In this document: positions 1-64,000 of the stretch, one piece after another | Position numbering within the stretch: position 1 is the stretch's first letter | How the letters are laid out: every line of letters begins with the position of its first letter | Origin: Bacillus sp. Cs-700 | Lineage (GTDB): Bacteria; Bacillota; Bacilli; Bacillales; Guptibacillaceae | DNA length: 64,000 bases | Direction: 5' to 3' | Assembly: GCF_011082085.1 (NCBI RefSeq) | Contig: NZ_CP041063.1 | Span: 3,768,001-3,832,000, forward strand | Notes under the pieces: generated by a model | Told to the model about the DNA's origin: nothing | The model's database searches: none | Seen by the model: only the letters and a program-made list of their open reading frames with translations | Translations under genes and position numbers: made by a program

Positions 1-62
1 CTAGCAGAGGTTTAGAAAAAACATCTTATGAACAGTAATTTTTTAAAAAAGAATGTAAACGA

Positions 63-90
63 TTGTATTTTATTTATATTAAGATATAAT
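63..90 (+). promoter_or_regulatory. Probable sigma-A promoter of the NAD regulator gene
   Basis: TTGTAT (63-68) and a perfect TATAAT (85-90) are separated by 16 bases, close to a housekeeping promoter. Transcription would begin near 97, just before the palindrome at 102-116, so a protein bound there would block initiation or clearance. Confidence 0.6.
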
Positions 91-101
91 AAAGCTAATA
101 A

Positions 102-116
102 TTAACATATTGTTAA
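102..116. promoter_or_regulatory. Candidate NrtR operator 1 (TTAACA-N3-TGTTAA)
   Basis: A perfect inverted repeat with a 3-base spacer (TTAACA TAT TGTTAA) lies 11 bases after the -10 box. The same half sites with spacer ATG recur at 949-963 before the nicotinamidase gene. NrtR is a Nudix-derived repressor of NAD genes that binds palindromes; the assignment to this protein is inferred from position and recurrence. Confidence 0.65.
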
Positions 117-147
117 ATAAAAGTATAGTATGTAAAGGGGAAAAACC

Positions 148-930
148 ATGTCAAATCAAGAAGCGCTTGATCAATATGATGTTAAAAAGTATCGTACTCC
201 AGATGGTTATACTTCTGATATCGCAGTTTTCACAATCGTCTCTGAAAAGAACGCCGATTATAAACCATCCAAGATGACGCTAAAACTGATGTTGATCAAA
301 CGAGCGAAACAGAATAACGAAAAACAGGTTAACATCGAAGCTGACAAGTGGGCTCTACCTGGTGGTTTCGTTCAAGATGATGAAACAGCATTTGAAGCTG
401 CAGGTCGAGAATTATTTGAAGAAACGGGTGTATCTAAGATACATCTAAAACATTTCGGTATTTATGATAAGCCAGGTAGAGATCCTCGCGGTTGGATTAT
501 CTCAAATGCCCATTATGCCATTGTCTCCTCTCAACAACTCGCTAAAAGAAGAGCTGATGACGATGCAGCGGAAGTAGAATTATTTTCGATGGATGAAGTT
601 TACAACCTTAACCTTGCTTTTGATCACAGGCAAATCATCAAAGAGGCTTTTGTAGTCATTAAACAGGATCTTCTTCTAACTACGGTTGCTAAAAACTTTT
701 TGCCAGAACAATTTACTTATTCTGAATTACAAGCGGTGCTCTTGACTGTTACGGACGATTCGGCTATTTCAAGCGATGCAGGATTTGCAAGAAAAATTAA
801 GTCCCTTCCCTTCATTAAGGTTGTTGAGGGAAAAAAGACACAGAGAACATCAAAAATACCGACTCAGTTGTACCGATTTGTTCATACGGATGCTGCTATC
901 ATCAAACCGATCTACACAGCGAGATATTAA
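148..930 (+). CDS. nrtR: NrtR-like Nudix-family regulator of NAD metabolism
   Basis: 260 aa. The N-terminal half is a Nudix domain with a complete Nudix box at about residues 73-95 (G-x5-E-x7-RELFEETGV). The C-terminal part (about 165-255) has the winged-helix region typical of NrtR, a repressor released by ADP-ribose-type ligands. Many NrtR proteins have a damaged Nudix box; this one keeps the REx2EE metal-binding residues and might still hydrolyse ADP-ribose. It is followed by pncA, pncB and a nadD-like gene, the usual NrtR targets, and is flanked by two copies of the same palindrome. The start is ATG after a GGGG-rich ribosome site. A purely enzymatic ADP-ribose pyrophosphatase role is the main alternative. 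Confidence 0.75.
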   Translation: MSNQEALDQYDVKKYRTPDGYTSDIAVFTIVSEKNADYKPSKMTLKLMLIKRAKQNNEKQVNIEADKWALPGGFVQDDETAFEAAGRELFEETGVSKIHLKHFGIYDKPGRDPRGWIISNAHYAIVSSQQLAKRRADDDAAEVELFSMDEVYNLNLAFDHRQIIKEAFVVIKQDLLLTTVAKNFLPEQFTYSELQAVLLTVTDDSAISSDAGFARKIKSLPFIKVVEGKKTQRTSKIPTQLYRFVHTDAAIIKPIYTARY

Positions 931-948
931 TTTTTTTAGTTTTAATTA

Positions 949-963
949 TTAACAATGTGTTAA
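949..963. promoter_or_regulatory. Candidate NrtR operator 2 (TTAACA-N3-TGTTAA)
   Basis: TTAACA ATG TGTTAA, identical in both half sites and spacing to the palindrome at 102-116, lies 27 bases before the pncA start. Two matching palindromes in front of two consecutive genes make a shared repressor likely. Confidence 0.65.
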
Positions 964-990
964 TCGTTAATTAAATGGGAGGTTTTCACT

Positions 991-1542
991 TTGAGTAAAA
1001 AAGCATTGATAAATATTGATTATACGAATGATTTTGTTTCTGATAAGGGTGCGTTGACGTGTGGTATACCCGCGCAACAAATTGAAGAGAACATGTTAGC
1101 CGTAACCAAACAGTTCATTGATGACGGTGATTATGTTGTTTTTGCAGTCGATATCCATCACAAAAATGATCCTTATCATCCAGAAACCAATCTTTTCCCT
1201 GCTCACAATTTATCTGGTAGCAATGGCAGAAACTTATATGGCGAGTTGAATCGACTATACGAAGATAACGACTCACTCCAGAACGTTTATTGGATGGACA
1301 AAACACGCTACTCTGCTTTTGCAGGAACAGATCTTGAATTAAAGTTACGAGAACGGGGAATATCAGAATTACACCTCGTAGGGGTATGTACAGAAATCTG
1401 TGTTCTCCATACTGCTGTTGATGCTTACAACAAGGGGTTTAAAATCGTTGTGTACAAAGATGCAGTGGCTAGCTTCAATCACGTTGGGCACGAGTGGGCT
1501 CTTGGTCACTTTAAAGCTTGTTTAGGAGCGGATGTTATTTAA
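991..1542 (+). CDS. pncA: Nicotinamidase (isochorismatase-fold cysteine hydrolase)
   Basis: 183 aa, normal length for PncA. It would convert nicotinamide to nicotinate, the first step of the deamidating NAD salvage route. The catalytic triad is visible: Asp10 (NIDYTNDF), Lys104 (MDKTRY) and Cys137 (GVCTEIC). A histidine-rich metal-site segment follows Asp54 (VDIHH). The start is TTG with GGGAGG eight bases upstream. Its placement between an NrtR-like regulator and pncB supports nicotinamidase over other isochorismatase-fold hydrolases. Confidence 0.88.
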   Translation: MSKKALINIDYTNDFVSDKGALTCGIPAQQIEENMLAVTKQFIDDGDYVVFAVDIHHKNDPYHPETNLFPAHNLSGSNGRNLYGELNRLYEDNDSLQNVYWMDKTRYSAFAGTDLELKLRERGISELHLVGVCTEICVLHTAVDAYNKGFKIVVYKDAVASFNHVGHEWALGHFKACLGADVI

Positions 1543-1659
1543 GTTTACGCTCTGTACGTCTTATTGAATATAGCCTTCCTATCAAACGGATAAAAGGAGA
1601 ATCAACTAATTGTTTTCCATACTCTTTTTACATTTTTAAATTTTTAGGAGGAATCGACT

Positions 1660-3114
1660 ATGACGAATACGTATGTTGACGATAGCTTTGCTCTACATAC
1701 TGATCTTTATCAAATCAATATGGCAGAAGCCTACTGGAGAGATAACTTCCATAACAGAAAAGCTGTTTTTGAAGTATTTTTTCGGAAACTCCCATTCGGA
1801 AGTGGCTATGCCCTCTTCGCTGGTCTTGAACGAGTAATTGAATACTTAAAAGACTTTCGCTTCTCCGAAAGTGATTTGGCGTATCTACGGGATCAGGGCT
1901 ACAAAGAAGACTTTCTTAACTACTTGAGCACAGTCCGTTTTACAGGAACCATTCAATCAATGAAAGAAGGCGAAGTTGTTTTTGGCAACGAACCGATCAT
2001 TCGCATTGAAGCACCATTATTGGAAGCGCAGCTAATTGAGACACCTCTACTCACGATCGTAAATTATCACATACTGATTGCAACGAAAGCTTCCCGAATC
2101 GTCCAAGCGATTGGTGATGGTACAGCAATGGAATTCGGATCTAGAAGAAGTCAGGAGTTTGATGCTGGTATATATGGAACAAGAGCCGCGTATATCGCAG
2201 GGTTCTCCGCTACTTCCAATGTAAGAGCGGGTAAGAAATTCGGTATACCGATCGCTGGAACTCACGCTCACTCACTTGTTCAAGCTTATCGCGATGAATA
2301 CACAGCATTTAAGAAGTATGCAACTACTCATCGAGAGTGCACCTTCTTAGTTGATACGTATGACACATTAAAGTCAGGTGTTCCTAATGCGATTAGAGTT
2401 GCGGACGAAGAGGGGGATAACATTCACTTCAAAGCCATTCGCCTTGATAGCGGTGATCTCTCCTTCCTTTCAAAAGAGGCAAGAAAGAAACTGGATCAAG
2501 CAGGATACAAAAACACGAAGATCGCAGCCTCAAATGATTTGGATGAATATACGATTACCGATTTGAAGTCTCAAGGAGCTAAAATTGATATTTGGGGAGT
2601 TGGTACGAAGGTTATCACAGCTTTCGATCAACCGGCTCTTGGCGCAGTTTACAAACTTGTTTCAATAGAAGATGAAAGTGGACAGATGGCAGATACGATT
2701 AAAATTAGTGCTAATCCAGAAAAAGTTTCAACTCCAGGCTTGAAAAAAGTCTATCGTATCATTAATAAATCCAATGGAAAATCAGAAGGAGATTACATTG
2801 CGTTAGCACACGAAAAACCTCAAGAAGAAGAACGATTAAAAATGTTCCACCCCGTCCACACGTTTATCAGTAAATTTGTCACTAACTTTGAAGCGAGAGA
2901 GCTCCACCACACGATCTTTCAAGATGGTGAACTTGTGTATCAGTGCCCTCCGCTTCAAGATGTACAAGCATTTGTTAAGGACAATTTAAACCTCTTGTGG
3001 GATGAATACAAACGGTTGAAAATGCCCGAAGAGTATCCAGTGGATTTAAGCCAATCTTGTTGGGATAACAAAATGAGCAAGATCCAAGAAATTAAAGAGA
3101 AGGTTTCACTTTAG
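1660..3114 (+). CDS. pncB: Nicotinate phosphoribosyltransferase
   Basis: 484 aa. It joins nicotinate to PRPP to give nicotinate mononucleotide, using ATP. It carries the family segments EFGSRRSQ (about 159-166) and GTHAHS (about 201-205), the latter holding the histidine phosphorylated during catalysis. The length matches Firmicute PncB. ATG follows AGGAGG with good spacing. About 117 bases separate it from pncA without a terminator, so the two are probably co-transcribed from the palindrome-controlled promoter. Confidence 0.93.
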   Translation: MTNTYVDDSFALHTDLYQINMAEAYWRDNFHNRKAVFEVFFRKLPFGSGYALFAGLERVIEYLKDFRFSESDLAYLRDQGYKEDFLNYLSTVRFTGTIQSMKEGEVVFGNEPIIRIEAPLLEAQLIETPLLTIVNYHILIATKASRIVQAIGDGTAMEFGSRRSQEFDAGIYGTRAAYIAGFSATSNVRAGKKFGIPIAGTHAHSLVQAYRDEYTAFKKYATTHRECTFLVDTYDTLKSGVPNAIRVADEEGDNIHFKAIRLDSGDLSFLSKEARKKLDQAGYKNTKIAASNDLDEYTITDLKSQGAKIDIWGVGTKVITAFDQPALGAVYKLVSIEDESGQMADTIKISANPEKVSTPGLKKVYRIINKSNGKSEGDYIALAHEKPQEEERLKMFHPVHTFISKFVTNFEARELHHTIFQDGELVYQCPPLQDVQAFVKDNLNLLWDEYKRLKMPEEYPVDLSQSCWDNKMSKIQEIKEKVSL

Positions 3115-3167
3115 CAGTGGCGCCTCTGAACATTAGCCGCTAAATGACTTGATGTAGAATTTCTAAC

Positions 3168-3207
3168 AACCCACCTTGGCCCGCATTTTTAAGAGGCGTG
3201 GTGGGTT
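3168..3207 (+). terminator. Possible hairpin after pncB
   Basis: AACCCACC (3168-3175) pairs exactly with GGTGGGTT (3200-3207) around a 24-base loop. There is no long T run after it, so it may only weaken read-through into the nadD-like gene. Confidence 0.4.
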
Positions 3208-3275
3208 CTGTTAAGATTATACTATCTATGTTTGTAATTAATGGAAATGAGAAAACATTCTGAGGGGGATTACAT

Positions 3276-3899
3276 ATGGCGAAAATCGGTATTTATGGAT
3301 CTTCTTTTGATCCAATTACAAATGTCCATTTGTGGACGGCGAACACGATTGCAAATAGGTGCAAACTTGATAAGGTTGTTTTCTTGCCCTGCTCAAACAA
3401 ACGTCGAGATAAAACGATAAAAACAAGCAATGAAGATCGTTGGAACCTTTTGTCTTTAGCAACGAAAAACAACGATACATTTGTTTTAAGTGATTACGAA
3501 ATAAATCAAGAAGGCTGGCACCTAACAACATATGAAACATTAAGTCACTTCAAAAAGGCTTATCCAGATGATGAAATTTACTTTATTATGGGTGCTGACT
3601 TACTTGTTGATATTGCAGAAGGCAGATGGGGTAAATCAGAAAAGTTGATTAAGGAGAATAAATTTATCGTCATGGCTCGTGACGGTATAGATATGTTAAA
3701 AGCGATCAGCAGCTCTCCACTTCTTCGCACTAATGACGATGGTACATTTCACTTACTAGACAAAGGAATTGCTATGGAGATTAGTTCTAGCTATATCCGT
3801 GACGAATTATCTATGGGTGGTGCACCGAGGTATTTACTTCCAGATGATTGTTATGATTACATTCTTGCAAATTCATTGTATATCCAGGATGAAAAATGA
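3276..3899 (+). CDS. Nicotinate-nucleotide adenylyltransferase family protein (NadD-like)
   Basis: 207 aa. NadD enzymes adenylate nicotinate mononucleotide to deamido-NAD. The nucleotidyltransferase signature GSSFDP (8-13) is followed by T15-x-x-H18, the (T/H)xxH form of the ATP site, and ISSSYIR near residue 170 matches the conserved ISSTxIR segment. The ribosome site GAGGGGG precedes the ATG. Most Bacillaceae carry the housekeeping nadD elsewhere, so this is likely a paralogue belonging to the NrtR locus. Its stop codon abuts the remains of nadE. Confidence 0.82.
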   Translation: MAKIGIYGSSFDPITNVHLWTANTIANRCKLDKVVFLPCSNKRRDKTIKTSNEDRWNLLSLATKNNDTFVLSDYEINQEGWHLTTYETLSHFKKAYPDDEIYFIMGADLLVDIAEGRWGKSEKLIKENKFIVMARDGIDMLKAISSSPLLRTNDDGTFHLLDKGIAMEISSSYIRDELSMGGAPRYLLPDDCYDYILANSLYIQDEK

Positions 3900-4203
3900 T
3901 GACGATACAAAAACAAACTATGAGGAATTACATACAAAAACAACCATCGATCCATATTTTGAAATCATTATTAGAGTTACTTTGTTAAAATCAGGGACAA
4001 AAGTTTTTACTAGGAATAAGCGGTGTGCAAGGTTCCACTCTGGCTGGAGTACTAGCTGAACTGGTGGGAGAAGAAGCAAGAATCGTAGAAAAGCTCCCAC
4101 CGCTGATTTCCTTGATTATACGCCACTACAAAAAAATGAAATTAAACCAGAATTATCTTATGGCAATCTTGAAGGTAAGCCTTTTAAAAAGATAGCGCCA
4201 TAA
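3897..4203 (+). pseudogene. nadE: Remnant of NAD synthetase gene (nadE), deleted and frameshifted
   Basis: Three fragments in two frames resemble NadE in order. From about 3912 (same frame as TAA 4201) a segment reading ELHTKTTIDP resembles the NadE N-terminus. At about 4000 the homology shifts by +1 to GISGVQGSTLAG, a damaged form of the ATP-binding GISGGQDSTLAG loop. At about 4090 it shifts back and reads KAPTADFLD then SYGNLEGK, resembling the NadE C-terminal PTADLLDEKP and YLEGK region. The central part of the enzyme (roughly 140-150 residues) is missing. NadE would complete the pncA-pncB-nadD route, so the position fits. It cannot make a working enzyme; the cell must have another nadE. 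Confidence 0.82.
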
Positions 4204-4207
4204 TCGC

Positions 4208-4906
4208 TTAATGTAAATGATCATTTCTCTTATCGATATATAGTGTACCATCCTTCTGGATCTCCGCATAAAAAACATCTAAGACTGATTGGATTCCTTG
4301 TACCTTAAGTTGCTGGATCACCCAGTCTTCTTCCACATTCATCTCAATTAAAGATTTCTTATTTATTTGACCATCCTCAATTATTGGAGCTGGTATCGAG
4401 TGTTTCTTCTGAAAATGTGCAGAGATTCCCTGATCCTCTTTTGTTAAAGGTAGCTTGTTTTCTTTCTTTAAGACTGATAACGTTCCATCGGTTTCAAAAA
4501 TGGCATAGTCAACTTCCTTTAATGAAAAGACGTTCTTTTTTCGTAGCAAGAGGTTAAGGCTATCGATATCGAGTCGAAGTTTACGAAGCTCGTTCTCCAT
4601 CATTTTTCCGTCACGGACAACGATTTTTGGACTTCCTTCTACTCCTAATCTGAATGATTTTGAATTTAAATCTACATAACCAATTAAGATCGTGAAAAGA
4701 GTCCACGCAGAAAGTGAAATCACGCCATTTCTTACACTTAAAGTAGAATCGATTGCAAGAGATGCGCCTAGCGTTCCTAAGGCAATGGCGGAGACAAAAT
4801 TAAAAAAGGTCAATTGGGAAATTTCTTTTCTTCCCATAAACCTTGTCAATAGAAGCAACGTGGCAAAGGCAAGAGCAAGCCTAAGAAGTAATTCAAAAAG
4901 ATCCAT
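4208..4906 (-). CDS. DUF421 membrane protein (YetF family)
   Basis: 232 aa. The first ~80 residues hold three hydrophobic helices, with the family-typical stretch RFMGRKEISQLT after the first. The rest is a soluble cytoplasmic part with the DUF421 layout (KIVVRDGKMMENELRK, then ALFETDGTLSVLKK-like strands). The function of the family is not established; some members appear in spores or respond to sporulation sigma factors. It is transcribed convergently to the NAD locus and stands alone. Confidence 0.85.
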   Translation of the reverse strand: MDLFELLLRLALAFATLLLLTRFMGRKEISQLTFFNFVSAIALGTLGASLAIDSTLSVRNGVISLSAWTLFTILIGYVDLNSKSFRLGVEGSPKIVVRDGKMMENELRKLRLDIDSLNLLLRKKNVFSLKEVDYAIFETDGTLSVLKKENKLPLTKEDQGISAHFQKKHSIPAPIIEDGQINKKSLIEMNVEEDWVIQQLKVQGIQSVLDVFYAEIQKDGTLYIDKRNDHLH

Positions 4907-5077
4907 TTTACTCTCTCCCTTATATGATCTCGATTATTTCTTCTTTAGGGTGTCATTTAGCCGGTATTAAATACTACCTAAACTAATGAAACTTTTCCAA
5001 TTCTATAATCGTATAAAATGTTAAATGTAAAAAATAACTTTTATGGAATGTTTTATTGATGGAAAGGGATATGGATA

Positions 5078-5314
5078 ATGGATGGCATTGCTTTAATCGG
5101 CGTATTAACTGCTTCAGGACTAGCGATTGTAGCGACGGTATATTATGGCATTAAAGCGTATCATCATTTTTTGTATGACAACAAAGGAATCAACCAAAAT
5201 ACCTCACTAGTAGAATGCCCAAAGTGTGGAACTTTGAATAAACGGCATCACAATGATCAACAGTGCAAGGATTGCTACATTTTGTTTGAATGTTTCCGTT
5301 TTCAGAGTTGTTAA
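5078..5314 (+). CDS. Small membrane protein with C-terminal zinc ribbon
   Basis: 78 aa. One hydrophobic helix (about 4-25) is followed by a linker and a four-cysteine ribbon: CPKCG near 48 and CKDC near 65. ATG follows AAAGGGAT. A second membrane gene begins soon after the stop, so the two may be co-transcribed. I do not recognise the family; the layout suggests a membrane-tethered metal or protein-binding module. Confidence 0.6.
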   Translation: MDGIALIGVLTASGLAIVATVYYGIKAYHHFLYDNKGINQNTSLVECPKCGTLNKRHHNDQQCKDCYILFECFRFQSC

Positions 5315-5350
5315 ATGGATGAAGAAAATGTGGAAAAGGGAGGTTTCAAT

Positions 5351-5638
5351 ATGGATATTGGTTTATTCATCATAGGGCTTGCTCTCTTACTCGTTTCTTA
5401 TTTGGTTGGTGTGAAGAAACAAACGTGGTTATTGGCAGGCTTTAATGAGAAGATGGTGGAAAACAAATCACTACTTGGAATGATTGTCGGCTTGCTGTTT
5501 TTTCTTCCGTTAGGATTACTTACGATCATCCTTAGCGTAATCGATTTTGCTAATGAAGGTACGGTCTTTGTCGTAACGATGGTCATTTTATTTGGAATTG
5601 TAGCGCTTTTGATTAATCGAAAATTACTAGATTCATAG
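5351..5638 (+). CDS. Small integral membrane protein
   Basis: 95 aa from ATG 5351, chosen because GGGAGG lies eight bases before it; the open frame extends back to 5315 without a ribosome site. Three hydrophobic segments (about 3-20, 42-65, 70-90) fill most of the chain, with a charged loop (KKQTW, EKMVENK) between the first and second. No recognised family. A hairpin terminator follows at once. Confidence 0.6.
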   Translation: MDIGLFIIGLALLLVSYLVGVKKQTWLLAGFNEKMVENKSLLGMIVGLLFFLPLGLLTIILSVIDFANEGTVFVVTMVILFGIVALLINRKLLDS

Positions 5639-5663
5639 TAAATTGATCCGATATAAGCAATGG

Positions 5664-5698
5664 GGGAAAAGCGACAATTAGGTGTGTCGCTTTTTCCT
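5664..5698. terminator. Bidirectional hairpin terminator
   Basis: GGAAAAGCGACA pairs with TGTCGCTTTTTCC around a short loop. It sits between converging genes and has T-rich flanks on both strands. Confidence 0.75.
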
Positions 5699-5701
5699 TT
5701 G

Positions 5702-6265
5702 TTAACCTCTTAACTGATTCTTGAAAAAAAGCACCGTTTCTAATTCATCTTCGCGGTCTTTAAAAAGGTTAAGCTCTTTTCCGACAGCAATCGCAAACTC
5801 AATATACGCATTTCCCTCTGCCGTTATCAGGTTCTCGCATACCGTAACATCCGCTTTACTTTTCAGATCAGGATTAAAGCAGGGAAGAAAGTCTGAAACT
5901 TCAATGGAAGTTGAATAGGCACGATTTCTTAATACGGCGCTTGCTCCTAACAAAGTGGAGGCGCCGCAAATCCCCGCAATCCATTTGTGATGCTGATCAA
6001 ATGTTTGGATGAGATTGATTAATTTCTCTTCGTGAAGCAATGGTTCAGGATCACCGCCTGGAATGATTAGAATATCGTAATCCTCTACACGGCAATTTTC
6101 TATTGTGTGGGTTACTTTAATCGTAAAATTCCCACTATGCGTTACTTCGCTTGTTAAAGCGGTTGTTTCAATCTCGACATTTGTTTCACTAAATAGGTAT
6201 GAAAGAGTACTAATCTCCCAATCGACATACCCGTCATATAAAAAGAATAATGCTTTCACTGACAT
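5702..6265 (-). CDS. DJ-1/PfpI family protein
   Basis: 187 aa from ATG 6265, preferred over a GTG six bases upstream because AAAGGG is correctly spaced only for the ATG. The DJ-1/PfpI fold shows as LFFLYDGYVDWEIST with the conserved Glu17, the strand IIPGGDPEP, and the nucleophile elbow AGICGA with Cys100. Members act as glutamine-amidotransferase-like hydrolases, chaperones or glyoxalases, and the substrate cannot be told from sequence. It is monocistronic. Confidence 0.8.
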   Translation of the reverse strand: MSVKALFFLYDGYVDWEISTLSYLFSETNVEIETTALTSEVTHSGNFTIKVTHTIENCRVEDYDILIIPGGDPEPLLHEEKLINLIQTFDQHHKWIAGICGASTLLGASAVLRNRAYSTSIEVSDFLPCFNPDLKSKADVTVCENLITAEGNAYIEFAIAVGKELNLFKDREDELETVLFFKNQLRG

Positions 6266-6401
6266 GATCACCCTTTCACGTGCAAATCTCTTCTAACGAA
6301 TCCTATTAGTTAGAATTTTAGCATAATTAATCGGAGGTAATTGAATTACTTTGGTTTATTTGAAATAATTGGAATTGTATTTAGTCGAGGAGGAGAAGTC
6401 A

Positions 6402-6884
6402 ATGAATACAGAAAGATGTGAGCTACGGGCATTATCGGAAGCGGACAAGCAGCATGTTAAAAGGCTGTATAACAGTGAAGAAGTACGAAAGTATTTAGGC
6501 GGAACAGTTGGTGATGAAACATTTGAACAAGGGTTTAACATCATGATCCACTCGCAAAACAGATCTTCTTATTGGACCGTTTTCCTAAAGCAGTCACAGG
6601 AATTTATCGGTATTGTTTTTCTTGATACGTATCATGATGGTGTGAAAACAGAGGTCGGGTATCAATTTTTGCCAGAGTTTTGGGGCCAGGGGTATGCGAG
6701 GGAAGTCGTAACGCGCGTGATCGGGTATGGATTTAGCGAATTAAATTTAGATGAGATTGTGGCAGAGACGCAAGCGCGGAATACGTCATCTTGTCGTCTG
6801 TTACAAAAAGTAGGGATGACATGTGTGGGACAGCTCGAACGATTTGGGGAAGAGCAGTCGGTGTTTCAACTTTGTCGTGTATGA
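6402..6884 (+). CDS. GNAT-family N-acetyltransferase (RimJ/RimL-like)
   Basis: 160 aa from ATG 6402, which follows GAGGAGGAG; the upstream TTG at 6369 lacks a site. The acetyl-CoA loop is recognisable in PEFWGQGYAREV, and the end LLQKVGMTCVG matches the RimJ/RimL pattern of GNATs that acetylate N-terminal or small-molecule amines. The substrate is unknown. Confidence 0.78.
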   Translation: MNTERCELRALSEADKQHVKRLYNSEEVRKYLGGTVGDETFEQGFNIMIHSQNRSSYWTVFLKQSQEFIGIVFLDTYHDGVKTEVGYQFLPEFWGQGYAREVVTRVIGYGFSELNLDEIVAETQARNTSSCRLLQKVGMTCVGQLERFGEEQSVFQLCRV

Positions 6885-6953
6885 AAGGTTCAATGATTAT
6901 CTTAAGGGGAAGAGAGGACTAGAGAACAAAATAAAAAGGAGAAAGGCGGCTAA

Positions 6954-7505
6954 ATGGTGTACTGGTTCATAGCACTTTTTGATGAACAGACAGAAGCACA
7001 GGTGAAAGGAATGTGGAAGGAGCTTAAGGAACATTCTCTCTCCTACTATATCGATGAAGTGAAAGACGGTAGACCACATATCACAATCGCAAGTTATGAG
7101 CAGTTAGATAAGGAAGAATACATAAGTAAAATCGATGCCTTTTATGAAGAGGTGGAGAAGGTGGAGCTTACGTTTAATACGGTTAGTTCGTTCTTAAACT
7201 ATGGAACGATCTTTTTAGCACCTACGGTAACGGAGAATTTACTCTCCCTTCATTCCGAGCATCATCATCATTTCGAACGCTTTAATGGGAGTGCAAATTC
7301 GTTATATTTACCGGGTAAATGGATTCCTCATTGTACATTAGCAAATGATTTATCTTCAGAAGATCTAGCAAATGTTTATCAGTATTGCTTTAATCATAGT
7401 GATACGATTTACGGCAGGATCGAAGAGGTAGCGTTGATTGAACGAATTGATGAAAATGAAGAAGGAATGGAAGCTCCGATTATCTACTCCAAGCGGTTAA
7501 CGTAG
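6954..7505 (+). CDS. 2'-5' RNA ligase-like 2H phosphoesterase
   Basis: 183 aa. Two HxT signatures, H42-I-T44 and H126-C-T128, mark the duplicated fold of the LigT/2H superfamily, whose members open cyclic phosphodiesters of RNA or nucleotides. Spacing between the motifs fits the family. AGGAGAAAGG precedes the ATG. Another 2H protein lies at 47705-48235, but the two differ enough that they are not a recent duplication. The natural substrate is unknown. Confidence 0.78.
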   Translation: MVYWFIALFDEQTEAQVKGMWKELKEHSLSYYIDEVKDGRPHITIASYEQLDKEEYISKIDAFYEEVEKVELTFNTVSSFLNYGTIFLAPTVTENLLSLHSEHHHHFERFNGSANSLYLPGKWIPHCTLANDLSSEDLANVYQYCFNHSDTIYGRIEEVALIERIDENEEGMEAPIIYSKRLT

Positions 7506-7584
7506 AAGATAGACTTTTTTAACTTAACGATTAGAAGCCTTACCTGCCTACAAAAAAAATTAATAGGGCGGTAGTTCAAACGTG

Positions 7585-8115
7585 CTATAAAGTGATTTCT
7601 AATTGAATATCACGTGTTTCTCGTTCATAGATCTCACGATTCACTTCTTTAGCTATAACGCATCCCATATTCCTGTAAAAACGCTGCGTTTCAACAGAGG
7701 GGTGCGCGCCAATATACAACTTTTCTACGCCCAATTGTTTTGCAATCTCTTTCGCTTTGACAAATAGTCTGCGGCCGATCCCCATTCCTCTATACGGTAA
7801 TGACGTATGGATGTAAGAAAGTTCACGATAAGTTGAGCGTTCTCCAAATGTTTCAGCTTCTATAACGGCGAATCCAAGGACTTTGCTCCCTTGTTCAGCT
7901 ATAATGACAGCTCCACCAGAAGCGATGGTTGCTTTACAGTGATTCACAATTTCTCGTTTTCTCTCGATTGTCCAATCGTCTTCAAATTGATCCTCCTTTT
8001 CGTTTAAGCTGTTCGATTCAACAACTAGTACATTTGTTGTTTCTTGTTTACGTTCAAAAGTATCAAGGATCGAATCTTCAAAATCAATCGATAGTAAAAC
8101 CCTTATCGTGTCCAT
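7585..8115 (-). CDS. GNAT-family N-acetyltransferase
   Basis: 176 aa. The acetyl-CoA loop reads PYRGMGIGRRLF, followed by VEKLYIGAHPSVETQRFYRNMGC, the usual last strands of a GNAT domain. The first ~40 residues carry acidic stretches. AAAGGAG precedes the ATG. It is a single gene converging on the 2H phosphoesterase gene; the substrate is unknown. Confidence 0.77.
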   Translation of the reverse strand: MDTIRVLLSIDFEDSILDTFERKQETTNVLVVESNSLNEKEDQFEDDWTIERKREIVNHCKATIASGGAVIIAEQGSKVLGFAVIEAETFGERSTYRELSYIHTSLPYRGMGIGRRLFVKAKEIAKQLGVEKLYIGAHPSVETQRFYRNMGCVIAKEVNREIYERETRDIQLEITL

Positions 8116-8206
8116 TAAATTTCACTCCTTTTGCAGTAAATATAGCATATTGAAACATTCGCATGTCTTTTTGTGAAAAGCGAAATAAGGTTTGTTATCT
8201 AACAAA

Positions 8207-8231
8207 GAGGATAGCCCGGTGGGCTATCCTC
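8207..8231. terminator. Perfect hairpin terminator
   Basis: GAGGATAGCCC (8207-8217) and GGGCTATCCTC (8221-8231) form an 11-bp perfect stem with loop GGT, directly after the aldo/keto reductase stop on the minus strand. Confidence 0.8.
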
Positions 8232-8242
8232 TTCTTATATCA

Positions 8243-9085
8243 TTAAAATTCTTCGTAAGTAGCGGGATCTTGATTATTGATGCGACCATCAGGGCGCGTT
8301 AGTTCAGCCATCATGGCCATTTCAGTTTCATCTAATTCGAAATCGAAAATGGTTAGGTTCTCACGCTGGCGTTCTGGTGAGGAAGATTTAGGAATCGGGA
8401 TTGAACCTAATTGGTAATGCCAGCGTAAAATGATTTGGGAAACGGACTTGTTATGCTGATTCGCGATTTGCGTGATCGTTTCATTTTCTAAAATGTCATT
8501 CACTCGAGCCAGCGGGCTCCAAGATTCTGTTTTAATGTTGTTTTGTTCGTGCCATCTTCTTTGTTCATCTTGGTTAAAAAACGGATGTAATTCGATTTGA
8601 TTGATGCTTGGCTTAATCCCTGTTTCCTTTTCCAATTGTTCTAAGTGTTCAGGAAGGAAGTTGCATACGCCAATTGAGCGGATCAATCCCCATTTTTTTG
8701 CATCAATTAAAGCTTGCCATGCTTCCACAAAGTGACCTTGTTTCGGGTTTGGCCAGTGGATAAGGTACAAATCGTAGTAATCTAAATTGGCGCGATACAG
8801 TGATTCTTGAATAGCGGTGACCGCTTTTTCATATTCCTGGTAGCGACCTGGTAGTTTCGATGTGATGCGCAATTCGTTTCTTGGAATCGTACTGCGACGA
8901 ATGGCTTCGCCAACCGTTCCTTCATTCTCATAATTATACGCGGTGTCAATAAGGCGGTAGCCAACATCAATGGCACTTGTAATTCCTGTTGCACCATGAT
9001 TCCCGTTTAATTTGTAAGTTCCAAATCCAATCGCAGGTAAAGTAAGGCCATCATTCAACGTGATTTCTGGAATAGATTGCTTCAT
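8243..9085 (-). CDS. Aldo/keto reductase
   Basis: 280 aa, the standard length for bacterial NADPH-dependent AKRs of the YvgN/YtbE type. The catalytic tetrad is visible: Asp47, Tyr52 (DTAYNYENE), Lys77 (TSKLPG) and His110 (LIHWPNP). PIPKSSSPER near residue 235 is the NADPH-phosphate binding segment. It reduces aldehydes or ketones; the physiological substrate is not predictable. An inverted repeat, TCTAG-N9-CTAGA (9120-9138), lies about 35 bases upstream of the start and might be an operator. Confidence 0.9.
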   Translation of the reverse strand: MKQSIPEITLNDGLTLPAIGFGTYKLNGNHGATGITSAIDVGYRLIDTAYNYENEGTVGEAIRRSTIPRNELRITSKLPGRYQEYEKAVTAIQESLYRANLDYYDLYLIHWPNPKQGHFVEAWQALIDAKKWGLIRSIGVCNFLPEHLEQLEKETGIKPSINQIELHPFFNQDEQRRWHEQNNIKTESWSPLARVNDILENETITQIANQHNKSVSQIILRWHYQLGSIPIPKSSSPERQRENLTIFDFELDETEMAMMAELTRPDGRINNQDPATYEEF

Positions 9086-9119
9086 CCAAACTCATTCCTT
9101 TCTGGAGTACGTTCTTAAA

Positions 9120-9138
9120 TCTAGTACCTCGTTCTAGA
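9120..9138. promoter_or_regulatory. Inverted repeat upstream of the aldo/keto reductase
   Basis: TCTAG (9120-9124) and CTAGA (9134-9138) form an exact 5-bp inverted repeat with a 9-base spacer in the presumed promoter. No regulator gene is adjacent. This is only a candidate operator. Confidence 0.25.
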
Positions 9139-9210
9139 AAATGTAAACTTATGTAAGCGCGATCAATTCATTTTCAAAGAAAATAGTTGGGAACGATTTT
9201 ATCACACCCT

Positions 9211-9244
9211 AAAAGAGCTTACGGAAATGAGAGTAAGCTCTTTT
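9211..9244. terminator. Hairpin terminator after the Sda-like gene
   Basis: AAAAGAGCTTAC (9211-9222) pairs with GTAAGCTCTTTT (9233-9244): a 12-bp stem with A and T tails, able to work on both strands. Confidence 0.75.
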
Positions 9245-9257
9245 AAGTTACGGCGAC

Positions 9258-9425
9258 CTATCGAATCATTCTCGCCTTTTCATAACAATCTATATGGGGA
9301 TCAGGTGGAGTTAGCCCCCTGCGATAAATTTCAGAAGTTAACATTTCGATAAACGCTTGATCAAGTTGAAGCTTATACGCATCACAGTAGGCAATGAATA
9401 ACTCCTGATTTGTGAGAAACATCAT
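9258..9425 (-). CDS. Sda-like sporulation histidine kinase inhibitor
   Basis: 55 aa, read by hand on the minus strand. The start ATG at 9425 (or the next codon) follows AAGGAGGTC. The chain reads LTNQELFIAYCDAY, then LDQAFIEMLTSEIYRRGL, which fits the Sda helical hairpin (LSDELLIESYFKA, DFIELIENEIKRRSL). Sda binds KinA-type sporulation kinases and blocks phosphorelay entry when DNA replication is disturbed. The last ~18 residues (PPDPHIDCYEKARMIR) extend beyond classical Sda. An HD-GYP-like gene lies just upstream on the same strand. The housekeeping sda may be elsewhere, so this could be a paralogue. Confidence 0.75.
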   Translation of the reverse strand: MMFLTNQELFIAYCDAYKLQLDQAFIEMLTSEIYRRGLTPPDPHIDCYEKARMIR

Positions 9426-9482
9426 TCTGATGACCTCCTTAATTTGTTGTTGTGGGTGTAATGAAAAAGGATGTGCTGCTTT

Positions 9483-10121
9483 TCACTTTTGATGTGGTAC
9501 ATAATCAAAATAATGAAGCAGAATATTTTTCCCTTTTAATCGCTTTTCCATATAAGCAACAAATAAGAAAGTGCATCGAGGGTCATACAGATTTCGATGT
9601 TTCTTAAGTTCATGGATGGCGTCCTGATTTGATCGCTTTGAACGATAAGGTCGGTCCATTGTCATAGCGGTATAGCTATCAATCACACGAAGGAGATTTA
9701 CTGCAAACGGCAGCTGTTCCTTCAACATGTGATCAGGATATCCTGATCCGTCATTATTTTCGTGATGATGTAAGACTAAGGAAGGTTCGAAATCAATTTC
9801 TGGATAGTCACTTAAAATCTCTATGCCAAGTTCTGGGTGTTGTTCTAGCTCTCTTTTCTCACAAAGAGTGAGTGGTCTATTCTGTTGAAGAATCTCTTTT
9901 GGAACGAGTAGCATTCCTATGTTATGTAAAAGTACGGATTGAAGGATGATTGGCTTCAATAGGGAGTGAAGATTGTAGTGCAAGCAAAAATCAATAAAAT
10001 AACTTAAGGATTGAACGGAGTGATGAAAGGAAGGTGGATCGTGACGACGGAGAAGTTCCATCAATTGTAGTGATTGATAAGAAAATAAATGAGCGTGTCC
10101 GTGCAATGTACCCTTATTCAT
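9483..10121 (-). CDS. HD-GYP-like protein with degenerate HD motif
   Basis: 212 aa from the second ATG, which has the better spacing to AAAGGAG. It keeps HHENNDGSGYP (119-129) and DSYTAMTMDRPY, the GYP-side signatures of HD-GYP cyclic-di-GMP phosphodiesterases, but the HD pair itself is His66-Asn67 (LLHNIGM in place of LLHDIGK). Losing this metal-binding aspartate and the following lysine suggests a weak or non-catalytic, sensory protein. There is no response-regulator or membrane domain. The Sda-like gene follows on the same strand 57 bases later, so both may be in one transcript. Confidence 0.75.
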   Translation of the reverse strand: MNKGTLHGHAHLFSYQSLQLMELLRRHDPPSFHHSVQSLSYFIDFCLHYNLHSLLKPIILQSVLLHNIGMLLVPKEILQQNRPLTLCEKRELEQHPELGIEILSDYPEIDFEPSLVLHHHENNDGSGYPDHMLKEQLPFAVNLLRVIDSYTAMTMDRPYRSKRSNQDAIHELKKHRNLYDPRCTFLFVAYMEKRLKGKNILLHYFDYVPHQK

Positions 10122-10127
10122 GTTCAT

Positions 10128-10514
10128 TCTCCTTTTGAGGAGCCGGTTGCACTACTTGCTCCCTATCATTCAAGTGCCCAGGCTAAAATGATAGTTCATC
10201 GCATTCTCTTTTTTAGTGTTGTGGTTCTGTGATATGAAGGGAACTCCCATTCCTTATCTAATCAATACCATAAAAAAGCGGTTTTGTTAATAGTTTTATA
10301 CGCGAATCTATACAGAAGGTACAACTAGGTACCTAGAAAGAAAGTCTTTAAAGGGACCAATAATCCTATTGGGCAACAAAGAAATGAAACGGTGTTGTTT
10401 TTCGTGAAAAATATATGTTATTTCCCAATACAAATTTATCCATTTTGTAGTTAAGATGGTAGTATACTCATTTGTGAAAATCAGATGGGGTAATACATAT
10501 CGAGGAGGAGTAAA
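10128..10514. other. Intergenic region upstream of the LysM gene
   Basis: No gene seen in these 387 bases. They hold a perfect 12-bp palindrome, CTAGGTACCTAG (10325-10336), and a small hairpin (CCAATA 10357-10362 with TATTGG 10367-10372). I could not match the region to a known riboswitch class. It may be a long leader or the divergent control region. Confidence 0.5.
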
Positions 10515-10799
10515 ATGAAGAAGCTCGCAAAATTCGCAACAATTTCATTTGTCTCAGTTGGATTATTAGCTGGAGCAGCGCAGGTAGGTACCCCTACAGT
10601 TGAAGCAAAAGGGCCTGTAGTCAATGCGCCTGCTGGATGCTATGGACCGGTTTATTATACAGTGAAATATGGTGACACTTTATCAGAAATTGCATACAAA
10701 TATGGACTAACAACAAGCTATCTTGCTTCCTTGAACAATATTACCAACCCGAATCAAATTTACGTTGGACAAAGATTAAAAGCCTATAACTGCAATTAG
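10515..10799 (+). CDS. Secreted LysM-domain protein
   Basis: 94 aa. A signal peptide ([21 protein letters not shown]) with a likely cleavage near residue 30 is followed by one LysM domain (about 49-92: [17 protein letters not shown] then NQIYVGQRL). LysM binds the glycan of peptidoglycan or spore cortex. No catalytic domain is attached, so it may be an adaptor or cell-wall or spore protein. CGAGGAGG precedes the ATG. A terminator follows at once. Confidence 0.82.
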
Positions 10800-10804
10800 A
10801 TCGT

Positions 10805-10846
10805 AAAACAGAGCTTACTGAGGTTTATCCTTAAGCTCTGTTTTTC
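10805..10846. terminator. Hairpin terminator shared by converging genes
   Basis: AAAACAGAGCTTA (10805-10817) pairs with TAAGCTCTGTTTT (10832-10844), with T runs on both sides. It overlaps the last codons of the GerAB-type gene. Confidence 0.75.
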
Positions 10847-11921
10847 TTATTGTGCTAATGATTAACAAAAGTAATGGAATTCCAAATACAAAGAAATAGC
10901 TTGCAGTGGCATGAACGTTTGAAAGGGTTTCAATTGTGAACATGTCATGAGGAACGAGTGAAATACTCAATATGAGAAAGGTCGTTATGATGATTGGCCA
11001 CATTGCTCTCTTTCGTTTCGTAAGCGTTTTGATGCCTTCAGAAGAGATATACAAATACGATCCAAACGAGGTTAAGACGGATACAGTCCAAATCGATAGA
11101 AACAGGAGGTCAATTCGATCGATGATAAGAAAGGAAATTCCCTTTAACATATAAACCGTAGGATCTTGAATCGTTTCAAACTGTTTAGGACTAAAATACA
11201 CGTATGTCGCAATCGTAATGAGGCAGTAGAAGCAGGTTACCGCAACGTTAGAGAGTGTTAAACTAACCAGAGCTTCTTTCCCTTTCTTTTGTAAATAAGG
11301 AAAAACAAATAAAGCCATCTCAAATCCAATCATTGAAAAGAACCCTTCAGGTGTAGCTTTTAGAATCGGACGTAACCCGTGCTCACCAATGGGAAGGATG
11401 TATCGGATATCGGAATATCTTAATGCCACTAGAATCATGACAATGAGAGGGACGACTAAGATTGTAACGAATTGATTGAATCGACCGAGCACTTTTACTC
11501 TTCCTGAGACAAGATATGCCCCTGAGATTGATAGAAGAGAAAGGATGACGATTGAAGGAGTTCGAGGCAGGATCCAAGTATTAATACTTATTTGAAATAG
11601 TTGGAGCACGAGGATTGCCGTTAATCCCGCAAATAAAATGTAGCCGATCGAAATCATTGTACCGATTAATCGTCCTGTGATTTTAGGTGCATACTCATAG
11701 AGTGATAAGGTAGAAAATCTTTTGCTTAAAAAATACAGAACGAAGATAACGATTTGAAACCCTATACCAGCAAGTATAATTGCGATCCATCCATCTTTTC
11801 CAGCTGTGGAGTAGAGGGTCTGGGGTAAGGAAAGAATACCTACACCCACCTGGGTCTGGAATATAATAAAGAGAAATTGAACTGAATTAATCTGCTTGCT
11901 CGTTTTCATCTCTACTTCCAT
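10815..11921 (-). CDS. GerAB/ArcD/ProY-family spore germination permease
   Basis: 368 aa with about ten hydrophobic segments. The N-terminal QFLFIIFQTQVGVGILSLP and the central GFFSMIGFEMALFVFPYLQ are typical of GerAB proteins, inner-membrane subunits that sense or bind germinants as part of GerA-type receptors. No gerAA or gerAC partner lies next to it, so it is an orphan B subunit like YndE or YkvT-region members, or a general amino-acid permease relative. A second ATG at 11909 is an equally possible start. Confidence 0.8.
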   Translation of the reverse strand: MEVEMKTSKQINSVQFLFIIFQTQVGVGILSLPQTLYSTAGKDGWIAIILAGIGFQIVIFVLYFLSKRFSTLSLYEYAPKITGRLIGTMISIGYILFAGLTAILVLQLFQISINTWILPRTPSIVILSLLSISGAYLVSGRVKVLGRFNQFVTILVVPLIVMILVALRYSDIRYILPIGEHGLRPILKATPEGFFSMIGFEMALFVFPYLQKKGKEALVSLTLSNVAVTCFYCLITIATYVYFSPKQFETIQDPTVYMLKGISFLIIDRIDLLFLSIWTVSVLTSFGSYLYISSEGIKTLTKRKRAMWPIIITTFLILSISLVPHDMFTIETLSNVHATASYFFVFGIPLLLLIISTIRKTELKDKPQ

Positions 11922-12093
11922 CTCCGATCATTCCGCGGTTACTACTACTATCTCCAGCTTATTAAAAAAAATGTGATGAGTAGAAAAGGTTATTCTTACG
12001 CTTAATTAAACCACAATATAGAAAATAATGGATTTGAATTGGTGAGATCAGGGTATTAAATAGAAGATTTTAACTTATGAAGGGGGAAGGGTA

Positions 12094-12642
12094 GTGGAAG
12101 AAACGGTGATGAAGTTCTACGAATCAAAAAGAAAATTACTCACATTAATGGTCGGGTGCTTGTTGTTCGTAGGCGCGGGTGTGTATTTTTCATATACTTT
12201 ATTTCAAGGAGGTAGCTTTTTGTTCGCTTTTATTATGCTACTTTGTGGTGGTTTTTTCCTATTTATTCTCACAATGTATGCTAAAAAAATCGCAACAGGC
12301 CACCCCCATGTAACCCTAACCCCAGAAGATTTGGAACTATATGTGCTCCCAACAGAGAAAATAAACATTCGATGGGAAGACATTGAGGCGTTTATCCCAT
12401 ATCGTATGCATAGTAATTCGTTTATAGGGCTTGTGATAAAAGACGAAGAACGCTATGCAAAGTTAATGCCAAATAAGATGAAAAAACTATCAAGAATGAA
12501 TGTAAGAATGGGCTATCCGCAATATAATATTGTTCTTTCTCATTTAAAACAAAAGAATCTACTTATTAAAGAATTAGAAAAGCGAATCGTTGAAACGAAT
12601 ACAAACGCAGCGAATTTTAAGACAGACGAAGCGCTTAAATAA
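12094..12642 (+). CDS. STM3941-family membrane protein
   Basis: 182 aa. Two hydrophobic helices (about 18-35 and 42-60) precede a soluble region with the family pattern TPEDLELY, INIRWEDIEAF and FIGLVIKDEERYAK, probably a PH-like fold on the cytoplasmic side. GTG at 12094 follows AAGGGGGAAGG; ATG 12109 is the alternative. The function is unknown. The stop is followed by a weak hairpin and a converging gene. Confidence 0.7.
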   Translation: MEETVMKFYESKRKLLTLMVGCLLFVGAGVYFSYTLFQGGSFLFAFIMLLCGGFFLFILTMYAKKIATGHPHVTLTPEDLELYVLPTEKINIRWEDIEAFIPYRMHSNSFIGLVIKDEERYAKLMPNKMKKLSRMNVRMGYPQYNIVLSHLKQKNLLIKELEKRIVETNTNAANFKTDEALK

Positions 12643-12668
12643 AGCACTAAATTTTGAGCTTTTTAAAG

Positions 12669-13223
12669 TTATGCCCTTTCCGACATCCTAATAAAAAGAT
12701 TGGTTATTAGTTTGGCGGCGTAAACGACAAATAAGTAGGCTGCTAAGAGTACGAACCAATTTGTATACAGTTCAAAAAGGTTGAGTCCTATTAGGAGTGG
12801 TTTAAAGATAAATGTAAACGCAATGGCAGAAAGCGTACCATATAGCCAGTAGTTTTTCTCCTTATTTAAGCACCATTGGTAAAGCAAAATAAAATAAACC
12901 GGTATGAATGAAGCGTCGATGCTAATGCTTGCAGGGAGTTGAGGGATGGCGATGTAAGGGTAATCCCACCAGGACTTTCTGACCCCTAGTGAGTCAAGAT
13001 AGGCAGCGATGACATGAATTGAAAAGCCAAAAAACCCAAGAAGGAAGATGTTTTTACGATCGATCAAGAAATACAATACGATAAGAGGGACGAGGAGCAT
13101 AGCAAGTATGGTCCAGAATTGCCACGTACTATAATTAGAGAACTGATGCCAGTAATCAATCGTTGCAGCTTCAAGTTCTTTTTTTATTGAAAGGATATGA
13201 TCAAATTGCTGTTGACGATCCAT
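12669..13223 (-). CDS. CBO0543-family membrane protein
   Basis: 184 aa with about five hydrophobic segments after a hydrophilic N-terminus. The segment SWWDYPYIAIPQLPASISIDASFIPV is typical of a family of Firmicute membrane proteins of unknown function. GGGAGG precedes the ATG. It is monocistronic and divergent from a VOC-family gene. Confidence 0.65.
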   Translation of the reverse strand: MDRQQQFDHILSIKKELEAATIDYWHQFSNYSTWQFWTILAMLLVPLIVLYFLIDRKNIFLLGFFGFSIHVIAAYLDSLGVRKSWWDYPYIAIPQLPASISIDASFIPVYFILLYQWCLNKEKNYWLYGTLSAIAFTFIFKPLLIGLNLFELYTNWFVLLAAYLFVVYAAKLITNLFIRMSERA

Positions 13224-13386
13224 TTAAATACCTCCCTTTATGGGTAGTATTTATCGATTGTTGAAACGGTATTACAAATCGGGAAAACTTTTGATAAGTT
13301 AAGTGAAAGATCATCCTACTAAAAGGAAAGTAAAGCATCAGTGACGAATTAATAAGCGACTTTACTATCCTAAATGAGGTGATGGG

Positions 13387-13797
13387 TTGGCTCGAACCGC
13401 AAAGCAATTATTTGTTAACTTACCGGTGAAGAACTTGGATAAGTCGATTCATTTTTTCACAGAGCTTGGTTTTGAATTTAATCCACAATTTACAGATGAG
13501 AAAGCTACGTGTATGGTGATCAATGAAAATACGTTTGTGATGCTGCTTGTTGAAGAGTTTTTTAAAACATTTACTACAAAGGAGCTAGTCAATCCAAAGT
13601 CATCAACGGAAGTGATTATGGCGATATCAGCTGAAAGCAATGATGAAGTTGATGAGATTGTGAAGCGAGCGCTAAACGCCGGGGGAAGTTCTTCAAATGA
13701 CGCCATTGACCATGGTTTCATGTATGCATGGAGCTTCCAAGATCTAGATGGTCATCTGTGGGAAGTGATGCATATGCAGGAAGGTTCAGTAGAGTAA
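13387..13797 (+). CDS. VOC-family (glyoxalase/bleomycin-resistance-like) protein
   Basis: 136 aa, one VOC domain: FVNLPVKNLDKSIHFFTELGFE at the start and DLDGHLWEVMHM at the end, the usual metal-edge strands. The length suits lactoylglutathione-lyase-like YaeR/PhnB relatives. The substrate is unknown. The start is TTG after GAGGTGAT; an ATG five bases earlier is out of frame. Confidence 0.82.
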   Translation: MARTAKQLFVNLPVKNLDKSIHFFTELGFEFNPQFTDEKATCMVINENTFVMLLVEEFFKTFTTKELVNPKSSTEVIMAISAESNDEVDEIVKRALNAGGSSSNDAIDHGFMYAWSFQDLDGHLWEVMHMQEGSVE

Positions 13798-13818
13798 GAT
13801 AGAACATAATAAATAAAA

Positions 13819-13858
13819 AAAAGGCCGCATCCTACTAATAAAGTGGATGAGGCCTTTT
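13819..13858. terminator. Bidirectional hairpin terminator
   Basis: AAAAGGCC-GCATCC pairs with GGATG-A-GGCCTTTT between the converging VOC and YceI genes. Confidence 0.75.
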
Positions 13859-13864
13859 AAATGA

Positions 13865-14395
13865 TTAGTCTGCTACAACAAACTCAAAATTCCCTTCAAA
13901 TTTAACATCTTTTCCTAGCAAGAAACCACCAGTTTCAATAGCTGCATTATACGTCATGCCGTATGCTTCACGGTTAACTTTCCCAGAAACGTCAAAACCA
14001 GCGACAGTGCTACCATCGAGCGGGCTTTTCGATGTTCCATTATATTCAACGGTAAACGTTTCTTCTTTTGTCACGCCTTTAATGGTGAAATTGCCAGTTA
14101 CATCATATTCTTCGTCTGATTTCTTTTTGATCGACTTGCTTTCGAATACCATGTTCGGGTATTGATCGGCTTCAAAGAAATCACCAGAGCGAAGGTGGCC
14201 GTCACGGTCTTCGTTACCTGTATCGATTGATTTTACAGAGATGGTTACTTTAATGTTTGCAGCTGTAAGGTCATTGAGATCTCCATTGAAATCAACGTCA
14301 AAGTCAGTGAATTCCCCTTTTGCTTTTGAAACCATCATATGTTTGATTTGAAAATCTAAGCTACTGTGGACCTTATCTAGTGTTAATGTTTTCAT
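13865..14395 (-). CDS. YceI-family lipid-binding protein
   Basis: 176 aa, no signal peptide. YceI proteins are lipocalin-like barrels that hold long isoprenoids or fatty amides. The pattern is clear: DKVHSSLDFQIKHMMVSK, GNEDRDGHLRSGDFFEADQYP, then NFTIKGVTKE. A cytoplasmic form is common in Firmicutes. The ribosome site is GAGGAGG. It stands alone. Confidence 0.9.
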   Translation of the reverse strand: MKTLTLDKVHSSLDFQIKHMMVSKAKGEFTDFDVDFNGDLNDLTAANIKVTISVKSIDTGNEDRDGHLRSGDFFEADQYPNMVFESKSIKKKSDEEYDVTGNFTIKGVTKEETFTVEYNGTSKSPLDGSTVAGFDVSGKVNREAYGMTYNAAIETGGFLLGKDVKFEGNFEFVVAD

Positions 14396-14556
14396 AATAA
14401 ATTCCTCCTCAAGGATTGGTGCTTTTTAGTATGAATTAAAGATATCTTATTTTTATCTTGAAGTCAAGATAATTTAATTAAAGGTATTAAGTTGGAATCA
14501 CAGCCGTCTGGAGATGCGGGCGATCGCATTGTGTGTGGTGTGATTGTTCAATAATA

Positions 14557-14597
14557 AAAGGGCAAACGGCTTTTATAAAACCGTTTGCCTTTTTTTA
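14557..14597. terminator. Hairpin terminator of the RND pump gene
   Basis: AAAAGGGCAAACGG and CCGTTTGCCTTTTTTT form a long stem directly after the RND stop codon (minus strand), with good A/T flanks. Confidence 0.75.
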
Positions 14598-17500
14598 GTT
14601 TGCGACACCTTGTTCTGTCACGACTTCCTGTTTGCGCTCTCGCTTTGCTTTTCGGAAATAAAGCAGTTCATAAAAAACAGGTACGATGACGAGTGTTAGC
14701 ACGGTTGCTCCGGACAGACCACCGATGACGACAACGGCAAGTGACTTTGATACGAGACTGCCATCTTCTGCATGACCGAATAGGAGTGGAAGCATGGCAC
14801 AAATGGTGGCGATCGCTGTCATGATAACTGGTCGGAGGCGCGTACTGCAAGCTTCCAGAATTGCATCGCGAATGATCATCGTTTCTTCATTTTGTTTCAC
14901 ACGATCGATTAACACAATCGCGTTAGTAACCACGATGCCAATGAGCATTAACGCTCCGATCAGTGCAGTCGCATCAGCTGGTACCCCTGAAATCAGTAGA
15001 CCAAGAACGGCGCCAATGGATGCTAGCGGGAGCGTCATCAGAATCGCAAGTGGTGCGCGCAGAGTTTTAAAGGTCAGCACCATAATGAGATACACAATGA
15101 GAATGGACGCGAGCATGGTTATGCCAAGGTCTTTAAAATCATCTGCCTGTTGCTGCGAAGCACCTCCAGTAGCAAGTGTCACGCCATTCGGTAAATCAAG
15201 ATCATTTACATTTTGATCGATATTTTGAGCAATAACCGAAAGCTCCTCTGGCGTCACTTCGGCTGTAATCCGTGCATACAAATCACCGTCTTTATGAAGC
15301 ACCGTGCTCGGTTTCTCTTCTGTGGTGATGGATGCAACTTGAGACAATGGAACAACGCCGTTTGACGTGGCAAGCGTTAAATCGTTTAGCTTAGAAAGTG
15401 AATCTGTTTTAATTCCGGCATTCAAATACACTGGAGTTTGTTGCTCGTTAAGCTCGATCGCACCAATTGGCTGTGGATTCAGCAAGCTTCGAATCTGCAT
15501 GGCCGTTTGCTCGGCATTGGCTTTTTCCGTATTGACCTTAACCGTATACACGGGCGACGTTTTATCCTGATTGCTTGAAACTTTTTGTACCCCATCGACT
15601 TCTTTCATTTCATTCATGATCTGATCAGAAGCAGTTAAAATATCGCTTGTATTGTTTCCGATTACATCGTACGTGATGGAGGAATTCGAGGAGCCACCAA
15701 ACATCGAAGACGGGCTCGCTTCAATCGTCACGTTCTTTTCATTCTCTTTCGCTTCGTTTACCTGGTCAATGAATTTCTCTGCGTCAGCGTCTTCTTTCAT
15801 AATGAAGAGGTAACTTACAGTATCTGGATCGCTCACCTGACCATACTGCGCATCTTCTTCGCTCGATCCATATTGGGTAACCATATGTTCATAGCCATCA
15901 AAGTCAGCTAATGTCTGTTCAAAATCCACCATCCGTTCTTGCTTTGTTTCTTCAGGCGTTGCGCTTGGAAATTCCATACTGACGGATACCATTGAAGCAT
16001 CGTTTGCACCGGTTGCTGCTTTTGGCATTGTCATGTAAAGCGCGATCGATCCACCAAATACGAGCATCGCTAACAAGATTGGCACGAATTTATGATTAAG
16101 CGACCAGCGTAATACGCTTAAATAACGATCAGGCGTTTTGTGTGCTGGCAAAGTGGTGTTCTTCAGCATCGCTCGACTTAGAAGTGGAACGACGGTAAGC
16201 GCAACAATAAGGGATGCGAGTAGAGAGTAAGTAACGGTTAAGCCAAAAGGTAAAAGGAAAGCTCTAAGGGAACCATTCACTAGCCCCATTGGCAAGAAAA
16301 CGGCAACCGTAATGAGCGTTGAAGACGTAATCGCTCTCGATACTTCCTTAGTGGCATCAAGCACCATCGTTTTAGACAGCTTCTCATTTTGACTTCGCCT
16401 GAAGATGTTCTCAACGACAACAATACTGTCATCAACAAGGCGTCCGACGGCCACAGCCACCCCGCCAAGCGTAAGAATATTTAATGTTACGCCAGATAGC
16501 CAGAGAAGAAGGAGCGTAATGGCGAGTGAAAGTGGAATGGAAAGCGCCGTAATGAGCGTCGGTTTAAATTTCCTCAGAAATAATAAAATCACAAGTGTGG
16601 CAAATAAAGCACCAAGTCCAACTTCACGAGCCATGCTCGTTACCGAATTTTTTACCATGTCACCAGTTGTAAAAAGCGTAGTCGCTTCCACACCTGGGTA
16701 GTCTTTGTTGATTTTTTTCACCGTTTCTTCGACTTCATTTCCAGCCGTTACAGCACTCGCATCGCTTTCTTTAAAAAGCACCACGGCAACAGCTTCTTTC
16801 CCGTCAACACGCGCAATCATATCTTCCGATTTTACTTGCTCAACCGATGCGATCTCTTTCAAAGAAAAAGAAGGCGCATCCGGAATTTGAAGTGGGATCG
16901 GTAAATTTTCAAGCGCCTCAATCGACGTCAGATTATCGGTAACATTAATCGTGCTTTTTTGTCCATCTATTGTACTGTTTCCAGCAGTGGCTGATACGTT
17001 TTGTCCTTGCAGAACGCCCATAACTGCATTCACTGGAATTTGAAGCTCTTTCAATTTATCCTGATCTAAATTGATTTGAATACGAGATCCACTTTCACCT
17101 ACGATGCTCGCAGCTGACAAGTTTTCTTCATTTTCAAAAAGCGGTTTAAACTCATCGTTCACCTTTTCGATGTTCGTTTTCGTTAATCCATCGTCAAACG
17201 TAAGCGAGACTTGACCAACAGGAATCATTGTTGTATTGAGCTGGGACACCTGTGGTTTTCCGATGCCTTCAGGTAGTGAGAGCGAGCTAATGGCATCTTG
17301 CACATTGTTCTTCGCTTCTTTCATATTTGTTTTGGAGTCAAAGTTGATCACGATTTGTGAAAAGCCTTCGCCAGTTGTTGAAAGGATGGAGGTTTTTCCA
17401 TTAATCGACGCAACCGCCTGTTCGACAGGCTCTGTGACCGATGTCGTCATCGATCCTGCATCATACCCCTGACCTAGTGTCACGACTGTTACTTGTGGAT

Positions 17501-17627
17501 TATCCGCTTCAGGTAAAAACTCCATTGGCAAAAGAAAATAGCTAACCGTCCCGACTAATAACGTAATGATAACAAACAATGTCATCGCTGCTTTGTTTCG
17601 AAAAGCCCAATTCGTTAATGATGGCAT
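14595..17627 (-). CDS. RND-family efflux permease (SwrC/AcrB type)
   Basis: 1010 aa, full length for an RND pump. It has the usual plan: TM1, a large external loop, TM2-6, TM7 (near 500), a second external loop and TM8-12. The proton-relay aspartates are in GRLVDDSIVVVENIFR (near 405) and the N-terminus reads NKAAMTLFVIITLLVGTVSYFLLPMEFLPEADNP. In Bacillus the relative SwrC exports surfactin-like lipopeptides and contributes to solvent or drug resistance. No adaptor or TolC partner is adjacent, as expected for a one-membrane cell. The upstream region is unusual (see 17628-18080). Confidence 0.9.
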   Translation of the reverse strand: MPSLTNWAFRNKAAMTLFVIITLLVGTVSYFLLPMEFLPEADNPQVTVVTLGQGYDAGSMTTSVTEPVEQAVASINGKTSILSTTGEGFSQIVINFDSKTNMKEAKNNVQDAISSLSLPEGIGKPQVSQLNTTMIPVGQVSLTFDDGLTKTNIEKVNDEFKPLFENEENLSAASIVGESGSRIQINLDQDKLKELQIPVNAVMGVLQGQNVSATAGNSTIDGQKSTINVTDNLTSIEALENLPIPLQIPDAPSFSLKEIASVEQVKSEDMIARVDGKEAVAVVLFKESDASAVTAGNEVEETVKKINKDYPGVEATTLFTTGDMVKNSVTSMAREVGLGALFATLVILLFLRKFKPTLITALSIPLSLAITLLLLWLSGVTLNILTLGGVAVAVGRLVDDSIVVVENIFRRSQNEKLSKTMVLDATKEVSRAITSSTLITVAVFLPMGLVNGSLRAFLLPFGLTVTYSLLASLIVALTVVPLLSRAMLKNTTLPAHKTPDRYLSVLRWSLNHKFVPILLAMLVFGGSIALYMTMPKAATGANDASMVSVSMEFPSATPEETKQERMVDFEQTLADFDGYEHMVTQYGSSEEDAQYGQVSDPDTVSYLFIMKEDADAEKFIDQVNEAKENEKNVTIEASPSSMFGGSSNSSITYDVIGNNTSDILTASDQIMNEMKEVDGVQKVSSNQDKTSPVYTVKVNTEKANAEQTAMQIRSLLNPQPIGAIELNEQQTPVYLNAGIKTDSLSKLNDLTLATSNGVVPLSQVASITTEEKPSTVLHKDGDLYARITAEVTPEELSVIAQNIDQNVNDLDLPNGVTLATGGASQQQADDFKDLGITMLASILIVYLIMVLTFKTLRAPLAILMTLPLASIGAVLGLLISGVPADATALIGALMLIGIVVTNAIVLIDRVKQNEETMIIRDAILEACSTRLRPVIMTAIATICAMLPLLFGHAEDGSLVSKSLAVVVIGGLSGATVLTLVIVPVFYELLYFRKAKRERKQEVVTEQGVAN

Positions 17628-18080
17628 ACAGTTTCCCCCGGTTTCCTTAAAATAGTAAGTACGGTATTAAACTCCGTCCTCGTTCTTTTTAAATTTACTG
17701 CAATTACGAGTGACCGACAGCGGTCCCCGGTCCAAACTTTATCTAGGTCTCTAGACGTAGAAGGTGGTGGCCGTACTACAAAGGTCATTGTACGCCTGGA
17801 ATCATGGACATATGCTTGTTTTGGGAACGACTTTTGGTGGTTTGGCCAATATCCTGTGCTTTCGGTTGATCCCTTAATGGAATGTGAGGTCATTTCACAC
17901 GGAAAATTGGTAATTTGCAGAAAAAATGGATTAGTACTTTAGTAATAGGGTAATTACATAAAGTCCTGGTCTGTAGACAAGATAAAAAAAGGATGAACGA
18001 GCTGTCTTCCTACTTTGAGTTTGTAGTATAACTCTGATTCGAGGGGATGATAGGAAATAAAAGTGAAGGAGGCTATTGTA
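17628..18080. other. Unexplained intergenic region between divergent genes
   Basis: 450 bases between the RND pump and the osmoprotectant operon. The stretch 17690-17890 looks richer in GC than the usual intergenic DNA here. A 92-codon minus-strand frame crosses it, but it resembles no family I know and lacks a ribosome site. Only the GGGGGA site of the pump and the AAGGAGG site of the first osmoprotectant gene are clear. Confidence 0.5.
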
Positions 18081-18734
18081 TTGGACAAATGGATGAAATT
18101 TCTTGAAGTGAATGCTCCTCGTATTTTTGATTTAGCGATTGAGCATACGATTTTAGTGGGCTTAGCGATTCTTGTTGCGCTGATCATCGGTGTTCCCTTA
18201 GGTATTTACTTAACGACCAATGACTATCTAGCTGAAACCGTTTTGCAGATTGCTTCTGTCATGCTAACGATCCCAAGTATTGCTCTATTCGGGGTGATGA
18301 TCCCTGTCTTTTCAATTGTCAATCAAGGGATTGGATTTGTTCCTGCTTTCGTAGCGCTGGTACTTTACTCGCAGCTCCCAATTATACGAAATACATATAC
18401 AGCAATTCGAAACGTCAATCCTGAAATGAGAGATGCTGCAAAGGGATTAGGAATGAAAACGAGTCAGCGACTTTTACGTGTGGAGATTCCAAACGCTTTT
18501 CCCATTATCATGGCAGGTATTCGTACGGCCGTTGTCCTTAATATTGGGATCGGTGTCATTGCGGCTTATATTGGTGCAGGTGGATTAGGCGTCCTGATTA
18601 CGCAAGGCATTTCGCGCGGGGATAATTACTTAATTATTAGTGGCTCAATTGCTGTCGCTATTCTAGCAATGATTGCGGATGGGATTTTGCTATTTATTCA
18701 AAAACGCTATACACCAAAAAGCATTGCGAACTAA
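18081..18734 (+). CDS. Osmoprotectant ABC transporter permease (OpuCB-like)
   Basis: 217 aa from TTG 18081, which has AAGGAGG at 18066-18072; the GTG at 18063 overlaps this site. Five or six hydrophobic helices and the EAA loop (AAKGLGMKTSQRLLRVEIPNA) fit OpuC/OpuB permeases, which import glycine betaine, carnitine or choline as protection against salt stress. It is the first gene of a four-gene operon: permease, ATPase, permease, binding protein. This order differs from opuCA-CB-CC-CD of B. subtilis. Confidence 0.85.
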   Translation: MDKWMKFLEVNAPRIFDLAIEHTILVGLAILVALIIGVPLGIYLTTNDYLAETVLQIASVMLTIPSIALFGVMIPVFSIVNQGIGFVPAFVALVLYSQLPIIRNTYTAIRNVNPEMRDAAKGLGMKTSQRLLRVEIPNAFPIIMAGIRTAVVLNIGIGVIAAYIGAGGLGVLITQGISRGDNYLIISGSIAVAILAMIADGILLFIQKRYTPKSIAN

Positions 18735-18750
18735 GGAGTGAGGTGAAGTA

Positions 18751-19743
18751 ATGATTACATTTGATAAAACAACGAAGACGTATGAAGGTGGCGTAACAGC
18801 CGTAGATGGAGTGGATTTCACAGTTGAAAAAGGGAATATTGTCGTGCTATTGGGTCCATCAGGGTGCGGGAAAACAACGTTGCTTCGTATGGTGAATCGT
18901 CTGGAAACGATCTCAGATGGGAAAATCACGATTGATGGCGAAGATTCCATGTCTTTAGACCAAATCGCATTAAGAAGAAAAATTGGATATGTCATTCAAA
19001 GCAATGGTCTTTTTCCGAATATGACGATTGAAGAGAACGTGATGATTGTCCCAGATTTACTAGGATGGAAGAAAAAAGAGAAGCGAGAGCGATTTAACAA
19101 ACTTATGGAAATGATCGGGTTAAGTGGAGAGAAGTTTGGCAAGCGGTATCCGCATGAACTTTCTGGAGGGCAGCAGCAGCGAATTGGTGTTATTCGTGCA
19201 TTAGCCGCAGATCCGCCAGTTATGTTGATGGATGAACCATTTGGCGCACTCGATCCCATCATTCGTGAAAAGATTCAAGATGAGTTTCTTCAGATTCAAC
19301 GTGAAGTGAAGAAAACGATTCTATTTGTGAGTCATGACATTGATGAAGCGATCAAAATGGCAGATAAAATTGTTCTATTGCGTGGTGGAGAAGTGATGCA
19401 ATACGATACGCCTTCTGAAATGCTTGTTCGTCCTAAGAACGAATTCGTACGTGAGTTTTTTGGTAAGGACCGTGCCATCAAAAGTTTAAGTCTACATAGA
19501 ATTCAAGATCTTCAAGAAGTAATTGGTCTTGCAAATGTCGATGAAACGATTGAGGACACAATCACCATTAATGTAAATCACGATTTGCGTAATACGTTAT
19601 CAATGCTCCTGAATCAAGAGGCTGATCAGGTCATTGTGATCGATGATGAAGGAAATAAACTTGGCGCCATTACGATTGATCTTGTTCAAAAGTACCTTCA
19701 TTTTGAAATTAAGGCAAAGCCTGCCCTGGTGCAAAAGGGGTGA
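18751..19743 (+). CDS. Osmoprotectant ABC transporter ATP-binding protein (OpuCA-like)
   Basis: 330 aa. Walker A GPSGCGKTT (about 35-43), signature LSGGQQQR, Walker B VMLMDEP and the switch histidine (SHDIDEA) are all intact. The C-terminal ~90 residues contain one recognisable CBS-type repeat (QVIVIDDEGNKLGAITIDLV). OpuCA of B. subtilis is about 380 aa with two CBS domains, so the regulatory tail here is shorter. CBS repeats in this family sense ionic strength. A 17-base gap separates it from the first permease gene. Confidence 0.88.
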   Translation: MITFDKTTKTYEGGVTAVDGVDFTVEKGNIVVLLGPSGCGKTTLLRMVNRLETISDGKITIDGEDSMSLDQIALRRKIGYVIQSNGLFPNMTIEENVMIVPDLLGWKKKEKRERFNKLMEMIGLSGEKFGKRYPHELSGGQQQRIGVIRALAADPPVMLMDEPFGALDPIIREKIQDEFLQIQREVKKTILFVSHDIDEAIKMADKIVLLRGGEVMQYDTPSEMLVRPKNEFVREFFGKDRAIKSLSLHRIQDLQEVIGLANVDETIEDTITINVNHDLRNTLSMLLNQEADQVIVIDDEGNKLGAITIDLVQKYLHFEIKAKPALVQKG

Positions 19744-19747
19744 TGAA

Positions 19748-20485
19748 ATGAATAAGAAAAAAGTGATGAGCCGCGTTGTTAGCTTCTTCGTCTATGGCAT
19801 TGTCGCGGTATTTTTCATTTGGGCCATAAGCAACAGCTATTTTGATTATATCTTTAGTCAATCAAGCACATTTCTCTATTTACTGAAGCAGCACATGCAG
19901 CTAGTGCTTGTTTCTTCACTCTTAGCAGTCGTTGTCGCATTGCCAGTTGGGATTCTTGTTACGCGTAGAAGTTTTCGACGTGCAGAGTGGATCGTCTCAA
20001 ATACGGTGAATTTAGGTCAAACGATTCCGAGTCTAGCTGTTCTCGCATTGATGATTAGTATTCTAGGCATAGGATTTAAAACGGCAGTATTCGCCCTGTT
20101 TATTTACTCGCTCCTTCCGATGTATCGAAATACAGTGGCAGGCATTGATTCAATTGACGAGAATTTAATCGATGCTGCGAGAGGGATGGGAATGAAGCCG
20201 ATTCAAATTCTCTTTCGGATTGAGTTACCAAATGCGTCTTACTCAATCCTTGCGGGAATTCGTACGGCTGTCGTATTAAATATCGGTACAGCAGCACTCG
20301 CCTATGTCGTTGGCGGTGGCGGGCTTGGCGTATGGATTTTCACTGGCATTCAGTTATTTGATAATGGCTATTTAATTTCAGGTGCCATTCCAGTCACATT
20401 ATTAGCGATTTTTGTAGATTATTTGCTTCGGTTGCTTGAGCGTAAAATTGTACCCAAAGGCTCAAAGCCGCCACAAGAAACGTAA
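19748..20485 (+). CDS. Osmoprotectant ABC transporter permease (OpuCD-like)
   Basis: 245 aa from ATG 19748, preceded by AGGGGTGA and only four bases after the ATPase stop. The EAA loop (AARGMGMKPIQILFRIELPNA) and the string AGIRTAVVLNIGTAALAYVVGGGGLG are those of glycine betaine/carnitine/choline permeases. It pairs with the permease at 18081 to form the membrane channel. The N-terminal part is longer, with one additional helix. Confidence 0.87.
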   Translation: MNKKKVMSRVVSFFVYGIVAVFFIWAISNSYFDYIFSQSSTFLYLLKQHMQLVLVSSLLAVVVALPVGILVTRRSFRRAEWIVSNTVNLGQTIPSLAVLALMISILGIGFKTAVFALFIYSLLPMYRNTVAGIDSIDENLIDAARGMGMKPIQILFRIELPNASYSILAGIRTAVVLNIGTAALAYVVGGGGLGVWIFTGIQLFDNGYLISGAIPVTLLAIFVDYLLRLLERKIVPKGSKPPQET

Positions 20486-20502
20486 AGGTGGGAGGTGTTT
20501 GC

Positions 20503-21414
20503 ATGAAAAGAAAGTTATCTCGTATCATCGGAATTGTGCTGATCCTATCGATGCTCGCTTCATGTTCAAGTGTAGGGATTGGGGGAAAGCAGATATCCGT
20601 TGGAGGTAAGAACTTTACGGAACAATACTTGCTTTCAGAAATGACTGCTTTTCTTTTAAAAGAAGAAGGCTTTAATGTGAAGCAGATGAATAACCTTGGG
20701 AGTACCGTCGTGCGGAAAGCGCTCGAAAACAGCCAGGTTGATATGATGTGGGAATATACTGGTACAGCCCTCATTACATATATGGGCGAAGAGCCTATCG
20801 CAGATCCCGTTGAAGCATTTGAGAAGGTCAAAAAGTTGGATGCCAAAAATAATGATATTCACTGGATGAACATGTCGAATGTAAACAACACCTATGCGCT
20901 TGCAATGAGAGAAGAGCAGGCGAATGAATTAGGTATTGAATCCATTAGTGATCTTGCAGCTTATGTGAATGAAAATCCAGGTGAACTCACGATGGCATCA
21001 GACGCTGAATTTGCGAACCGACCTGATGGATTACCTGGAGTCGAGGAAACATACGGATTTGAGTTTGATTCCAGTCAAATAAAGCTCATGGATCTTGGCT
21101 TAACGCAACGATCATTAGATAACGAACAAGTCGATGTCTCAGTCGCATTTGAAACAGATGCAACGATCGTCGAGTATGATCTTGTTACGTTGAAGGATGA
21201 TAAAACCTTCTTCCCGCCATATAGAGCGGCGGTTAGCATTAACGAGGACGTATTTGAAAAGTATCCAGAAGTGGAAGAAATCACCGCACGTTTAGGAGAA
21301 AAACTTAACAGCGATATTATGCGTGAACTGAATTATAAAGTCGACATTGAAGGGAACAGTGTTTCTGTTGTTGCGCATGATTGGCTCGTGGAAAATGGGT
21401 TGTTGGAAGAATAA
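20503..21414 (+). CDS. Osmoprotectant-binding lipoprotein (OpuCC-like)
   Basis: 303 aa from ATG 20503 with GGGAGGTG upstream. A lipoprotein signal ends in LASC, so the protein would be anchored outside the membrane. The mature chain reads GGKNFTEQYLLSEMTAF, NNLGSTVVRKALENSQVD, WEYTGTALITY and FANRPDGLPGVEETYGF, all hallmarks of OpuCC/OpuBC binding proteins. It delivers quaternary ammonium osmoprotectants to the two permeases. It is the last gene of the operon. Confidence 0.9.
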   Translation: MKRKLSRIIGIVLILSMLASCSSVGIGGKQISVGGKNFTEQYLLSEMTAFLLKEEGFNVKQMNNLGSTVVRKALENSQVDMMWEYTGTALITYMGEEPIADPVEAFEKVKKLDAKNNDIHWMNMSNVNNTYALAMREEQANELGIESISDLAAYVNENPGELTMASDAEFANRPDGLPGVEETYGFEFDSSQIKLMDLGLTQRSLDNEQVDVSVAFETDATIVEYDLVTLKDDKTFFPPYRAAVSINEDVFEKYPEVEEITARLGEKLNSDIMRELNYKVDIEGNSVSVVAHDWLVENGLLEE

Positions 21415-21424
21415 ATTTCATTTT

Positions 21425-21457
21425 GAAATGTCCTGTGAATTGGAGCAGGGCATTTTT
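21425..21457 (+). terminator. Terminator of the osmoprotectant operon
   Basis: AAATGTCCTG and CAGGGCATTTTT form a stem with one G-U pair followed by T's, shortly after the stop codon. Confidence 0.7.
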
Positions 21458-21632
21458 GTATGAAGATTTAGTATAGTGTTGATGAAAATGAATTTACTTT
21501 TTATGGTATTGTGGAGGGGGTCTTTCCAGAATAGGGAAGTGATCTGGAATAAGTCGGTTAGTTATTAAGAATGTATATCTAGGTGTTTTTGGTTAATGTG
21601 TTATGACTTTGAAGAATTGGAGGAGTTAAACA

Positions 21633-22211
21633 ATGAAAACAATGAAGAAGTACCTTCTACCTTTTATGATGCTGGCGATCCTTCTGTTAGCTATAGGTTG
21701 CACGAACTTCGAAAAAACAGGTAACAGTTCAGAGGGCAGTGAAAACCAAAGCGTAGACAAATCAGAGGAAGCTCAGGAGAACATTAAAACAGTCCTTAAA
21801 AATACTTTTACAGGCCCTAATAATGAGCAACAGGAGATAATGTTTAGAGGAGAAGAAGAAGATATAGAAGAATTTGCTGAAAAACTTAGTGATTATAGGG
21901 AAGAAAACTTCAAACCTTATATGAGTGAAAGATTTTATGAGAGTAACATAGTGAATGCTAATGGTGCCCTAAGATTCTTGGTTATGGCTGACCCAGAATA
22001 TATCTTAACAGTGGACGAAGTTACCCTTGAAGAAAGAGAAGCTAAAGAGGGAGACTATGATTTCAATGTGAATGTTGTTTATACCAATAGGGAAAATGAT
22101 AATAGTGAAACGGTTAATGTTGAAGGTACAGCATCTACAAACGAAGAAGGAAAAATAACAAGCATTCGTTATCTACACGCTGAAGAGTTTCGAGACGCTT
22201 TGAGAAATTAA
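21633..22211 (+). CDS. Putative lipoprotein of unknown function
   Basis: 192 aa. A signal peptide (KKYLLPFMMLAILLLAIG) ends at Cys22 in a lipobox-like LAIGC. A low-complexity linker rich in S, E and N (about 25-50) is followed by a domain of alternating strands (about 55-190) with many acidic residues. I do not recognise it. TTGGAGGAG precedes the ATG. No partner gene is close. Confidence 0.6.
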   Translation: MKTMKKYLLPFMMLAILLLAIGCTNFEKTGNSSEGSENQSVDKSEEAQENIKTVLKNTFTGPNNEQQEIMFRGEEEDIEEFAEKLSDYREENFKPYMSERFYESNIVNANGALRFLVMADPEYILTVDEVTLEEREAKEGDYDFNVNVVYTNRENDNSETVNVEGTASTNEEGKITSIRYLHAEEFRDALRN

Positions 22212-22385
22212 GTTTAAGTCATCATCCATTTACATGAAACGTAAGACTGTATTATTCAATTAAATTGGAGCGTTGATCTAAAAAGGATTACGCTCTTATT
22301 TGTGTAAGTTAATAAGGGAGTTTAATTGACTAATCGATTAAGATTTAAAACATAGTAAACTCACATCAGAATAGGGGGGGGACAA

Positions 22386-22913
22386 ATGTTTGATAAGTTT
22401 AATTTTGACTTCATTCATAGGGATCGAGATGATTTTACCCCTCTAGTGGTAATGATGTGTGGGATTGCCGGTTCTGGGAAAACGACATTTTCACAACGAT
22501 TAGAATTGGAAGGGTTTATACGTCTTTCGGTTGATGAAGAAATTTGGGCTACACATGGTCGCTGGGGGATCGATTTCCCAATGGAAAAGTTTGATGAATA
22601 TAGAAAAAATGCAGAAAGCAAATTACGTCTCCGTTTAATCAAACTAATTCATGACAAAAAACAAGTGGTTATTGATTTTAGTTTTTGGGACCGTGTTAGA
22701 AGAAACCAGTATAAAGAACTTATAGAGAATTCTGGTGGAAAATGGAAACTCATTTATTTAAAAGTACATCCCAATGAATTGCGGGAACGACTTAGGTTAC
22801 GTAATAAACGTTTTGATGCAAATTCGTTTCCGATTTCAGAAGAACGCTTGAATTCATACCTTAGCGGTTTCGAAATACCAAAGGGTGAAGGAGAAATTGT
22901 CATTGAAAATTAG
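22386..22913 (+). CDS. P-loop kinase-like ATP-binding protein
   Basis: 175 aa. Walker A is GIAGSGKTT (about 26-34). A later segment, VIDFSFWDRVRRNQYKEL, resembles the DFSFW step of small kinases related to zeta toxin and gluconate-type kinases; RLRLRNKRFD may form the arginine lid. Such proteins phosphorylate small molecules or act on aminoglycoside-like substrates; the actual one is unknown. GGGGGGG precedes the ATG. No antitoxin gene is adjacent. Confidence 0.7.
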   Translation: MFDKFNFDFIHRDRDDFTPLVVMMCGIAGSGKTTFSQRLELEGFIRLSVDEEIWATHGRWGIDFPMEKFDEYRKNAESKLRLRLIKLIHDKKQVVIDFSFWDRVRRNQYKELIENSGGKWKLIYLKVHPNELRERLRLRNKRFDANSFPISEERLNSYLSGFEIPKGEGEIVIEN

Positions 22914-23106
22914 ACCTATCAGATAAAATCACTACGGCTTACATCTAGTAAATACATGCTTACTGCTTCCACTATCTTGGGAGAGGCAGATGATGCGCTA
23001 CTGAACGACCTTGATTTAACCAGGATGTAGCGCGACATTCGCCACTTTTTGCATGGTGATGGAAAAAACAATAAGAGGGACTATAATTAATAAAAGGAAG
23101 AATAAA

Positions 23107-23526
23107 ATGTATAACGTCGTAAAAGCCAATATGAAAGATTTAGATGATATCGCTCACGTTGACAGTGAAGTAATTGGAAACACAAGTAGACGAAACTTTA
23201 TTAAAGATAGCATTGAGAGGGGACATTGTATCATTGTTCAAGAAGCCAATCATATCATTGGCTTTTTAACCTATGATACGAATTTTTTTGACTGTTCATT
23301 TATATCCCTCATTATGGTATCGCCATCAAAAAGACGAAAAGGTTATGCAAGTATACTGCTGGAATATATGACCAATCATTCTCCTACTACAAAAGTATTT
23401 TCTTCTACTAATTGTTCGAATGTTACGATGCAGAAAGTATTTGAAACGAACGGATTTAGTCAAAGTGGTAAAATTGAAAATTTGGACGAAGGCGATCCAG
23501 AGATGATCTTTTTTAAATCAACTTGA
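23107..23526 (+). CDS. GNAT-family N-acetyltransferase
   Basis: 139 aa from ATG 23107, which follows AAAAGGAAG; the frame is open to an ATG at 23053, but the extra residues (KTIRGTIINKRKNK) do not look like a domain. The acetyl-CoA loop reads VSPSKRRKGYASILL, and CSNVTMQKVFETNGF is the family's last helix. The substrate is unknown. Confidence 0.72.
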   Translation: MYNVVKANMKDLDDIAHVDSEVIGNTSRRNFIKDSIERGHCIIVQEANHIIGFLTYDTNFFDCSFISLIMVSPSKRRKGYASILLEYMTNHSPTTKVFSSTNCSNVTMQKVFETNGFSQSGKIENLDEGDPEMIFFKST

Positions 23527-23662
23527 TAGACCAACATGATTGAATCATAGATGTTGAAGATAAGATTAAAAAGACGGGAGAGAGTTTATGGCCAGAGCTA
23601 TTGTTTCATAAAAGTAAGCATTCAGAATAAGGATGTCATCCTTTATTCAAGGAGGAACAAAT

Positions 23663-24121
23663 ATGGAGTTTAAAAAGCTTGAAAGAACTTTTAAGGTTGT
23701 TGGGATGAAACATATAGGGGAATTCCAAAACTATGGAAATGAAGTACCAGTGAATGCTCAGAAATTTATGAGTAGGGTGGGCGAAATCTCGAACCACGCT
23801 ACAGAAATTGCCCTTTATGAGCCTAAAAAGAGCGAGGATCAACTTGAAGGGGAGTATTATGTAGGCATTATTGTGCATGATTCTATAATGGAAGTGCCTT
23901 CAGAAATGGAATATCTTGAAGTGAAAAGTGAATTTGTTGCAACGAGAGGGAAGATCTCGGACGTCGGTAAGCTTCATTCCAAACTAGGGGAATGGGCGAA
24001 AGAGCAAGGCTATCATATGAAACAAGATGCATACATGATCGAAACGTATCATTCTGTAGAAAACGGAGAAGAAGTGGAGATTTATCTACCAATCACAAAC
24101 AAATTAAAAGAGGTGATCTAG
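23663..24121 (+). CDS. GyrI-like / effector-binding domain protein
   Basis: 152 aa from ATG 23663 with GGAGG nine bases upstream. The whole chain resembles the effector-binding (GyrI-like) domain found at the end of AraC/BmrR-type regulators, without a DNA-binding part: FKVVGMKHIGEFQNYG at the start and GYHMKQDAYMIETYH, then EVEIYLPI at the end. Such free domains bind small lipophilic or drug-like ligands; some hydrolyse cyclopropanes or phosphotriesters. The role here is unknown. Confidence 0.75.
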   Translation: MEFKKLERTFKVVGMKHIGEFQNYGNEVPVNAQKFMSRVGEISNHATEIALYEPKKSEDQLEGEYYVGIIVHDSIMEVPSEMEYLEVKSEFVATRGKISDVGKLHSKLGEWAKEQGYHMKQDAYMIETYHSVENGEEVEIYLPITNKLKEVI

Positions 24122-24195
24122 AAAACAATCCTATTAAATTTTAGATTGTAAGAAAAGGAGAGGTTTTCATCAACGGGTATAGAAAGACTACATTT

Positions 24196-24948
24196 TTGGG
24201 GCTATCTGCAGCATTATTTTTTGGGGGAATTATTCTTTTCTCTTTAAAACTGTTTGTATTAGGACTCATCCCATTGTCATGCTTGTTGTTATTCTATGTT
24301 CTTCATCAGGACCACCGTGCTTCCGTTTCTTTGTTTATCTTTTTTCTGTTAGGATTAATCATCTATCAGATTGGTAGTACCTTTGTAAATGCCTTAAATA
24401 TCTCTCAAGAAATGAAAGTTTTGATTAGTCGAAGTTTCCTATTGTTTATCCTGATTAGCATGATCATTTCCCTCAAAATATCTAAACAAAAAATAGTTTT
24501 ATCCTTAAAATTACCCAATTTACATACGCATATTACGATGCCATTTCATCAATTGAAGGTAGGGTTCTTTTTGCTTTTTGGTTTAATTGGCTCTAGCATG
24601 ATCCTAATCCCCGTCCTCTTTCAAGAGATAAGTTATATACGTTCACTATTCCTCTTTGCCATCATGTTTGCGGTCATAAATGCCACTCTGGAAGAAGTGG
24701 TCTGGAGAGGCGTAATGTTATCAAGTCTTAAAAGAAATGCTTCTACCTTATATGCTGTTGTCATCACAAGTGTTGGTTTTGGTCTCATACATCTATCACT
24801 TGGAATTCCTATGATGCTGAGTTTATTGTTCTCTTTTGGTGGGCTCTTCTATGCCATTGTAGTGATGAAATCAAAAAGTATTTATCCATCGATTGTTTTT
24901 CATATGATGATCAATGTAGGTATGGTTTACAATGGGTGGATTATTTAA
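24196..24948 (+). CDS. CPBP-family intramembrane metalloprotease
   Basis: 250 aa from TTG 24196, with seven or eight hydrophobic helices. The CPBP/Abi motifs are intact: EEVVWRG (about 162-168), FGLIHLSLG and the final HMMINVG. Bacterial members process or protect peptides, including bacteriocin self-immunity. The best ribosome site (AAAAGGAGAGG) fits a start nine codons earlier, at an ATC codon (24169), giving the natural-looking end INGYRKTTFLG. The true start is therefore unsettled. Confidence 0.78.
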   Translation: MGLSAALFFGGIILFSLKLFVLGLIPLSCLLLFYVLHQDHRASVSLFIFFLLGLIIYQIGSTFVNALNISQEMKVLISRSFLLFILISMIISLKISKQKIVLSLKLPNLHTHITMPFHQLKVGFFLLFGLIGSSMILIPVLFQEISYIRSLFLFAIMFAVINATLEEVVWRGVMLSSLKRNASTLYAVVITSVGFGLIHLSLGIPMMLSLLFSFGGLFYAIVVMKSKSIYPSIVFHMMINVGMVYNGWII

Positions 24949-25269
24949 ACTCCATTCATAGTCTAAGGTATGTTATTGCTGATCTTGATCGTCATCCATT
25001 TAGAGTTGCTTAGAGAAAGAAGTACCGTTATTAACTAGAAGCTAATATGGTAAAAAGCTGAATGTTACCTTGTGGGAACCCTTTTTGGATGGGGTTTCTT
25101 TTTTTGCTCCAGTTAGTTTTAAATATACTTCTTATCGTATAGAGTGGGTTTTGAAATAATTGGAAAAGGGAAACGATTTAGGACTAAAGTAGTGAAATCA
25201 AAAGCTGAATGCAAGTGGTGAAAGAGACTGTTTAAGTAACAAAAAAACGTAATGGAAGGGATCGAGCTC
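24949..25269. other. Intergenic region with a terminator
   Basis: No gene seen in 321 bases. It holds a probable terminator after the CPBP gene: GGGAACCC and GGGGTTTC around a short loop, followed by a T run (about 25075-25109). Confidence 0.55.
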
Positions 25270-25767
25270 ATGGAGGATGGAAAGTGGGATATCCAAGAAA
25301 TAAAGCAAATTAAAAAGAATCTGTTATTAAAAAATAACCTTATCATGCTTTTGCTTGTTGTTTCGTTTGGCTTTTATATAGAGCTTGGGGGATCTATTCC
25401 GTTCCTTTTCGGTTTTTGTTGTGCAGTTCTATGGATTTTTGTAGTGAATATGATCTATACGATTTGGACTAAGAAGGTTATAGGGACCAGGGCCATGCAA
25501 AAAGAGTTGAATTTTAAGATCTATCATCATGGGGAGAAAAATTGGAAGAAAAAAGCGATGATTGGTTTGATCTTTCTATTCGTTCTTAGTACTGGTTCAA
25601 CTATTTTGTTTTTTCAATGGGATTTAGGAGCTTTAAACATAGACTTTCCTCAAGATATGATCAGTCTATTCTTCGTTTGGCTCTTCTATAATATTGGAGA
25701 AATAAGAAGAATAAAAAAGCTAGACGAGTACGACGGGGGCGATTCAAGTGAATCGATTCATCATTGA
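25270..25767 (+). CDS. Membrane protein of unknown function
   Basis: 165 aa from ATG 25270, nine bases after GGAAGGG; an ATG at 25252 has no ribosome site. A basic N-terminus precedes four hydrophobic segments (about 25-40, 43-65, 100-118 and 128-145). No domain recognised. It stands alone, ended by a strong terminator. Confidence 0.55.
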   Translation: MEDGKWDIQEIKQIKKNLLLKNNLIMLLLVVSFGFYIELGGSIPFLFGFCCAVLWIFVVNMIYTIWTKKVIGTRAMQKELNFKIYHHGEKNWKKKAMIGLIFLFVLSTGSTILFFQWDLGALNIDFPQDMISLFFVWLFYNIGEIRRIKKLDEYDGGDSSESIHH

Positions 25768-25772
25768 TACTG

Positions 25773-25808
25773 TAGAGCTTATCTTTCATTAGGATAAGCT
25801 CTATTTTA
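25773..25808 (+). terminator. Hairpin terminator
   Basis: TAGAGCTTATC (25773-25783) pairs exactly with GATAAGCTCTA (25793-25803), followed by TTTTA. Confidence 0.75.
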
Positions 25809-26029
25809 AAATGATCTTAAGAAAATAACTTCCTTTGCCCTCGGAAATTGCTAAACTAGGACTATTCTTCAAGAAGGAGAATAGCCTTTTTTAATTAAAG
25901 TAAAGAAGCCGTAATGCGGAATATTGAAAATTTCCTTATTAATGTTCATTAAATTCTTGCATTAATGTAATCATTTATAATAAATTTTTATTTAAAAACG
26001 ATAATTATTTGTTTAGAATGAATATAATA

Positions 26030-26185
26030 ATGAAAAGTGTGATGGCTTTTTCAGAGAAGATTGGAATAATGATGGCAAGCCTATCGATATTGAAAACTAG
26101 AAAGGCAAGAGCATTTATGTTATCTACTTTAGATGCTATTTATAAAGCTTTAGAATGTCAGCCTGGAGATGTTTTGCTGAAGTAA
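26030..26185 (+). pseudogene. N-terminally truncated XRE-type helix-turn-helix regulator
   Basis: The 51-codon frame reads FSEKIGIMMASLSILKTRKARA, then FMLSTLDAIYKALECQPGDVLL. This is the second half of small Cro/CI-type regulators of the YozG kind (typically LSILKTGKAKAIRFSTLEAICKALDCQPGDIL). The first helix and start of the usual ~70-residue protein are missing, and the upstream bases contain stops in the matching frame. The recognition helix also carries unusual Met residues. I take it as a decayed gene; a functional short regulator is less likely. These genes usually travel with a DUF2975 membrane partner, which is absent. Confidence 0.6.
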
Positions 26186-26245
26186 TAAAGATTGTTAAGC
26201 ATTGTATAATATGATTGACCTAAGAATGATTCGGGAGGTAAAAAG

Positions 26246-27490
26246 GTGGATATTAACAATTTGGTTATGAAACATATGGCTGATCCACATGAGCTGGAGA
26301 GGATGTATCGAACAGATCCGAAAGCTTTTGAAAAGGCATTCTCATACGCCTGGGAACAACACCCAGATTCTCAGATTCTTGGTGTTTGGCATGAAAGATT
26401 GCATTTCAAGGAGACAGCAAATACTAAGAAACCTTCCTTGTTTCAGAAAAGTTTCTTAGTTATGGGCCTTTTAGCTATTCTGGCAGGGGTAAGCACGAGA
26501 ATCATTTTCCATTTCGTCGAGCAGGAGGCAATCGCTCCGATTAACCTCGTTTTTGGTATCATTCCCTTTATGGCTGCCTACTTTGTATATAATAATACGC
26601 CGAAAAGAAGCATTATTTATTCCCTTTCAGCATTGTTCATTGTTTCCGGATTTTACCTTAATATGCTTCCATTAAATTTTAAAGACAGTATTATTCTTGT
26701 TTATTTACACCTTCCTATTTTCTTATGGGTATTGTTAGGAGTTGCTTTTACAGGAAACGGCTATCAAAAAGGCACTAATCGATTAGCATATATTAAATTT
26801 AATCTGGAATATGGTATACTCTACGCCAGCATGGCAGTCAGTGGAATGGTGCTAGCCGTATTAACTATGCAGTTATTCAGCTTTGCTGGTCTAAATATAG
26901 AAGATTTCTATTTTAGTAATATTGTTTTATTTGGTGCTGCCGCTCTGGCAATTGTGGCCACCTACGTAGTAACAATGAATCTACAACTTGCTAAAAATAT
27001 CACCCCATATATAGCGAAAATTTTTAGCCCTCTTGTTCTGGTCACATTGTTGGCTTATCTTGTAACAGTTTTAGGAGTGGGGGAAAATCCATTCTTCGAT
27101 CGCGAATTCCTTATAGCTTTCAACGGGATTCTCCTTGGTGTATTAGCCGTTACCATATTTTCCATTACTGAAAGAGATTCAGATGAGAAAAAGAACATTT
27201 CAGATTATATTCATGTTGCCTTGATTGTCCTTGCGCTCATTATCGACAGTGTGGCTTTGTCAGCAATTGTGTTCAGACTTTCTTCCTTTGGAATTACTCC
27301 CAACAGAATTGCTGTTTTAGGAGTAAACCTTCTTATCTGGGCTAATCTAATTTGGATTATGCTCTCCTATATACGCTTTTTACGAAATAAATCCGGACTT
27401 TCAACGATCCAAGATGCCGTTACGAAGTATTTGCCGGTCTATGGACTATGGGCGGCTTTCGTTACATTTACTTTTCCAATACTATTTTAA
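26246..27490 (+). CDS. Polytopic membrane protein, possibly DUF4153-like
   Basis: 414 aa from GTG 26246 (GGGAGG seven bases upstream). A soluble N-terminus of about 65 residues rich in charged and aromatic residues (DPHELERMYRTDPKAFEKAF) is followed by about ten hydrophobic helices. The layout fits DUF4153-type proteins of unknown function, but I am not certain of the family. It is followed 29 bases later by a GNAT gene and is probably co-transcribed with it. Confidence 0.6.
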   Translation: MDINNLVMKHMADPHELERMYRTDPKAFEKAFSYAWEQHPDSQILGVWHERLHFKETANTKKPSLFQKSFLVMGLLAILAGVSTRIIFHFVEQEAIAPINLVFGIIPFMAAYFVYNNTPKRSIIYSLSALFIVSGFYLNMLPLNFKDSIILVYLHLPIFLWVLLGVAFTGNGYQKGTNRLAYIKFNLEYGILYASMAVSGMVLAVLTMQLFSFAGLNIEDFYFSNIVLFGAAALAIVATYVVTMNLQLAKNITPYIAKIFSPLVLVTLLAYLVTVLGVGENPFFDREFLIAFNGILLGVLAVTIFSITERDSDEKKNISDYIHVALIVLALIIDSVALSAIVFRLSSFGITPNRIAVLGVNLLIWANLIWIMLSYIRFLRNKSGLSTIQDAVTKYLPVYGLWAAFVTFTFPILF

Positions 27491-27519
27491 TAGAAAGGAT
27501 TTCTTAGAGGTGCCATACT

Positions 27520-28068
27520 ATGTCTTTAAGGTTAGAAACTGAACGTTTAAATCTGCAGCCATTTATTAAAGAAGATGCAAACAGAATAAAGGAGCTCGCA
27601 AAAAACAAAGAATTAGCTACCATTCTCGGCCTCCCTTATCCATATGAACTCGAACATGCTGAAGAATGGATCGCTATTCAACCAGAACTAATTCAAGAGG
27701 GACTTGAATACCCTCTTACAATAGTAACCAAGAATGAAAACCAAATAATAGGGACGATCACTTTAAGAATTGATAAAAACAACAATAAGGGTGAGCTTGG
27801 ATATTGGATTGGTAGAGATTTTTGGGGTAACGGGTTTGCGACAGAAGCAGTAAATAGAATGATTGAATTTGGATTTAAGCACCTGGATTTAAACAAAGTC
27901 TGGGCATCAGCTATATCCAGAAATAAAGCTTCAATCATAGTTTTAGAAAAAGCTGGATTACAAAAAGAAGGAAGATTAAAGCAAAATAGATTACTTCACA
28001 ATAAATATGAAGATGTTGACATCTATGGTCTTTTAAAAACTGAATATAACAGCGTTAGTTCAATATAA
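27520..28068 (+). CDS. GNAT-family N-acetyltransferase (RimJ/RimL type)
   Basis: 182 aa. It opens with LETERLNLQPFIKEDANRIKEL, has GYWIGRDFWGNGFATEA as acetyl-CoA loop and ends IVLEKAGLQKEGRLKQNRLLHNKYEDVDIYGLLK. This is a full RimJ/RimL-type domain, likely acetylating a protein N-terminus or small amine. The ribosome site is weaker than usual (AGAGGTG). Confidence 0.8.
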   Translation: MSLRLETERLNLQPFIKEDANRIKELAKNKELATILGLPYPYELEHAEEWIAIQPELIQEGLEYPLTIVTKNENQIIGTITLRIDKNNNKGELGYWIGRDFWGNGFATEAVNRMIEFGFKHLDLNKVWASAISRNKASIIVLEKAGLQKEGRLKQNRLLHNKYEDVDIYGLLKTEYNSVSSI

Positions 28069-28174
28069 ACGATCGCTTTTTTTATTAAAGGAGCAATTTC
28101 ATATAAGAACAACTTTCATTATTTTATGATTTATTGTAAACTGTCAACTGTCATATAAAATTTTGTTTAAAGAA

Positions 28175-28280
28175 CTGGAAAATTGTAGCTAGGGTTCCGC
28201 TATTATAGGTCTGTGACCGAGGGCTACATCTTTTACTTAAGTAAAAGGCACCTATTGACATAAAAGGTCCGAGGGGAAAG
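28175..28280 (+). ncRNA. ykkC-family riboswitch aptamer upstream of the NUDIX gene
   Basis: The core reads CTAGGGTTCCGC (28189-28200) followed by GGTCTGTGACCGAGGGC (28208-28224), the conserved ykkC core. P1 closes as GTAGC (28185-28189) with GCTAC (28223-28227); an arm TTTTACTTAAGTAAAA is a self-complementary hairpin. ykkC RNAs bind guanidine, ppGpp, PRPP or nucleoside diphosphates, depending on subtype. The nucleoside-diphosphate subtype (2c) is known for controlling NUDIX hydrolases, and a NUDIX gene follows. The subtype is inferred from that neighbour, not from the aptamer itself. Confidence 0.72.
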
Positions 28281-28328
28281 GTTCAGCGTATTTGTGATGC
28301 GTTGAAATCTTTCCCCTCGGACTTTTTC
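28267..28328 (+). terminator. Expression platform: terminator hairpin of the ykkC element
   Basis: GTCCGAGGGGAAAG (28267-28280) pairs perfectly with CTTTCCCCTCGGAC (28309-28322), followed by TTTTTC. Its 5' arm overlaps the aptamer's 3' end, so ligand binding could decide read-through into the NUDIX gene. Confidence 0.8.
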
Positions 28329-28351
28329 TATTCTCTAAGGAGGTTTATTGT

Positions 28352-28792
28352 ATGGAAAAAATTAATGAATTAAAAGCTGGTGTTGCTGTCATCATTTTAA
28401 ATGAAAAGAATCAGGTTTTATTACAGAAAAGAGCAGATGTCGCATTGTGGGGGATTCCTTCGGGTCATGTAGAAATAGGAGAAACAGTTTCTGAAGCAGC
28501 TATTAGAGAAGTAAAAGAGGAAACAAATTTAGACATAAAAATTAATAAACTAATTGGTGTTTATTCTGATCCTCATTCACAAGTGTTTGTATATCCAAAT
28601 GGTAATGTCGTGCACTTTGTTACAACATGTTTTTTAGCTGAAATTACAGGAGGAGAACTTAGATGTAATTCAGATGAATCACTTGAGGTTAAATTTTTTG
28701 GCCAAGAAACTTTACCTCATGATTTATTGAGAATGCACCCCCGATGGTTAAAAGATGCTCTTGCTAAAAAAGAAATGGCATTCATTCGTTAA
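28352..28792 (+). CDS. NUDIX hydrolase under ykkC-type riboswitch control
   Basis: 146 aa. The Nudix box is complete except for the final Gly, which is Asn: G-HVEIG-E-TVSEAAI-REVKEE-TNL (residues about 39-61). The metal-binding residues are present. The likely reaction is hydrolysis of a nucleoside diphosphate-X substrate or (d)NTP/(d)NDP. AAGGAGG precedes the ATG. Because a ykkC-family element lies directly upstream, its substrate or product probably relates to the RNA's ligand, and nucleoside diphosphates are the first guess. Confidence 0.85.
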   Translation: MEKINELKAGVAVIILNEKNQVLLQKRADVALWGIPSGHVEIGETVSEAAIREVKEETNLDIKINKLIGVYSDPHSQVFVYPNGNVVHFVTTCFLAEITGGELRCNSDESLEVKFFGQETLPHDLLRMHPRWLKDALAKKEMAFIR

Positions 28793-29001
28793 AGGGGGCT
28801 ATTACTGATTCAAGTACCGGGGGAAGTTAGATGAAGATGTGCTTCAATACCTCGAAAGGGAGTCTTCCATTATACCCCTAATAATTGAATCTAACCTAAA
28901 TGAAATGGTAAAAAAATCCTAAATGTGCTCTTTTGAGTTTGGATATCCATCTACGGGGTACATTCTTTCATGTAATACAATAACCGACAAAGGAGTTTTT
29001 A

Positions 29002-29193
29002 ATGATGGCAGAGCGTTTTAAGACTGGCGAAAAAGCACCTGAGAATGGAACGTATGAATTTGTTGGGTTAGTAAACGAATCAAATAAGAACGCTAACGCG
29101 GAAGAAGAAAAAAATATTCAACTAAGCAGTGGAGATACATTTCCTCCATCTCAATCCAACAAAGATGCGGCGTATTGGAAAAAATCAAATTAG
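29002..29193 (+). CDS. YjzC-family protein
   Basis: 63 aa (a second ATG directly follows). RFKTGEKAPENGTYEFVG and IQLSSGDTFPP match the YjzC pattern (RFKPGxKAPxxGxYxEIG, then LxxGDxFP). YjzC-type proteins are small soluble Bacillus proteins of unknown function. A middle insertion of N, K and E residues makes it a little longer than usual. A terminator follows. Confidence 0.75.
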   Translation: MMAERFKTGEKAPENGTYEFVGLVNESNKNANAEEEKNIQLSSGDTFPPSQSNKDAAYWKKSN

Positions 29194-29203
29194 ATTTACA
29201 CTG

Positions 29204-29243
29204 AACCTCAGAGAACGTTCATTCGTTCTTCGAGGTTTTTTTG
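29204..29243 (+). terminator. Hairpin terminator after the YjzC-like gene
   Basis: AACCTC-AGAGAACG and CGTTCTTCGAGGTT form a stem with one mismatch, followed by seven T's. Confidence 0.75.
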
Positions 29244-29461
29244 TTTTCTTACTAGCTTCGATTGATAAAGAGCTCTTCTTATATGGAAATTAATGTTACT
29301 CTTAATGGTGTGAAATCTATTCAAATAAGAATGTATAGATGAAAAAAGCTAGCTTCACTCCATAGGGCATTTTATATTTCTATACATAGGAAAAACGGAA
29401 AGCATGATGGTATTTTATAAAAGAATGAGAAACGAGGCTTTTTTAAGGAGCGATCATCGTA

Positions 29462-30079
29462 GTGGATAGCATTATTTTTGACTTAGACGGTACCATTTGG
29501 GATCCGATTGATACTGTATTACTAGCTTGGAATAGCCGTTTGAAAGAACACCCACAAGTTCATCGGGAGCTGACAAGGAAGGACTTTGAAGGAACGATGG
29601 GATTACAAATGCAGGACATCAGTCTAAAACTGTTTCCTCATCTTGAAGAAGAAGTTCGAGAACAGGTGATAAGGAAATGTTGTGAGGTTGAACAAGAATA
29701 CTTAGAAAAACACGGCGGGTCTCTTTTTCCTCAGGTAGAGGCCGTCTTGCAGAATCTATCAAACTCCTACAACCTCTATATCGTCAGTAATTGCCAGGAT
29801 GGATATATTGAATCATTCTATGCGTATCACCAACTTGAGAAATACTTTCAAGACTTTGAAAACCCCGGTCGAACAGGCCTTTCAAAAGGCGAAAATATTC
29901 AGTTGATTGTGGAGAGAAACGACCTCACCTCTCCAATCTATGTAGGGGACACGGAGGGAGATTTAAAAGCAGCGAGGTACGCCAAAATTCCTTTTATTTA
30001 TGCGCAGTACGGTTTTGGACAAGTATCCGAATACGATGATGTGATTGAATCGTTTCCGGAGCTGTCAAAATTTTATTAA
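29462..30079 (+). CDS. HAD-superfamily hydrolase
   Basis: 205 aa. The phosphatase motifs are present: I, DLDGTIWD (about 6-13); II, IVSNCQ; III, SKGENIQ-type lysine; IV, YVGDTEGDLKAA. An alpha-helical cap lies between I and II, so this is a subfamily IA hydrolase of the phosphoglycolate-phosphatase kind. The substrate is unknown. The start is GTG with AAGGAG about 11 bases upstream. A kinase-like gene follows after 90 bases. Confidence 0.85.
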   Translation: MDSIIFDLDGTIWDPIDTVLLAWNSRLKEHPQVHRELTRKDFEGTMGLQMQDISLKLFPHLEEEVREQVIRKCCEVEQEYLEKHGGSLFPQVEAVLQNLSNSYNLYIVSNCQDGYIESFYAYHQLEKYFQDFENPGRTGLSKGENIQLIVERNDLTSPIYVGDTEGDLKAARYAKIPFIYAQYGFGQVSEYDDVIESFPELSKFY

Positions 30080-30169
30080 ACTCACCTGTTATGATAATGG
30101 AAAAGGTCTTCAGTACATCATAAACGCTTCATTTATTCAAGTAGTGAGGGATGAAAGGAGGATTCTTGT

Positions 30170-31108
30170 ATGAATGGTCAGTTACTTCCATTGCTGAACG
30201 AAAAATACGCATTGGATTTTATCAAAGCGGAAGCGATTACAGATGAGATGTTTCGTTGTACGGCGGAACAAGGTACATACTACGTCAGGGTGACCAACTA
30301 TAAAAGCTATGAGGAACAGGTAGATGAAGTGACTTATACAAATTTCCTCTATCAAGAAGGTTTGGGTGTATCGCCAACAATCGTTTCTGTAAATGGAGAA
30401 GTAGTCGAAAGGATCCTGCTAGACAGAGAAATGTTAACAGTTGTTTATCAAGCCGCTTTTGGGATCCATTTGCCTAGAAATCGTTGGCAGCCCAGTGTGT
30501 TTCATGAGCTAGGTCGGCAAATGGGGCGATTGCACCGATTGTCCAAGAAATTTGAAGAAATCCACCCCGTTACTAATATTAATGACTGGCATGAGAATGA
30601 GGAGTACGCTTTTTTGAAGTATATTCCCAAAGAAGAACGTACGATTAGAGAGGTGGCAGATAACGTCTTATCCACAATAAAAAATCTTCCAAAATCCTAT
30701 TCCAATTATGGATTGTTGCACGGTGATTTGTGCTTAGAAAATCTATTAGTTGATCAAGAATCAAATTTAACAATGATTGATTTTCAAGATTGCGAGAAGC
30801 ACTTTTATGTTTTCGATCTAGCAGCTGCCGTTTATAGTGCAATCGAATATTCGTATGTTGGGGGAGGGAACATCGGTGACTATGGACGAGCGATGGCAAA
30901 AGCAATCATTGACGGCTACCAGGAGGAAAATAACTTATCGCCTGAAATGGAAGATCAGCTTCCTCTATTTATGAAATTAAAGGAAGTTTTTGAATACAGC
31001 TTAATGCATATGTACTGGGATAAAGAGAGGTTAACGGAAGATCAGATAAGAATCATGAATCATTTTAGATTAAGGATTGAACATAATTATTGTCTACTTA
31101 GGAGTTAG
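30170..31108 (+). CDS. Phosphotransferase (APH/choline-kinase fold)
   Basis: 312 aa. The catalytic loop HGDLCLENLL and the metal-binding IDFQDCEK are intact, as in aminoglycoside phosphotransferases, homoserine kinase II and spore-coat kinases. GAAAGGAGG precedes the ATG. It follows a HAD phosphatase gene, so the two might act on the same small molecule. The substrate cannot be assigned; antibiotic resistance is not implied. Confidence 0.8.
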   Translation: MNGQLLPLLNEKYALDFIKAEAITDEMFRCTAEQGTYYVRVTNYKSYEEQVDEVTYTNFLYQEGLGVSPTIVSVNGEVVERILLDREMLTVVYQAAFGIHLPRNRWQPSVFHELGRQMGRLHRLSKKFEEIHPVTNINDWHENEEYAFLKYIPKEERTIREVADNVLSTIKNLPKSYSNYGLLHGDLCLENLLVDQESNLTMIDFQDCEKHFYVFDLAAAVYSAIEYSYVGGGNIGDYGRAMAKAIIDGYQEENNLSPEMEDQLPLFMKLKEVFEYSLMHMYWDKERLTEDQIRIMNHFRLRIEHNYCLLRS

Positions 31109-31204
31109 AGCGAATCGTTTGAAGGGAAGCCTGACTTCTAATTAATTCAAAAATCAGGCGCTAGTAGGGATAAAACAAACTACTTCCTATGGTTCCTTAT
31201 AGCA

Positions 31205-32086
31205 TTATTTAATAGAATCAATATATTTTTTAACCTTTGCAGCTGTTGCAAATCGATCTGTACCAGAAAGTACTGTGAATTTATCTGCTTTTAGTCCATT
31301 GGATTTTCCACCTACAACGATTAATTCACTGGCCACTTTATTGTTTGAAGCCACACTTCTTGTATAAATTGGGGCATCAATCCGATTGGCTAGTAACTCA
31401 GCAACAGGGTAATCAACAAATGAGTTTACGACTACCGCCACTTTTAACAAGCTCATTTCCTCCTCAGGTAGATCGGGTAGATCAGGTTTACTAGGTTTAT
31501 CAGGCTTATAAGTCACGCCATAATAATCACAAATGCCTTTTGCGTGTTCTATGGCTACTTCCTTTTGAAAATCTTTATCCAGCATGAGTAAAGCTTCAGG
31601 TTTGTTATCCATAAAGCCGTTTTCGGTTAGGACGGCGATCATGTTCGTTTCACGTAAAACATGAAAATCTGCTTCTTTAATCCCTCGGTAATTTTGCGGT
31701 GTCCCTTGTCGTAGGTATTTCGCGATAGATGAAGCGAGTTTACCAGCTTCTTTGTTTGTATGACCTAAATAAACGTATAGTTCGATACCACTCGGATCTG
31801 CTCCACTAAATGAGCCATCAAAAGCATTGTAGTGGATTGCGATATAGGCATCTGCCTTATTGTTGTTCGCAAGGTTTGTCCGTGTTGAGAGTGGCGTATC
31901 TGTATTGGTAGGGGCTACTAATAGAGTTCGAAATCCACATCTCTCTAATTCAATTTTAAGATACTTGACCACTTCTCTGTTAAATTCATTCTCTTGAATG
32001 GAGCGACCGATTTCTGGAATATAGGGTGTTCTTTTTCCAGCAGTATTCATTCCATGCCCATCATCTAATGCAATTAGTTTAGGCAT
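31205..32086 (-). CDS. N-acetylmuramoyl-L-alanine amidase with cell-wall-binding repeat
   Basis: 293 aa. Residues about 1-190 are an Amidase_3 domain with zinc ligands His11, Glu34 and His85 and catalytic Glu155 (LTENG). It cuts the lactyl-peptide bond of peptidoglycan. The C-terminal ~85 residues contain a cell-wall-binding type 2 repeat (LIVVGGKSNGL and VLSGTDRFATAAKV). No signal peptide is present, so the protein is either released by lysis, as for CwlC-type mother-cell amidases, or used with a holin; no phage genes lie nearby. GAGGTGAG precedes the ATG. Confidence 0.87.
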   Translation of the reverse strand: MPKLIALDDGHGMNTAGKRTPYIPEIGRSIQENEFNREVVKYLKIELERCGFRTLLVAPTNTDTPLSTRTNLANNNKADAYIAIHYNAFDGSFSGADPSGIELYVYLGHTNKEAGKLASSIAKYLRQGTPQNYRGIKEADFHVLRETNMIAVLTENGFMDNKPEALLMLDKDFQKEVAIEHAKGICDYYGVTYKPDKPSKPDLPDLPEEEMSLLKVAVVVNSFVDYPVAELLANRIDAPIYTRSVASNNKVASELIVVGGKSNGLKADKFTVLSGTDRFATAAKVKKYIDSIK

Positions 32087-32144
32087 AAGCTCACCTCTTT
32101 TAAAGTATGAGGGGGGATCCCTTTATTTATTTATTACATAAGAC

Positions 32145-32552
32145 TTATAACGTATAAGAAACGCCTGAAAATTCCACTGGTCCAGTAACAACTGCTCCAG
32201 TTAGGAGGGAATTTTCAAGCTCAACAGTAAGCGAATACCCCTGATTTGATGTTACAGGAACGTTCAGATCGATTGCATGAACGGTAACAGTTTGTTCTTG
32301 TCCTACTGATAAGAGCACTGCTTCTCTGCTCGTATAGATAACTTGATTCCCTCTTAGTATCGTAAAGATTAATACTGGAGCTAGCAAGGAGGACCTAACA
32401 CCTACTGTAGCACTTAATAGGACTCTGTTAGCCCCTTGAGGTACAGCGAGACCAAATTGAGCAAGTAAAATTGGCGTGCCTGTAACAGTCCGGTTGAGTG
32501 AACCACTTCCTTGAGCAGGTACACTTGTCCCAACACTAAACACATTTGACAT
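32145..32552 (-). CDS. Beta-rich protein of unknown function, possibly spore-surface
   Basis: 135 aa from the ATG at 32552, which follows AAGGGGAA; longer readings lack a site. The chain is almost free of charge and rich in S, T, G, V and L in alternating patterns, such as LAQFGLAVPQGANRVLLSATVGV. It looks like a beta-sandwich similar in style to exosporium or coat proteins. I do not recognise a family. It lies beside the amidase gene on the same strand, and the two may be made in the mother cell. Confidence 0.5.
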   Translation of the reverse strand: MSNVFSVGTSVPAQGSGSLNRTVTGTPILLAQFGLAVPQGANRVLLSATVGVRSSLLAPVLIFTILRGNQVIYTSREAVLLSVGQEQTVTVHAIDLNVPVTSNQGYSLTVELENSLLTGAVVTGPVEFSGVSYTL

Positions 32553-32812
32553 GATAAAATTCCCCTTAAAATTACAGATAGGAATAGAGTTGAAAAGAAA
32601 GAATATTTCAAAGTGAACTAAGAATATTAAATGATACAAGCTATTCCTTCCTTTATACTATATGGATTAATATGGAAAGTGGTTGGGTTGTGCAGGAAAT
32701 TGTGCTGTGGAAAGATAATTAATAAAAATATTGAATGCGATATAAAGTAACAGAAGTCAATGCCATCTTTTTTCATTCGTTAACTTTATAACAAGGGAAG
32801 GGAGAAAGAGTA

Positions 32813-34066
32813 GTGAAAACGTCATTCATCAACCAAAGGATCGAGGCGATCTGGAGAGATGAATCTGCTAAAATCGTTGCTGTTTTAACCCTGATGGTGA
32901 GAGATATTGGGGTAGCGGAAGATCTTGCGCAGGACACCTTAATCGTAGCGCTTGAACGGTGGCCCGTCTGCGGTATTCCAGATAAACCTGGTGCATGGCT
33001 GATGACTGTTGCTAAGCGAAAAGCCATTGACATGACGCGACGGAAAAAACGACTGAATCAAAGATATGAACAAATGGCTTATGAAGGGAAGACACATAAT
33101 GAGCTTGACTGGACGATTGATCGTAACGAGGAAATTCAGGATAATTTGCTTCGGTTGATTTTTATGACGTGTCATCCTGTTTTATCAAAAAATGCACGTG
33201 TAGCCCTTACGCTAAGAGTGGTTGGGGGCCTGACAACAGAAGAAATCGCCAATGCGTTTCTTGTATCTGAATCCACGATTGCCCAGCGGATTGTACGGGC
33301 AAAACGGACACTTGCGACGAGCAATGTCCCTTTCGAGGTTCCTCAGAAGACAGCGTATACGGAACGGCTTAGTTCAGTTTTGGAAGTGATCTATCTGATG
33401 TTTAATGAAGGATATGCTGCTTCCGCAGGTGATCATCTGATCCGAATCAATCTTTGTCACGAAGCATTAAGAATGGGGCGGGTTTTAGTAGATCTTCTTC
33501 ATACAGAACCGGAAAGTTATGGTCTTCTCGCTTTAATGGAGTTACAAGCATCCCGTTTTAATGCACGAACGAATGTAGAAGGTGAAATGATTTTGCTAAT
33601 AGATCAGAACCGATCGTTATGGGATCAAGAACACATCGGTCGAGGTATGGCCGCACTAAGAAAAGCAGAAGAACTAGGAGGAGCGCAAGGCATGTATGCA
33701 TTGCAAGCTGCCATAGCTGCATGCCATGCAAGAGCAATTTTACCAGACGAAACCAATTGGAATCGTATTTCTGAGCTATATGATGCACTTGCAGAAGTTG
33801 CGCCATCTCCGGTCGTTGAACTGAATCGGGCGGTTGCTCGATCGATGGCAGATGGACCAGAAATTGGGCTTAAGATGGTGGATTCGCTTCTTTCAGAGCC
33901 GGCATTAAAGCACTATCATTTACTTCCGAGCGTAAGGGGGAGTTTACTTTTAAAGCTAGGAAGAAAGAGGCATGCATTTGAAGAATTTCAACGTGCGGCT
34001 TCGTTAACTCAAAATGTACAGGAAAAGAAATTCCTGTTGAAACAGGCCAAAGATTGTTTGGAATAA
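32813..34066 (+). CDS. ECF-type sigma factor with C-terminal extension (ECF42-like)
   Basis: 417 aa. The N-terminal ~170 residues have sigma-70 regions 2 and 4 (LAQDTLIVALERWP; GGLTTEEIANAFLVSESTIAQRI). They are followed by a long helical, TPR-like tail (DUF6596-type), which separates ECF42 sigma factors from ordinary ones. The partner gene follows directly: the YciI/DGPF protein. No anti-sigma factor is adjacent, as usual for this group, whose tail is thought to regulate activity. The start is GTG after GGGAAGGGAG. Confidence 0.85.
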   Translation: MKTSFINQRIEAIWRDESAKIVAVLTLMVRDIGVAEDLAQDTLIVALERWPVCGIPDKPGAWLMTVAKRKAIDMTRRKKRLNQRYEQMAYEGKTHNELDWTIDRNEEIQDNLLRLIFMTCHPVLSKNARVALTLRVVGGLTTEEIANAFLVSESTIAQRIVRAKRTLATSNVPFEVPQKTAYTERLSSVLEVIYLMFNEGYAASAGDHLIRINLCHEALRMGRVLVDLLHTEPESYGLLALMELQASRFNARTNVEGEMILLIDQNRSLWDQEHIGRGMAALRKAEELGGAQGMYALQAAIAACHARAILPDETNWNRISELYDALAEVAPSPVVELNRAVARSMADGPEIGLKMVDSLLSEPALKHYHLLPSVRGSLLLKLGRKRHAFEEFQRAASLTQNVQEKKFLLKQAKDCLE

Positions 34067-34154
34067 AAATAGATTGAAGTTTTGTCGATTTCTCCCTTTA
34101 CGAATCGTTGAATAAATAGGTACAAAAAATTCAAGCAAACGAGGAGAGAAAACG

Positions 34155-34529
34155 ATGAAATTTTTATGTATGGGTTATTTTATGCCAGAGAAAATGGATG
34201 CACAGCCGAATGGGAAAATTGAGGAAATTATGAATGAATGCCAGCCACACCTCGATCATTTCTATGAAAGCGGTAAGGTCATGATGGACGCTGGGCTGTC
34301 AGTCGAAACCAAGAGTTTGAGACGTAATAAAGGAAAGGTAACCGTAACGGATGGTCCTTTCGCAGAAACGAAAGAACTGATTGGAAGTGTTTTTATGGTC
34401 GAAGCTGAGAACATGGATGAAGCGATTGAGTTGGCTTCTCTTCATCCGACTACCCAAGTGAACATAGGAGAAGAATTAGGCTGGCGCATTGAAATTCGCC
34501 CTGTTCATTACTTGAAAAACGAAAAATGA
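34155..34529 (+). CDS. YciI-family DGPF protein, partner of the ECF42-type sigma factor
   Basis: 124 aa. The family signature DGPFAETKE lies at residues 66-74. DGPF proteins are usual targets and neighbours of ECF42 sigma factors; their activity is unknown, although the YciI fold suggests a dehydration or isomerase-type function. GAGGAGAG precedes the ATG. The 88-base gap after the sigma gene is the place to look for an ECF promoter. Confidence 0.85.
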   Translation: MKFLCMGYFMPEKMDAQPNGKIEEIMNECQPHLDHFYESGKVMMDAGLSVETKSLRRNKGKVTVTDGPFAETKELIGSVFMVEAENMDEAIELASLHPTTQVNIGEELGWRIEIRPVHYLKNEK

Positions 34530-34642
34530 TTACAAATATGAGATAAACTGGAAGGTGGAGCACAACCATATCATAGAGGTTGTGCTATAAAAAGAATAGA
34601 CAAGCCGGTTTTTATAGAAAAAAAGAGGAGAAGCGAAAGAAA

Positions 34643-35512
34643 ATGAAAACAATCACTGATCCAACTATTAAACTAAAATCATCACTGAATAAAGAAGACT
34701 ACAACGAAATTCTTAGATTAAAAGAATGCTGCCTTGAAAAAGAAGAGGTAACGTTAAAACTAGAACTTGATCACAAACGAAATCAATCTCATAACGAAAG
34801 TGTCAAAAATAGAATAAACGAGTTTATGTTTTATGATGGTCACACACTGATCGGCTATATGGGCATCTGTCAATTTGGTTCGGAAGCATTAGAAGTAAAT
34901 GGGATGGTTCATCCGAATTATAGGAGAATGGGAGTCTTTAAACGGTTGTTTTCATTCGTTCAAGATGAGTGGAATAAAAGAGAGTCGAAACAGATGCTTT
35001 TGTTAAGTGATCACAATTCTAGATCTGGGATTGAATTTATTAAGAGTACGGGAGCTCACTATGAGAACTCGGAACATGAGATGCATTTAGTAGGAGATGC
35101 AAGGCAAGATACCGCTAGGACAAACCTACTTTTCAGAAAGGCTTTACAACAAGATGCAAAAGAAATTGCAAGACAAAATGCGATTTACTTTCATACGAAT
35201 TCAGTAGAAGCTTCCTTGGACGGGATGGAGATTTTCCTTGCAGAATGGAACCAAATGATTATAGGGAAAGTTCATATTGAACTACAGAATGGTGTAGGTG
35301 GTATTTATGGATTAGGTGTCCTTCCCGAATATCGAGGAAAAGGGTTTGGGAGAGAGCTCCTCATGAAAGCTGTTAAGGAATTAAGAGAAACACAAGCTCA
35401 ACAAATCTTGCTCCAAGTGGCAGTGAAGAACAAGAATGCCTTGAATTTATACCAATCATGCGGGTTTAAAGAGACTTCTACCATGGATTATTTTAAATTA
35501 ACTAAGAATTGA
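34643..35512 (+). CDS. Tandem GNAT-domain acetyltransferase
   Basis: 289 aa from ATG 34643, downstream of GAGGAGAAG. Two GNAT domains follow each other: the first (about 10-155) has VHPNYRRMGVFKRLF, the second (about 160-285) has VLPEYRGKGFGRELL and ends VKNKNALNLYQSCGF. Only the second looks like a canonical catalytic domain; the first may be structural. The substrate is unknown. Another GNAT gene follows 36 bases later, probably in the same transcript. Confidence 0.8.
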   Translation: MKTITDPTIKLKSSLNKEDYNEILRLKECCLEKEEVTLKLELDHKRNQSHNESVKNRINEFMFYDGHTLIGYMGICQFGSEALEVNGMVHPNYRRMGVFKRLFSFVQDEWNKRESKQMLLLSDHNSRSGIEFIKSTGAHYENSEHEMHLVGDARQDTARTNLLFRKALQQDAKEIARQNAIYFHTNSVEASLDGMEIFLAEWNQMIIGKVHIELQNGVGGIYGLGVLPEYRGKGFGRELLMKAVKELRETQAQQILLQVAVKNKNALNLYQSCGFKETSTMDYFKLTKN

Positions 35513-35548
35513 CGATCTTTTGAAGTATTTTTAATGAAGGGGATATGT

Positions 35549-36025
35549 ATGGCTTATCAATTTGAAGTAATGACGCAAGAACAAGCAGAAGACATTTCAT
35601 ATAATTGGCACTACGATGGGGAATATTCTTTTTATGATATGGAGGCGGATGAAGAAGATTTACAAGAATTCGTCGATCCTGAATTGCGTGGGGACTCTAA
35701 GTTTGCGGTGATGGAGCATTGTGACTTAATTGGTTTCTTCAGTGTTACAAAGATGGATGACCTTACTTATGATATTGGCTTAGGGATGCGTCCTGACCTT
35801 ACGAATAAAGGGATGGGGTTGGAATTTATTCATGCGGGTCTAGCTTTTATTAAAAAGAAATATAACCCTAGTAAAATCACATTATCCGTTGCTACCTTTA
35901 ATCAAAGAGCGATAAACGTATACAGAAAGCTAGGGTTCCATGATGTTAAAACGTTTATGCAAGACACAAATGGTAGTACATTTGAGTTTTTGAAAATGGA
36001 ATATGAGTGCATTAACAAACTCTGA
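35549..36025 (+). CDS. GNAT-family N-acetyltransferase
   Basis: 158 aa from ATG 35549, seven bases after AAGGGG; an in-frame ATG at 35534 overlaps the ribosome site. GMRPDLTNKGMGLEFI is a loose form of the acetyl-CoA loop, and TFNQRAINVYRKLGF is the family's C-terminal strand and helix. The substrate is unknown. It is close to a tandem GNAT gene. Confidence 0.78.
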   Translation: MAYQFEVMTQEQAEDISYNWHYDGEYSFYDMEADEEDLQEFVDPELRGDSKFAVMEHCDLIGFFSVTKMDDLTYDIGLGMRPDLTNKGMGLEFIHAGLAFIKKKYNPSKITLSVATFNQRAINVYRKLGFHDVKTFMQDTNGSTFEFLKMEYECINKL

Positions 36026-36370
36026 GCTTAGCTGAAATACGGTAGGTTCTTTTTCGGTGAAAGACCATTTGGCCAATAACAAGGTAAATACACGGATCAT
36101 TAAGTTTAAAATAGCCCAAATCCCCTTATTGACATGTCTAACCTCGATGAATATACTAAATATGTAAGAAAAAGGTGGAAAGGAATGGTACTTAGCGGAT
36201 GTGGAATTAATCTTATTTAAACGGGATCAAACTCATATTTTCATAAAAATGAGAACCTGGAAAATAGGATTAGTCTGTCCAAATAAGGATCATTTCATCA
36301 TGTACCTTTTTCAAATAGAAGGAGACGTAACTTATATTTGCGTTTATTTCACTATTTGTTAAGCGTTTGC
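36026..36370. other. Intergenic stretch before the ABC-F gene
   Basis: 345 bases with no recognised gene or known RNA. The AT content is high. Confidence 0.5.
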
Positions 36371-36436
36371 ATGTTATTTGATATGGGATTAGCAGCCTCT
36401 CCAGGATTCTTGGAGAGGTTTATTTATGTTCGATAA
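36371..36436 (+). promoter_or_regulatory. Possible attenuator and leader ORF of the ABC-F gene
   Basis: CCTCTCCA (36396-36403) and TGGAGAGG (36411-36418) form a perfect 8-bp stem followed by TTTATTT, 35 bases before the ribosome site of the ABC-F gene. A 21-codon frame (36371-36436, starting MLFDMGLAAS) runs across the hairpin, an arrangement used for attenuation of antibiotic-resistance ABC-F genes. The little ORF has no clear ribosome site, so the leader-peptide idea is weak; the hairpin itself is clear. Confidence 0.45.
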
Positions 36437-36470
36437 GCCTCTCAATAAATTTTAATAAGAGGTGACATGC

Positions 36471-38180
36471 ATGGCTCGTGTGATACAAGTGAAAGAACTG
36501 CAGAAAAGTTTTGGTGAACGGGAAATTTTAAGTGAGGTTAGCCTTGAGATACGAAATGGTGAAAAGATTGGTTTAGTCGGTTTGAATGGGGCTGGAAAAT
36601 CAACACTCGTCAATATTCTGATGAAAAGGATTGAACCAGATAAAGGGTCTGTGACTGTTCCCCATGTGAACATTGGCTACTTACCTCAATCAACAGATAA
36701 TCACCTGGCTGTTGATGCTGAACTTTTCGGGGAAAGGTTACTGGAACAAAGCAAGAAGCTAGGGTTCCAAAAAGAGAGATGGGAGCAGGAGAATCTACAA
36801 CATTTAAGTGGCGGCGAAAAACTGAAATTGTCTTTAGCGAAGATCTGGGCAAGTGCTCCCGACTTTTTGATCTTGGATGAACCAACGAATCACCTGGATA
36901 TACAGGGAGTAAAGTGGCTAAGTGAAGAAGTAAGGAATTATTCAGGTGCTGCCCTCATCATTTCACATGATCGCTATTTTTTAGATGAAACCGTGACAAA
37001 AATATTTGAATTGGAAGCTGGGAAACTCACAATCTACGAAGGGAATTATTCATTCTATCGAAGTGAAAAACAGAGAAGGTACGAGCAGAATAAGCGTGAT
37101 TATGAAAAGCAGCAGCGTAAGGTCGAGATGATTGAACAGCAAATCTCCACGTTGAAAGACTGGTCAGCTAAGGGCCATCGCGAAGCTGGAAAAGGGGGAT
37201 CCAATTCTGAAAATCGTCAAATGGGATTGCGGGAGTTCGAACGAGCGAAGGCAAAGAAAAAGGATAACCAGATAAAATCGAAGGTGAAACGCTTAAATCA
37301 AGAGCTTAAGAAAGATGGAGTCGAAAAGCCGAAAGAAGAGAAAACGGTCTCTTTTCAGTTTGAATCAACGTCAAAACGAGGGAAACGTGTTCTCGAAGCC
37401 AAAGGGATTAAGAAGGAATTCGGGGATCGCCTGCTTTTTGATAAAAGTCACTTTTATATCAAGCATGGGGAACGGATTGGTCTGATTGGCCCCAATGGTA
37501 CCGGAAAAACAACGTTTATTAAAATCCTTCTTGAGCAGGAAAAGCTTACAAAGGGTTCACTCTGGAAAAGTAAATCAACAAAAGTGGCTTATCTCACGCA
37601 GGATGTAACGGACTTACCAGGCGAAAAAACACCGTTAGATTATCTTGATTTAACGAATCGACAGCAGGAAACAAGAGCTAGAACGCTTCTTTCCAATATG
37701 GGTATTCAGCAAGAGACTCTATTGAAGCCCATTTCTCAATTAAGTCTTGGAGAACGAACGCGAATCAAGCTCATTCATATGATTTTGATGGAATATGACT
37801 TCTTAATCCTGGATGAGCCGACGAACCATCTCGATCTTCCAAGCCGGGAAGAGCTGGAAAGAACGCTAAATACGTATACAGGTACGCTGTTAATCGTTTC
37901 CCATGACAGATACTTGATTGAAAAATTGTGTACAAAATTATTAGTTATTGAAAATGGGCAAATGAAGCGAGTGGAAGTAGGCCTTAAGGAATACGAGGAA
38001 CAACAAAAAAAGAAGGGAACAGGAAGAGAATCCGCAAGGGAAGAATTAGCCGTCATCGAAACCAAAATGACGGAGCTCCTGGGGAAAATCAGTTATTTGT
38101 CAGCGGGTACAGAGGAATATGAATTGATCGATAAAGAGCTCATACAGTTGATGGATTTAAAACGAAAATGGAATAGCTAA
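36471..38180 (+). CDS. ABC-F family ATPase (ribosome-associated)
   Basis: 569 aa from ATG 36471, preceded by AGAGGTGA. There are two ATPase domains: Walker A GLNGAGKST and GPNGTGKTT, signatures LSGGEKL and LSLGERTR, and both Walker B boxes read LDEPTNHLD, with no membrane helices. A basic coiled linker (KKDNQIKSKVKRLNQELKKDG) separates them. ABC-F proteins act on the ribosomal E site; resistance members such as VmlR displace antibiotics from the peptidyl centre. The compact size and leader hairpin suggest that kind, but a translational housekeeping role is possible. Confidence 0.82.
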   Translation: MARVIQVKELQKSFGEREILSEVSLEIRNGEKIGLVGLNGAGKSTLVNILMKRIEPDKGSVTVPHVNIGYLPQSTDNHLAVDAELFGERLLEQSKKLGFQKERWEQENLQHLSGGEKLKLSLAKIWASAPDFLILDEPTNHLDIQGVKWLSEEVRNYSGAALIISHDRYFLDETVTKIFELEAGKLTIYEGNYSFYRSEKQRRYEQNKRDYEKQQRKVEMIEQQISTLKDWSAKGHREAGKGGSNSENRQMGLREFERAKAKKKDNQIKSKVKRLNQELKKDGVEKPKEEKTVSFQFESTSKRGKRVLEAKGIKKEFGDRLLFDKSHFYIKHGERIGLIGPNGTGKTTFIKILLEQEKLTKGSLWKSKSTKVAYLTQDVTDLPGEKTPLDYLDLTNRQQETRARTLLSNMGIQQETLLKPISQLSLGERTRIKLIHMILMEYDFLILDEPTNHLDLPSREELERTLNTYTGTLLIVSHDRYLIEKLCTKLLVIENGQMKRVEVGLKEYEEQQKKKGTGRESAREELAVIETKMTELLGKISYLSAGTEEYELIDKELIQLMDLKRKWNS

Positions 38181-38188
38181 TGCTGCAG

Positions 38189-38222
38189 AGCGCAATCCTT
38201 GATTAGGAATTGCGCTTTTTCT
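38189..38222 (+). terminator. Terminator after the ABC-F gene
   Basis: AGCGCAATCC and GGAATTGCGCT form a stem followed by five T's, downstream of the stop codon. Confidence 0.75.
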
Positions 38223-38309
38223 CTTTGAATCGGCAGCGCTGTAGGGAAAGGATAATATTACCTTTTAATCGAATTAGTAATAGAATCGTAGTTTTTTAGG
38301 AGGATGGAT

Positions 38310-40097
38310 ATGTTAAATTTTCAAAAACCGGATGTGGAGCAATTCTTTCAGACTCTCGATATTTCAGACTTTGTCATCAGTCCAGATGAAAAGCAACTTG
38401 TGATCACCACGAACATGAATGGTCATTTTAATTTATGGGGAATGGACCTACCGAACATGTACCCATACCCCATGACGTTTCGAAATCAGAAAAGTCATGT
38501 GCTTCATTATGATCAGAAAGGCGAATTTCTTATTGCAGGATTCGATCATAATGGGGATGAAAATATCCAGCTTTATGCGCTACAGCCTCGTGGGGGCTCA
38601 TTGCTTCCAATCCGTGTGGAGGAGGGGGAAAAGCATTATTTTAGTAGTCTTTCTGATGATGGGAAGCGTTTGTACTATACCTCTTCCAAGGGGAACCCGA
38701 CTTACCTTAACGGGTATTGCTACAACCTTGAAACAGAAGAGGTTACAACACTGATCGAGGGAACAGAAGCGCCAATTGAAATCATCGCCGTCAGTGAGGA
38801 TGAAGATAATTTTGTCTATACAAAGCATTATTCGAACACCCATACACCGGTCTTTGTGAGGAGTCATGGAGAAGATCTTTCGTTAACCCCACCAAGTGAG
38901 AAGGAATTCATGGTTTATGAAGCTCTTTTTGTTACGGATGATAGCATTTATTTTACAACGAACTTTGAATCAAACTTTTCTTATCTAGCGAAGTTTCATT
39001 TACATACGAAGCATTTCTCCAAAGTATTGGAGCTTGAACAAGAAGACCTTACATCCGTAAAGGCTGATAAAGAAAACAATCGCTTGTATCTTGTAAGTAC
39101 GAGCGGGGTGGAAGACCGTCTTTTCGTGTATGACTTAACTAGGGAAGTGTGCGATCTTAAACAAATCCCAGTGAATCTTATCGATAAGTTGGTGATTTCG
39201 CAAACAGGAAATCTGTATATTCTTGGCGATGGCTCAACAAGTCCAACAAATATTTATTATCAAACGCGGGACGATGATGGGTGGGGGAAACTTACGAATA
39301 ACGTGGTACCAGGAGTTTCTGAAGAACTGTTGATTGAGCCAGAAGTGATTCGATACCCATCGTATGACGGGCTTGAAATTGAAGGGTTGTTCTATCGAGC
39401 GCGTGATTCAAATGGCCATGTGATTCATTGGCCGCATGGCGGGCCACAATCGGCAGAACGGAAGATGTACTGGTCGTTATATCAATTTTTGTTACATCGC
39501 GGCTATTCCATCTTTGCCCCGAATTTCAGAGGATCAACTGGTTATGGTTTGGAATTTATGAAAATGGTTGAGCAGGATTGGGGCTTCGGGCCGCGTCTTG
39601 ATAATGTGAAGGGAATCGAGTGGTTGGTCGCAAATGGTTACGCTGATTCAGATAAAGTGCTTTTAATGGGTGGAAGTTATGGAGGATACATGGCTCTATT
39701 ACTTCACGGTCGTCATGCGGAATTATACAAAGCTGTCGTTGATATTTTCGGTCCAGGAAATCTCTTCTCATTCATTGATAGTGTTCCGGATCATTGGAAG
39801 CCATCTATGGCAAAATTCGTAGGGGATCCGGTTGAACATAAAGACAAATTGACGGAAGATTCCCCGATCACTTATTTAAAAGGGATGAATAAACCGATGC
39901 TCGTCATTCAAGGTGCGAATGATCCAAGGGTCGTTAAAGCTGAGTCCGATCAGATCGTCGAAGCCTTGAAGAAGGAAGGATCACAAGTCGAATACATGGT
40001 CTTAGAAGATGAAGGACATGGCTTTTCAAAGAAGGAAAATGAAATCAATGTGTATAAAAAGATATTAAATTTCTTTGATAAGCAGCTGATACGGTAA
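38310..40097 (+). CDS. S9-family (prolyl oligopeptidase-like) serine peptidase
   Basis: 595 aa from ATG 38310; AGGAGG directly abuts the earlier ATG at 38304. A seven-bladed beta-propeller (about 20-340) precedes an alpha/beta-hydrolase domain. The catalytic triad is Ser456 (GGSYGGYM), Asp538 (GANDPRV) and His570 (EGHGFS). The family is that of acylaminoacyl or oligopeptidases; without a signal peptide it works in the cytoplasm. RNFRGSTGYG-type strings support the S9 assignment. Confidence 0.9.
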   Translation: MLNFQKPDVEQFFQTLDISDFVISPDEKQLVITTNMNGHFNLWGMDLPNMYPYPMTFRNQKSHVLHYDQKGEFLIAGFDHNGDENIQLYALQPRGGSLLPIRVEEGEKHYFSSLSDDGKRLYYTSSKGNPTYLNGYCYNLETEEVTTLIEGTEAPIEIIAVSEDEDNFVYTKHYSNTHTPVFVRSHGEDLSLTPPSEKEFMVYEALFVTDDSIYFTTNFESNFSYLAKFHLHTKHFSKVLELEQEDLTSVKADKENNRLYLVSTSGVEDRLFVYDLTREVCDLKQIPVNLIDKLVISQTGNLYILGDGSTSPTNIYYQTRDDDGWGKLTNNVVPGVSEELLIEPEVIRYPSYDGLEIEGLFYRARDSNGHVIHWPHGGPQSAERKMYWSLYQFLLHRGYSIFAPNFRGSTGYGLEFMKMVEQDWGFGPRLDNVKGIEWLVANGYADSDKVLLMGGSYGGYMALLLHGRHAELYKAVVDIFGPGNLFSFIDSVPDHWKPSMAKFVGDPVEHKDKLTEDSPITYLKGMNKPMLVIQGANDPRVVKAESDQIVEALKKEGSQVEYMVLEDEGHGFSKKENEINVYKKILNFFDKQLIR

Positions 40098-40159
40098 AAC
40101 CCATTGAAGATGGATTGTACAACAAGAAAGCATTAAATATGTCTCTTTAGACAAAAGGA

Positions 40160-40186
40160 AAGGCTCATTGCTATGAGTCTTTTTTA
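40160..40186 (+). terminator. Terminator after the S9 peptidase gene
   Basis: AAGGCTCAT and ATGAGTCTTTTTT form a short stem with a T run. Confidence 0.6.
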
Positions 40187-40338
40187 TATGCATCGACTTT
40201 TCTTAGAGAATGTTTTTAGCTCACAATCTGGTAAAAAGTATGGAATGTTCATGTGTATTCCCAATTATCGTTTTATATGGAAATTAATTGGGAAATCCTC
40301 CAAACAAGTTCATTTTGATACACCAAAGGAGGATTAAA

Positions 40339-41214
40339 ATGCGTTTCTATTATACAGGTTTCGTGATATTAGCAGCTATTTTATGGGGGATATCAGGAGG
40401 GTTAGCAGGAATCTTAATGGACAAAGGATGGAGTCCTCTTGTGATCTCGTTTTATAGAGGGACTATTGGGTTAATATGTTTAGTCATTTGGCTCCTTCTT
40501 AAACGAAAAGAAAATTTGAAGAAGCATTCGTCGAGAACGGTCATGTGGGCAATGCTCGCTGGAGTGGCTGTAGCTAGTAACTTTAGTTTTTACTTTCTCA
40601 GTATTTCCGAATCTGGAGTTGCTGTAGCGTCGACCTTAATGTACACGGCACCGATATTCGTGCTGATTAGTTCTTTTTGCTTTCGGATCGAGTCGATTAC
40701 GCCATTTAAGGTCATCTCGATGATTATCGTGATGTTTGGAATCAGTTTATTAACAAACATTTATGAAACAGGAATAAGCGAACTAAATGTGTTAGGGATC
40801 ATGAGCGGATTATTATCAGGTATTTCTTATGCGCTCTTTATCTTTAGTTTTAAGAATGCTTCAAAAAATAATAGCCCTCCGTTTGTTCTTAGTACGGCTT
40901 TTGCTACATTTACCGTCGTATTGCTTCTTTTTATTGATCATAGGGAAGCACTCTCTGCATTGTTTTCGGAGGATCTCATTTGGTTTATCATTCTCGGAAT
41001 CATTGGTGCGGGGATTTCATTTTACCTCTATGTAGAAGGGTTGAAAAAAACTTCCGCCTCCGTAGCTTCGGTTATTGCAATGGTTGAACCTGTTACCGCT
41101 TCTTTATTTGGATTAGTGGTTTTAGGAGAAGTTCTGACTGTCCTTCAGAGTATTGGGCTTATTGTCATTCTAATTACGATTACGATGTTAAGTGTCAAAC
41201 AAAAGGATTGTTGA
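40339..41214 (+). CDS. DMT-superfamily (EamA) exporter
   Basis: 291 aa from ATG 40339, which follows AAAGGAGG; the frame opens earlier without a site. Ten hydrophobic helices form two EamA repeats, with family-typical ILWGISGGLAGIL at the start and ASVIAMVEPVTASLFGLVVLGE near the end. EamA proteins export metabolites or amino acids; the substrate is unknown. Confidence 0.87.
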   Translation: MRFYYTGFVILAAILWGISGGLAGILMDKGWSPLVISFYRGTIGLICLVIWLLLKRKENLKKHSSRTVMWAMLAGVAVASNFSFYFLSISESGVAVASTLMYTAPIFVLISSFCFRIESITPFKVISMIIVMFGISLLTNIYETGISELNVLGIMSGLLSGISYALFIFSFKNASKNNSPPFVLSTAFATFTVVLLLFIDHREALSALFSEDLIWFIILGIIGAGISFYLYVEGLKKTSASVASVIAMVEPVTASLFGLVVLGEVLTVLQSIGLIVILITITMLSVKQKDC

Positions 41215-41319
41215 AGAATGATGAGAGAAAGTATGGTAGTAGCGTAGGTTGTTTGATTTAATAAAAGTAAGGGCTTTGTAAAACATTTACTACTACTGCG
41301 TTTCGAAGGAGAAAGAGAA

Positions 41320-41553
41320 ATGGAAATCGTGAGTCTATCGATCATCTGGTTTATCGCGCTCACTAGCATGGGGATATCATTTCTTTATTGGGGAGTAAGA
41401 GAGGTATGGCGAGGGGGCAAAGGGATTAATAGAGCGAAAGGATATTTGGAATGCTTGTATGAAGTGGTGACATTTCAATTAAGTTCTGTTAGTCTTCATC
41501 TTTTCGTGGGAGTAGTTTTGATGATAGCAGGTGGGATGTCTCTTTTCTTTTAA
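41320..41553 (+). CDS. Small two-helix membrane protein
   Basis: 77 aa with helices at about 5-25 and 57-76, and an amphipathic, basic middle (REVWRGGKGINRAKG). GAAGGAG precedes the ATG. No recognised family; neighbours are unrelated. Confidence 0.5.
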   Translation: MEIVSLSIIWFIALTSMGISFLYWGVREVWRGGKGINRAKGYLECLYEVVTFQLSSVSLHLFVGVVLMIAGGMSLFF

Positions 41554-41650
41554 AATGGAAAATATTCAGGCGTACATGGAGCAGGTCAAAGAAAGAGAGC
41601 TTTTTATATGGATGATAGTGGTTTAAGGAATTAGAGAGAACGATGAAAAT

Positions 41651-41684
41651 CGGCCCACAAAACGAATTGTTTTGTGGGCCGTTT
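41651..41684. terminator. Perfect hairpin terminator after the SDR gene
   Basis: CGGCCCACAAAAC (41651-41663) and GTTTTGTGGGCCG (41669-41681) form a 13-bp perfect stem with a 5-base loop. Confidence 0.8.
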
Positions 41685-41712
41685 TATTTAGATGTGTTAC
41701 GTTTTCAGACGT

Positions 41713-42462
41713 TTACTTCGTGTTCGTAAATCCACCATCAATGCGAATCACTTCACCATTGATATACTGCGCTTTCGAAGTTAATAGAAACGTCACAAGC
41801 TCGGCTACTTCTTCAGGCGTACCGAGACGCTTCTGAGGTATACCGGCTTCGGCATTTTCTTTCATTTTCGGATTGGCATCGTAGAAGTCCTTTACCATAG
41901 GCGTTTCGGTTGGACCAGGTGCGATTGCGTTTGCACGCAGACCGTCTTTCGCATATTCTGCAACGATGCTTTTTGTTAATCCAATAATACCATGCTTTGT
42001 AGCGGAGTAGGTGACAACCGAATCTTGACCAATGACACCTGCACTTGATGCAGTATTCACGATGGAACCTCCACCATTTTTGATCATCACATCAGCTACG
42101 TATCGAACACCGTATAAGGCGCCCATCAAGTTAATGTCGACGATCTTCTCAATTTCTTCCACTTTGGTATTTAAGTAGTATTCCCCACTACCGGAGATGC
42201 CGGCGTTGTTGAAGAAATAATCGATTGAACCAAAGGTTTCAACCGTTTTATCGACGTAATTTTTTACTTCATCTGCTTTGGATACATCAGCTTTTATGAA
42301 AAGCGCATCAACGCCTGCTTTTTTCGCAAGGTCGACCGTTTCATTACCGCCTTCTTCGTTAATATCTACGGCAACAATATTAACTCCTTCATTAGCTAAA
42401 CGAACAGCAGCTGCTTGTCCTAATCCACTTCCTGCACCTGTAATAATCGCGACTTTACTCAT
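41713..42462 (-). CDS. Short-chain dehydrogenase/reductase
   Basis: 249 aa. The NAD(P)-binding TGAGSGLG (about 8-15), NNAG (about 89-92), Ser near 140 and YSATKHG catalytic motifs are complete. The acidic residue after the second strand (VAVDINEE) favours NAD. The substrate is not predictable. CAGGAGG precedes the ATG. Confidence 0.9.
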   Translation of the reverse strand: MSKVAIITGAGSGLGQAAAVRLANEGVNIVAVDINEEGGNETVDLAKKAGVDALFIKADVSKADEVKNYVDKTVETFGSIDYFFNNAGISGSGEYYLNTKVEEIEKIVDINLMGALYGVRYVADVMIKNGGGSIVNTASSAGVIGQDSVVTYSATKHGIIGLTKSIVAEYAKDGLRANAIAPGPTETPMVKDFYDANPKMKENAEAGIPQKRLGTPEEVAELVTFLLTSKAQYINGEVIRIDGGFTNTK

Positions 42463-42605
42463 GCATAAAACCTCCTGATTAGTTGTTTAAAGATCCTATA
42501 CTGTTGCTATAGTACTAGCTTTACCCGTTGAAAAATCAAATGAAACGATTGGAGTGTAGCGCGTAAGTCACGGTTAGTAAGGAAAGGTGAAATGGAAAAA
42601 CTACG

Positions 42606-43184
42606 TTACCTTGATACGTATTTGTTTCCCGTTACCCAAAAACGCCATGGATAGTCACGCGCTTCACCGGAGTTATCAATACCAATGCGTTTTCCTTCAG
42701 AAATGTGATCAGGCTGATAACCACTACGAATATAAAGTGGCGCTCGCATTAAAGCATGTCCATAATCGCCTGGATTGATTCCAAGTGCTTTTGTGAGCTT
42801 GCCAGGTCCATCTGTCCATTCCTTTTGCTTGCGACCCGGTCTACGCTGTTCCATTAAATCGAGCCCTTTTAGAGGCTCAACCGCTCGCACAAGAACAGCT
42901 TGCGGCACTCCTGTCTCGGCACTGACCACATTAAAAAGACAGTGCGTGTGCATGACGTACGTGTAGGCGTTACCGGCAGGCCCAAACATCACTTCCGTTC
43001 GCTTCGTTCGTTTGTTGTTAAAGCTGTGAGCTGCTTGATCGATTGCTCCGAGGTAAGCTTCCGTTTCAACAATATAGCCAGATGCAACTCCTTCGTCTGT
43101 TTCTTTGACTAACTCACATCCAAGGAGCGCTTTTGCTAGTTCTAGGGTAGGTTTTTGATAGAATTCTCTCGGTAAGATTGACAT
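42606..43184 (-). CDS. DNA-3-methyladenine glycosylase (AAG/Mpg family)
   Basis: 192 aa from the ATG at 43184 (AAGGA nine bases upstream), giving the usual length; an upstream frame adds 23 residues without a site. Signatures: SGYIVETEAYLG with the catalytic Glu, RNxV-like strings (MFGPAGNAYTYVMHTH) and TDGPGKLTKALGI. It removes alkylated and deaminated purines from DNA in base excision repair. It is transcribed alone. Confidence 0.9.
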   Translation of the reverse strand: MSILPREFYQKPTLELAKALLGCELVKETDEGVASGYIVETEAYLGAIDQAAHSFNNKRTKRTEVMFGPAGNAYTYVMHTHCLFNVVSAETGVPQAVLVRAVEPLKGLDLMEQRRPGRKQKEWTDGPGKLTKALGINPGDYGHALMRAPLYIRSGYQPDHISEGKRIGIDNSGEARDYPWRFWVTGNKYVSR

Positions 43185-43388
43185 GAGTGGATCCTTTCTT
43201 AACATGTAGTGTTTGAGGGGGTTTTCAAATGATCTATGATTAGTTTTCCACAAGGTATGATGAACTAAACAAGAGTAAAAAAACGATTAAAGGGGGGAGA
43301 TCAGCGCTTATGATAAGGTGTGTCCTAACCTATACAAAAAAATAAGAGATACATAGATTAGTATAAACAAGCATTGGAGGTGATAATA

Positions 43389-44270
43389 CTGAATACAAGT
43401 TGTATTTGTGAGAAGTTGTGTCGTTTATCTATAGGCAAAGAAGTTCTATTATCCATAAAAGGCTCATCATCGAGTATACCTTTTACATTCGTAAATTGTG
43501 ATCACTGTTGTGTAATAGGGTTTAGTGATGGAAATCTCCTCAAAGTAGACTGTACGAAAGTGAGTGCGATCACATTTCCTACTTCAACATGTACTGTTAC
43601 AACAACAACTTTTACAAATCCCGCTCCCATAGCGATACCAGCAACTGGTACAGAAGGACCGGGATCCCCTTATCCTTCCCCAATCGTTGTTGCCGGATTA
43701 ACTGGTACTATCTTACAAGTGACGGCTACGTTTAATGGCTTAAGTTCTACTTTTCCGGCAGACATTAATGCTTTACTTGTTGGGCCAAGTGGAGAGAATG
43801 TCATTCTAATGGCAACTACTGGGGGTTCCGAAGATATCAATAACGTAACGTTAACATTTGACGATAGTGCACCAACTCAATTACCAGAAGAAGCACAAAT
43901 TGTTTCTGGAACTTATCAACCAACTGATTATGGGATTTTTACACCATTCACACCTCCTGCCCCTCCCCCTCCATATGGTTCGACATTGAGTGTTTTTAAT
44001 GGAACGAATCCCAATGGGACATGGAACCTATTTATTTATGATCAATTTGAAATTGATGTAGGTGCTATCGCTGGTGGATGGGAATTAACTATTACGAGTT
44101 GTGAGCAAGGAGCCAATACTATTTTAGACATACAAGCCACCCAGAATGAAAATGTAGTCAATCAAACATTACAAAACATAGAACCTAAACAGTTATCGAA
44201 AGAAGATAAAGTCCAGAAAGAGAAAAAAATTGAATTAATAAAAGAAATGAAAGAACTGAAAGAACTATGA
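43389..44270 (+). CDS. P-domain (proprotein-convertase-like) surface protein with cysteine-rich N-terminus
   Basis: About 293 aa. The first ~65 residues contain several Cys (SCICEKLC, NCDHCC) and resemble spore-surface modules. From about 95 to 245 there is a P-domain-like sandwich: GLSSTFPADINALLVGPSG, DINNVTLTFDDSA, then NGTNPNGTWNLFIYDQ and IAGGWELTIT. The tail (about 245-293) is a charged coil. No signal peptide is seen. The start is unsettled: GGAGG at 43376-43380 fits CTG 43389; a TTG at 43374 overlaps the site. A spore-coat or exosporium location is inferred from the Cys-rich front only. Confidence 0.68.
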   Translation: MNTSCICEKLCRLSIGKEVLLSIKGSSSSIPFTFVNCDHCCVIGFSDGNLLKVDCTKVSAITFPTSTCTVTTTTFTNPAPIAIPATGTEGPGSPYPSPIVVAGLTGTILQVTATFNGLSSTFPADINALLVGPSGENVILMATTGGSEDINNVTLTFDDSAPTQLPEEAQIVSGTYQPTDYGIFTPFTPPAPPPPYGSTLSVFNGTNPNGTWNLFIYDQFEIDVGAIAGGWELTITSCEQGANTILDIQATQNENVVNQTLQNIEPKQLSKEDKVQKEKKIELIKEMKELKEL

Positions 44271-44698
44271 ACTGCTCCTTACCCTCCACAAGGAGTATTC
44301 GTTTTGTATAGGTACGCAAAAAGTTGATATCACAATAGAAAATGCCCCCGAATCATAAATCGATTTAGGGGCATTTTCTATTTTAATTCCACATCTTATT
44401 AACTCGAACCCTACTAAAAATCCATGTTGGGTGAAAGTAGCTACCGTAAGTCAAGAAGAATAAAAAGTAGCAATCCAAAGCATTTTGTATGCCCACTCGT
44501 TGTAGGTCTTTGTTCATATTAGCGAAGTGGTGGAGAAAATTCGCAGGTGACAGGCACCACGTTGTTACAATGTACAGAGAGGCGATTCATTAACTGCTGA
44601 AACTTAAGGTAAGCTTATTCGTATAGAGTAGTGTCAAAAAAATGGAATGTGGTTAATAATAAGCACTTACAGAACGTGTTTAGAAAGGGATTTTGTAT
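44271..44698. other. Intergenic region with terminator and a repeat copy
   Basis: 428 bases with no gene. Contents: a long terminator at 44334-44393 (AATAGAAAATGCCCC paired with GGGGCATTTTCTATT) and one copy of the GGTGACAGGCACC repeat at 44546-44558. Confidence 0.6.
44546..44558. repeat. Interspersed repeat GGTGACAGGCACC, copy 1
   Basis: Exact 13-mer, also at 46680-46692, with the 12-mer GGTGACAGGCAC at 48446-48457 and 50690-50701. The last two lie in a longer common stretch. Confidence 0.7.
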
Positions 44699-45421
44699 TT
44701 GAATAAACTACTTTTACTATTCATCGTAGGCTTTATAGGGTTAGCTCTAAGGTACTTGGTTTTAGGTGAATTTGAGGTAGACCAGCTCTTGTTGCTATTG
44801 AGCTTTCCTGTGGGAGCTATCCTAATTGTATTTATTATGAAGAGACAACAAAATAAGGACCGTTCATTTCAACCAGGAGTGGATGAAATACATATGGTAA
44901 CGCGATTAGGTGACAGAGTTTCGGAAGTGCCTAAGCAATTGTATGACCGACAAGAACTTCTTGGGTCTTACAAGCGGTTTTACAATAGCCGCTGGAAACG
45001 AGTTGTTGCGGACATTATGGATTCGCCAGGTCGCTGGTTTCTTAATCTGACGTTTTCGTCAGAAGATGGAAAAATCGTTCTTCTAGCGAAAAATGATAAG
45101 CCTCTAAGAGATACAACTGAATGGCTTATCTTGTTGAATGATAATGAGGTAGGCAAAATTCAAATGGACTACTCTGTCAAAAATGTGGCAACTTTAAATG
45201 AAAGTCTCTATCTTGAATATCGTAATCAAACCTATCATTATACCTCATTTGGGATTGGAGCGACGACAAAGATTAGCACAAATAACGATACGATCGCTGA
45301 AGGAAAAAGAGCTGAATTAGGAAATTCAATCTATGCGTTAGATATAGATGATACGTATAAGGAAGAAGCTGAGATTTTATTTATGGGATTTGTCCTATTT
45401 AACTATCATTTTAGCCAATGA
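44699..45421 (+). CDS. Membrane-anchored protein, possibly tubby-C-like
   Basis: 240 aa from TTG 44699, eight bases after AAAGGGA; the earlier TTG at 44693 is too close to the site. Two helices (about 2-20, 28-45) anchor a cytoplasmic domain of ~180 residues rich in strands, with GRWFLNLTFSSEDGKIVLLAKNDKPLRDTTEWLILLNDNEVGKI resembling the LURP/tubby-C-like barrels found in Bacillus proteins. The family assignment is tentative. Confidence 0.55.
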   Translation: MNKLLLLFIVGFIGLALRYLVLGEFEVDQLLLLLSFPVGAILIVFIMKRQQNKDRSFQPGVDEIHMVTRLGDRVSEVPKQLYDRQELLGSYKRFYNSRWKRVVADIMDSPGRWFLNLTFSSEDGKIVLLAKNDKPLRDTTEWLILLNDNEVGKIQMDYSVKNVATLNESLYLEYRNQTYHYTSFGIGATTKISTNNDTIAEGKRAELGNSIYALDIDDTYKEEAEILFMGFVLFNYHFSQ

Positions 45422-45473
45422 GAGTGTGCCCCTATGCACGATTAGAAAATAAGTTAGGTTCACTTCATTCCCC

Positions 45474-45489
45474 TGTTAGATAGCTAACA
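45474..45489. promoter_or_regulatory. 16-bp inverted repeat upstream of the L7/L12-like gene
   Basis: TGTTAG (45474-45479) and CTAACA (45484-45489) are exact arms with spacer ATAG, in the middle of the 136-base gap before the gene. Either a small operator or a hairpin. Confidence 0.3.
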
Positions 45490-45557
45490 AGCGACTCAGT
45501 TATCAATCTGGTGCTATTGTTAATTAGTTATTTTATCTTGAATCTGGAGGTTATCAA

Positions 45558-45830
45558 ATGACAGGAATTGTGGCGTTAGGCTTTGGGGTAAGTGTCTTTT
45601 ATCTTATTTTTCGAATAGGTGCTCAGATGAATCGTCTTAGTCTGCATATGAAAAGAATGAATGATCATCTAGATCGAATGGCACAGCACATGGGTTTACC
45701 TGAAGACCCCATCAATGAAGAACTGCGAGAGCTAATGAGAGAAGGAAGAATGGTAGAAGCGGTTAAAAGGACGAGAGAGGTTTTTGGGTTATCACTTGTG
45801 GAAGCAAAGCAATATGTAGATGGGCTTTAA
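45558..45830 (+). CDS. Membrane protein with ribosomal L7/L12-like C-terminal domain
   Basis: 90 aa. A hydrophobic N-terminus (about 2-17), a basic amphipathic helix (about 24-45), then LMREGRMVEAVKRTREVFGLSLVEAKQYVDGL, which matches the KxAIKxxREVTGLGLKEAKxxV fold of L7/L12. Small proteins of this kind occur widely in Firmicutes; their function is unknown. CTGGAGG precedes the ATG. Confidence 0.75.
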   Translation: MTGIVALGFGVSVFYLIFRIGAQMNRLSLHMKRMNDHLDRMAQHMGLPEDPINEELRELMREGRMVEAVKRTREVFGLSLVEAKQYVDGL

Positions 45831-45911
45831 AATAGCGGGGATATGTATATAGTTAGGTTAGTGCATGAGGAAAACCAGTATGGGTGTAAAAAGTTAATTC
45901 TTTCATGTTTC

Positions 45912-45940
45912 AAAGAGATCATTCATAGAATGATCTCTTT
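45912..45940. terminator. Terminator between converging genes
   Basis: AAAGAGATCATT and AATGATCTCTTT form a 12-bp stem with a 5-base loop. Confidence 0.75.
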
Positions 45941-46001
45941 TGTATGAAGGTAGTGAGGGGATAGATAAAAGCTAGTGAAATTGAGATTAGGATATTTAAA
46001 T

Positions 46002-47537
46002 TTAATTACGTATGACGACATATGGCCTCATCATTTCATAATCTTCGTGTTCTAAAATATGGCAGTGCCATACAAACAAGCCTGCATAAGGTGCGAACTT
46101 CATAATGATGCGCGTGATTTCGTTTGGGTTTGCGCGAACGGTATCTTTCCAACCGCGTTCATTCTCTTCCGGCTTCTTACGTAGTCCCGTTGGAACAATG
46201 ACCCCTTCTTGATCATATAAGTCCTTGTCAAAAGGCTGGCGATCAAGAATTTGAAAGCGAATAAGATGGAGATGAATCGGGTGAGTATTATTCGTGATAT
46301 TAATAAGATTCCAAATTTCCACGTCACCTAATCTAGGCTTTTCGGTGATTGGATCAGACCAAAGCTGATTGTCTAATAGATGAAGAGATCGATTGTATGA
46401 ATCGTTTCTCATGTTAAGTAGAAGGTTTCGTTGATTGTTTGCCTGGTGCTCGTTCATTGTTTCAAACTTGCCCAAGGAGCCTGGTATGACACTTTTCTCT
46501 TTATGAGAGAGCTCTTCTTTTACGCGAAATTGCATAATAATCCCGGTGGTTTTAGGATTCGGCAACTTTCCATTTGGATAGGATGATCGTGCATCATTGG
46601 TTAAGGTGATCACCTCTCCACTAGAACGACTGAAGTCCACCACGATGTCCACACGTTCGGCAGGAGCGACTAAAACGCGGGTGACAGGCACCGGACGTGG
46701 TAATAATCCTTGATCAGTACCTATTTGAGTAAAGGGAATGCCGTTTGAAAGAGCGAGACGATAGAATCGAGCATTTGCGCCATTCAGAATGCGAAACCGA
46801 TACTTGCGGGGTTCCACTTCTAAATAGGGCCATACTTTTCCATTCACAAGGTTCACTTTACCAAAAAACTCTCCAACAACAGAGGGCGAGACACCTGGTA
46901 CAGGGGGGGTTGGCTCTGAGGGATAATACAAAGAACCATCTTGATGAAACGAGCGATCTTGAATAATGAGTGGAAGATCATAAGGGCCTTCTGGTAAGCC
47001 AAGTGATCGTTCTTCCTCATCATGAATGATATACATTCCTGCAAGTCCGGCATAGATATTCAAGCGGGTTATCCCCATCGCATGATCGTGATACCAGAGG
47101 TTGGTAGCAGCTTGACGATTAGGATATTCATAAACAGGGTTGGTGAAAAAGGGGCCGAGTTGCTGAAACCCCTGTGTAAACCACGCTTCAGGGTATCCAT
47201 CGCTCGTATCAGGTGTTGACCCTCCGTGAAGATGTACGACTGTACGAACGTCTGGGACATCTACACCAGCTCCATGAACGGTGTGATCAATCGGAAGGAA
47301 ATGCCTGGTGGGAAGTTCGTTTTTCCAGAGAACACGAATAGGCTGATCCCGAAAGACGTGAAACGTAGGACCGGGAAATATCCCGTTATATCCCCAAATC
47401 TGAGTTGGTGGCAAATCTCGATGAAGTTTTTGCATGGTTTCTCTCATTGTCACTTCGTAGAAGGGGATGCCATTGGTGGTTTTAAGTGGTTGAATGGTCG
47501 GGATGATAGGGAGTCGATCCACAAACTTTTCGAGCAT
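46002..47537 (-). CDS. cotA: CotA-type spore-coat multicopper oxidase (laccase)
   Basis: 511 aa from the ATG at 47537 (AAAGGAG nine bases upstream); the B. subtilis CotA has 513. Copper sites: VVHLHGGS, WYHDHAMG, HPIHLH and WHCHILEHEDYEMM, the last holding the type 1 copper His, Cys and Met ligands. CotA oxidises phenols, makes a brown pigment and shields the spore; it has no signal peptide and is made in the mother cell. It is monocistronic, with no nearby coat cluster. A copy of the GGTGACAGGCACC repeat falls inside the coding sequence (46680-46692). Confidence 0.92.
   Translation of the reverse strand: MLEKFVDRLPIIPTIQPLKTTNGIPFYEVTMRETMQKLHRDLPPTQIWGYNGIFPGPTFHVFRDQPIRVLWKNELPTRHFLPIDHTVHGAGVDVPDVRTVVHLHGGSTPDTSDGYPEAWFTQGFQQLGPFFTNPVYEYPNRQAATNLWYHDHAMGITRLNIYAGLAGMYIIHDEEERSLGLPEGPYDLPLIIQDRSFHQDGSLYYPSEPTPPVPGVSPSVVGEFFGKVNLVNGKVWPYLEVEPRKYRFRILNGANARFYRLALSNGIPFTQIGTDQGLLPRPVPVTRVLVAPAERVDIVVDFSRSSGEVITLTNDARSSYPNGKLPNPKTTGIIMQFRVKEELSHKEKSVIPGSLGKFETMNEHQANNQRNLLLNMRNDSYNRSLHLLDNQLWSDPITEKPRLGDVEIWNLINITNNTHPIHLHLIRFQILDRQPFDKDLYDQEGVIVPTGLRKKPEENERGWKDTVRANPNEITRIIMKFAPYAGLFVWHCHILEHEDYEMMRPYVVIRN
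46680..46692. repeat. Interspersed repeat GGTGACAGGCACC, copy 2 (inside cotA)
   Basis: Same 13-mer as at 44546. Here it is coding, on the strand opposite to the gene. Confidence 0.55.
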
Positions 47538-47637
47538 GTGTGGCACTCCTTTCATTACTGTGCTTTTGTTTATCTTATGTTTGCATGTGAGGATCTATTT
47601 TTAATTTGTTTCGCGTGTAATGGTGAGAACAGAAATA

Positions 47638-47673
47638 ACCCCCTCCTTTTTCAATTGGAACAGGGAGGGGTGG
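47638..47673 (-). terminator. Possible terminator of the 2H phosphoesterase gene
   Basis: CCCCCTCC (about 47639-47646) pairs with GGGAGGGG (about 47663-47670); on the minus strand it is followed by TTATTTCT. Confidence 0.5.
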
Positions 47674-47704
47674 CTAGATCTATGTAGCGCACATTTAGCC
47701 AAGA

Positions 47705-48235
47705 TCAGCCAAGAGGGATTTCAAGTAGTGGCTCGTAGCGTTTGCTGTTAGGGCGTAGTTCGTAAACTTGCACGGATCTTACTAGAAAAGTAGGATACGG
47801 TGTTAACTCTTTCTCTGCCGCATGCGCCATATCGCTTAGCTCCTCTTTCGTTAAGCCATGCTGTTCTTTTCCGAGCGTGAGGTGAGCAACAAAGTTATTG
47901 AGCTCAAAATATTGGCTGATAAGTTTTGGGGGAGGAGAAATTGCTTTGACAATCGCTTCGTGTAAGGGATACAACTCATTAGATAGAACGCTTAAGTAAA
48001 GAATGTTATCTCCGAAATAGTTCGGTTTGGCGAGCGTGATGGTAAACGGCTGAAGGCTCTTACAAACCGTTCTTACTTTTTCTATCCATTCTTTATCCGG
48101 TGTTAAGCCGCCTTGTGCTTTGAGAGTAATGTGCGGTTCGACGATGAGGAGATCTTGCCATTTATGTTGGAAATGCTCGACCTTTTTTAGATAGTCGGGT
48201 GGTGGAGTGATACCGATAAAATACTGTGAGGGCAT
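47705..48235 (-). CDS. 2'-5' RNA ligase-like 2H phosphoesterase
   Basis: 176 aa. Two HxT motifs, H35-I-T37 and H120-L-T122, define the LigT/2H fold. The front YFIGITPPPDYLKKVEHF matches the YjcG/YtlP type of Bacillus 2H proteins. The substrate is unknown (cyclic nucleotides or RNA ends). AAAAGGA precedes the ATG. A second 2H protein lies at 6954-7505. Confidence 0.82.
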   Translation of the reverse strand: MPSQYFIGITPPPDYLKKVEHFQHKWQDLLIVEPHITLKAQGGLTPDKEWIEKVRTVCKSLQPFTITLAKPNYFGDNILYLSVLSNELYPLHEAIVKAISPPPKLISQYFELNNFVAHLTLGKEQHGLTKEELSDMAHAAEKELTPYPTFLVRSVQVYELRPNSKRYEPLLEIPLG

Positions 48236-48418
48236 AGAAATTCAGTCCTTTTGATAGATTTTAATCGTGAGTACCGTTTGATTACGTGTATGTGCTTCTT
48301 ATGCTGGTATCGCTGTTTAATTATAGTTATTATAACAAAATTTGGATTGGTAGAGTGTTTGGCTGGTTGCAGGCTACGAACATAGGGTATCATTGCTATA
48401 TCTTATCACTTTGCAAAT

Positions 48419-48461
48419 ATCGACAACATTCGCTCTAAATCGGGTGGTGACAGGCACTTAC
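48419..48461 (+). repeat. Extended GGTGACAGGCAC repeat, copy 3
   Basis: The stretch with TCGACAACATTCG, then CGGGTGGTGACAGGCACT, then TACAA matches the one at 50663-50705 with few differences. Both end 15-20 bases before a plus-strand start codon. Confidence 0.7.
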
Positions 48462-48475
48462 AAGGGGGTTCTATC

Positions 48476-50140
48476 ATGTCTTCAGAACTTGAATCGAATA
48501 TGGATCGCGATACGAAATCACCATTACCTAAGAAATTCATCTTACGAACTTCCTACTGGAAAGCCATTCAACTTCTTGCAGGGATAAATCTGCTCTTTAG
48601 TTTATTTTACCTCTCATTTCGAAATACAAGTCCAATTTGGAATGTGTTTGGGGTTATGTTTCTCTTCATGATTGTGATGAGCATCTTAGGTGTGCTCAGG
48701 CACCGCAAATTAACCATTTCGAGTGCACTGTATTTGATGTTTATTCCTTTTTCAATCGTTTTGATCGGCTTAATGAATTTTCAGCTATCAAATCAGTATC
48801 CGGGTGAAACAAGCATTCTACCGATTCTAATACCTAGTTTGTTCCTTCTGGTTCATGTAGTTACGTTGATTTTTGCCTGGACGATGGACAAGCAACGAAA
48901 AGAGGGAGTGAACAGTACCCCCCGTTGGTTTTCAGAGCTATTGATATGGGGAAATATCGTTGTATTATTCGCCGGACTCTTCACAAGCTCTCTGATTCTC
49001 TTTCGTTACGAAAACGGCGGCTACGCGCCTTACGTGAATCAGCTTGCCTTGTTTTACGCAATCGTATTATTAGCGAGCACCGTACTCGTTTTACAGGGAA
49101 GCAAGTCGTGGATAAGACCACGCCCATCATTGCGGAGGATCTTGATGATCGGTGGGTTTGCGATATCTTTTGTTCATTTCCTTCCGCTTCTATCTGTCCC
49201 GATTATCATTGATCAAGCGGAAGAACAGGTGGAAAATGCTTTTGCTCAGTGGGATTCCTCATCATTCCACTCGTCTGAATTTCAACAAACGCCATTTTCG
49301 CTTCCCGCTTATTTTCTTGGTATACCGCCTGCAGATGTGGAAGGGGAAAAGGATGTACTGTTTTATGAAGGGATGGGAGGAGTGGACGATGGCGTTGAGC
49401 TTCGCTTTGATTCTTTTCTTCCAAAAGAAAAAGATGGAAAGCTCCCAGTCTTAATACGCATTCATGGCGGATCATGGGCAAATGGAGATAAAGGTGATGC
49501 GAACGTCATGCAGCAAAATACGTATTTTGCTGAACAAGGGTATGCGGTATTTGATATTCAGTATGGGCTCACAACCCTAAGTTCCTATGGATTAAGCAGC
49601 AATGTTCCTGACCATGTGAGGGGACCATTTTCAATTGATGATCAAGTGCGTCATATTGGTCTTTTCACGCAGTATTTAACGGAGCATGCAGAGGAGTATG
49701 ATCTTGATCTTTCCACAACCTTTATTTCGGGTGGATCGGCGGGCGGTCATCTGGCGACGGCTAGCGCTCTCGCAATGACAGAAGGGAAGTACGGTGAATG
49801 GTTCTCGGAGGAACTGAAAGTGAAAGGTTTGATCCCTTACTATCCAGCGAACAAAGGGCCAGCGCTCGGCGGTATTCCTGGTAAGGAGGAACTTCTCTGG
49901 CCAGAACAGCTCGTTAGCGAAAATAGCCCGCCATCACTCCTTTTTCACGGTACGCACGATACTTACGTTGGTTATGAAACGGCGGCATCGTTTAAAGAAA
50001 CGTATGCAGAGAATGATAATAAAAAAGCCGCTGTGATTTATATGCCGTTTGGAAACCATGGCAGTGATTTTTACTTTGCAGGGTATTACAGCCAGACATT
50101 TACGTATTATATGGAAAGGTTTATGGCTTTGTATCGGTGA
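48476..50140 (+). CDS. Membrane-anchored alpha/beta-hydrolase (esterase)
   Basis: 554 aa. An N-terminal half of about six hydrophobic helices (residues about 25-245) precedes an external alpha/beta-hydrolase domain (about 290-550). Motifs: oxyanion HGGSWANGD, nucleophile SGGSAGGHLA, then FHGTHDTYVGYE (Asp) and FGNHGSDF (His). The arrangement resembles carboxylesterases of the BD-FAE/HSL kind fused to a membrane part. AAGGGGG precedes the ATG, with a repeat copy just upstream. Confidence 0.8.
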   Translation: MSSELESNMDRDTKSPLPKKFILRTSYWKAIQLLAGINLLFSLFYLSFRNTSPIWNVFGVMFLFMIVMSILGVLRHRKLTISSALYLMFIPFSIVLIGLMNFQLSNQYPGETSILPILIPSLFLLVHVVTLIFAWTMDKQRKEGVNSTPRWFSELLIWGNIVVLFAGLFTSSLILFRYENGGYAPYVNQLALFYAIVLLASTVLVLQGSKSWIRPRPSLRRILMIGGFAISFVHFLPLLSVPIIIDQAEEQVENAFAQWDSSSFHSSEFQQTPFSLPAYFLGIPPADVEGEKDVLFYEGMGGVDDGVELRFDSFLPKEKDGKLPVLIRIHGGSWANGDKGDANVMQQNTYFAEQGYAVFDIQYGLTTLSSYGLSSNVPDHVRGPFSIDDQVRHIGLFTQYLTEHAEEYDLDLSTTFISGGSAGGHLATASALAMTEGKYGEWFSEELKVKGLIPYYPANKGPALGGIPGKEELLWPEQLVSENSPPSLLFHGTHDTYVGYETAASFKETYAENDNKKAAVIYMPFGNHGSDFYFAGYYSQTFTYYMERFMALYR

Positions 50141-50171
50141 GTGTTTCGTGACTTTGGAAATAGAATAAAAA

Positions 50172-50220
50172 AAGAACCAGGTGTCCCTAAAGAGTGAGGG
50201 AAGTGCCTGGTTTTCTTTTT
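50172..50220. terminator. Hairpin terminator between converging genes
   Basis: AAGAACCAGG and CCTGGTTTTC enclose a second small stem (TCCCT with AGGGA); a T run follows. Confidence 0.65.
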
Positions 50221-50246
50221 AAGTCGATTTAAATCGGTTTCTAAGA

Positions 50247-50549
50247 TTAAACGAGACTAATGCCTATCCAGATAAAGTAAGCGATTACAGAAACGTTGAA
50301 TAGCGTAAAGAGTAATCCGATCGTCGCCCATCCTTTTTTCTCATCACTCGTTCGGTAGACAACAAATGCGAATAAAATAGACAGCACACAGCCCGCTAGA
50401 ATAACAAACATAATGGATATAGCAGCCGATTCACCGGAGCGAGAAGATACCGGATCAATCAGAAACATAGCGAGTGTTGTTAGAACACTGATGATATTGA
50501 ATAAAACCGTTCTCCACGTTGTTCTCTTTGAGCGGTAGGTGTAAAACAT
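50247..50549 (-). CDS. Small membrane protein of unknown function
   Basis: 100 aa with three hydrophobic helices (about 13-32, 42-63, 74-98) after a basic start (MFYTYRSKRTTWR). GAAAGGAG precedes the ATG. No recognised family. Confidence 0.6.
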   Translation of the reverse strand: MFYTYRSKRTTWRTVLFNIISVLTTLAMFLIDPVSSRSGESAAISIMFVILAGCVLSILFAFVVYRTSDEKKGWATIGLLFTLFNVSVIAYFIWIGISLV

Positions 50550-50662
50550 GTTGTTCTCCTTTCTAGCCTGTAGAATAGCCTGTCTATTATTATAGTGGAG
50601 TTAAAAGGTGAGCACAAACAGACGAGTGAAGGTAGTCCGAGGAAGAAAAAAAAATTACCGTA

Positions 50663-50705
50663 TTCGACAAATTCCGACTGAAACCGGGTGGTGACAGGCA
50701 CTACA
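50663..50705 (+). repeat. Extended GGTGACAGGCAC repeat, copy 4
   Basis: TCGACAAATTCCG, then CCGGGTGGTGACAGGCACT, then ACAAT. It is nearly the same as 48419-48461 and likewise lies before a start codon on the plus strand. Confidence 0.7.
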
Positions 50706-50724
50706 ATTATAAAGGGGTGAAAAA

Positions 50725-51903
50725 ATGAACAACTTCATAGGTGTTTTCTTCTATCTCCTCATCTTAGCGATCACTCTCTTGATCTACCGGAAGTCAGATG
50801 AATTCGAGTCTTATTTAGTATTGAAATTAATCGGCTACACGATTCTCGGAGGCTTTTCCTTTCAGTTTAATGAATGGAAGTTGCCTCTTGGATTCCTCAT
50901 TTACTTACTGTTTTTCACGAATATGAAAGTTAATGCAAAGGCCAAGAAGCGTGCGGTTTATTTAGGTTTAGTGATCTTCCTCGTATCAACAATCGTCCCA
51001 TGGGTACAAAATTACATATATGAGCAACCAAAAGAAGTTGCGGTACTGAACACTAACTTCTATGAAGGAAGTCTTGCGAAAGAATGGGAGAACATACATA
51101 GCAAACTAGGGAATAGAGGATATCCGGTCAAGGTCCTGGATTTCGATATGGCGCTCAGTGACGAAGGAGAGATCGAAGACTTAGATATGTACGTAGAAGA
51201 GAATGCAACGCGGGGAAAAGTTCACTATCATATTACCCTGTCCGATGAAGACAAGGAATTTATTGTAGAACGTAGAAAGGTTGGAACAGAGGGATTTCAT
51301 TTTGCTTCAGAAACCCTGACAGAAGGGGAGTTTTTCTTCAAACAGATTGATTTGCTTCAGAAACCTATGCTAAATGAAGAAGGCGTGGATACTTACTATT
51401 TATCTTCGAGTGGACAGAGAACGGATTATCCACAAACAAATGATGATTCTTATCTCATTGATACTGCCGGTAAGAGAGAAGTTAAGAATAGTGACTTACC
51501 GACTGATGCTATCGTCGTTGATATTTGCGATGGTGACTGTGATTATCGAGCGTATTTCCTTTTTGATGTGTTAGAGGGAATGCCTCCAATTTCGGAAGAC
51601 AACGTTCTTGATATCGCGCAACAACAATCATCTGAAATTAGGAGCTGGTTAATCAATCACACCGGGGATGGACTTGGACTAGAAAAAGATGGGGAATACT
51701 TCTTAACGAAAGATGGGAAAAAGGAGAAAGTAAGCAAAGAGACCTATTTTAAGGTATTAACAGAAACACCTGAAATAACAATCAACCACAACGAACCTAT
51801 GCTAGAAGTAACGGTGAAAAATCCTTATGGGGACGAGCCTCATCAAATGGAATTTACCTATAACAAAGAGTGGAGAGAAGTGAACTGGGTTCGTTTTCAA
51901 TAA
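50725..51903 (+). CDS. Membrane protein with extracytoplasmic domain, unknown function
   Basis: 392 aa. Three or four hydrophobic helices (about 4-22, 36-70, 77-95) are followed by a soluble domain of ~290 residues, rich in acidic and aromatic residues, with a notable DICDGDCDYRAYFLFDV string. I do not recognise the domain. AAAGGGGTG precedes the ATG. A small two-helix membrane gene follows 29 bases later, likely in the same transcript. Confidence 0.55.
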   Translation: MNNFIGVFFYLLILAITLLIYRKSDEFESYLVLKLIGYTILGGFSFQFNEWKLPLGFLIYLLFFTNMKVNAKAKKRAVYLGLVIFLVSTIVPWVQNYIYEQPKEVAVLNTNFYEGSLAKEWENIHSKLGNRGYPVKVLDFDMALSDEGEIEDLDMYVEENATRGKVHYHITLSDEDKEFIVERRKVGTEGFHFASETLTEGEFFFKQIDLLQKPMLNEEGVDTYYLSSSGQRTDYPQTNDDSYLIDTAGKREVKNSDLPTDAIVVDICDGDCDYRAYFLFDVLEGMPPISEDNVLDIAQQQSSEIRSWLINHTGDGLGLEKDGEYFLTKDGKKEKVSKETYFKVLTETPEITINHNEPMLEVTVKNPYGDEPHQMEFTYNKEWREVNWVRFQ

Positions 51904-51932
51904 GTTAAATGAATGACAAGCGAGGTGTCATG

Positions 51933-52136
51933 ATGCGGTATACAGTTGTTCGAAACTTGTATTTATTTCTAGGATGGTTTTATTTAGTAAGCGTGCTGCT
52001 TATTGCAGGCTATGCCTTTGTCTATGATTTAGGTTTACCTACTCTTTATTTTATCTGGATCATCGTAGGCGGGATCTTGCTGTTCATTTTTAGAAGAAAT
52101 ATGAAGCGAGTGATGAGAGAAAAACCAATAAAATAA
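51933..52136 (+). CDS. Small two-helix membrane protein
   Basis: 67 aa from the second of two adjacent ATGs (51930, 51933), which is better spaced from AGGTG. Helices at about 8-28 and 37-55; a basic end (RRNMKRVMREKPIK). Cotranscribed with the previous gene by position. Unknown function. Confidence 0.55.
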   Translation: MRYTVVRNLYLFLGWFYLVSVLLIAGYAFVYDLGLPTLYFIWIIVGGILLFIFRRNMKRVMREKPIK

Positions 52137-52165
52137 GTGCAGCGCACTATTGCAGTGACCACATG

Positions 52166-52213
52166 AAAAAATCGTTAACACTTCCTAGATTAAGTGTGTT
52201 GGCGGTTTTTTTA
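52166..52213 (+). terminator. Terminator after the small membrane gene
   Basis: TTAACACTT and AAGTGTGTTG form a stem followed, after GCGG, by seven T's. Confidence 0.55.
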
Positions 52214-52298
52214 TGATAAAAGGACATCTATTTACCCGCACATCCTTGGATATAGTACAATAAAACTGCACGATACAATTATTGGAAGTGGTGATGGA

Positions 52299-53510
52299 AT
52301 GAATCAAAACGTGTTAACCCTCCCTGCAAGCGGAACATGTAAGATCATTTACGAGCACAGCATCCATGCCTTTCCCCATCCCAGATTTCTAAAAGAAACA
52401 CCCTACGTCGCATTTCGAGAAAAGGGTGGCTTCATTGAAAAACTCTACACCGTTCGCAACCGCTTTGTTCTTAGCCCTCCCTACACCCTAACACAAGCAG
52501 AACTCGCCCATTTTGACCCGCACATTCAGCAGAGAATTCGTACCTATATCGAGGATCGCAAAAAGGGATTTGGTTTTGAGAAACCAGATCAAGCGTACAT
52601 GTTTTGGGTTCTTGACCTAGAAATAACGTTACCTCACCGTCCAAAAGTGACACCGAACACGCCAGGTCACCAGTACTTTGCGTATGAAGATTTCATATCC
52701 GGCGAACCATTGATTACAAGAAGCGGAACCGTCTCAAAATCCGGCGTCTTCGAGTACGATAACTTCAGAGACAATCTGTTGATCGATAAGTACAATCCCA
52801 TTCTATCCGCTATGAGAAGTATGAAAACAAAGCATTTAAGAAGTGAAAATAGTGAAGACGCCATTACCTGGAACGTGTTTAAATCGCTCCAACAAATCAA
52901 TCCTCAACACTGGTATCCTGAACTGATTGCAAAAGGAATCAATCAAACGAAATACGCCATAAAGCAACTAGTCCCAACTGATCAGCTACCTCACAATCTA
53001 ACCATCACTCTCTGGGAAACGATAAAACCGCCTTCAACTTTACTAGATAATCAGTTACCAGAAGGACCAACGGAAGTGGATGTCATCATTGAAAGTGAAG
53101 ATTTTGTCTGGTTTATTGAGGCGAAATTCATGTCCGACATTTCCACAAAAACATCTCATGATCATTCCAGAAACCAGGTTCTACTCAATATTGACGTTGG
53201 CTCCCATTATGCCAAAGGGAAAGAATTTTACTTTTCACTCCTTATCTTAGAAGATGCTATTTCGCCAATCGGTGTTTCAGCGGTAGAAACCTACAGCAGA
53301 GAACTAACGTTGAACACACAACAATTTCAGCGTCGCTTTCGCTCGAATCATCTTTCAAACGTTAAGGGCATAACCGTTTTTTATTGGCATGACTTTGTGG
53401 AGATCTTCAATAACTGTATGCAAGAGGTGGAGGATGCTTTTGAGCAGCTGATTTCAGCTCGTGCTTTTCACTGGATGGCCGAAAAGGTGGATCAAATGGT
53501 TAAAAAATAG
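52299..53510 (+). CDS. Solitary PD-(D/E)XK nuclease-like protein
   Basis: 403 aa from ATG 52299, with AAGTGGTGATGG upstream. The second half carries the restriction-enzyme-like core: E186 in SEDAITWNVF, D261 in TEVDVII and E274-A-K276 in FIEAKF, in the right order and spacing for a PD-(D/E)XK nuclease. The first half (about 1-170) is an unrecognised domain rich in aromatic residues. No methyltransferase, helicase or specificity gene is adjacent, so it is not an ordinary restriction system. It could be a defence, repair or mobile-element-derived nuclease. The neighbouring genes are housekeeping-like. Confidence 0.68.
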   Translation: MNQNVLTLPASGTCKIIYEHSIHAFPHPRFLKETPYVAFREKGGFIEKLYTVRNRFVLSPPYTLTQAELAHFDPHIQQRIRTYIEDRKKGFGFEKPDQAYMFWVLDLEITLPHRPKVTPNTPGHQYFAYEDFISGEPLITRSGTVSKSGVFEYDNFRDNLLIDKYNPILSAMRSMKTKHLRSENSEDAITWNVFKSLQQINPQHWYPELIAKGINQTKYAIKQLVPTDQLPHNLTITLWETIKPPSTLLDNQLPEGPTEVDVIIESEDFVWFIEAKFMSDISTKTSHDHSRNQVLLNIDVGSHYAKGKEFYFSLLILEDAISPIGVSAVETYSRELTLNTQQFQRRFRSNHLSNVKGITVFYWHDFVEIFNNCMQEVEDAFEQLISARAFHWMAEKVDQMVKK

Positions 53511-53721
53511 TTAGTTAGAGACAAAGGGTCTGCCTAATATGGCGGCCCCTTTTTTGTTAGAACATGGTAGAAATCCTTCCAGTCTCCATGTCTTTTCTAC
53601 TAACTTTTCCTCTTTTTCATTCTCAATTTCAAAAAAATGTTTACCACTATAATAAAAAGGTTATTTCCCTTATTAAAATAAAATGAGAAATATTTTTTCT
53701 TGGGATAGAGGAGGAGTCAAG

Positions 53722-55545
53722 ATGCAATCACTTTGGTTTACATTGCTATCTTGTGTAGCATTCATGGTGCTTGTTGGATACATAGCTTATCGTAAAACGA
53801 GAGGGACGACTAGTGGTTCCGATGGTTATTTTCTTGCAGGAAGAGGACTAAGCGGTGGGTTTATTGCCGGCTCGCTTTTGTTAACGAACCTGTCAGCTGA
53901 GCAGCTGGTAGGGTTGAATGGTCAGGCGTTTCGAACGAACCTGTCTAACATGGCCTGGGAGGTAACGGCAGGGGTAGCGGTGGTTCTTATGGGACTTTAC
54001 TTACTACCAAAATATTTAAATATGTCGATTACCACACTTCCAGAATTTCTTAGCAAACGATTTGATGAAGGCGTAAGACGCTATACCGTTGTTTTGTTTA
54101 TGGTTGGGTACGTTCTGGTAACGATTCCCTCTATGCTTTATTCCGGCGCACTCGCCGTTCTAAAACTTTTTGATGTGCCGTCCATTTTAAACATTTCCTA
54201 TACTCAGTCGATCTGGGTCGTCATTTGGGGAATCGGAATTATCGGCGCTGTTTATGCGATCTTTGGTGGATTAAAAGCCGTTGCCGTGTCTGACACAATT
54301 AATGGCGTTGGGTTACTCATTGTCGGTGCGCTCGTTCCGATTCTTGGTCTTATCGCACTTGGAGATGGCGCGTTCCTAGACGGAGTCAAAACAATTACAA
54401 CAACAAATCCTGAGAAGCTGAATGCGATCGGCGGTCCTGAAGATTCCGTTCCGTTCGGTACGATTTTCACAGGACTGATCATTGCAAACATGTTCTACTG
54501 GGCAACAAATCAGTATGTCATTCAGCGTACGTTAGGCGCACAAAGTTTAAAAGAAGGGCAAAAAGGGGTTATTTTCTCGGGTTTCTTTAAGCTTCTCATC
54601 CCAATTTTCATGATGGTGCCTGGGGTTATCGCGTTTCACCTATACGGTGGGGATTTGAAGTCCGTTGACCTTGCGTATCCAACGCTTGTGATGAATGTGC
54701 TTCCGTCATACTTATCCGGCTTTTTCCTCGCAGTCTTGCTTGGTGCCGTTTTAAGTTCATATAACTCACTCTTAAATAGTGCTTCAACAATGTTTGCACT
54801 CGATATTTACAAGCCGGCTATGAAAAAAGATGCCACTGATGAACAGCTCATTACCGCAAGTAAATGGTTTGGCTCGGTTATCGCAATCGTCACGTTTTTC
54901 GTGTCTCCGATGTTGATGTACGCACCAAACGGTTTATGGGATTTAATCCGTAAGTTTACTGGCTTTTTCAATATTCCGATCGTTGCGGTAGTGCTTATTG
55001 GTATTCTTTCGAAAAAAGTACCAGCACTAGCCGCGAAAGTTGCGATCATTTTCCACGTGGTGGCTTACTACATGATGGTATGGGGCACGGAACAGATCTT
55101 TGGGCTTCCGCTCAACATCCACTTCATCCACATCTACGGGATTCTCTTCGTAGCTGAAGTCGCGATCATGTTCGGAATTGCTTACTGGAAACCACAAGAA
55201 AAAGCGTATGTATTCCCGAAAGCTTCTAAAGTAAATATGACGCCGTGGAAATACAGCGTGCCAGCAGGAATTCTACTGATCGCAAGCATATGTGAAACGT
55301 ATCTTGTCTTCTCGCCAATTGGCGTTGCGTATGCAGGTGGCATGATTTCGCCATCGTTCTTACCAGCGACAGGAGCACTCGCAGTCGTCACACTTATTGC
55401 CTTTGCAGCTGCGACGAAAAGCTGGGAGCGTAAGTATGGACATGCGGTTCGCCGTGCGAAGAATGCGGTGAAGGAAACTGGAAGAGAAGTAGGAGGACAA
55501 ACGCAGAACCCTCAGGTGAATTATTTTACGAAGAAAGATCTATAA
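53722..55545 (+). CDS. Sodium/solute symporter (SSS/SLC5 family)
   Basis: 607 aa from ATG 53722 (GAGGAGG upstream). About 14 hydrophobic helices; family strings include GYFLAGRGLSGGFIAGSLLLTNLSAEQLVG and ATNQYVIQRTLGAQSLKEG. The LSAEQ-L-VG segment is close to the sugar-transporting VcSGLT/YidK branch. It probably imports a sugar or acid with sodium, which would suit a marine or alkaliphilic cell. The C-terminal ~40 residues are polar. A terminator follows. Confidence 0.87.
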   Translation: MQSLWFTLLSCVAFMVLVGYIAYRKTRGTTSGSDGYFLAGRGLSGGFIAGSLLLTNLSAEQLVGLNGQAFRTNLSNMAWEVTAGVAVVLMGLYLLPKYLNMSITTLPEFLSKRFDEGVRRYTVVLFMVGYVLVTIPSMLYSGALAVLKLFDVPSILNISYTQSIWVVIWGIGIIGAVYAIFGGLKAVAVSDTINGVGLLIVGALVPILGLIALGDGAFLDGVKTITTTNPEKLNAIGGPEDSVPFGTIFTGLIIANMFYWATNQYVIQRTLGAQSLKEGQKGVIFSGFFKLLIPIFMMVPGVIAFHLYGGDLKSVDLAYPTLVMNVLPSYLSGFFLAVLLGAVLSSYNSLLNSASTMFALDIYKPAMKKDATDEQLITASKWFGSVIAIVTFFVSPMLMYAPNGLWDLIRKFTGFFNIPIVAVVLIGILSKKVPALAAKVAIIFHVVAYYMMVWGTEQIFGLPLNIHFIHIYGILFVAEVAIMFGIAYWKPQEKAYVFPKASKVNMTPWKYSVPAGILLIASICETYLVFSPIGVAYAGGMISPSFLPATGALAVVTLIAFAAATKSWERKYGHAVRRAKNAVKETGREVGGQTQNPQVNYFTKKDL

Positions 55546-55550
55546 ACACA

Positions 55551-55597
55551 AAAACAAGGAGCTCGTCCAGTTAGGATGCAGGCTCCTTGTTTTTTCA
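55551..55597 (+). terminator. Terminator after the symporter gene
   Basis: AAAACAAGGAGC (55551-55562) pairs with GCTCCTTGTTTT after a 19-base loop, followed by more T's. Confidence 0.75.
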
Positions 55598-55809
55598 TGA
55601 GATCCTTTCAAAAAAAGATGTTCCTATACAACTGTGGAATAGTTTCAAAACCCAAACCCATACGTGGGACGTTATCTCACACGAAAAAACACATCAAAAA
55701 CCCATTCAACGATTTGAAAAGGTTTACGCTTTAAGAAGGTAGGGAAACGTTCCTATATTAAAATCGCTTTACCTTGTTAAAGTGGTACTTTAGAATAAAG
55801 GATGGTTTA

Positions 55810-57324
55810 ATGAACAGAAAAGCTTATTTAATGGAAACTCTTTTAAGTGGTGAATATTCAGGACCTTCACAGCAACCAATTACGTCTGTGGTGTATGACT
55901 CCCGTGATGTCGAAGAGGGGGCTGCTTTCGTCTGTATTTCAGGTGAAAAGATGGACGGTCACCTTTTTATCGAGCAAGCGATTGAGCTTGGGGCAAAAAC
56001 TATTGTTGGGACGGATCAAGAGAAAATGGCGACAGCTTCGGCCCTTTATCGGGAAGTGAGCTTCCTCTACGTTCACGATAGTCGACAAGCCCTCGCTGAC
56101 CTTGCGAGACTGATTTATGATTTTCCTTCCGAATCTCTCCATACGATTGGGGTCACTGGAACGAATGGAAAAACAACCGTTTCTTCTTTCACATACAATC
56201 TCTTAAATCATCTTTCTTTTCGAACGGGCTTGATTGGGACGGCTGGGATTTGGGACGATGAGCAGAAAACCACGTTTAAGCAAACCGTTCCGACTACGCC
56301 AGAAGCTCCGGATATTCATCGGGTGCTCGATTATTTCCGTGCGAGTGAAATGAAGGCAGCTGTCATTGAATCAACGTCCATTGCCATTGAACAGAAGCGT
56401 TTGTTAGGCATTTACTTTGATGTGGCCGTTCATACAAATCTAACGCCTGAACATTTAGAGTTTCACGGGACGATGGAAGCGTATAAAGAAGCGAAGTTAA
56501 AATTGTTTGATCAAGCGAAACGAGCAGTTGTGAATATCGATGATCCAGCCATGTCAGGTGACATCATTGAGCGTTTTCAAGGCCCGCTGATCACCTATAG
56601 TTTGTCGGAGTTAGGTGACATACGTGCCGATCATATTCAAACTTCCATTAATGGAACATCGTTTACGCTATATGCGTTTAACAACGAGTACAACGTGGAG
56701 GCACCGATTATTGGGGAATACAATGTGGCGAATCTTCTTGCGGCGGTCGCTACGTGCTATCAAATCGGGTTTTCAATTGATGAAATTCTGTCTGTGATTG
56801 ATCATATCCAAGCACCTGAAGGCCGTTTTCAAGTTGTTGAACATGAGGCGCCATTTCAAATCGTTCTCGACTATGCTCATACGCCGGATGCGCTCGCAAC
56901 CGTTCTTGAAGCCGTTCGAAACGTACCGTACAGGAAACTGATCGTCATGATTACAGGCATTGGGCTTCGAAATCCTGAAAAGCGTCCGATGATGGCTCAG
57001 GTTGCGGATGGAATGGCAGATGAAATCATCGTCAGCGTGGATCAACCAGGGTTCGCCGATCGACAAGATGTTGTCAATGACGTACTAAAAGGGTTCCACC
57101 ATCCATCTGCGCCCCATATTCATTCACGGCTCCATCGCGAGGAGGCCATTCATCATGCTTTTGATCTAGCTGAACCGGGAGACGTCGTACTCTTAACCGG
57201 CATTGGCTTTGGAGGCTACCAGATCATTGGGGATGAACGCGTTCCTTATTCAGAATTAGAAGTGATTGACGATTATTTTGAAAATGGTTCGCTCGACGTT
57301 CAGCAAATAAAAGAACCGTGTTAA
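55810..57324 (+). CDS. Divergent Mur ligase (MurE-like), non-DAP substrate likely
   Basis: 504 aa from ATG 55810 (AAAGGATGG upstream). All three Mur-ligase domains are present, with ATP loop GTNGKT (117-122) and the lysine-bearing EAKLKLF (near 228-234). Known MurE enzymes add meso-diaminopimelate using DNPR and a GKGHE-type string. Here the first is DQPG (411-414) and the second IGFGG (465-469), so the amino acid site is changed. It probably joins a different amine to UDP-MurNAc-dipeptide or another acid. The housekeeping murE should be in the division cluster elsewhere. The genes after it encode two dehydrogenases, starting 245 bases on. Confidence 0.8.
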   Translation: MNRKAYLMETLLSGEYSGPSQQPITSVVYDSRDVEEGAAFVCISGEKMDGHLFIEQAIELGAKTIVGTDQEKMATASALYREVSFLYVHDSRQALADLARLIYDFPSESLHTIGVTGTNGKTTVSSFTYNLLNHLSFRTGLIGTAGIWDDEQKTTFKQTVPTTPEAPDIHRVLDYFRASEMKAAVIESTSIAIEQKRLLGIYFDVAVHTNLTPEHLEFHGTMEAYKEAKLKLFDQAKRAVVNIDDPAMSGDIIERFQGPLITYSLSELGDIRADHIQTSINGTSFTLYAFNNEYNVEAPIIGEYNVANLLAAVATCYQIGFSIDEILSVIDHIQAPEGRFQVVEHEAPFQIVLDYAHTPDALATVLEAVRNVPYRKLIVMITGIGLRNPEKRPMMAQVADGMADEIIVSVDQPGFADRQDVVNDVLKGFHHPSAPHIHSRLHREEAIHHAFDLAEPGDVVLLTGIGFGGYQIIGDERVPYSELEVIDDYFENGSLDVQQIKEPC

Positions 57325-57569
57325 GTACGATATAAGTATGTTCGTTCCTGCCATTCGAGCTAGGTCCGTTCATGCTTTTTTTGTTCCGCTTATGATGAAA
57401 AGAAAAAGGCATTTCGGTATGTACGGTAGGAATCAGCTCCACCGATCAAGAAACTATTGGAGTATGGTTCGGTTTATTACAACAGCATCGCCATCGTTTC
57501 TAGGACACAGACCCAGATCAAATCTTGTCTAGCTTCACACTATGAGAAGGTAAGAAAAGGAGAGATACT

Positions 57570-58760
57570 GTGGAACAGTTTGCTGTTTTTCGAACACCTC
57601 AAACGATTCTCTATGGAAGAGATTCGTTTCAACAAGTTGGTGCGGAAGCCATTTTACGTGGAAATAAAGCGCTCATTGTAAGTGATCACGTGATGATGAA
57701 TCTCGGCTATGTGACTGAATGTCAGAAGCTCTTGAAGCAAGCGGGAGTAGCGAGTGAGTGCTACACGGGTGTTGAATCTGAACCGACGGACGAATATGTT
57801 TCTGAAGCGCTCGTGCATCTTCGTGAAACGAGCTGTGAAATGGTCATTTCACTTGGCGGAGGAAGCTGTATCGATACGGCGAAAGCCATTGCGGTCCTTG
57901 CGACAAATGGAGGATACATAGGTGACTATCGCGCAAATAGTAAGAAGGCTGTAAATGCTTCGCTTCCGCATCTTGCTATTCCTACAACGGCGGGGACGGG
58001 ATCAGAAGCAACGGACGTGACTGTAATTACGAATACAACGACTCAGGTAAAAATGATGATCAAGCAACCGGCCTTTATGCCAACAGTAGCGATCGTAGAT
58101 CCACGTCTTTCTGTTTCATCTCCACCTCATGTGACTGCAGCAACAGGGATTGATGCGCTTAGCCATGCGATCGAAGCGTATTTATCAAAAAAAGCCCATC
58201 CGATGACAGATACGTTTGCTTTATCAGCTATGAAGCAACTTGTCGATCAAATTGAGATCGCTTACAGTGATGGGGAGAATCTAGAGGCGCGAGAGGCGAT
58301 GAGTTTAGGCGCCCTTCAAGCGGGAATGGCTTTTACAAATGCATCGGTCTGTCTTGTTCACGGCATGTCACGTCCGATCGGAGCGCTCTTCCACGTGCCG
58401 CATGGCTATTCAAATGCGATGTTACTTCCTGTAGTTCTCGATTATAGCAAAGCTTCCTGTACGGATCGTCTTGCTGAGCTTGGACGTCTGTTTCAGCCGG
58501 GGATCCAATCGAATGAAGAAGCGGCAGACGTCGCGGTAGCATCTGTAAAAAGGCTCTGCGCGGCCCTGAACATTCCAAATTTAAAAGAGTGGGGAATTGA
58601 TGAGACGGCGTTTAACAAGAAGGTGAGTAAAATGGCAGCTGATGCGTTAGATAGTGGAAGTCCGGCACAAAACCCACGCTTACCAAAACAAGCTGAATTA
58701 GAAGAATTATATAAACATAGCTATAACTATCAGTTTACAAGTGAAGCAAACATACGATAA
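57570..58760 (+). CDS. Iron-containing alcohol dehydrogenase
   Basis: 396 aa from GTG 57570 (AAGGAGAG upstream). Motifs: GGGSCIDTAKA (about 91-101), PTTAGTGSEATDVTVI (about 135-150), and the metal-binding DALSHAIEAYLS and HGMSRPIGALFHVPHGYSN. These enzymes interconvert alcohols and aldehydes, or act as 4-hydroxybutyrate-type dehydrogenases. It is followed 27 bases later by an aldehyde dehydrogenase, so the pair likely oxidises an alcohol to an acid or acyl-CoA. Confidence 0.9.
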   Translation: MEQFAVFRTPQTILYGRDSFQQVGAEAILRGNKALIVSDHVMMNLGYVTECQKLLKQAGVASECYTGVESEPTDEYVSEALVHLRETSCEMVISLGGGSCIDTAKAIAVLATNGGYIGDYRANSKKAVNASLPHLAIPTTAGTGSEATDVTVITNTTTQVKMMIKQPAFMPTVAIVDPRLSVSSPPHVTAATGIDALSHAIEAYLSKKAHPMTDTFALSAMKQLVDQIEIAYSDGENLEAREAMSLGALQAGMAFTNASVCLVHGMSRPIGALFHVPHGYSNAMLLPVVLDYSKASCTDRLAELGRLFQPGIQSNEEAADVAVASVKRLCAALNIPNLKEWGIDETAFNKKVSKMAADALDSGSPAQNPRLPKQAELEELYKHSYNYQFTSEANIR

Positions 58761-58787
58761 CGCGAGTAGAGGGAAGGAGAATGGAAA

Positions 58788-60245
58788 ATGGCAACGACGG
58801 CAACGAACGTGCTACAAAACTATATTAACGGCAAATGGGTAGATGCCAAAACCACGCAGTTTCAAACGGTCCCAAATCCAGCAACGGGGGAAGAACTTGC
58901 ACAGGTTCCTATTTCTACGAGAGAAGACCTCGATGATGCGGTGAAAGTAGCGAAGGCCACCTTCAAAACGTGGAGCAAAACGCCTGTACCAAGAAGAGCA
59001 CGTATTCTTTTTAAATATCAGCAGCTTCTCGTCGACAACTGGGACGAGCTGGCTCAGCTATTAACGAAGGAAAATGGTAAAAGCTTTAAAGAAGCGCAGG
59101 GTGAAGTGCAGCGCGGGATCGAATGCGTCGAGTTCGCAGCCGGTGCGCCTTCCTTAATGATGGGGAAGCAGCTTCCGGATATTGCGACAAATCTTGAATC
59201 GGGTATGTATCGCTATCCTGTTGGAGTAGTTGGCGGCATCACGCCGTTTAATTTCCCAATGATGGTCCCTTGCTGGATGTTTCCTCTTGCGATCGCGATG
59301 GGGAACACGTTTGTGCTGAAGCCATCAGAGCGAACGCCGCTACTTGCAAATCGTCTAGCAGAATTATTTAAAGAAGCAGGTTTACCAGATGGTGTCCTCA
59401 ATATTGTTCACGGTGCACATGATGTGGTCAATGGTTTACTAGAGCACAAAGATGTGCCAGCGATTTCCTTTGTCGGCTCACAGCCTGTTGCGGAATACGT
59501 CTATAAAACCGGAGCGGCGAATGGGAAGCGTGTTCAAGCACTAGCCGGTGCAAAAAATCACTCGATCGTGATGGCGGATGCGGATCTCGATGCTGCCGTA
59601 AAAGAAATTATCGCCGCATCTTACGGTTCTGCAGGTGAACGATGCATGGCGTGCTCTGTCGTTGTTGCAGTTGATGACGTCGTCGAGCCGCTTCTTCAAA
59701 AGCTGAATGAAAAAGCAGATGAAATTAAAATCGGTAACGGCCTTGATGAAGATGTGTTCCTAGGTCCAGTCATTCGAAAAGAGCATAAAGAAAGAACTGA
59801 AAATTATATTCGAAAAGGACAGGAAGAAGGGGCTACTCTCGTCCGAGACGGTCGAAATGATGAAGCTTACAATGAGGAAGGCTATTTTATTGGCCCAACG
59901 ATTTTCGATCACGTAAACTCTTCGATGCAAATTTGGAAAGATGAAATTTTCGCTCCTGTATTATCGATTGTCCGTGTGAAGAATCTAGAAGAAGCGATTG
60001 AGCTGACCAATGAATCTGACTTCGGAAACGGCGCTTGCCTATTTACGAAGGACGGAAGCAACGTACGCTACTTTAGAGAAAACATTGAAGTCGGCATGCT
60101 AGGGGTAAACATTGGCGTCCCGGCACCAATGGCGTTCTTCCCATTCTCAGGTTGGAAAAATTCTTTCTACGGTGATCTTCATGCGAATGGCTCTGATGGG
60201 GTCGAATTCTATACGAGAAGAAAGATGTTAACGGCTAGATGGTAA
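58788..60245 (+). CDS. CoA-acylating methylmalonate-semialdehyde dehydrogenase-type enzyme
   Basis: 485 aa. ALDH superfamily. Strings typical of MmsA/IolA include [36 protein letters not shown], the catalytic Cys in GERCMACSV, and [26 protein letters not shown]. MmsA/IolA converts (methyl)malonate semialdehyde to acetyl- or propionyl-CoA with NAD. AAGGAGA precedes the ATG. No inositol or valine genes are adjacent, so I leave the symbol open. Confidence 0.87.
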
Positions 60246-60573
60246 TCAAAAAGACTATAGATTACACAAAAGGTGTAGAGAGGAGGACCTCTCTACACCT
60301 TTTGGCATCTAAACGGGTTATCAAAGGCGGTGGAAATCGTTTTTTAATAAAGAAGGAAATAAATGGGTGATAGTGAAACCTTAGACATGTTTGGGTCGTA
60401 ATACTAATTATGCTAACGAAAGTGAAAATGCCTCATCATCCTGTAGAGCGATCTATCGGAAGCGGTGCACCATTTACATACTAATCCAGCATGTCTTTGC
60501 GCATGAGTAGCTTGTTTATCAGAAAGGTTGTCATTTAAGAGGTCATTAATAGGTGATAAGGAGGTGATGATAG
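60246..60573. other. Intergenic region with a strong terminator
   Basis: 328 bases, no gene seen. AAAAGGTGTAGAGAGG (60268-60283) pairs with CCTCTCTACACCTTTT (60288-60303), a 16-bp perfect stem that terminates the dehydrogenase transcript. Confidence 0.7.
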
Positions 60574-60780
60574 TTGGATAATAAAAGGTTATCAAAATTG
60601 GATCGATGGCGAGCAAAATATGGCGTATTAGCGATTGCTCTGAGCTGTTTGTTAACGGCCATTAACTCCTGGGGGCAGAATTGGATTCTTACGAGTGTTT
60701 TGAGCTTAGGTGCACTTGTTTGCGGAATAATCGGGTTCTTTGACATGAAGAGAACCAATGAGAATGAGCATACAAGTTAG
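60574..60780 (+). CDS. Small two-helix membrane protein
   Basis: 68 aa from TTG 60574, eight bases after GGAGGTGA, a strong site that identifies this start. Helices at about 16-30 and 38-57; the ends are charged. No recognised family. Confidence 0.62.
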   Translation: MDNKRLSKLDRWRAKYGVLAIALSCLLTAINSWGQNWILTSVLSLGALVCGIIGFFDMKRTNENEHTS

Positions 60781-60879
60781 GAATATTAAATGAGATTCCT
60801 CATTAACCAATCGTGAAGCGTTTACGTAATAAAAGTATCTCGAATGAAACTAAGAAGATAAAAGAGGGGAATGGAGACA

Positions 60880-61416
60880 ATGTTTTTATCGTATTTATTA
60901 GTGTTTGTTCTGGCTGCGATTCCATTATTTGAACTTGTTGCTGTCATCCCATTAGCGATCATCGGGGGGCTGTCGCCAGTACTAACAGGTGTACTTGCTT
61001 TTTTAGGAAATGCGCTAACCGTCATTCTATTAATCGTATTTGTAGATAAATTTAAAATTTGGAGGAGAAAACGAAAGCAAAAGCGTACGAAAGATGTGAT
61101 CCAGGAGGAGGGCGAGACGACAGAAGCACATGTCGAAGAAGTGCAAGAATCGAAAAAAGAGAAGCGAGCAAGAGTTCTTTTTGATAAGTATGGTTTACCT
61201 GGATTAACGATCATCGGTCCCTTTTTCGTCGGGTCGCATATTTCTGCGTTTATGGGGATGAGTTTCGGATCGAAAAGAAAAATGGTTACGAGCTGGATGA
61301 TGACCAGCTTAGTTCTTTGGACAGTGATTATGGCGGTAGCCTCAAGCTATGGAGTTACGTTTTTTGTACCTGATGTTGAAGATGACGGTGTTTTAGTTCG
61401 TTTGTTTAATAATTAG
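60880..61416 (+). CDS. Small multidrug export-family membrane protein (COG2426)
   Basis: 178 aa from ATG 60880 (GAGGGG nine to ten bases upstream; ATG 60871 abuts it). Four hydrophobic helices with a charged middle loop (about 60-100) of Lys/Arg/Glu. LVFVLAAIPLFELVAVIPLAIIGG at the start and YGLPGLTIIGPFFVGSHISAFMG near the end match a family labelled small multidrug export proteins, whose transport role is not well established. Confidence 0.72.
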   Translation: MFLSYLLVFVLAAIPLFELVAVIPLAIIGGLSPVLTGVLAFLGNALTVILLIVFVDKFKIWRRKRKQKRTKDVIQEEGETTEAHVEEVQESKKEKRARVLFDKYGLPGLTIIGPFFVGSHISAFMGMSFGSKRKMVTSWMMTSLVLWTVIMAVASSYGVTFFVPDVEDDGVLVRLFNN

Positions 61417-61435
61417 CATTCTACTAAACTTTAAC

Positions 61436-61590
61436 TGGGAAATTGTAGCTATGGTTCAGCTATCGAGATAGGTTCGTTACCAAGGGCTACATCTTTTACA
61501 TAAGTAAAAGGCACTTATTTATAATTGACATAAAGGCCTTAAGGAAAAGGTTCGGCGAGCGCTAAGATCTTTTCTTTGGGCTTTTTTATT
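61436..61590 (+). ncRNA. Decayed second ykkC-like element
   Basis: Aligns with 28175-28328 over most of its length. P1 GTAGC (61445-61449) with GCTAC (61486-61490), GGTTC, ATAGGT, AAGGGCTACATC, TTTTAC, TAAGTAAAAGGCAC and GACATAAA are all shared. The core CTAGGGTTCCGC has become CTATGGTTCAGC and the ACC-GAGGGC part ACC-AAGGGC. The terminator arms (61532-61549 and 61569-61587) still pair, but with mismatches. It no longer precedes a NUDIX gene. Probably a non-functional copy, or one with altered ligand binding. Confidence 0.65.
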
Positions 61591-61690
61591 ATTTAAAGAA
61601 GGCTTTATAACAGAAATAGAATAAAGACAGGGAACTTTATAGGTAGGCTATTCGTATCGTTTTAAGAGAGATTAGTTGGAGGATGATACC

Positions 61691-61864
61691 ATGTTGTGGG
61701 ATAAACCCAAATGCAGCTATTGTGAAAAAGAAATCAAAGAGGAAGAGGACGTTTATGTTAAGATGCGTTATCCTAAGCGAAAAGGTTTTACAGAGATCAA
61801 GGCGTATTTAAGGAATTGGGGTAAATTTATATGTGAGGACTGCTTTAGTAGAAATAAGAATTGA
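61691..61864 (+). CDS. Small zinc-ribbon-like protein
   Basis: 57 aa from ATG 61691 (GGAGGATG upstream); an earlier TTG overlaps the site. Two CxxC pairs (CSYC about 7-10; CEDC near 51) and a middle of Lys, Arg and Tyr suggest a zinc-bound domain. Databases carry misleading names for relatives; no function is established. The decayed ykkC-like element lies directly upstream. Confidence 0.6.
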   Translation: MLWDKPKCSYCEKEIKEEEDVYVKMRYPKRKGFTEIKAYLRNWGKFICEDCFSRNKN

Positions 61865-61950
61865 GCCTATAGCTACAAATAGTTAATTTGGTCAATAGAG
61901 TGACCGGCCGGTTAGTCTGGGAAGTAAAGTGATCCTATTTTAAAAAAGCA

Positions 61951-61973
61951 AGAGTCCCCGTATAAAGGGACCT
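61951..61973 (-). terminator. Possible terminator of the minus-strand gene at 61978
   Basis: On the minus strand GGTCCC and GGGGAC form a short stem, then CTCTTGCTTTTTT. Confidence 0.45.
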
Positions 61974-61977
61974 AGCA

Positions 61978-62199
61978 CTAATATAATGGTTGTGGATTAC
62001 AAGGAGGAAATCCGTTAATATCCTGAATCATATAAAAATCATATTGTTTTAAGGCGAACTGTGCTTGATACAAATATTCCATGACAAGGAGCTTTCCTTC
62101 AGATGTTCCGCACAAAACACCCGATGTTCCTTGTCCATTTACGAATGAAATCCCAATTGGATAGCCAATTAGATTTCGAATTTTTTGTTGCCATGGCAT
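61978..62199 (-). CDS. Small protein of unknown function, possibly spore-related
   Basis: 73 aa from the ATG at 62199 (GAAGGAG upstream; longer readings lack a site). GYPIGISFVNGQGTSGVLCGTSEGKLLVMEYLY suggests a small Sm-like or OB barrel; the end NGFPPCNPQPLY is Cys and Pro rich. The look is similar to small spore-coat-associated proteins, but I know no family. Confidence 0.55.
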   Translation of the reverse strand: MPWQQKIRNLIGYPIGISFVNGQGTSGVLCGTSEGKLLVMEYLYQAQFALKQYDFYMIQDINGFPPCNPQPLY

Positions 62200-62490
62200 A
62201 TTCATCACTCCTTCATCCACATCGTATTGCATGCGCAAAAATAGGTGCCTGTTTCCTTGGTAGTGATGAGATAACGATTTGCTCATATTTATTAATAAAT
62301 GGGGTAGCGTTTAACAAATAAAAAGGAAACTCATTTTTTAACGCGGTTCCCTTTTCGCCTGGTTAAGTCTTTTATCTTCGTGATTGAGTCTGTTCCTTTC
62401 GTGAGATATCGCAAACAATGTGAAATTCATTCGACCAGGCACACCTCTACCCCATTTTGCAATAGATTAAAGCGAAGGGGGCAGATCGGT

Positions 62491-63582
62491 GTGAGCGATC
62501 ACTATTTAGGAATTATCCTTCCCAAATCGACATATGAAGCTTTGCCTGGACTTCAGGGAGGCACGCGCAGCATGTTTATGATTTGGGAGAAAGAAGCGAG
62601 AAAACATGGTCTTATTCCTTGTTATTTTCGGTTCTTTGATATCCAGCCAGGCGTAGCTACGGTGAAAGCCTATGTATACAAGAACGAAACGTTTCATTTT
62701 CAAGAAGTTCCGGCCCCGAAAGTCATTTACACCCGCGTGCTCGATTACTTGCCAGCTTATCGTTCTCATCTGAAAACCTTAATGAAGCATGGACACTTGA
62801 TCTACAATGTACCGAATTATGATGTGGAGAAGCATAAGGTTCACGACCTCCTCGCTAAAAACGAGAGTGTGAAAGCCCATCTGCCAGACACAGAGCTGTT
62901 TTCCGTGGCAAATTTAAACAAAATGGCGGCTCGTTACAATCAGCTCATTCTTAAAAAAAGCTACGGAGAATTTGGGATGGGGGCAATGAAAATGGAACGT
63001 GTGAAGAAAGGGTGGCGCCTTTCTTATAAAACAAAAGAAGGCGAGTTAAAGCAAGTTGATTTCACAACAAAATTGCCTCCTGTACTCACCAACCGCCTAC
63101 GCAACCATACGTACTTAATTCAAGAAATGATCCAACTTGCTGATTATAGAGGACGTCCGTTTGATTTACGCGTGGCGACACAAAAGAATCAAACCGGAGA
63201 GTGGCAAATATCTGGGGTCATGTGCAAAGTGGCGAATGGGGGAGACTTTCTAACAAATGGGGCACAGGGTGGAACGACCTACACGTTCGAAGCGGTTGCC
63301 CCTCACTCGCATCCAACCATTCCTTATCCAACACTTGTGGACAGCATCCATCAATTAGCACTTCAAACCGCTCGTATTCTTGATCATCATTTTCCTCGGC
63401 TCGCTGATCTCGGCTTCGATATCGGGATTACAAAAGAAGGAAAGCCGTATTTTATTGAATGTAATTTCATTTCCGACTACGTGAGTGGATTGTTTGAAGA
63501 TGGCCAGATCCTTCATGATGAGTGGGAAGCGGTGTTTCAGACGCCGATTGCGTATGGGAGATATTTGATGGATCGGTTTTAG
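62491..63582 (+). CDS. YheC/YheD-family coat-associated ATP-grasp protein
   Basis: 363 aa from GTG 62491, after GAAGGGGGC; the frame is open earlier but without homology. YLGIILPKSTYEALPGL at the front, KSYGEFGMGAMKM (ATP-binding lysine), FDLRVATQKNQTGEWQISGVMCKVA, and FDIGITKEGKPYFIECNF (metal and substrate residues) give the ATP-grasp fold. YheC/YheD localise around the spore coat, with no known reaction. ATP-grasp members ligate amino acids or peptides. Confidence 0.87.
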   Translation: MSDHYLGIILPKSTYEALPGLQGGTRSMFMIWEKEARKHGLIPCYFRFFDIQPGVATVKAYVYKNETFHFQEVPAPKVIYTRVLDYLPAYRSHLKTLMKHGHLIYNVPNYDVEKHKVHDLLAKNESVKAHLPDTELFSVANLNKMAARYNQLILKKSYGEFGMGAMKMERVKKGWRLSYKTKEGELKQVDFTTKLPPVLTNRLRNHTYLIQEMIQLADYRGRPFDLRVATQKNQTGEWQISGVMCKVANGGDFLTNGAQGGTTYTFEAVAPHSHPTIPYPTLVDSIHQLALQTARILDHHFPRLADLGFDIGITKEGKPYFIECNFISDYVSGLFEDGQILHDEWEAVFQTPIAYGRYLMDRF

Positions 63583-63880
63583 AAAGAAAAAATTAAAATG
63601 ACACATCAAAGGGAGCACCAAATCACTATGATGATGGTGCTTTATTCTTATTTAACAGAATTCTAAATATGGATATGAACGAACTTTTTGTTCTTTCAAG
63701 AAGATGGGTTAAAAGAGGGACCGTTTAAGTGACAGTAGTGGTTCGTGATTGGGAAAGTATGGTAAAATGTAGTTGGTGTTTAATTAGTTTAAGGTCAGGT
63801 TTCTTGAAGACTTGAACTCGAGATAATAGCTGAAATGGAAACATTTTTCTTTTGATCGATAATTGGAAAGGAGTAGTAGC

Positions 63881-64000
63881 ATGGAAGTATTTTTGATTAG
63901 TTTCTTTTCGGCAGTGATCATATACATAACTGTTCATTCGATCATTAAGGCTTTAAATATAGCCTTAAATAGAAATGAGATATCAAAACGAAAGTATAGG
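63881..64000 (+). CDS. Partial small membrane protein, cut by the window end
   Basis: Forty codons from ATG 63881 without a stop. AAAGGAG precedes the ATG. One hydrophobic helix (about 3-22), then a basic stretch. The end of the gene lies outside the window. Confidence 0.5.
   Translation, partial: MEVFLISFFSAVIIYITVHSIIKALNIALNRNEISKRKYR

Follow-up and report, generated by a model that had tools for sequence, protein, structure and literature searches.

The grouping of NAD salvage genes under the regulator NrtR was reportedly set out by Rodionov in 2008. A streptococcal example is SsNrtR of S. sobrinus, and the available parts of that report (PMC12735969) share with the locus described here a regulator combining Nudix and winged-helix domains, sites before NAD salvage genes, and a PncA-PncB-NadD-NadE route. 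Our locus lies near the start of a 64,000-nucleotide stretch, referred to throughout as the window, that covers positions 3,768,001-3,832,000 of a single-contig, 4.30 Mb genome (G000). It differs from known NrtR-regulated salvage systems in three respects: the enzyme genes and the regulator lie together in one insert, the last gene is dead, and no predicted operator accompanies the resident nadE.

The same gene order is found in Bacillus phage G, in which gp273, gp275, gp277, gp281 and gp283 encode a Nudix protein, an isochorismatase-type hydrolase, a nicotinate phosphoribosyltransferase, NadD and NadE. The phage proteins are 41-47% identical to those of the window, and the phage cluster has extra genes in between and an intact nadE. 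Directly before the phage nadD, gp280 (L024, 5438-5998) carries a KptA-like phosphotransferase annotation. Two megaplasmids, one from Paenibacillus cellulositrophicus and one from Priestia megaterium, carry clusters with 64-76% identity in NrtR, PncB and NadD and with the same predicted operator before nrtR; unlike the window, they have a full-length nadE, and the Paenibacillus plasmid locus gave no PncA match. Other phage pathways also refill NAD from breakdown products, as far as the available portions of the reports describe them: NARP1 reconstitutes NAD with Adps and Namat (PMC12774641), and two reports describe a phosphoribosyltransferase for nicotinamide together with adenylyltransferases (PMC9503650, which names NadV, NadM and NadR, and PMC7824862), with the word NadE absent from those portions of the last two reports. 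These pathways rebuild NAD from ADP-ribose or via NMN, whereas the window cluster runs through nicotinate and needs NadE. Compared with NARP1, all four cluster proteins match other families in NCBIfam and Pfam, libraries that may not include Adps or Namat models. A search of titles and the beginnings of abstracts, with most subscription papers outside its scope, returned nothing among the matches listed on this pseudogene, on a nicotinate-route cluster in phage G, or on variable nadE in such clusters.

The plus-strand gene run near the window start consists of nrtR, a pncA-like gene, pncB and nadD, followed by a nadE remnant (Table 1). The four genes were identified with NCBIfam and Pfam profiles. 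The initial annotation of an NrtR-type NAD salvage locus with a broken nadE is confirmed: the cluster ends here in a pseudogene of nadE (NAD synthetase). The regulator scores 103.2 bits against the NCBIfam equivalog NF050029, below the cut-off of 400, and we therefore call it an NrtR-type regulator rather than that equivalog. Its Nudix box is complete (GFVQDDETAFEAAGRELFEETGV), in contrast to that of streptococcal NrtR, which is reported lost in the available part of PMC12735969; judging by this motif, the window protein may have retained ADP-ribose hydrolysis. The pncA-like protein reached no NCBIfam nicotinamidase equivalog cut-off (PRK11609, 38.9 bits; cut-off 174), and its gene context makes a nicotinamidase probable. 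A resident nadD is present in the genome alongside the cluster nadD, and the two are 31% identical. Besides pncB, the genome has a gene for a nicotinate phosphoribosyltransferase that belongs to a different class (PRK07188, 595 bits; L030, 1903-3009, minus strand, G000:C1 at ~1.492 Mb). All 14 genomes of the genus show weak PncB matches whose open frames span 369-373 residues, with the class assigned for the G000 copy only.

Table 1. Positions of the insert, its genes and the predicted operators within the window.
Feature	Position	Strand	Basis
Insert, as judged from the empty site in G008 and G009	18..4201		Both edges approximate, up to ~20 bases
Predicted NrtR operator, perfect palindrome TTAACANNNTGTTAA, upstream of nrtR	102..116		Pattern search
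nrtR, Nudix-type NAD regulator with winged helix	148..930	+	Pfam NUDIX (PF00293) 59 bits, NrtR_WHD (PF21906) 32.4 bits, both above cut-off
Predicted NrtR operator, perfect palindrome TTAACANNNTGTTAA, upstream of pncA	949..963		Pattern search
pncA-like cysteine hydrolase, probable nicotinamidase	991..1542	+	Pfam Isochorismatase PF00857, 120.6 bits; function from context
pncB, nicotinate phosphoribosyltransferase	1660..3114	+	NCBIfam PRK09243.1-4, 891.6 bits, cut-off 776
nadD, cluster type, nicotinate-nucleotide adenylyltransferase	3276..3899	+	TIGR00482, 141.6 bits, cut-off 112.45
Pseudogene remnant of nadE in three NadE-like pieces, frame changed twice, middle and 3' end gone	3889..4203	+	Translation, tblastn, shuffles

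When the frames of 3898 and 3899 were translated and NadE proteins were used as tblastn queries, the three NadE-like fragments noticed earlier were recovered in order: ELHTKTTIDP... at 3925-3993, FLLGISGVQGSTLAG... inside 3989-4081, and KAPTADFLD...LEGK at 4090-4179. These correspond to residues 8-30, 35-65 and 204-237 of the NadE of G017, the nearest intact cluster (270 aligned residues). The two changes of frame and the missing middle of the protein were likewise as first described, with residues ~66-203 (~138) absent, and residues ~238-270 (~33) are absent from the end. Added together, the alignments of the fragments to NadE score 87 bits; shuffling the same DNA 60 times gave no more than 36, and the opposite strand gave 17. 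At the DNA level, the remnant weakly matches six of eight loci in which the cluster nadE is intact (the best, L034, at E 1.4e-07). In the ATP-pyrophosphatase motif, the remnant reads SGVQGS, whereas all 11 cluster NadEs checked read SGGQDS. With three collinear pieces homologous to NadE (PRK00768 / TIGR00552), but with neither an intact motif nor a full-length open frame, the remnant is by its sequence a pseudogene rather than a working member of the family. The right end originally given for it (4203) stands; the left end, first placed at 3897, is better set at 3889, because an in-frame ATG at that position, within the end of nadD, agrees with the start of other cluster NadEs. From this ATG, the frame of 3898 is open for 56 codons, as might be expected if the remnant had taken on a new role as a short peptide or RNA element behind nadD; however, the matching stretch contains stops in the sister genome G007 and is lost in G011, indicating that it is not conserved, and we consider such a role very improbable.

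We rejected a duplicate of the resident nadE as the source of the remnant, since DNA similarity to that gene consists of chance matches of 10-11 bases. Its mean score is 66.6 bits with cluster-type NadEs (n=30) and 59.5 bits with the rest (n=57), a small margin, with some copies that lie elsewhere scoring equally high. Open frames of 487-494 residues raised the possibility of a NadD-NadE fusion, which we rejected: the NadE motif was found in none of the 12 nadD frames obtained from 13 loci (L112, among the 12, is without nadE, and L117 gave no frame).

The initial annotation held that loss of this last step is affordable only if a second nadE exists. A Pfam search of the genome found one full-length NAD_synthase match (1,239,672-1,240,394), together with three short matches of ~27 bits in other open frames. 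The full-length match lies in an intact gene (G000:C1:1239645-1240469) that scores 422.6 bits with PRK00768, above the NAD(+) synthase cut-off. The genome thus has one intact nadE besides the remnant, making loss of the cluster copy affordable. The resident gene and the remnant belong to the same family (PRK00768) and differ in that the resident copy is intact; it falls in the mostly resident branch of a NadE tree, whose rows do not include the remnant. In a protein search, each of the 14 genus genomes had exactly one NadE match. The best reading is ordinary loss by redundancy, caught midway: most probably, the cluster nadE was lost after transfer, and the four remaining genes are in use with the resident NadE finishing the pathway. 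This is a real nadE pseudogene with an ordinary cause in an informative setting.

In the congeners G008 and G009, the flanking DNA is continuous and the cluster is absent, with 93 and 87 bases, respectively, in place of ~4.2 kb in G000. The insertion place lies between a HAD-hydrolase gene and a DUF421 gene. At the right junction, the match to NadE runs no further than 4179; by blastn, the empty site of G009 begins to match at 4182, and it is near-identical from 4202. Relative to these empty sites, the cluster has been inserted, and its right junction is where the nadE ruin stops. Because the missing 3' end of nadE coincides with the insert edge, part of the damage may date from the insertion. 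Taken further, the insertion could have cut the cluster inside nadE, such that the last ~30 codons were missing from the start and the gene rotted later. The near-meeting of the NadE and empty-site similarities agrees with arrival in this dead state, as does the lack of a convincing 3' part of nadE in G007. However, the right side of G007 differs from that of G000, so the G000 junction may be a later deletion, and the left insert edges of the two genomes also differ, indicating that the edges have been reworked. We view arrival of an already truncated gene as possible, if rather doubtful. If nadE was lost by redundancy, its place at the insert end may plausibly have contributed as well.

Cluster-type PncB is present in 4 of the 14 genus genomes, G000 itself, G007, G011 and G013, and none of the four has an intact nadE beside the cluster. 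Recent decay would leave relatives with an intact nadE in this place; as no close relative keeps one, the loss is not shown to be very recent. In G007, which has the cluster at the same site, the start of nadE is retained, as is a piece (GDGGTDIVPL, residues ~171-180) that is gone from G000; conversely, G000 retains pieces that are missing from G007. The two ruins are therefore not nested, and if there was one insertion, the common copy spanned pieces over residues ~8-237. An additional match in G007 to residues 184-237 of the resident NadE (E 0.021) lies in another open frame and was taken as chance. G011 has no convincing trace of nadE after the start, matches at E >= 0.045 being taken as chance. 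In G013, nadE is gone and nadD is reduced to a match over its first ~23 residues. Sequencing or assembly error in an intact nadE was rejected as extremely unlikely, since ~170 residues are absent from the G000 copy, beyond what mere frame shifts would produce, and the separate assemblies of G007, G011 and G013 have no intact gene beside the cluster. At the expected nadE start in G011 (L027, 9896-10085), there is a 190-base stretch with GGGACGGTTCT / AGAACCGTCCC arms and a predicted fold of -86 kcal/mol (raw value); further copies of the GGGACGGTTCT / AGAACCGTCCC motif lie within the locus. A frame at 12901-13677 of the same locus presumably encodes a REP-type transposase.

G011 and G013 have the cluster at other sites, and on their contigs C8 and C42 the flanking genes stand without a cluster. 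G000 and G011 show a silent divergence of 0.22-0.32 for the cluster genes, 0.84 for the resident nadE and 1.48 for a flanking gene; the corresponding values between G011 and G013 are 0.07-0.11, 0.34 and 1.33. For both pairs, the cluster is far less diverged than the resident nadE and the flanking gene, which points to transfer within the genus. Between G000 and G007, the values are 0.12-0.28 for the cluster genes, 0.17 for the resident nadE and 0.28 for the flanking gene, a degree of agreement that fits a single insertion followed by descent. G008 is closer to G000 than G007 is by nadE (0.046), but not by the flanking gene (0.43), and yet it has no cluster, so loss or recombination must also have happened.

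We estimated dN/dS to be 0.05-0.09 for pncB, 0.12-0.18 for nrtR and 0.19-0.37 for pncA among the four genomes, with the top pncA value coming from 19 changes, and 0.04 for nadD among three genomes. By these ratios, the four remaining genes are under purifying selection, suggesting that the remaining cluster is in use. The locus can be seen as a snapshot of an acquired pathway being trimmed to its host, with the step that the host performs lost and the rest kept under selection. Nevertheless, the cluster nadD is strongly conserved in the three genomes although a resident nadD exists; hence, redundancy alone does not answer why nadE was lost and nadD kept.

The regulator has Nudix and winged-helix domains, and palindromic predicted operators lie at the NAD genes. 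Perfect copies of TTAACANNNTGTTAA number three in the whole genome, two of them in the cluster, whereas the reversed control pattern has none. When the pattern, derived from the window, was then applied to 62 loci that include the window and near-copies and are not all independent, 56 had a site with up to two mismatches within 150 nt before nrtR (2.3 expected); before pncA, such a site was present in 31 of 58 loci (1.7 expected). The third perfect palindrome in the genome (G000:C1:1918242-1918256, L071) has no NAD gene seen adjoining; we take the frames that flank it to be eno and secG. With the same tolerance, phage G has no site within 150 bases before its Nudix or hydrolase gene, and none was found in the viral contig L069 either. 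We also considered whether NrtR controls the resident nadE and rejected this: no predicted site with up to two mismatches lies in its 3.7 kb locus, and the last step thus seems to be outside the predicted regulon.

Together, these features suggest the following course of events. A transferable, NrtR-controlled salvage cluster of nrtR, pncA, pncB, nadD and nadE would have entered the genus, where the resident chromosomal nadE covered the last step and left the cluster copy free to decay; G000 and G007 would then have lost different parts of it. In the available part of PMC12735969, NrtR proteins are described as releasing DNA when they bind ADP-ribose, and by analogy we infer that the window NrtR senses ADP-ribose. 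Breakdown of NAD would yield ADP-ribose and nicotinamide, and as ADP-ribose builds up, NrtR would leave its predicted operators. The cluster PncA, PncB and NadD would convert nicotinamide to nicotinate, NaMN and NaAD in turn, and the resident NadE would complete the synthesis of NAD.

Across 397 genomes of the order, cluster-type nadD (E <=1e-35) was found in 72. In a survey conditioned on nadD, 37 places outside the genus have nrtR, pncA, pncB and nadD together; nadE is adjacent in 19, near full length and stop-free, and absent from 18. A survey based on nrtR (E <=1e-40; 82 genomes), which used contig distance only, on either strand, and in which draft assemblies may split clusters, placed nadE near nrtR in 28 genomes, as the sole copy in 15 and with a second copy in 13, and not near it in 54, all of which have nadE elsewhere. 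These data suggest that in relatives the last NAD step is often left to a nadE copy elsewhere in the genome. Retention of near and distant copies in 13 of the 82 genomes indicates that redundancy does not always lead to loss. It also tells against selected removal, in which a second NadE under NrtR control would be harmful through dosage or mistimed NAD synthesis and its loss favoured. We judge such selection unlikely, even though several genera have clusters that are complete but for nadE (18 of the 37 places) and 58 of 73 genomes with cluster genes have a single NadE match, both of which it would explain.

At least 38 candidate loci were available, of which L031-L045 (n=15) were compared and L046-L068 set aside as weak matches; L031-L041 (n=11) are of the cluster type, and among the matches listed, nadE follows nadD in seven of them. 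It does so as well in phage G, in the two megaplasmids and in the 156-kb viral contig L069. Some of the sets are incomplete: PncA had no match in L022 or L069, PncB had none in L031, and NrtR had none in L038. The proposal that the cluster was once a complete nicotinamide-to-NAD module is supported by the adjacent nadE in 19 of the 37 places, in phage G and in both megaplasmids. In 20 places outside the genus that have pncA, pncB and nadD but not nadE, we found no convincing scrap of the gene, only three weak matches (E 0.003-0.006) in unlikely places; loss, as opposed to a gene never present, is thus shown only in the locus described here. Simple loss from the 3' end inward does not hold as a general rule, since in 7 of the 82 genomes nadE lies near nrtR whereas nadD does not.

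On a 52-row tree built from NrtR, PncB and NadD, the distribution of nadE requires nine changes, and starred branches force at least six of them. Outside the genus, the nearest cluster is that of G017; it has nadE, the only NadE match in that genome. This tree does not separate gain from loss, whereas, on the sequences retained, the ruins in G000 and G007 can do so for this branch. A NadE tree (90 rows) has a mostly cluster-borne branch, which includes phage G and the plasmids, and a mostly resident branch, with exceptions both ways (nine changes, at least four forced). Both are quick trees with no bootstrap and with long phage branches. The order-wide pattern of nadE in the cluster, elsewhere, or in both places offers natural replicates for the question of which essential-gene copy persists after transfer, and it ties a bacterial NAD salvage cluster to the nicotinate-route cluster of a jumbo phage.

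The ten genomes of genus g23 have no resident-type nadD at E 1e-25, suggesting that the cluster-type nadD serves alone or has replaced the resident one. Their neighbouring nadE is the only NadE match and is placed in the mostly resident NadE branch. We tentatively suggest that the cluster is a transferable, ADP-ribose-sensing NAD refill circuit that Bacillales genomes, megaplasmids and a jumbo phage have in common, and that its last enzymes can be exchanged for those of the host; in some hosts an incoming nadE, and in one genus a cluster-type nadD, would have displaced the resident gene, and in others, as here, the resident nadE would prevail and the incoming one rot. Its use may be restoration of NAD after NAD-destroying immunity or stress. 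The g23 loci (L122, L123, L130, L132-L135 and L137-L139) have pncB-nadD-nadE with no NrtR match in the locus, and pncA in nine of the ten. In genus g68 (G193, G282, G302 and G341), the cluster is split the reverse way round: nrtR lies ~3 kb from the only NadE match, and the cluster-type nadD is distant or on another contig. The clusters of L124, in which pncB was matched in two pieces, and of L180, where nrtR was matched in three and nadD only partially, may be damaged too.
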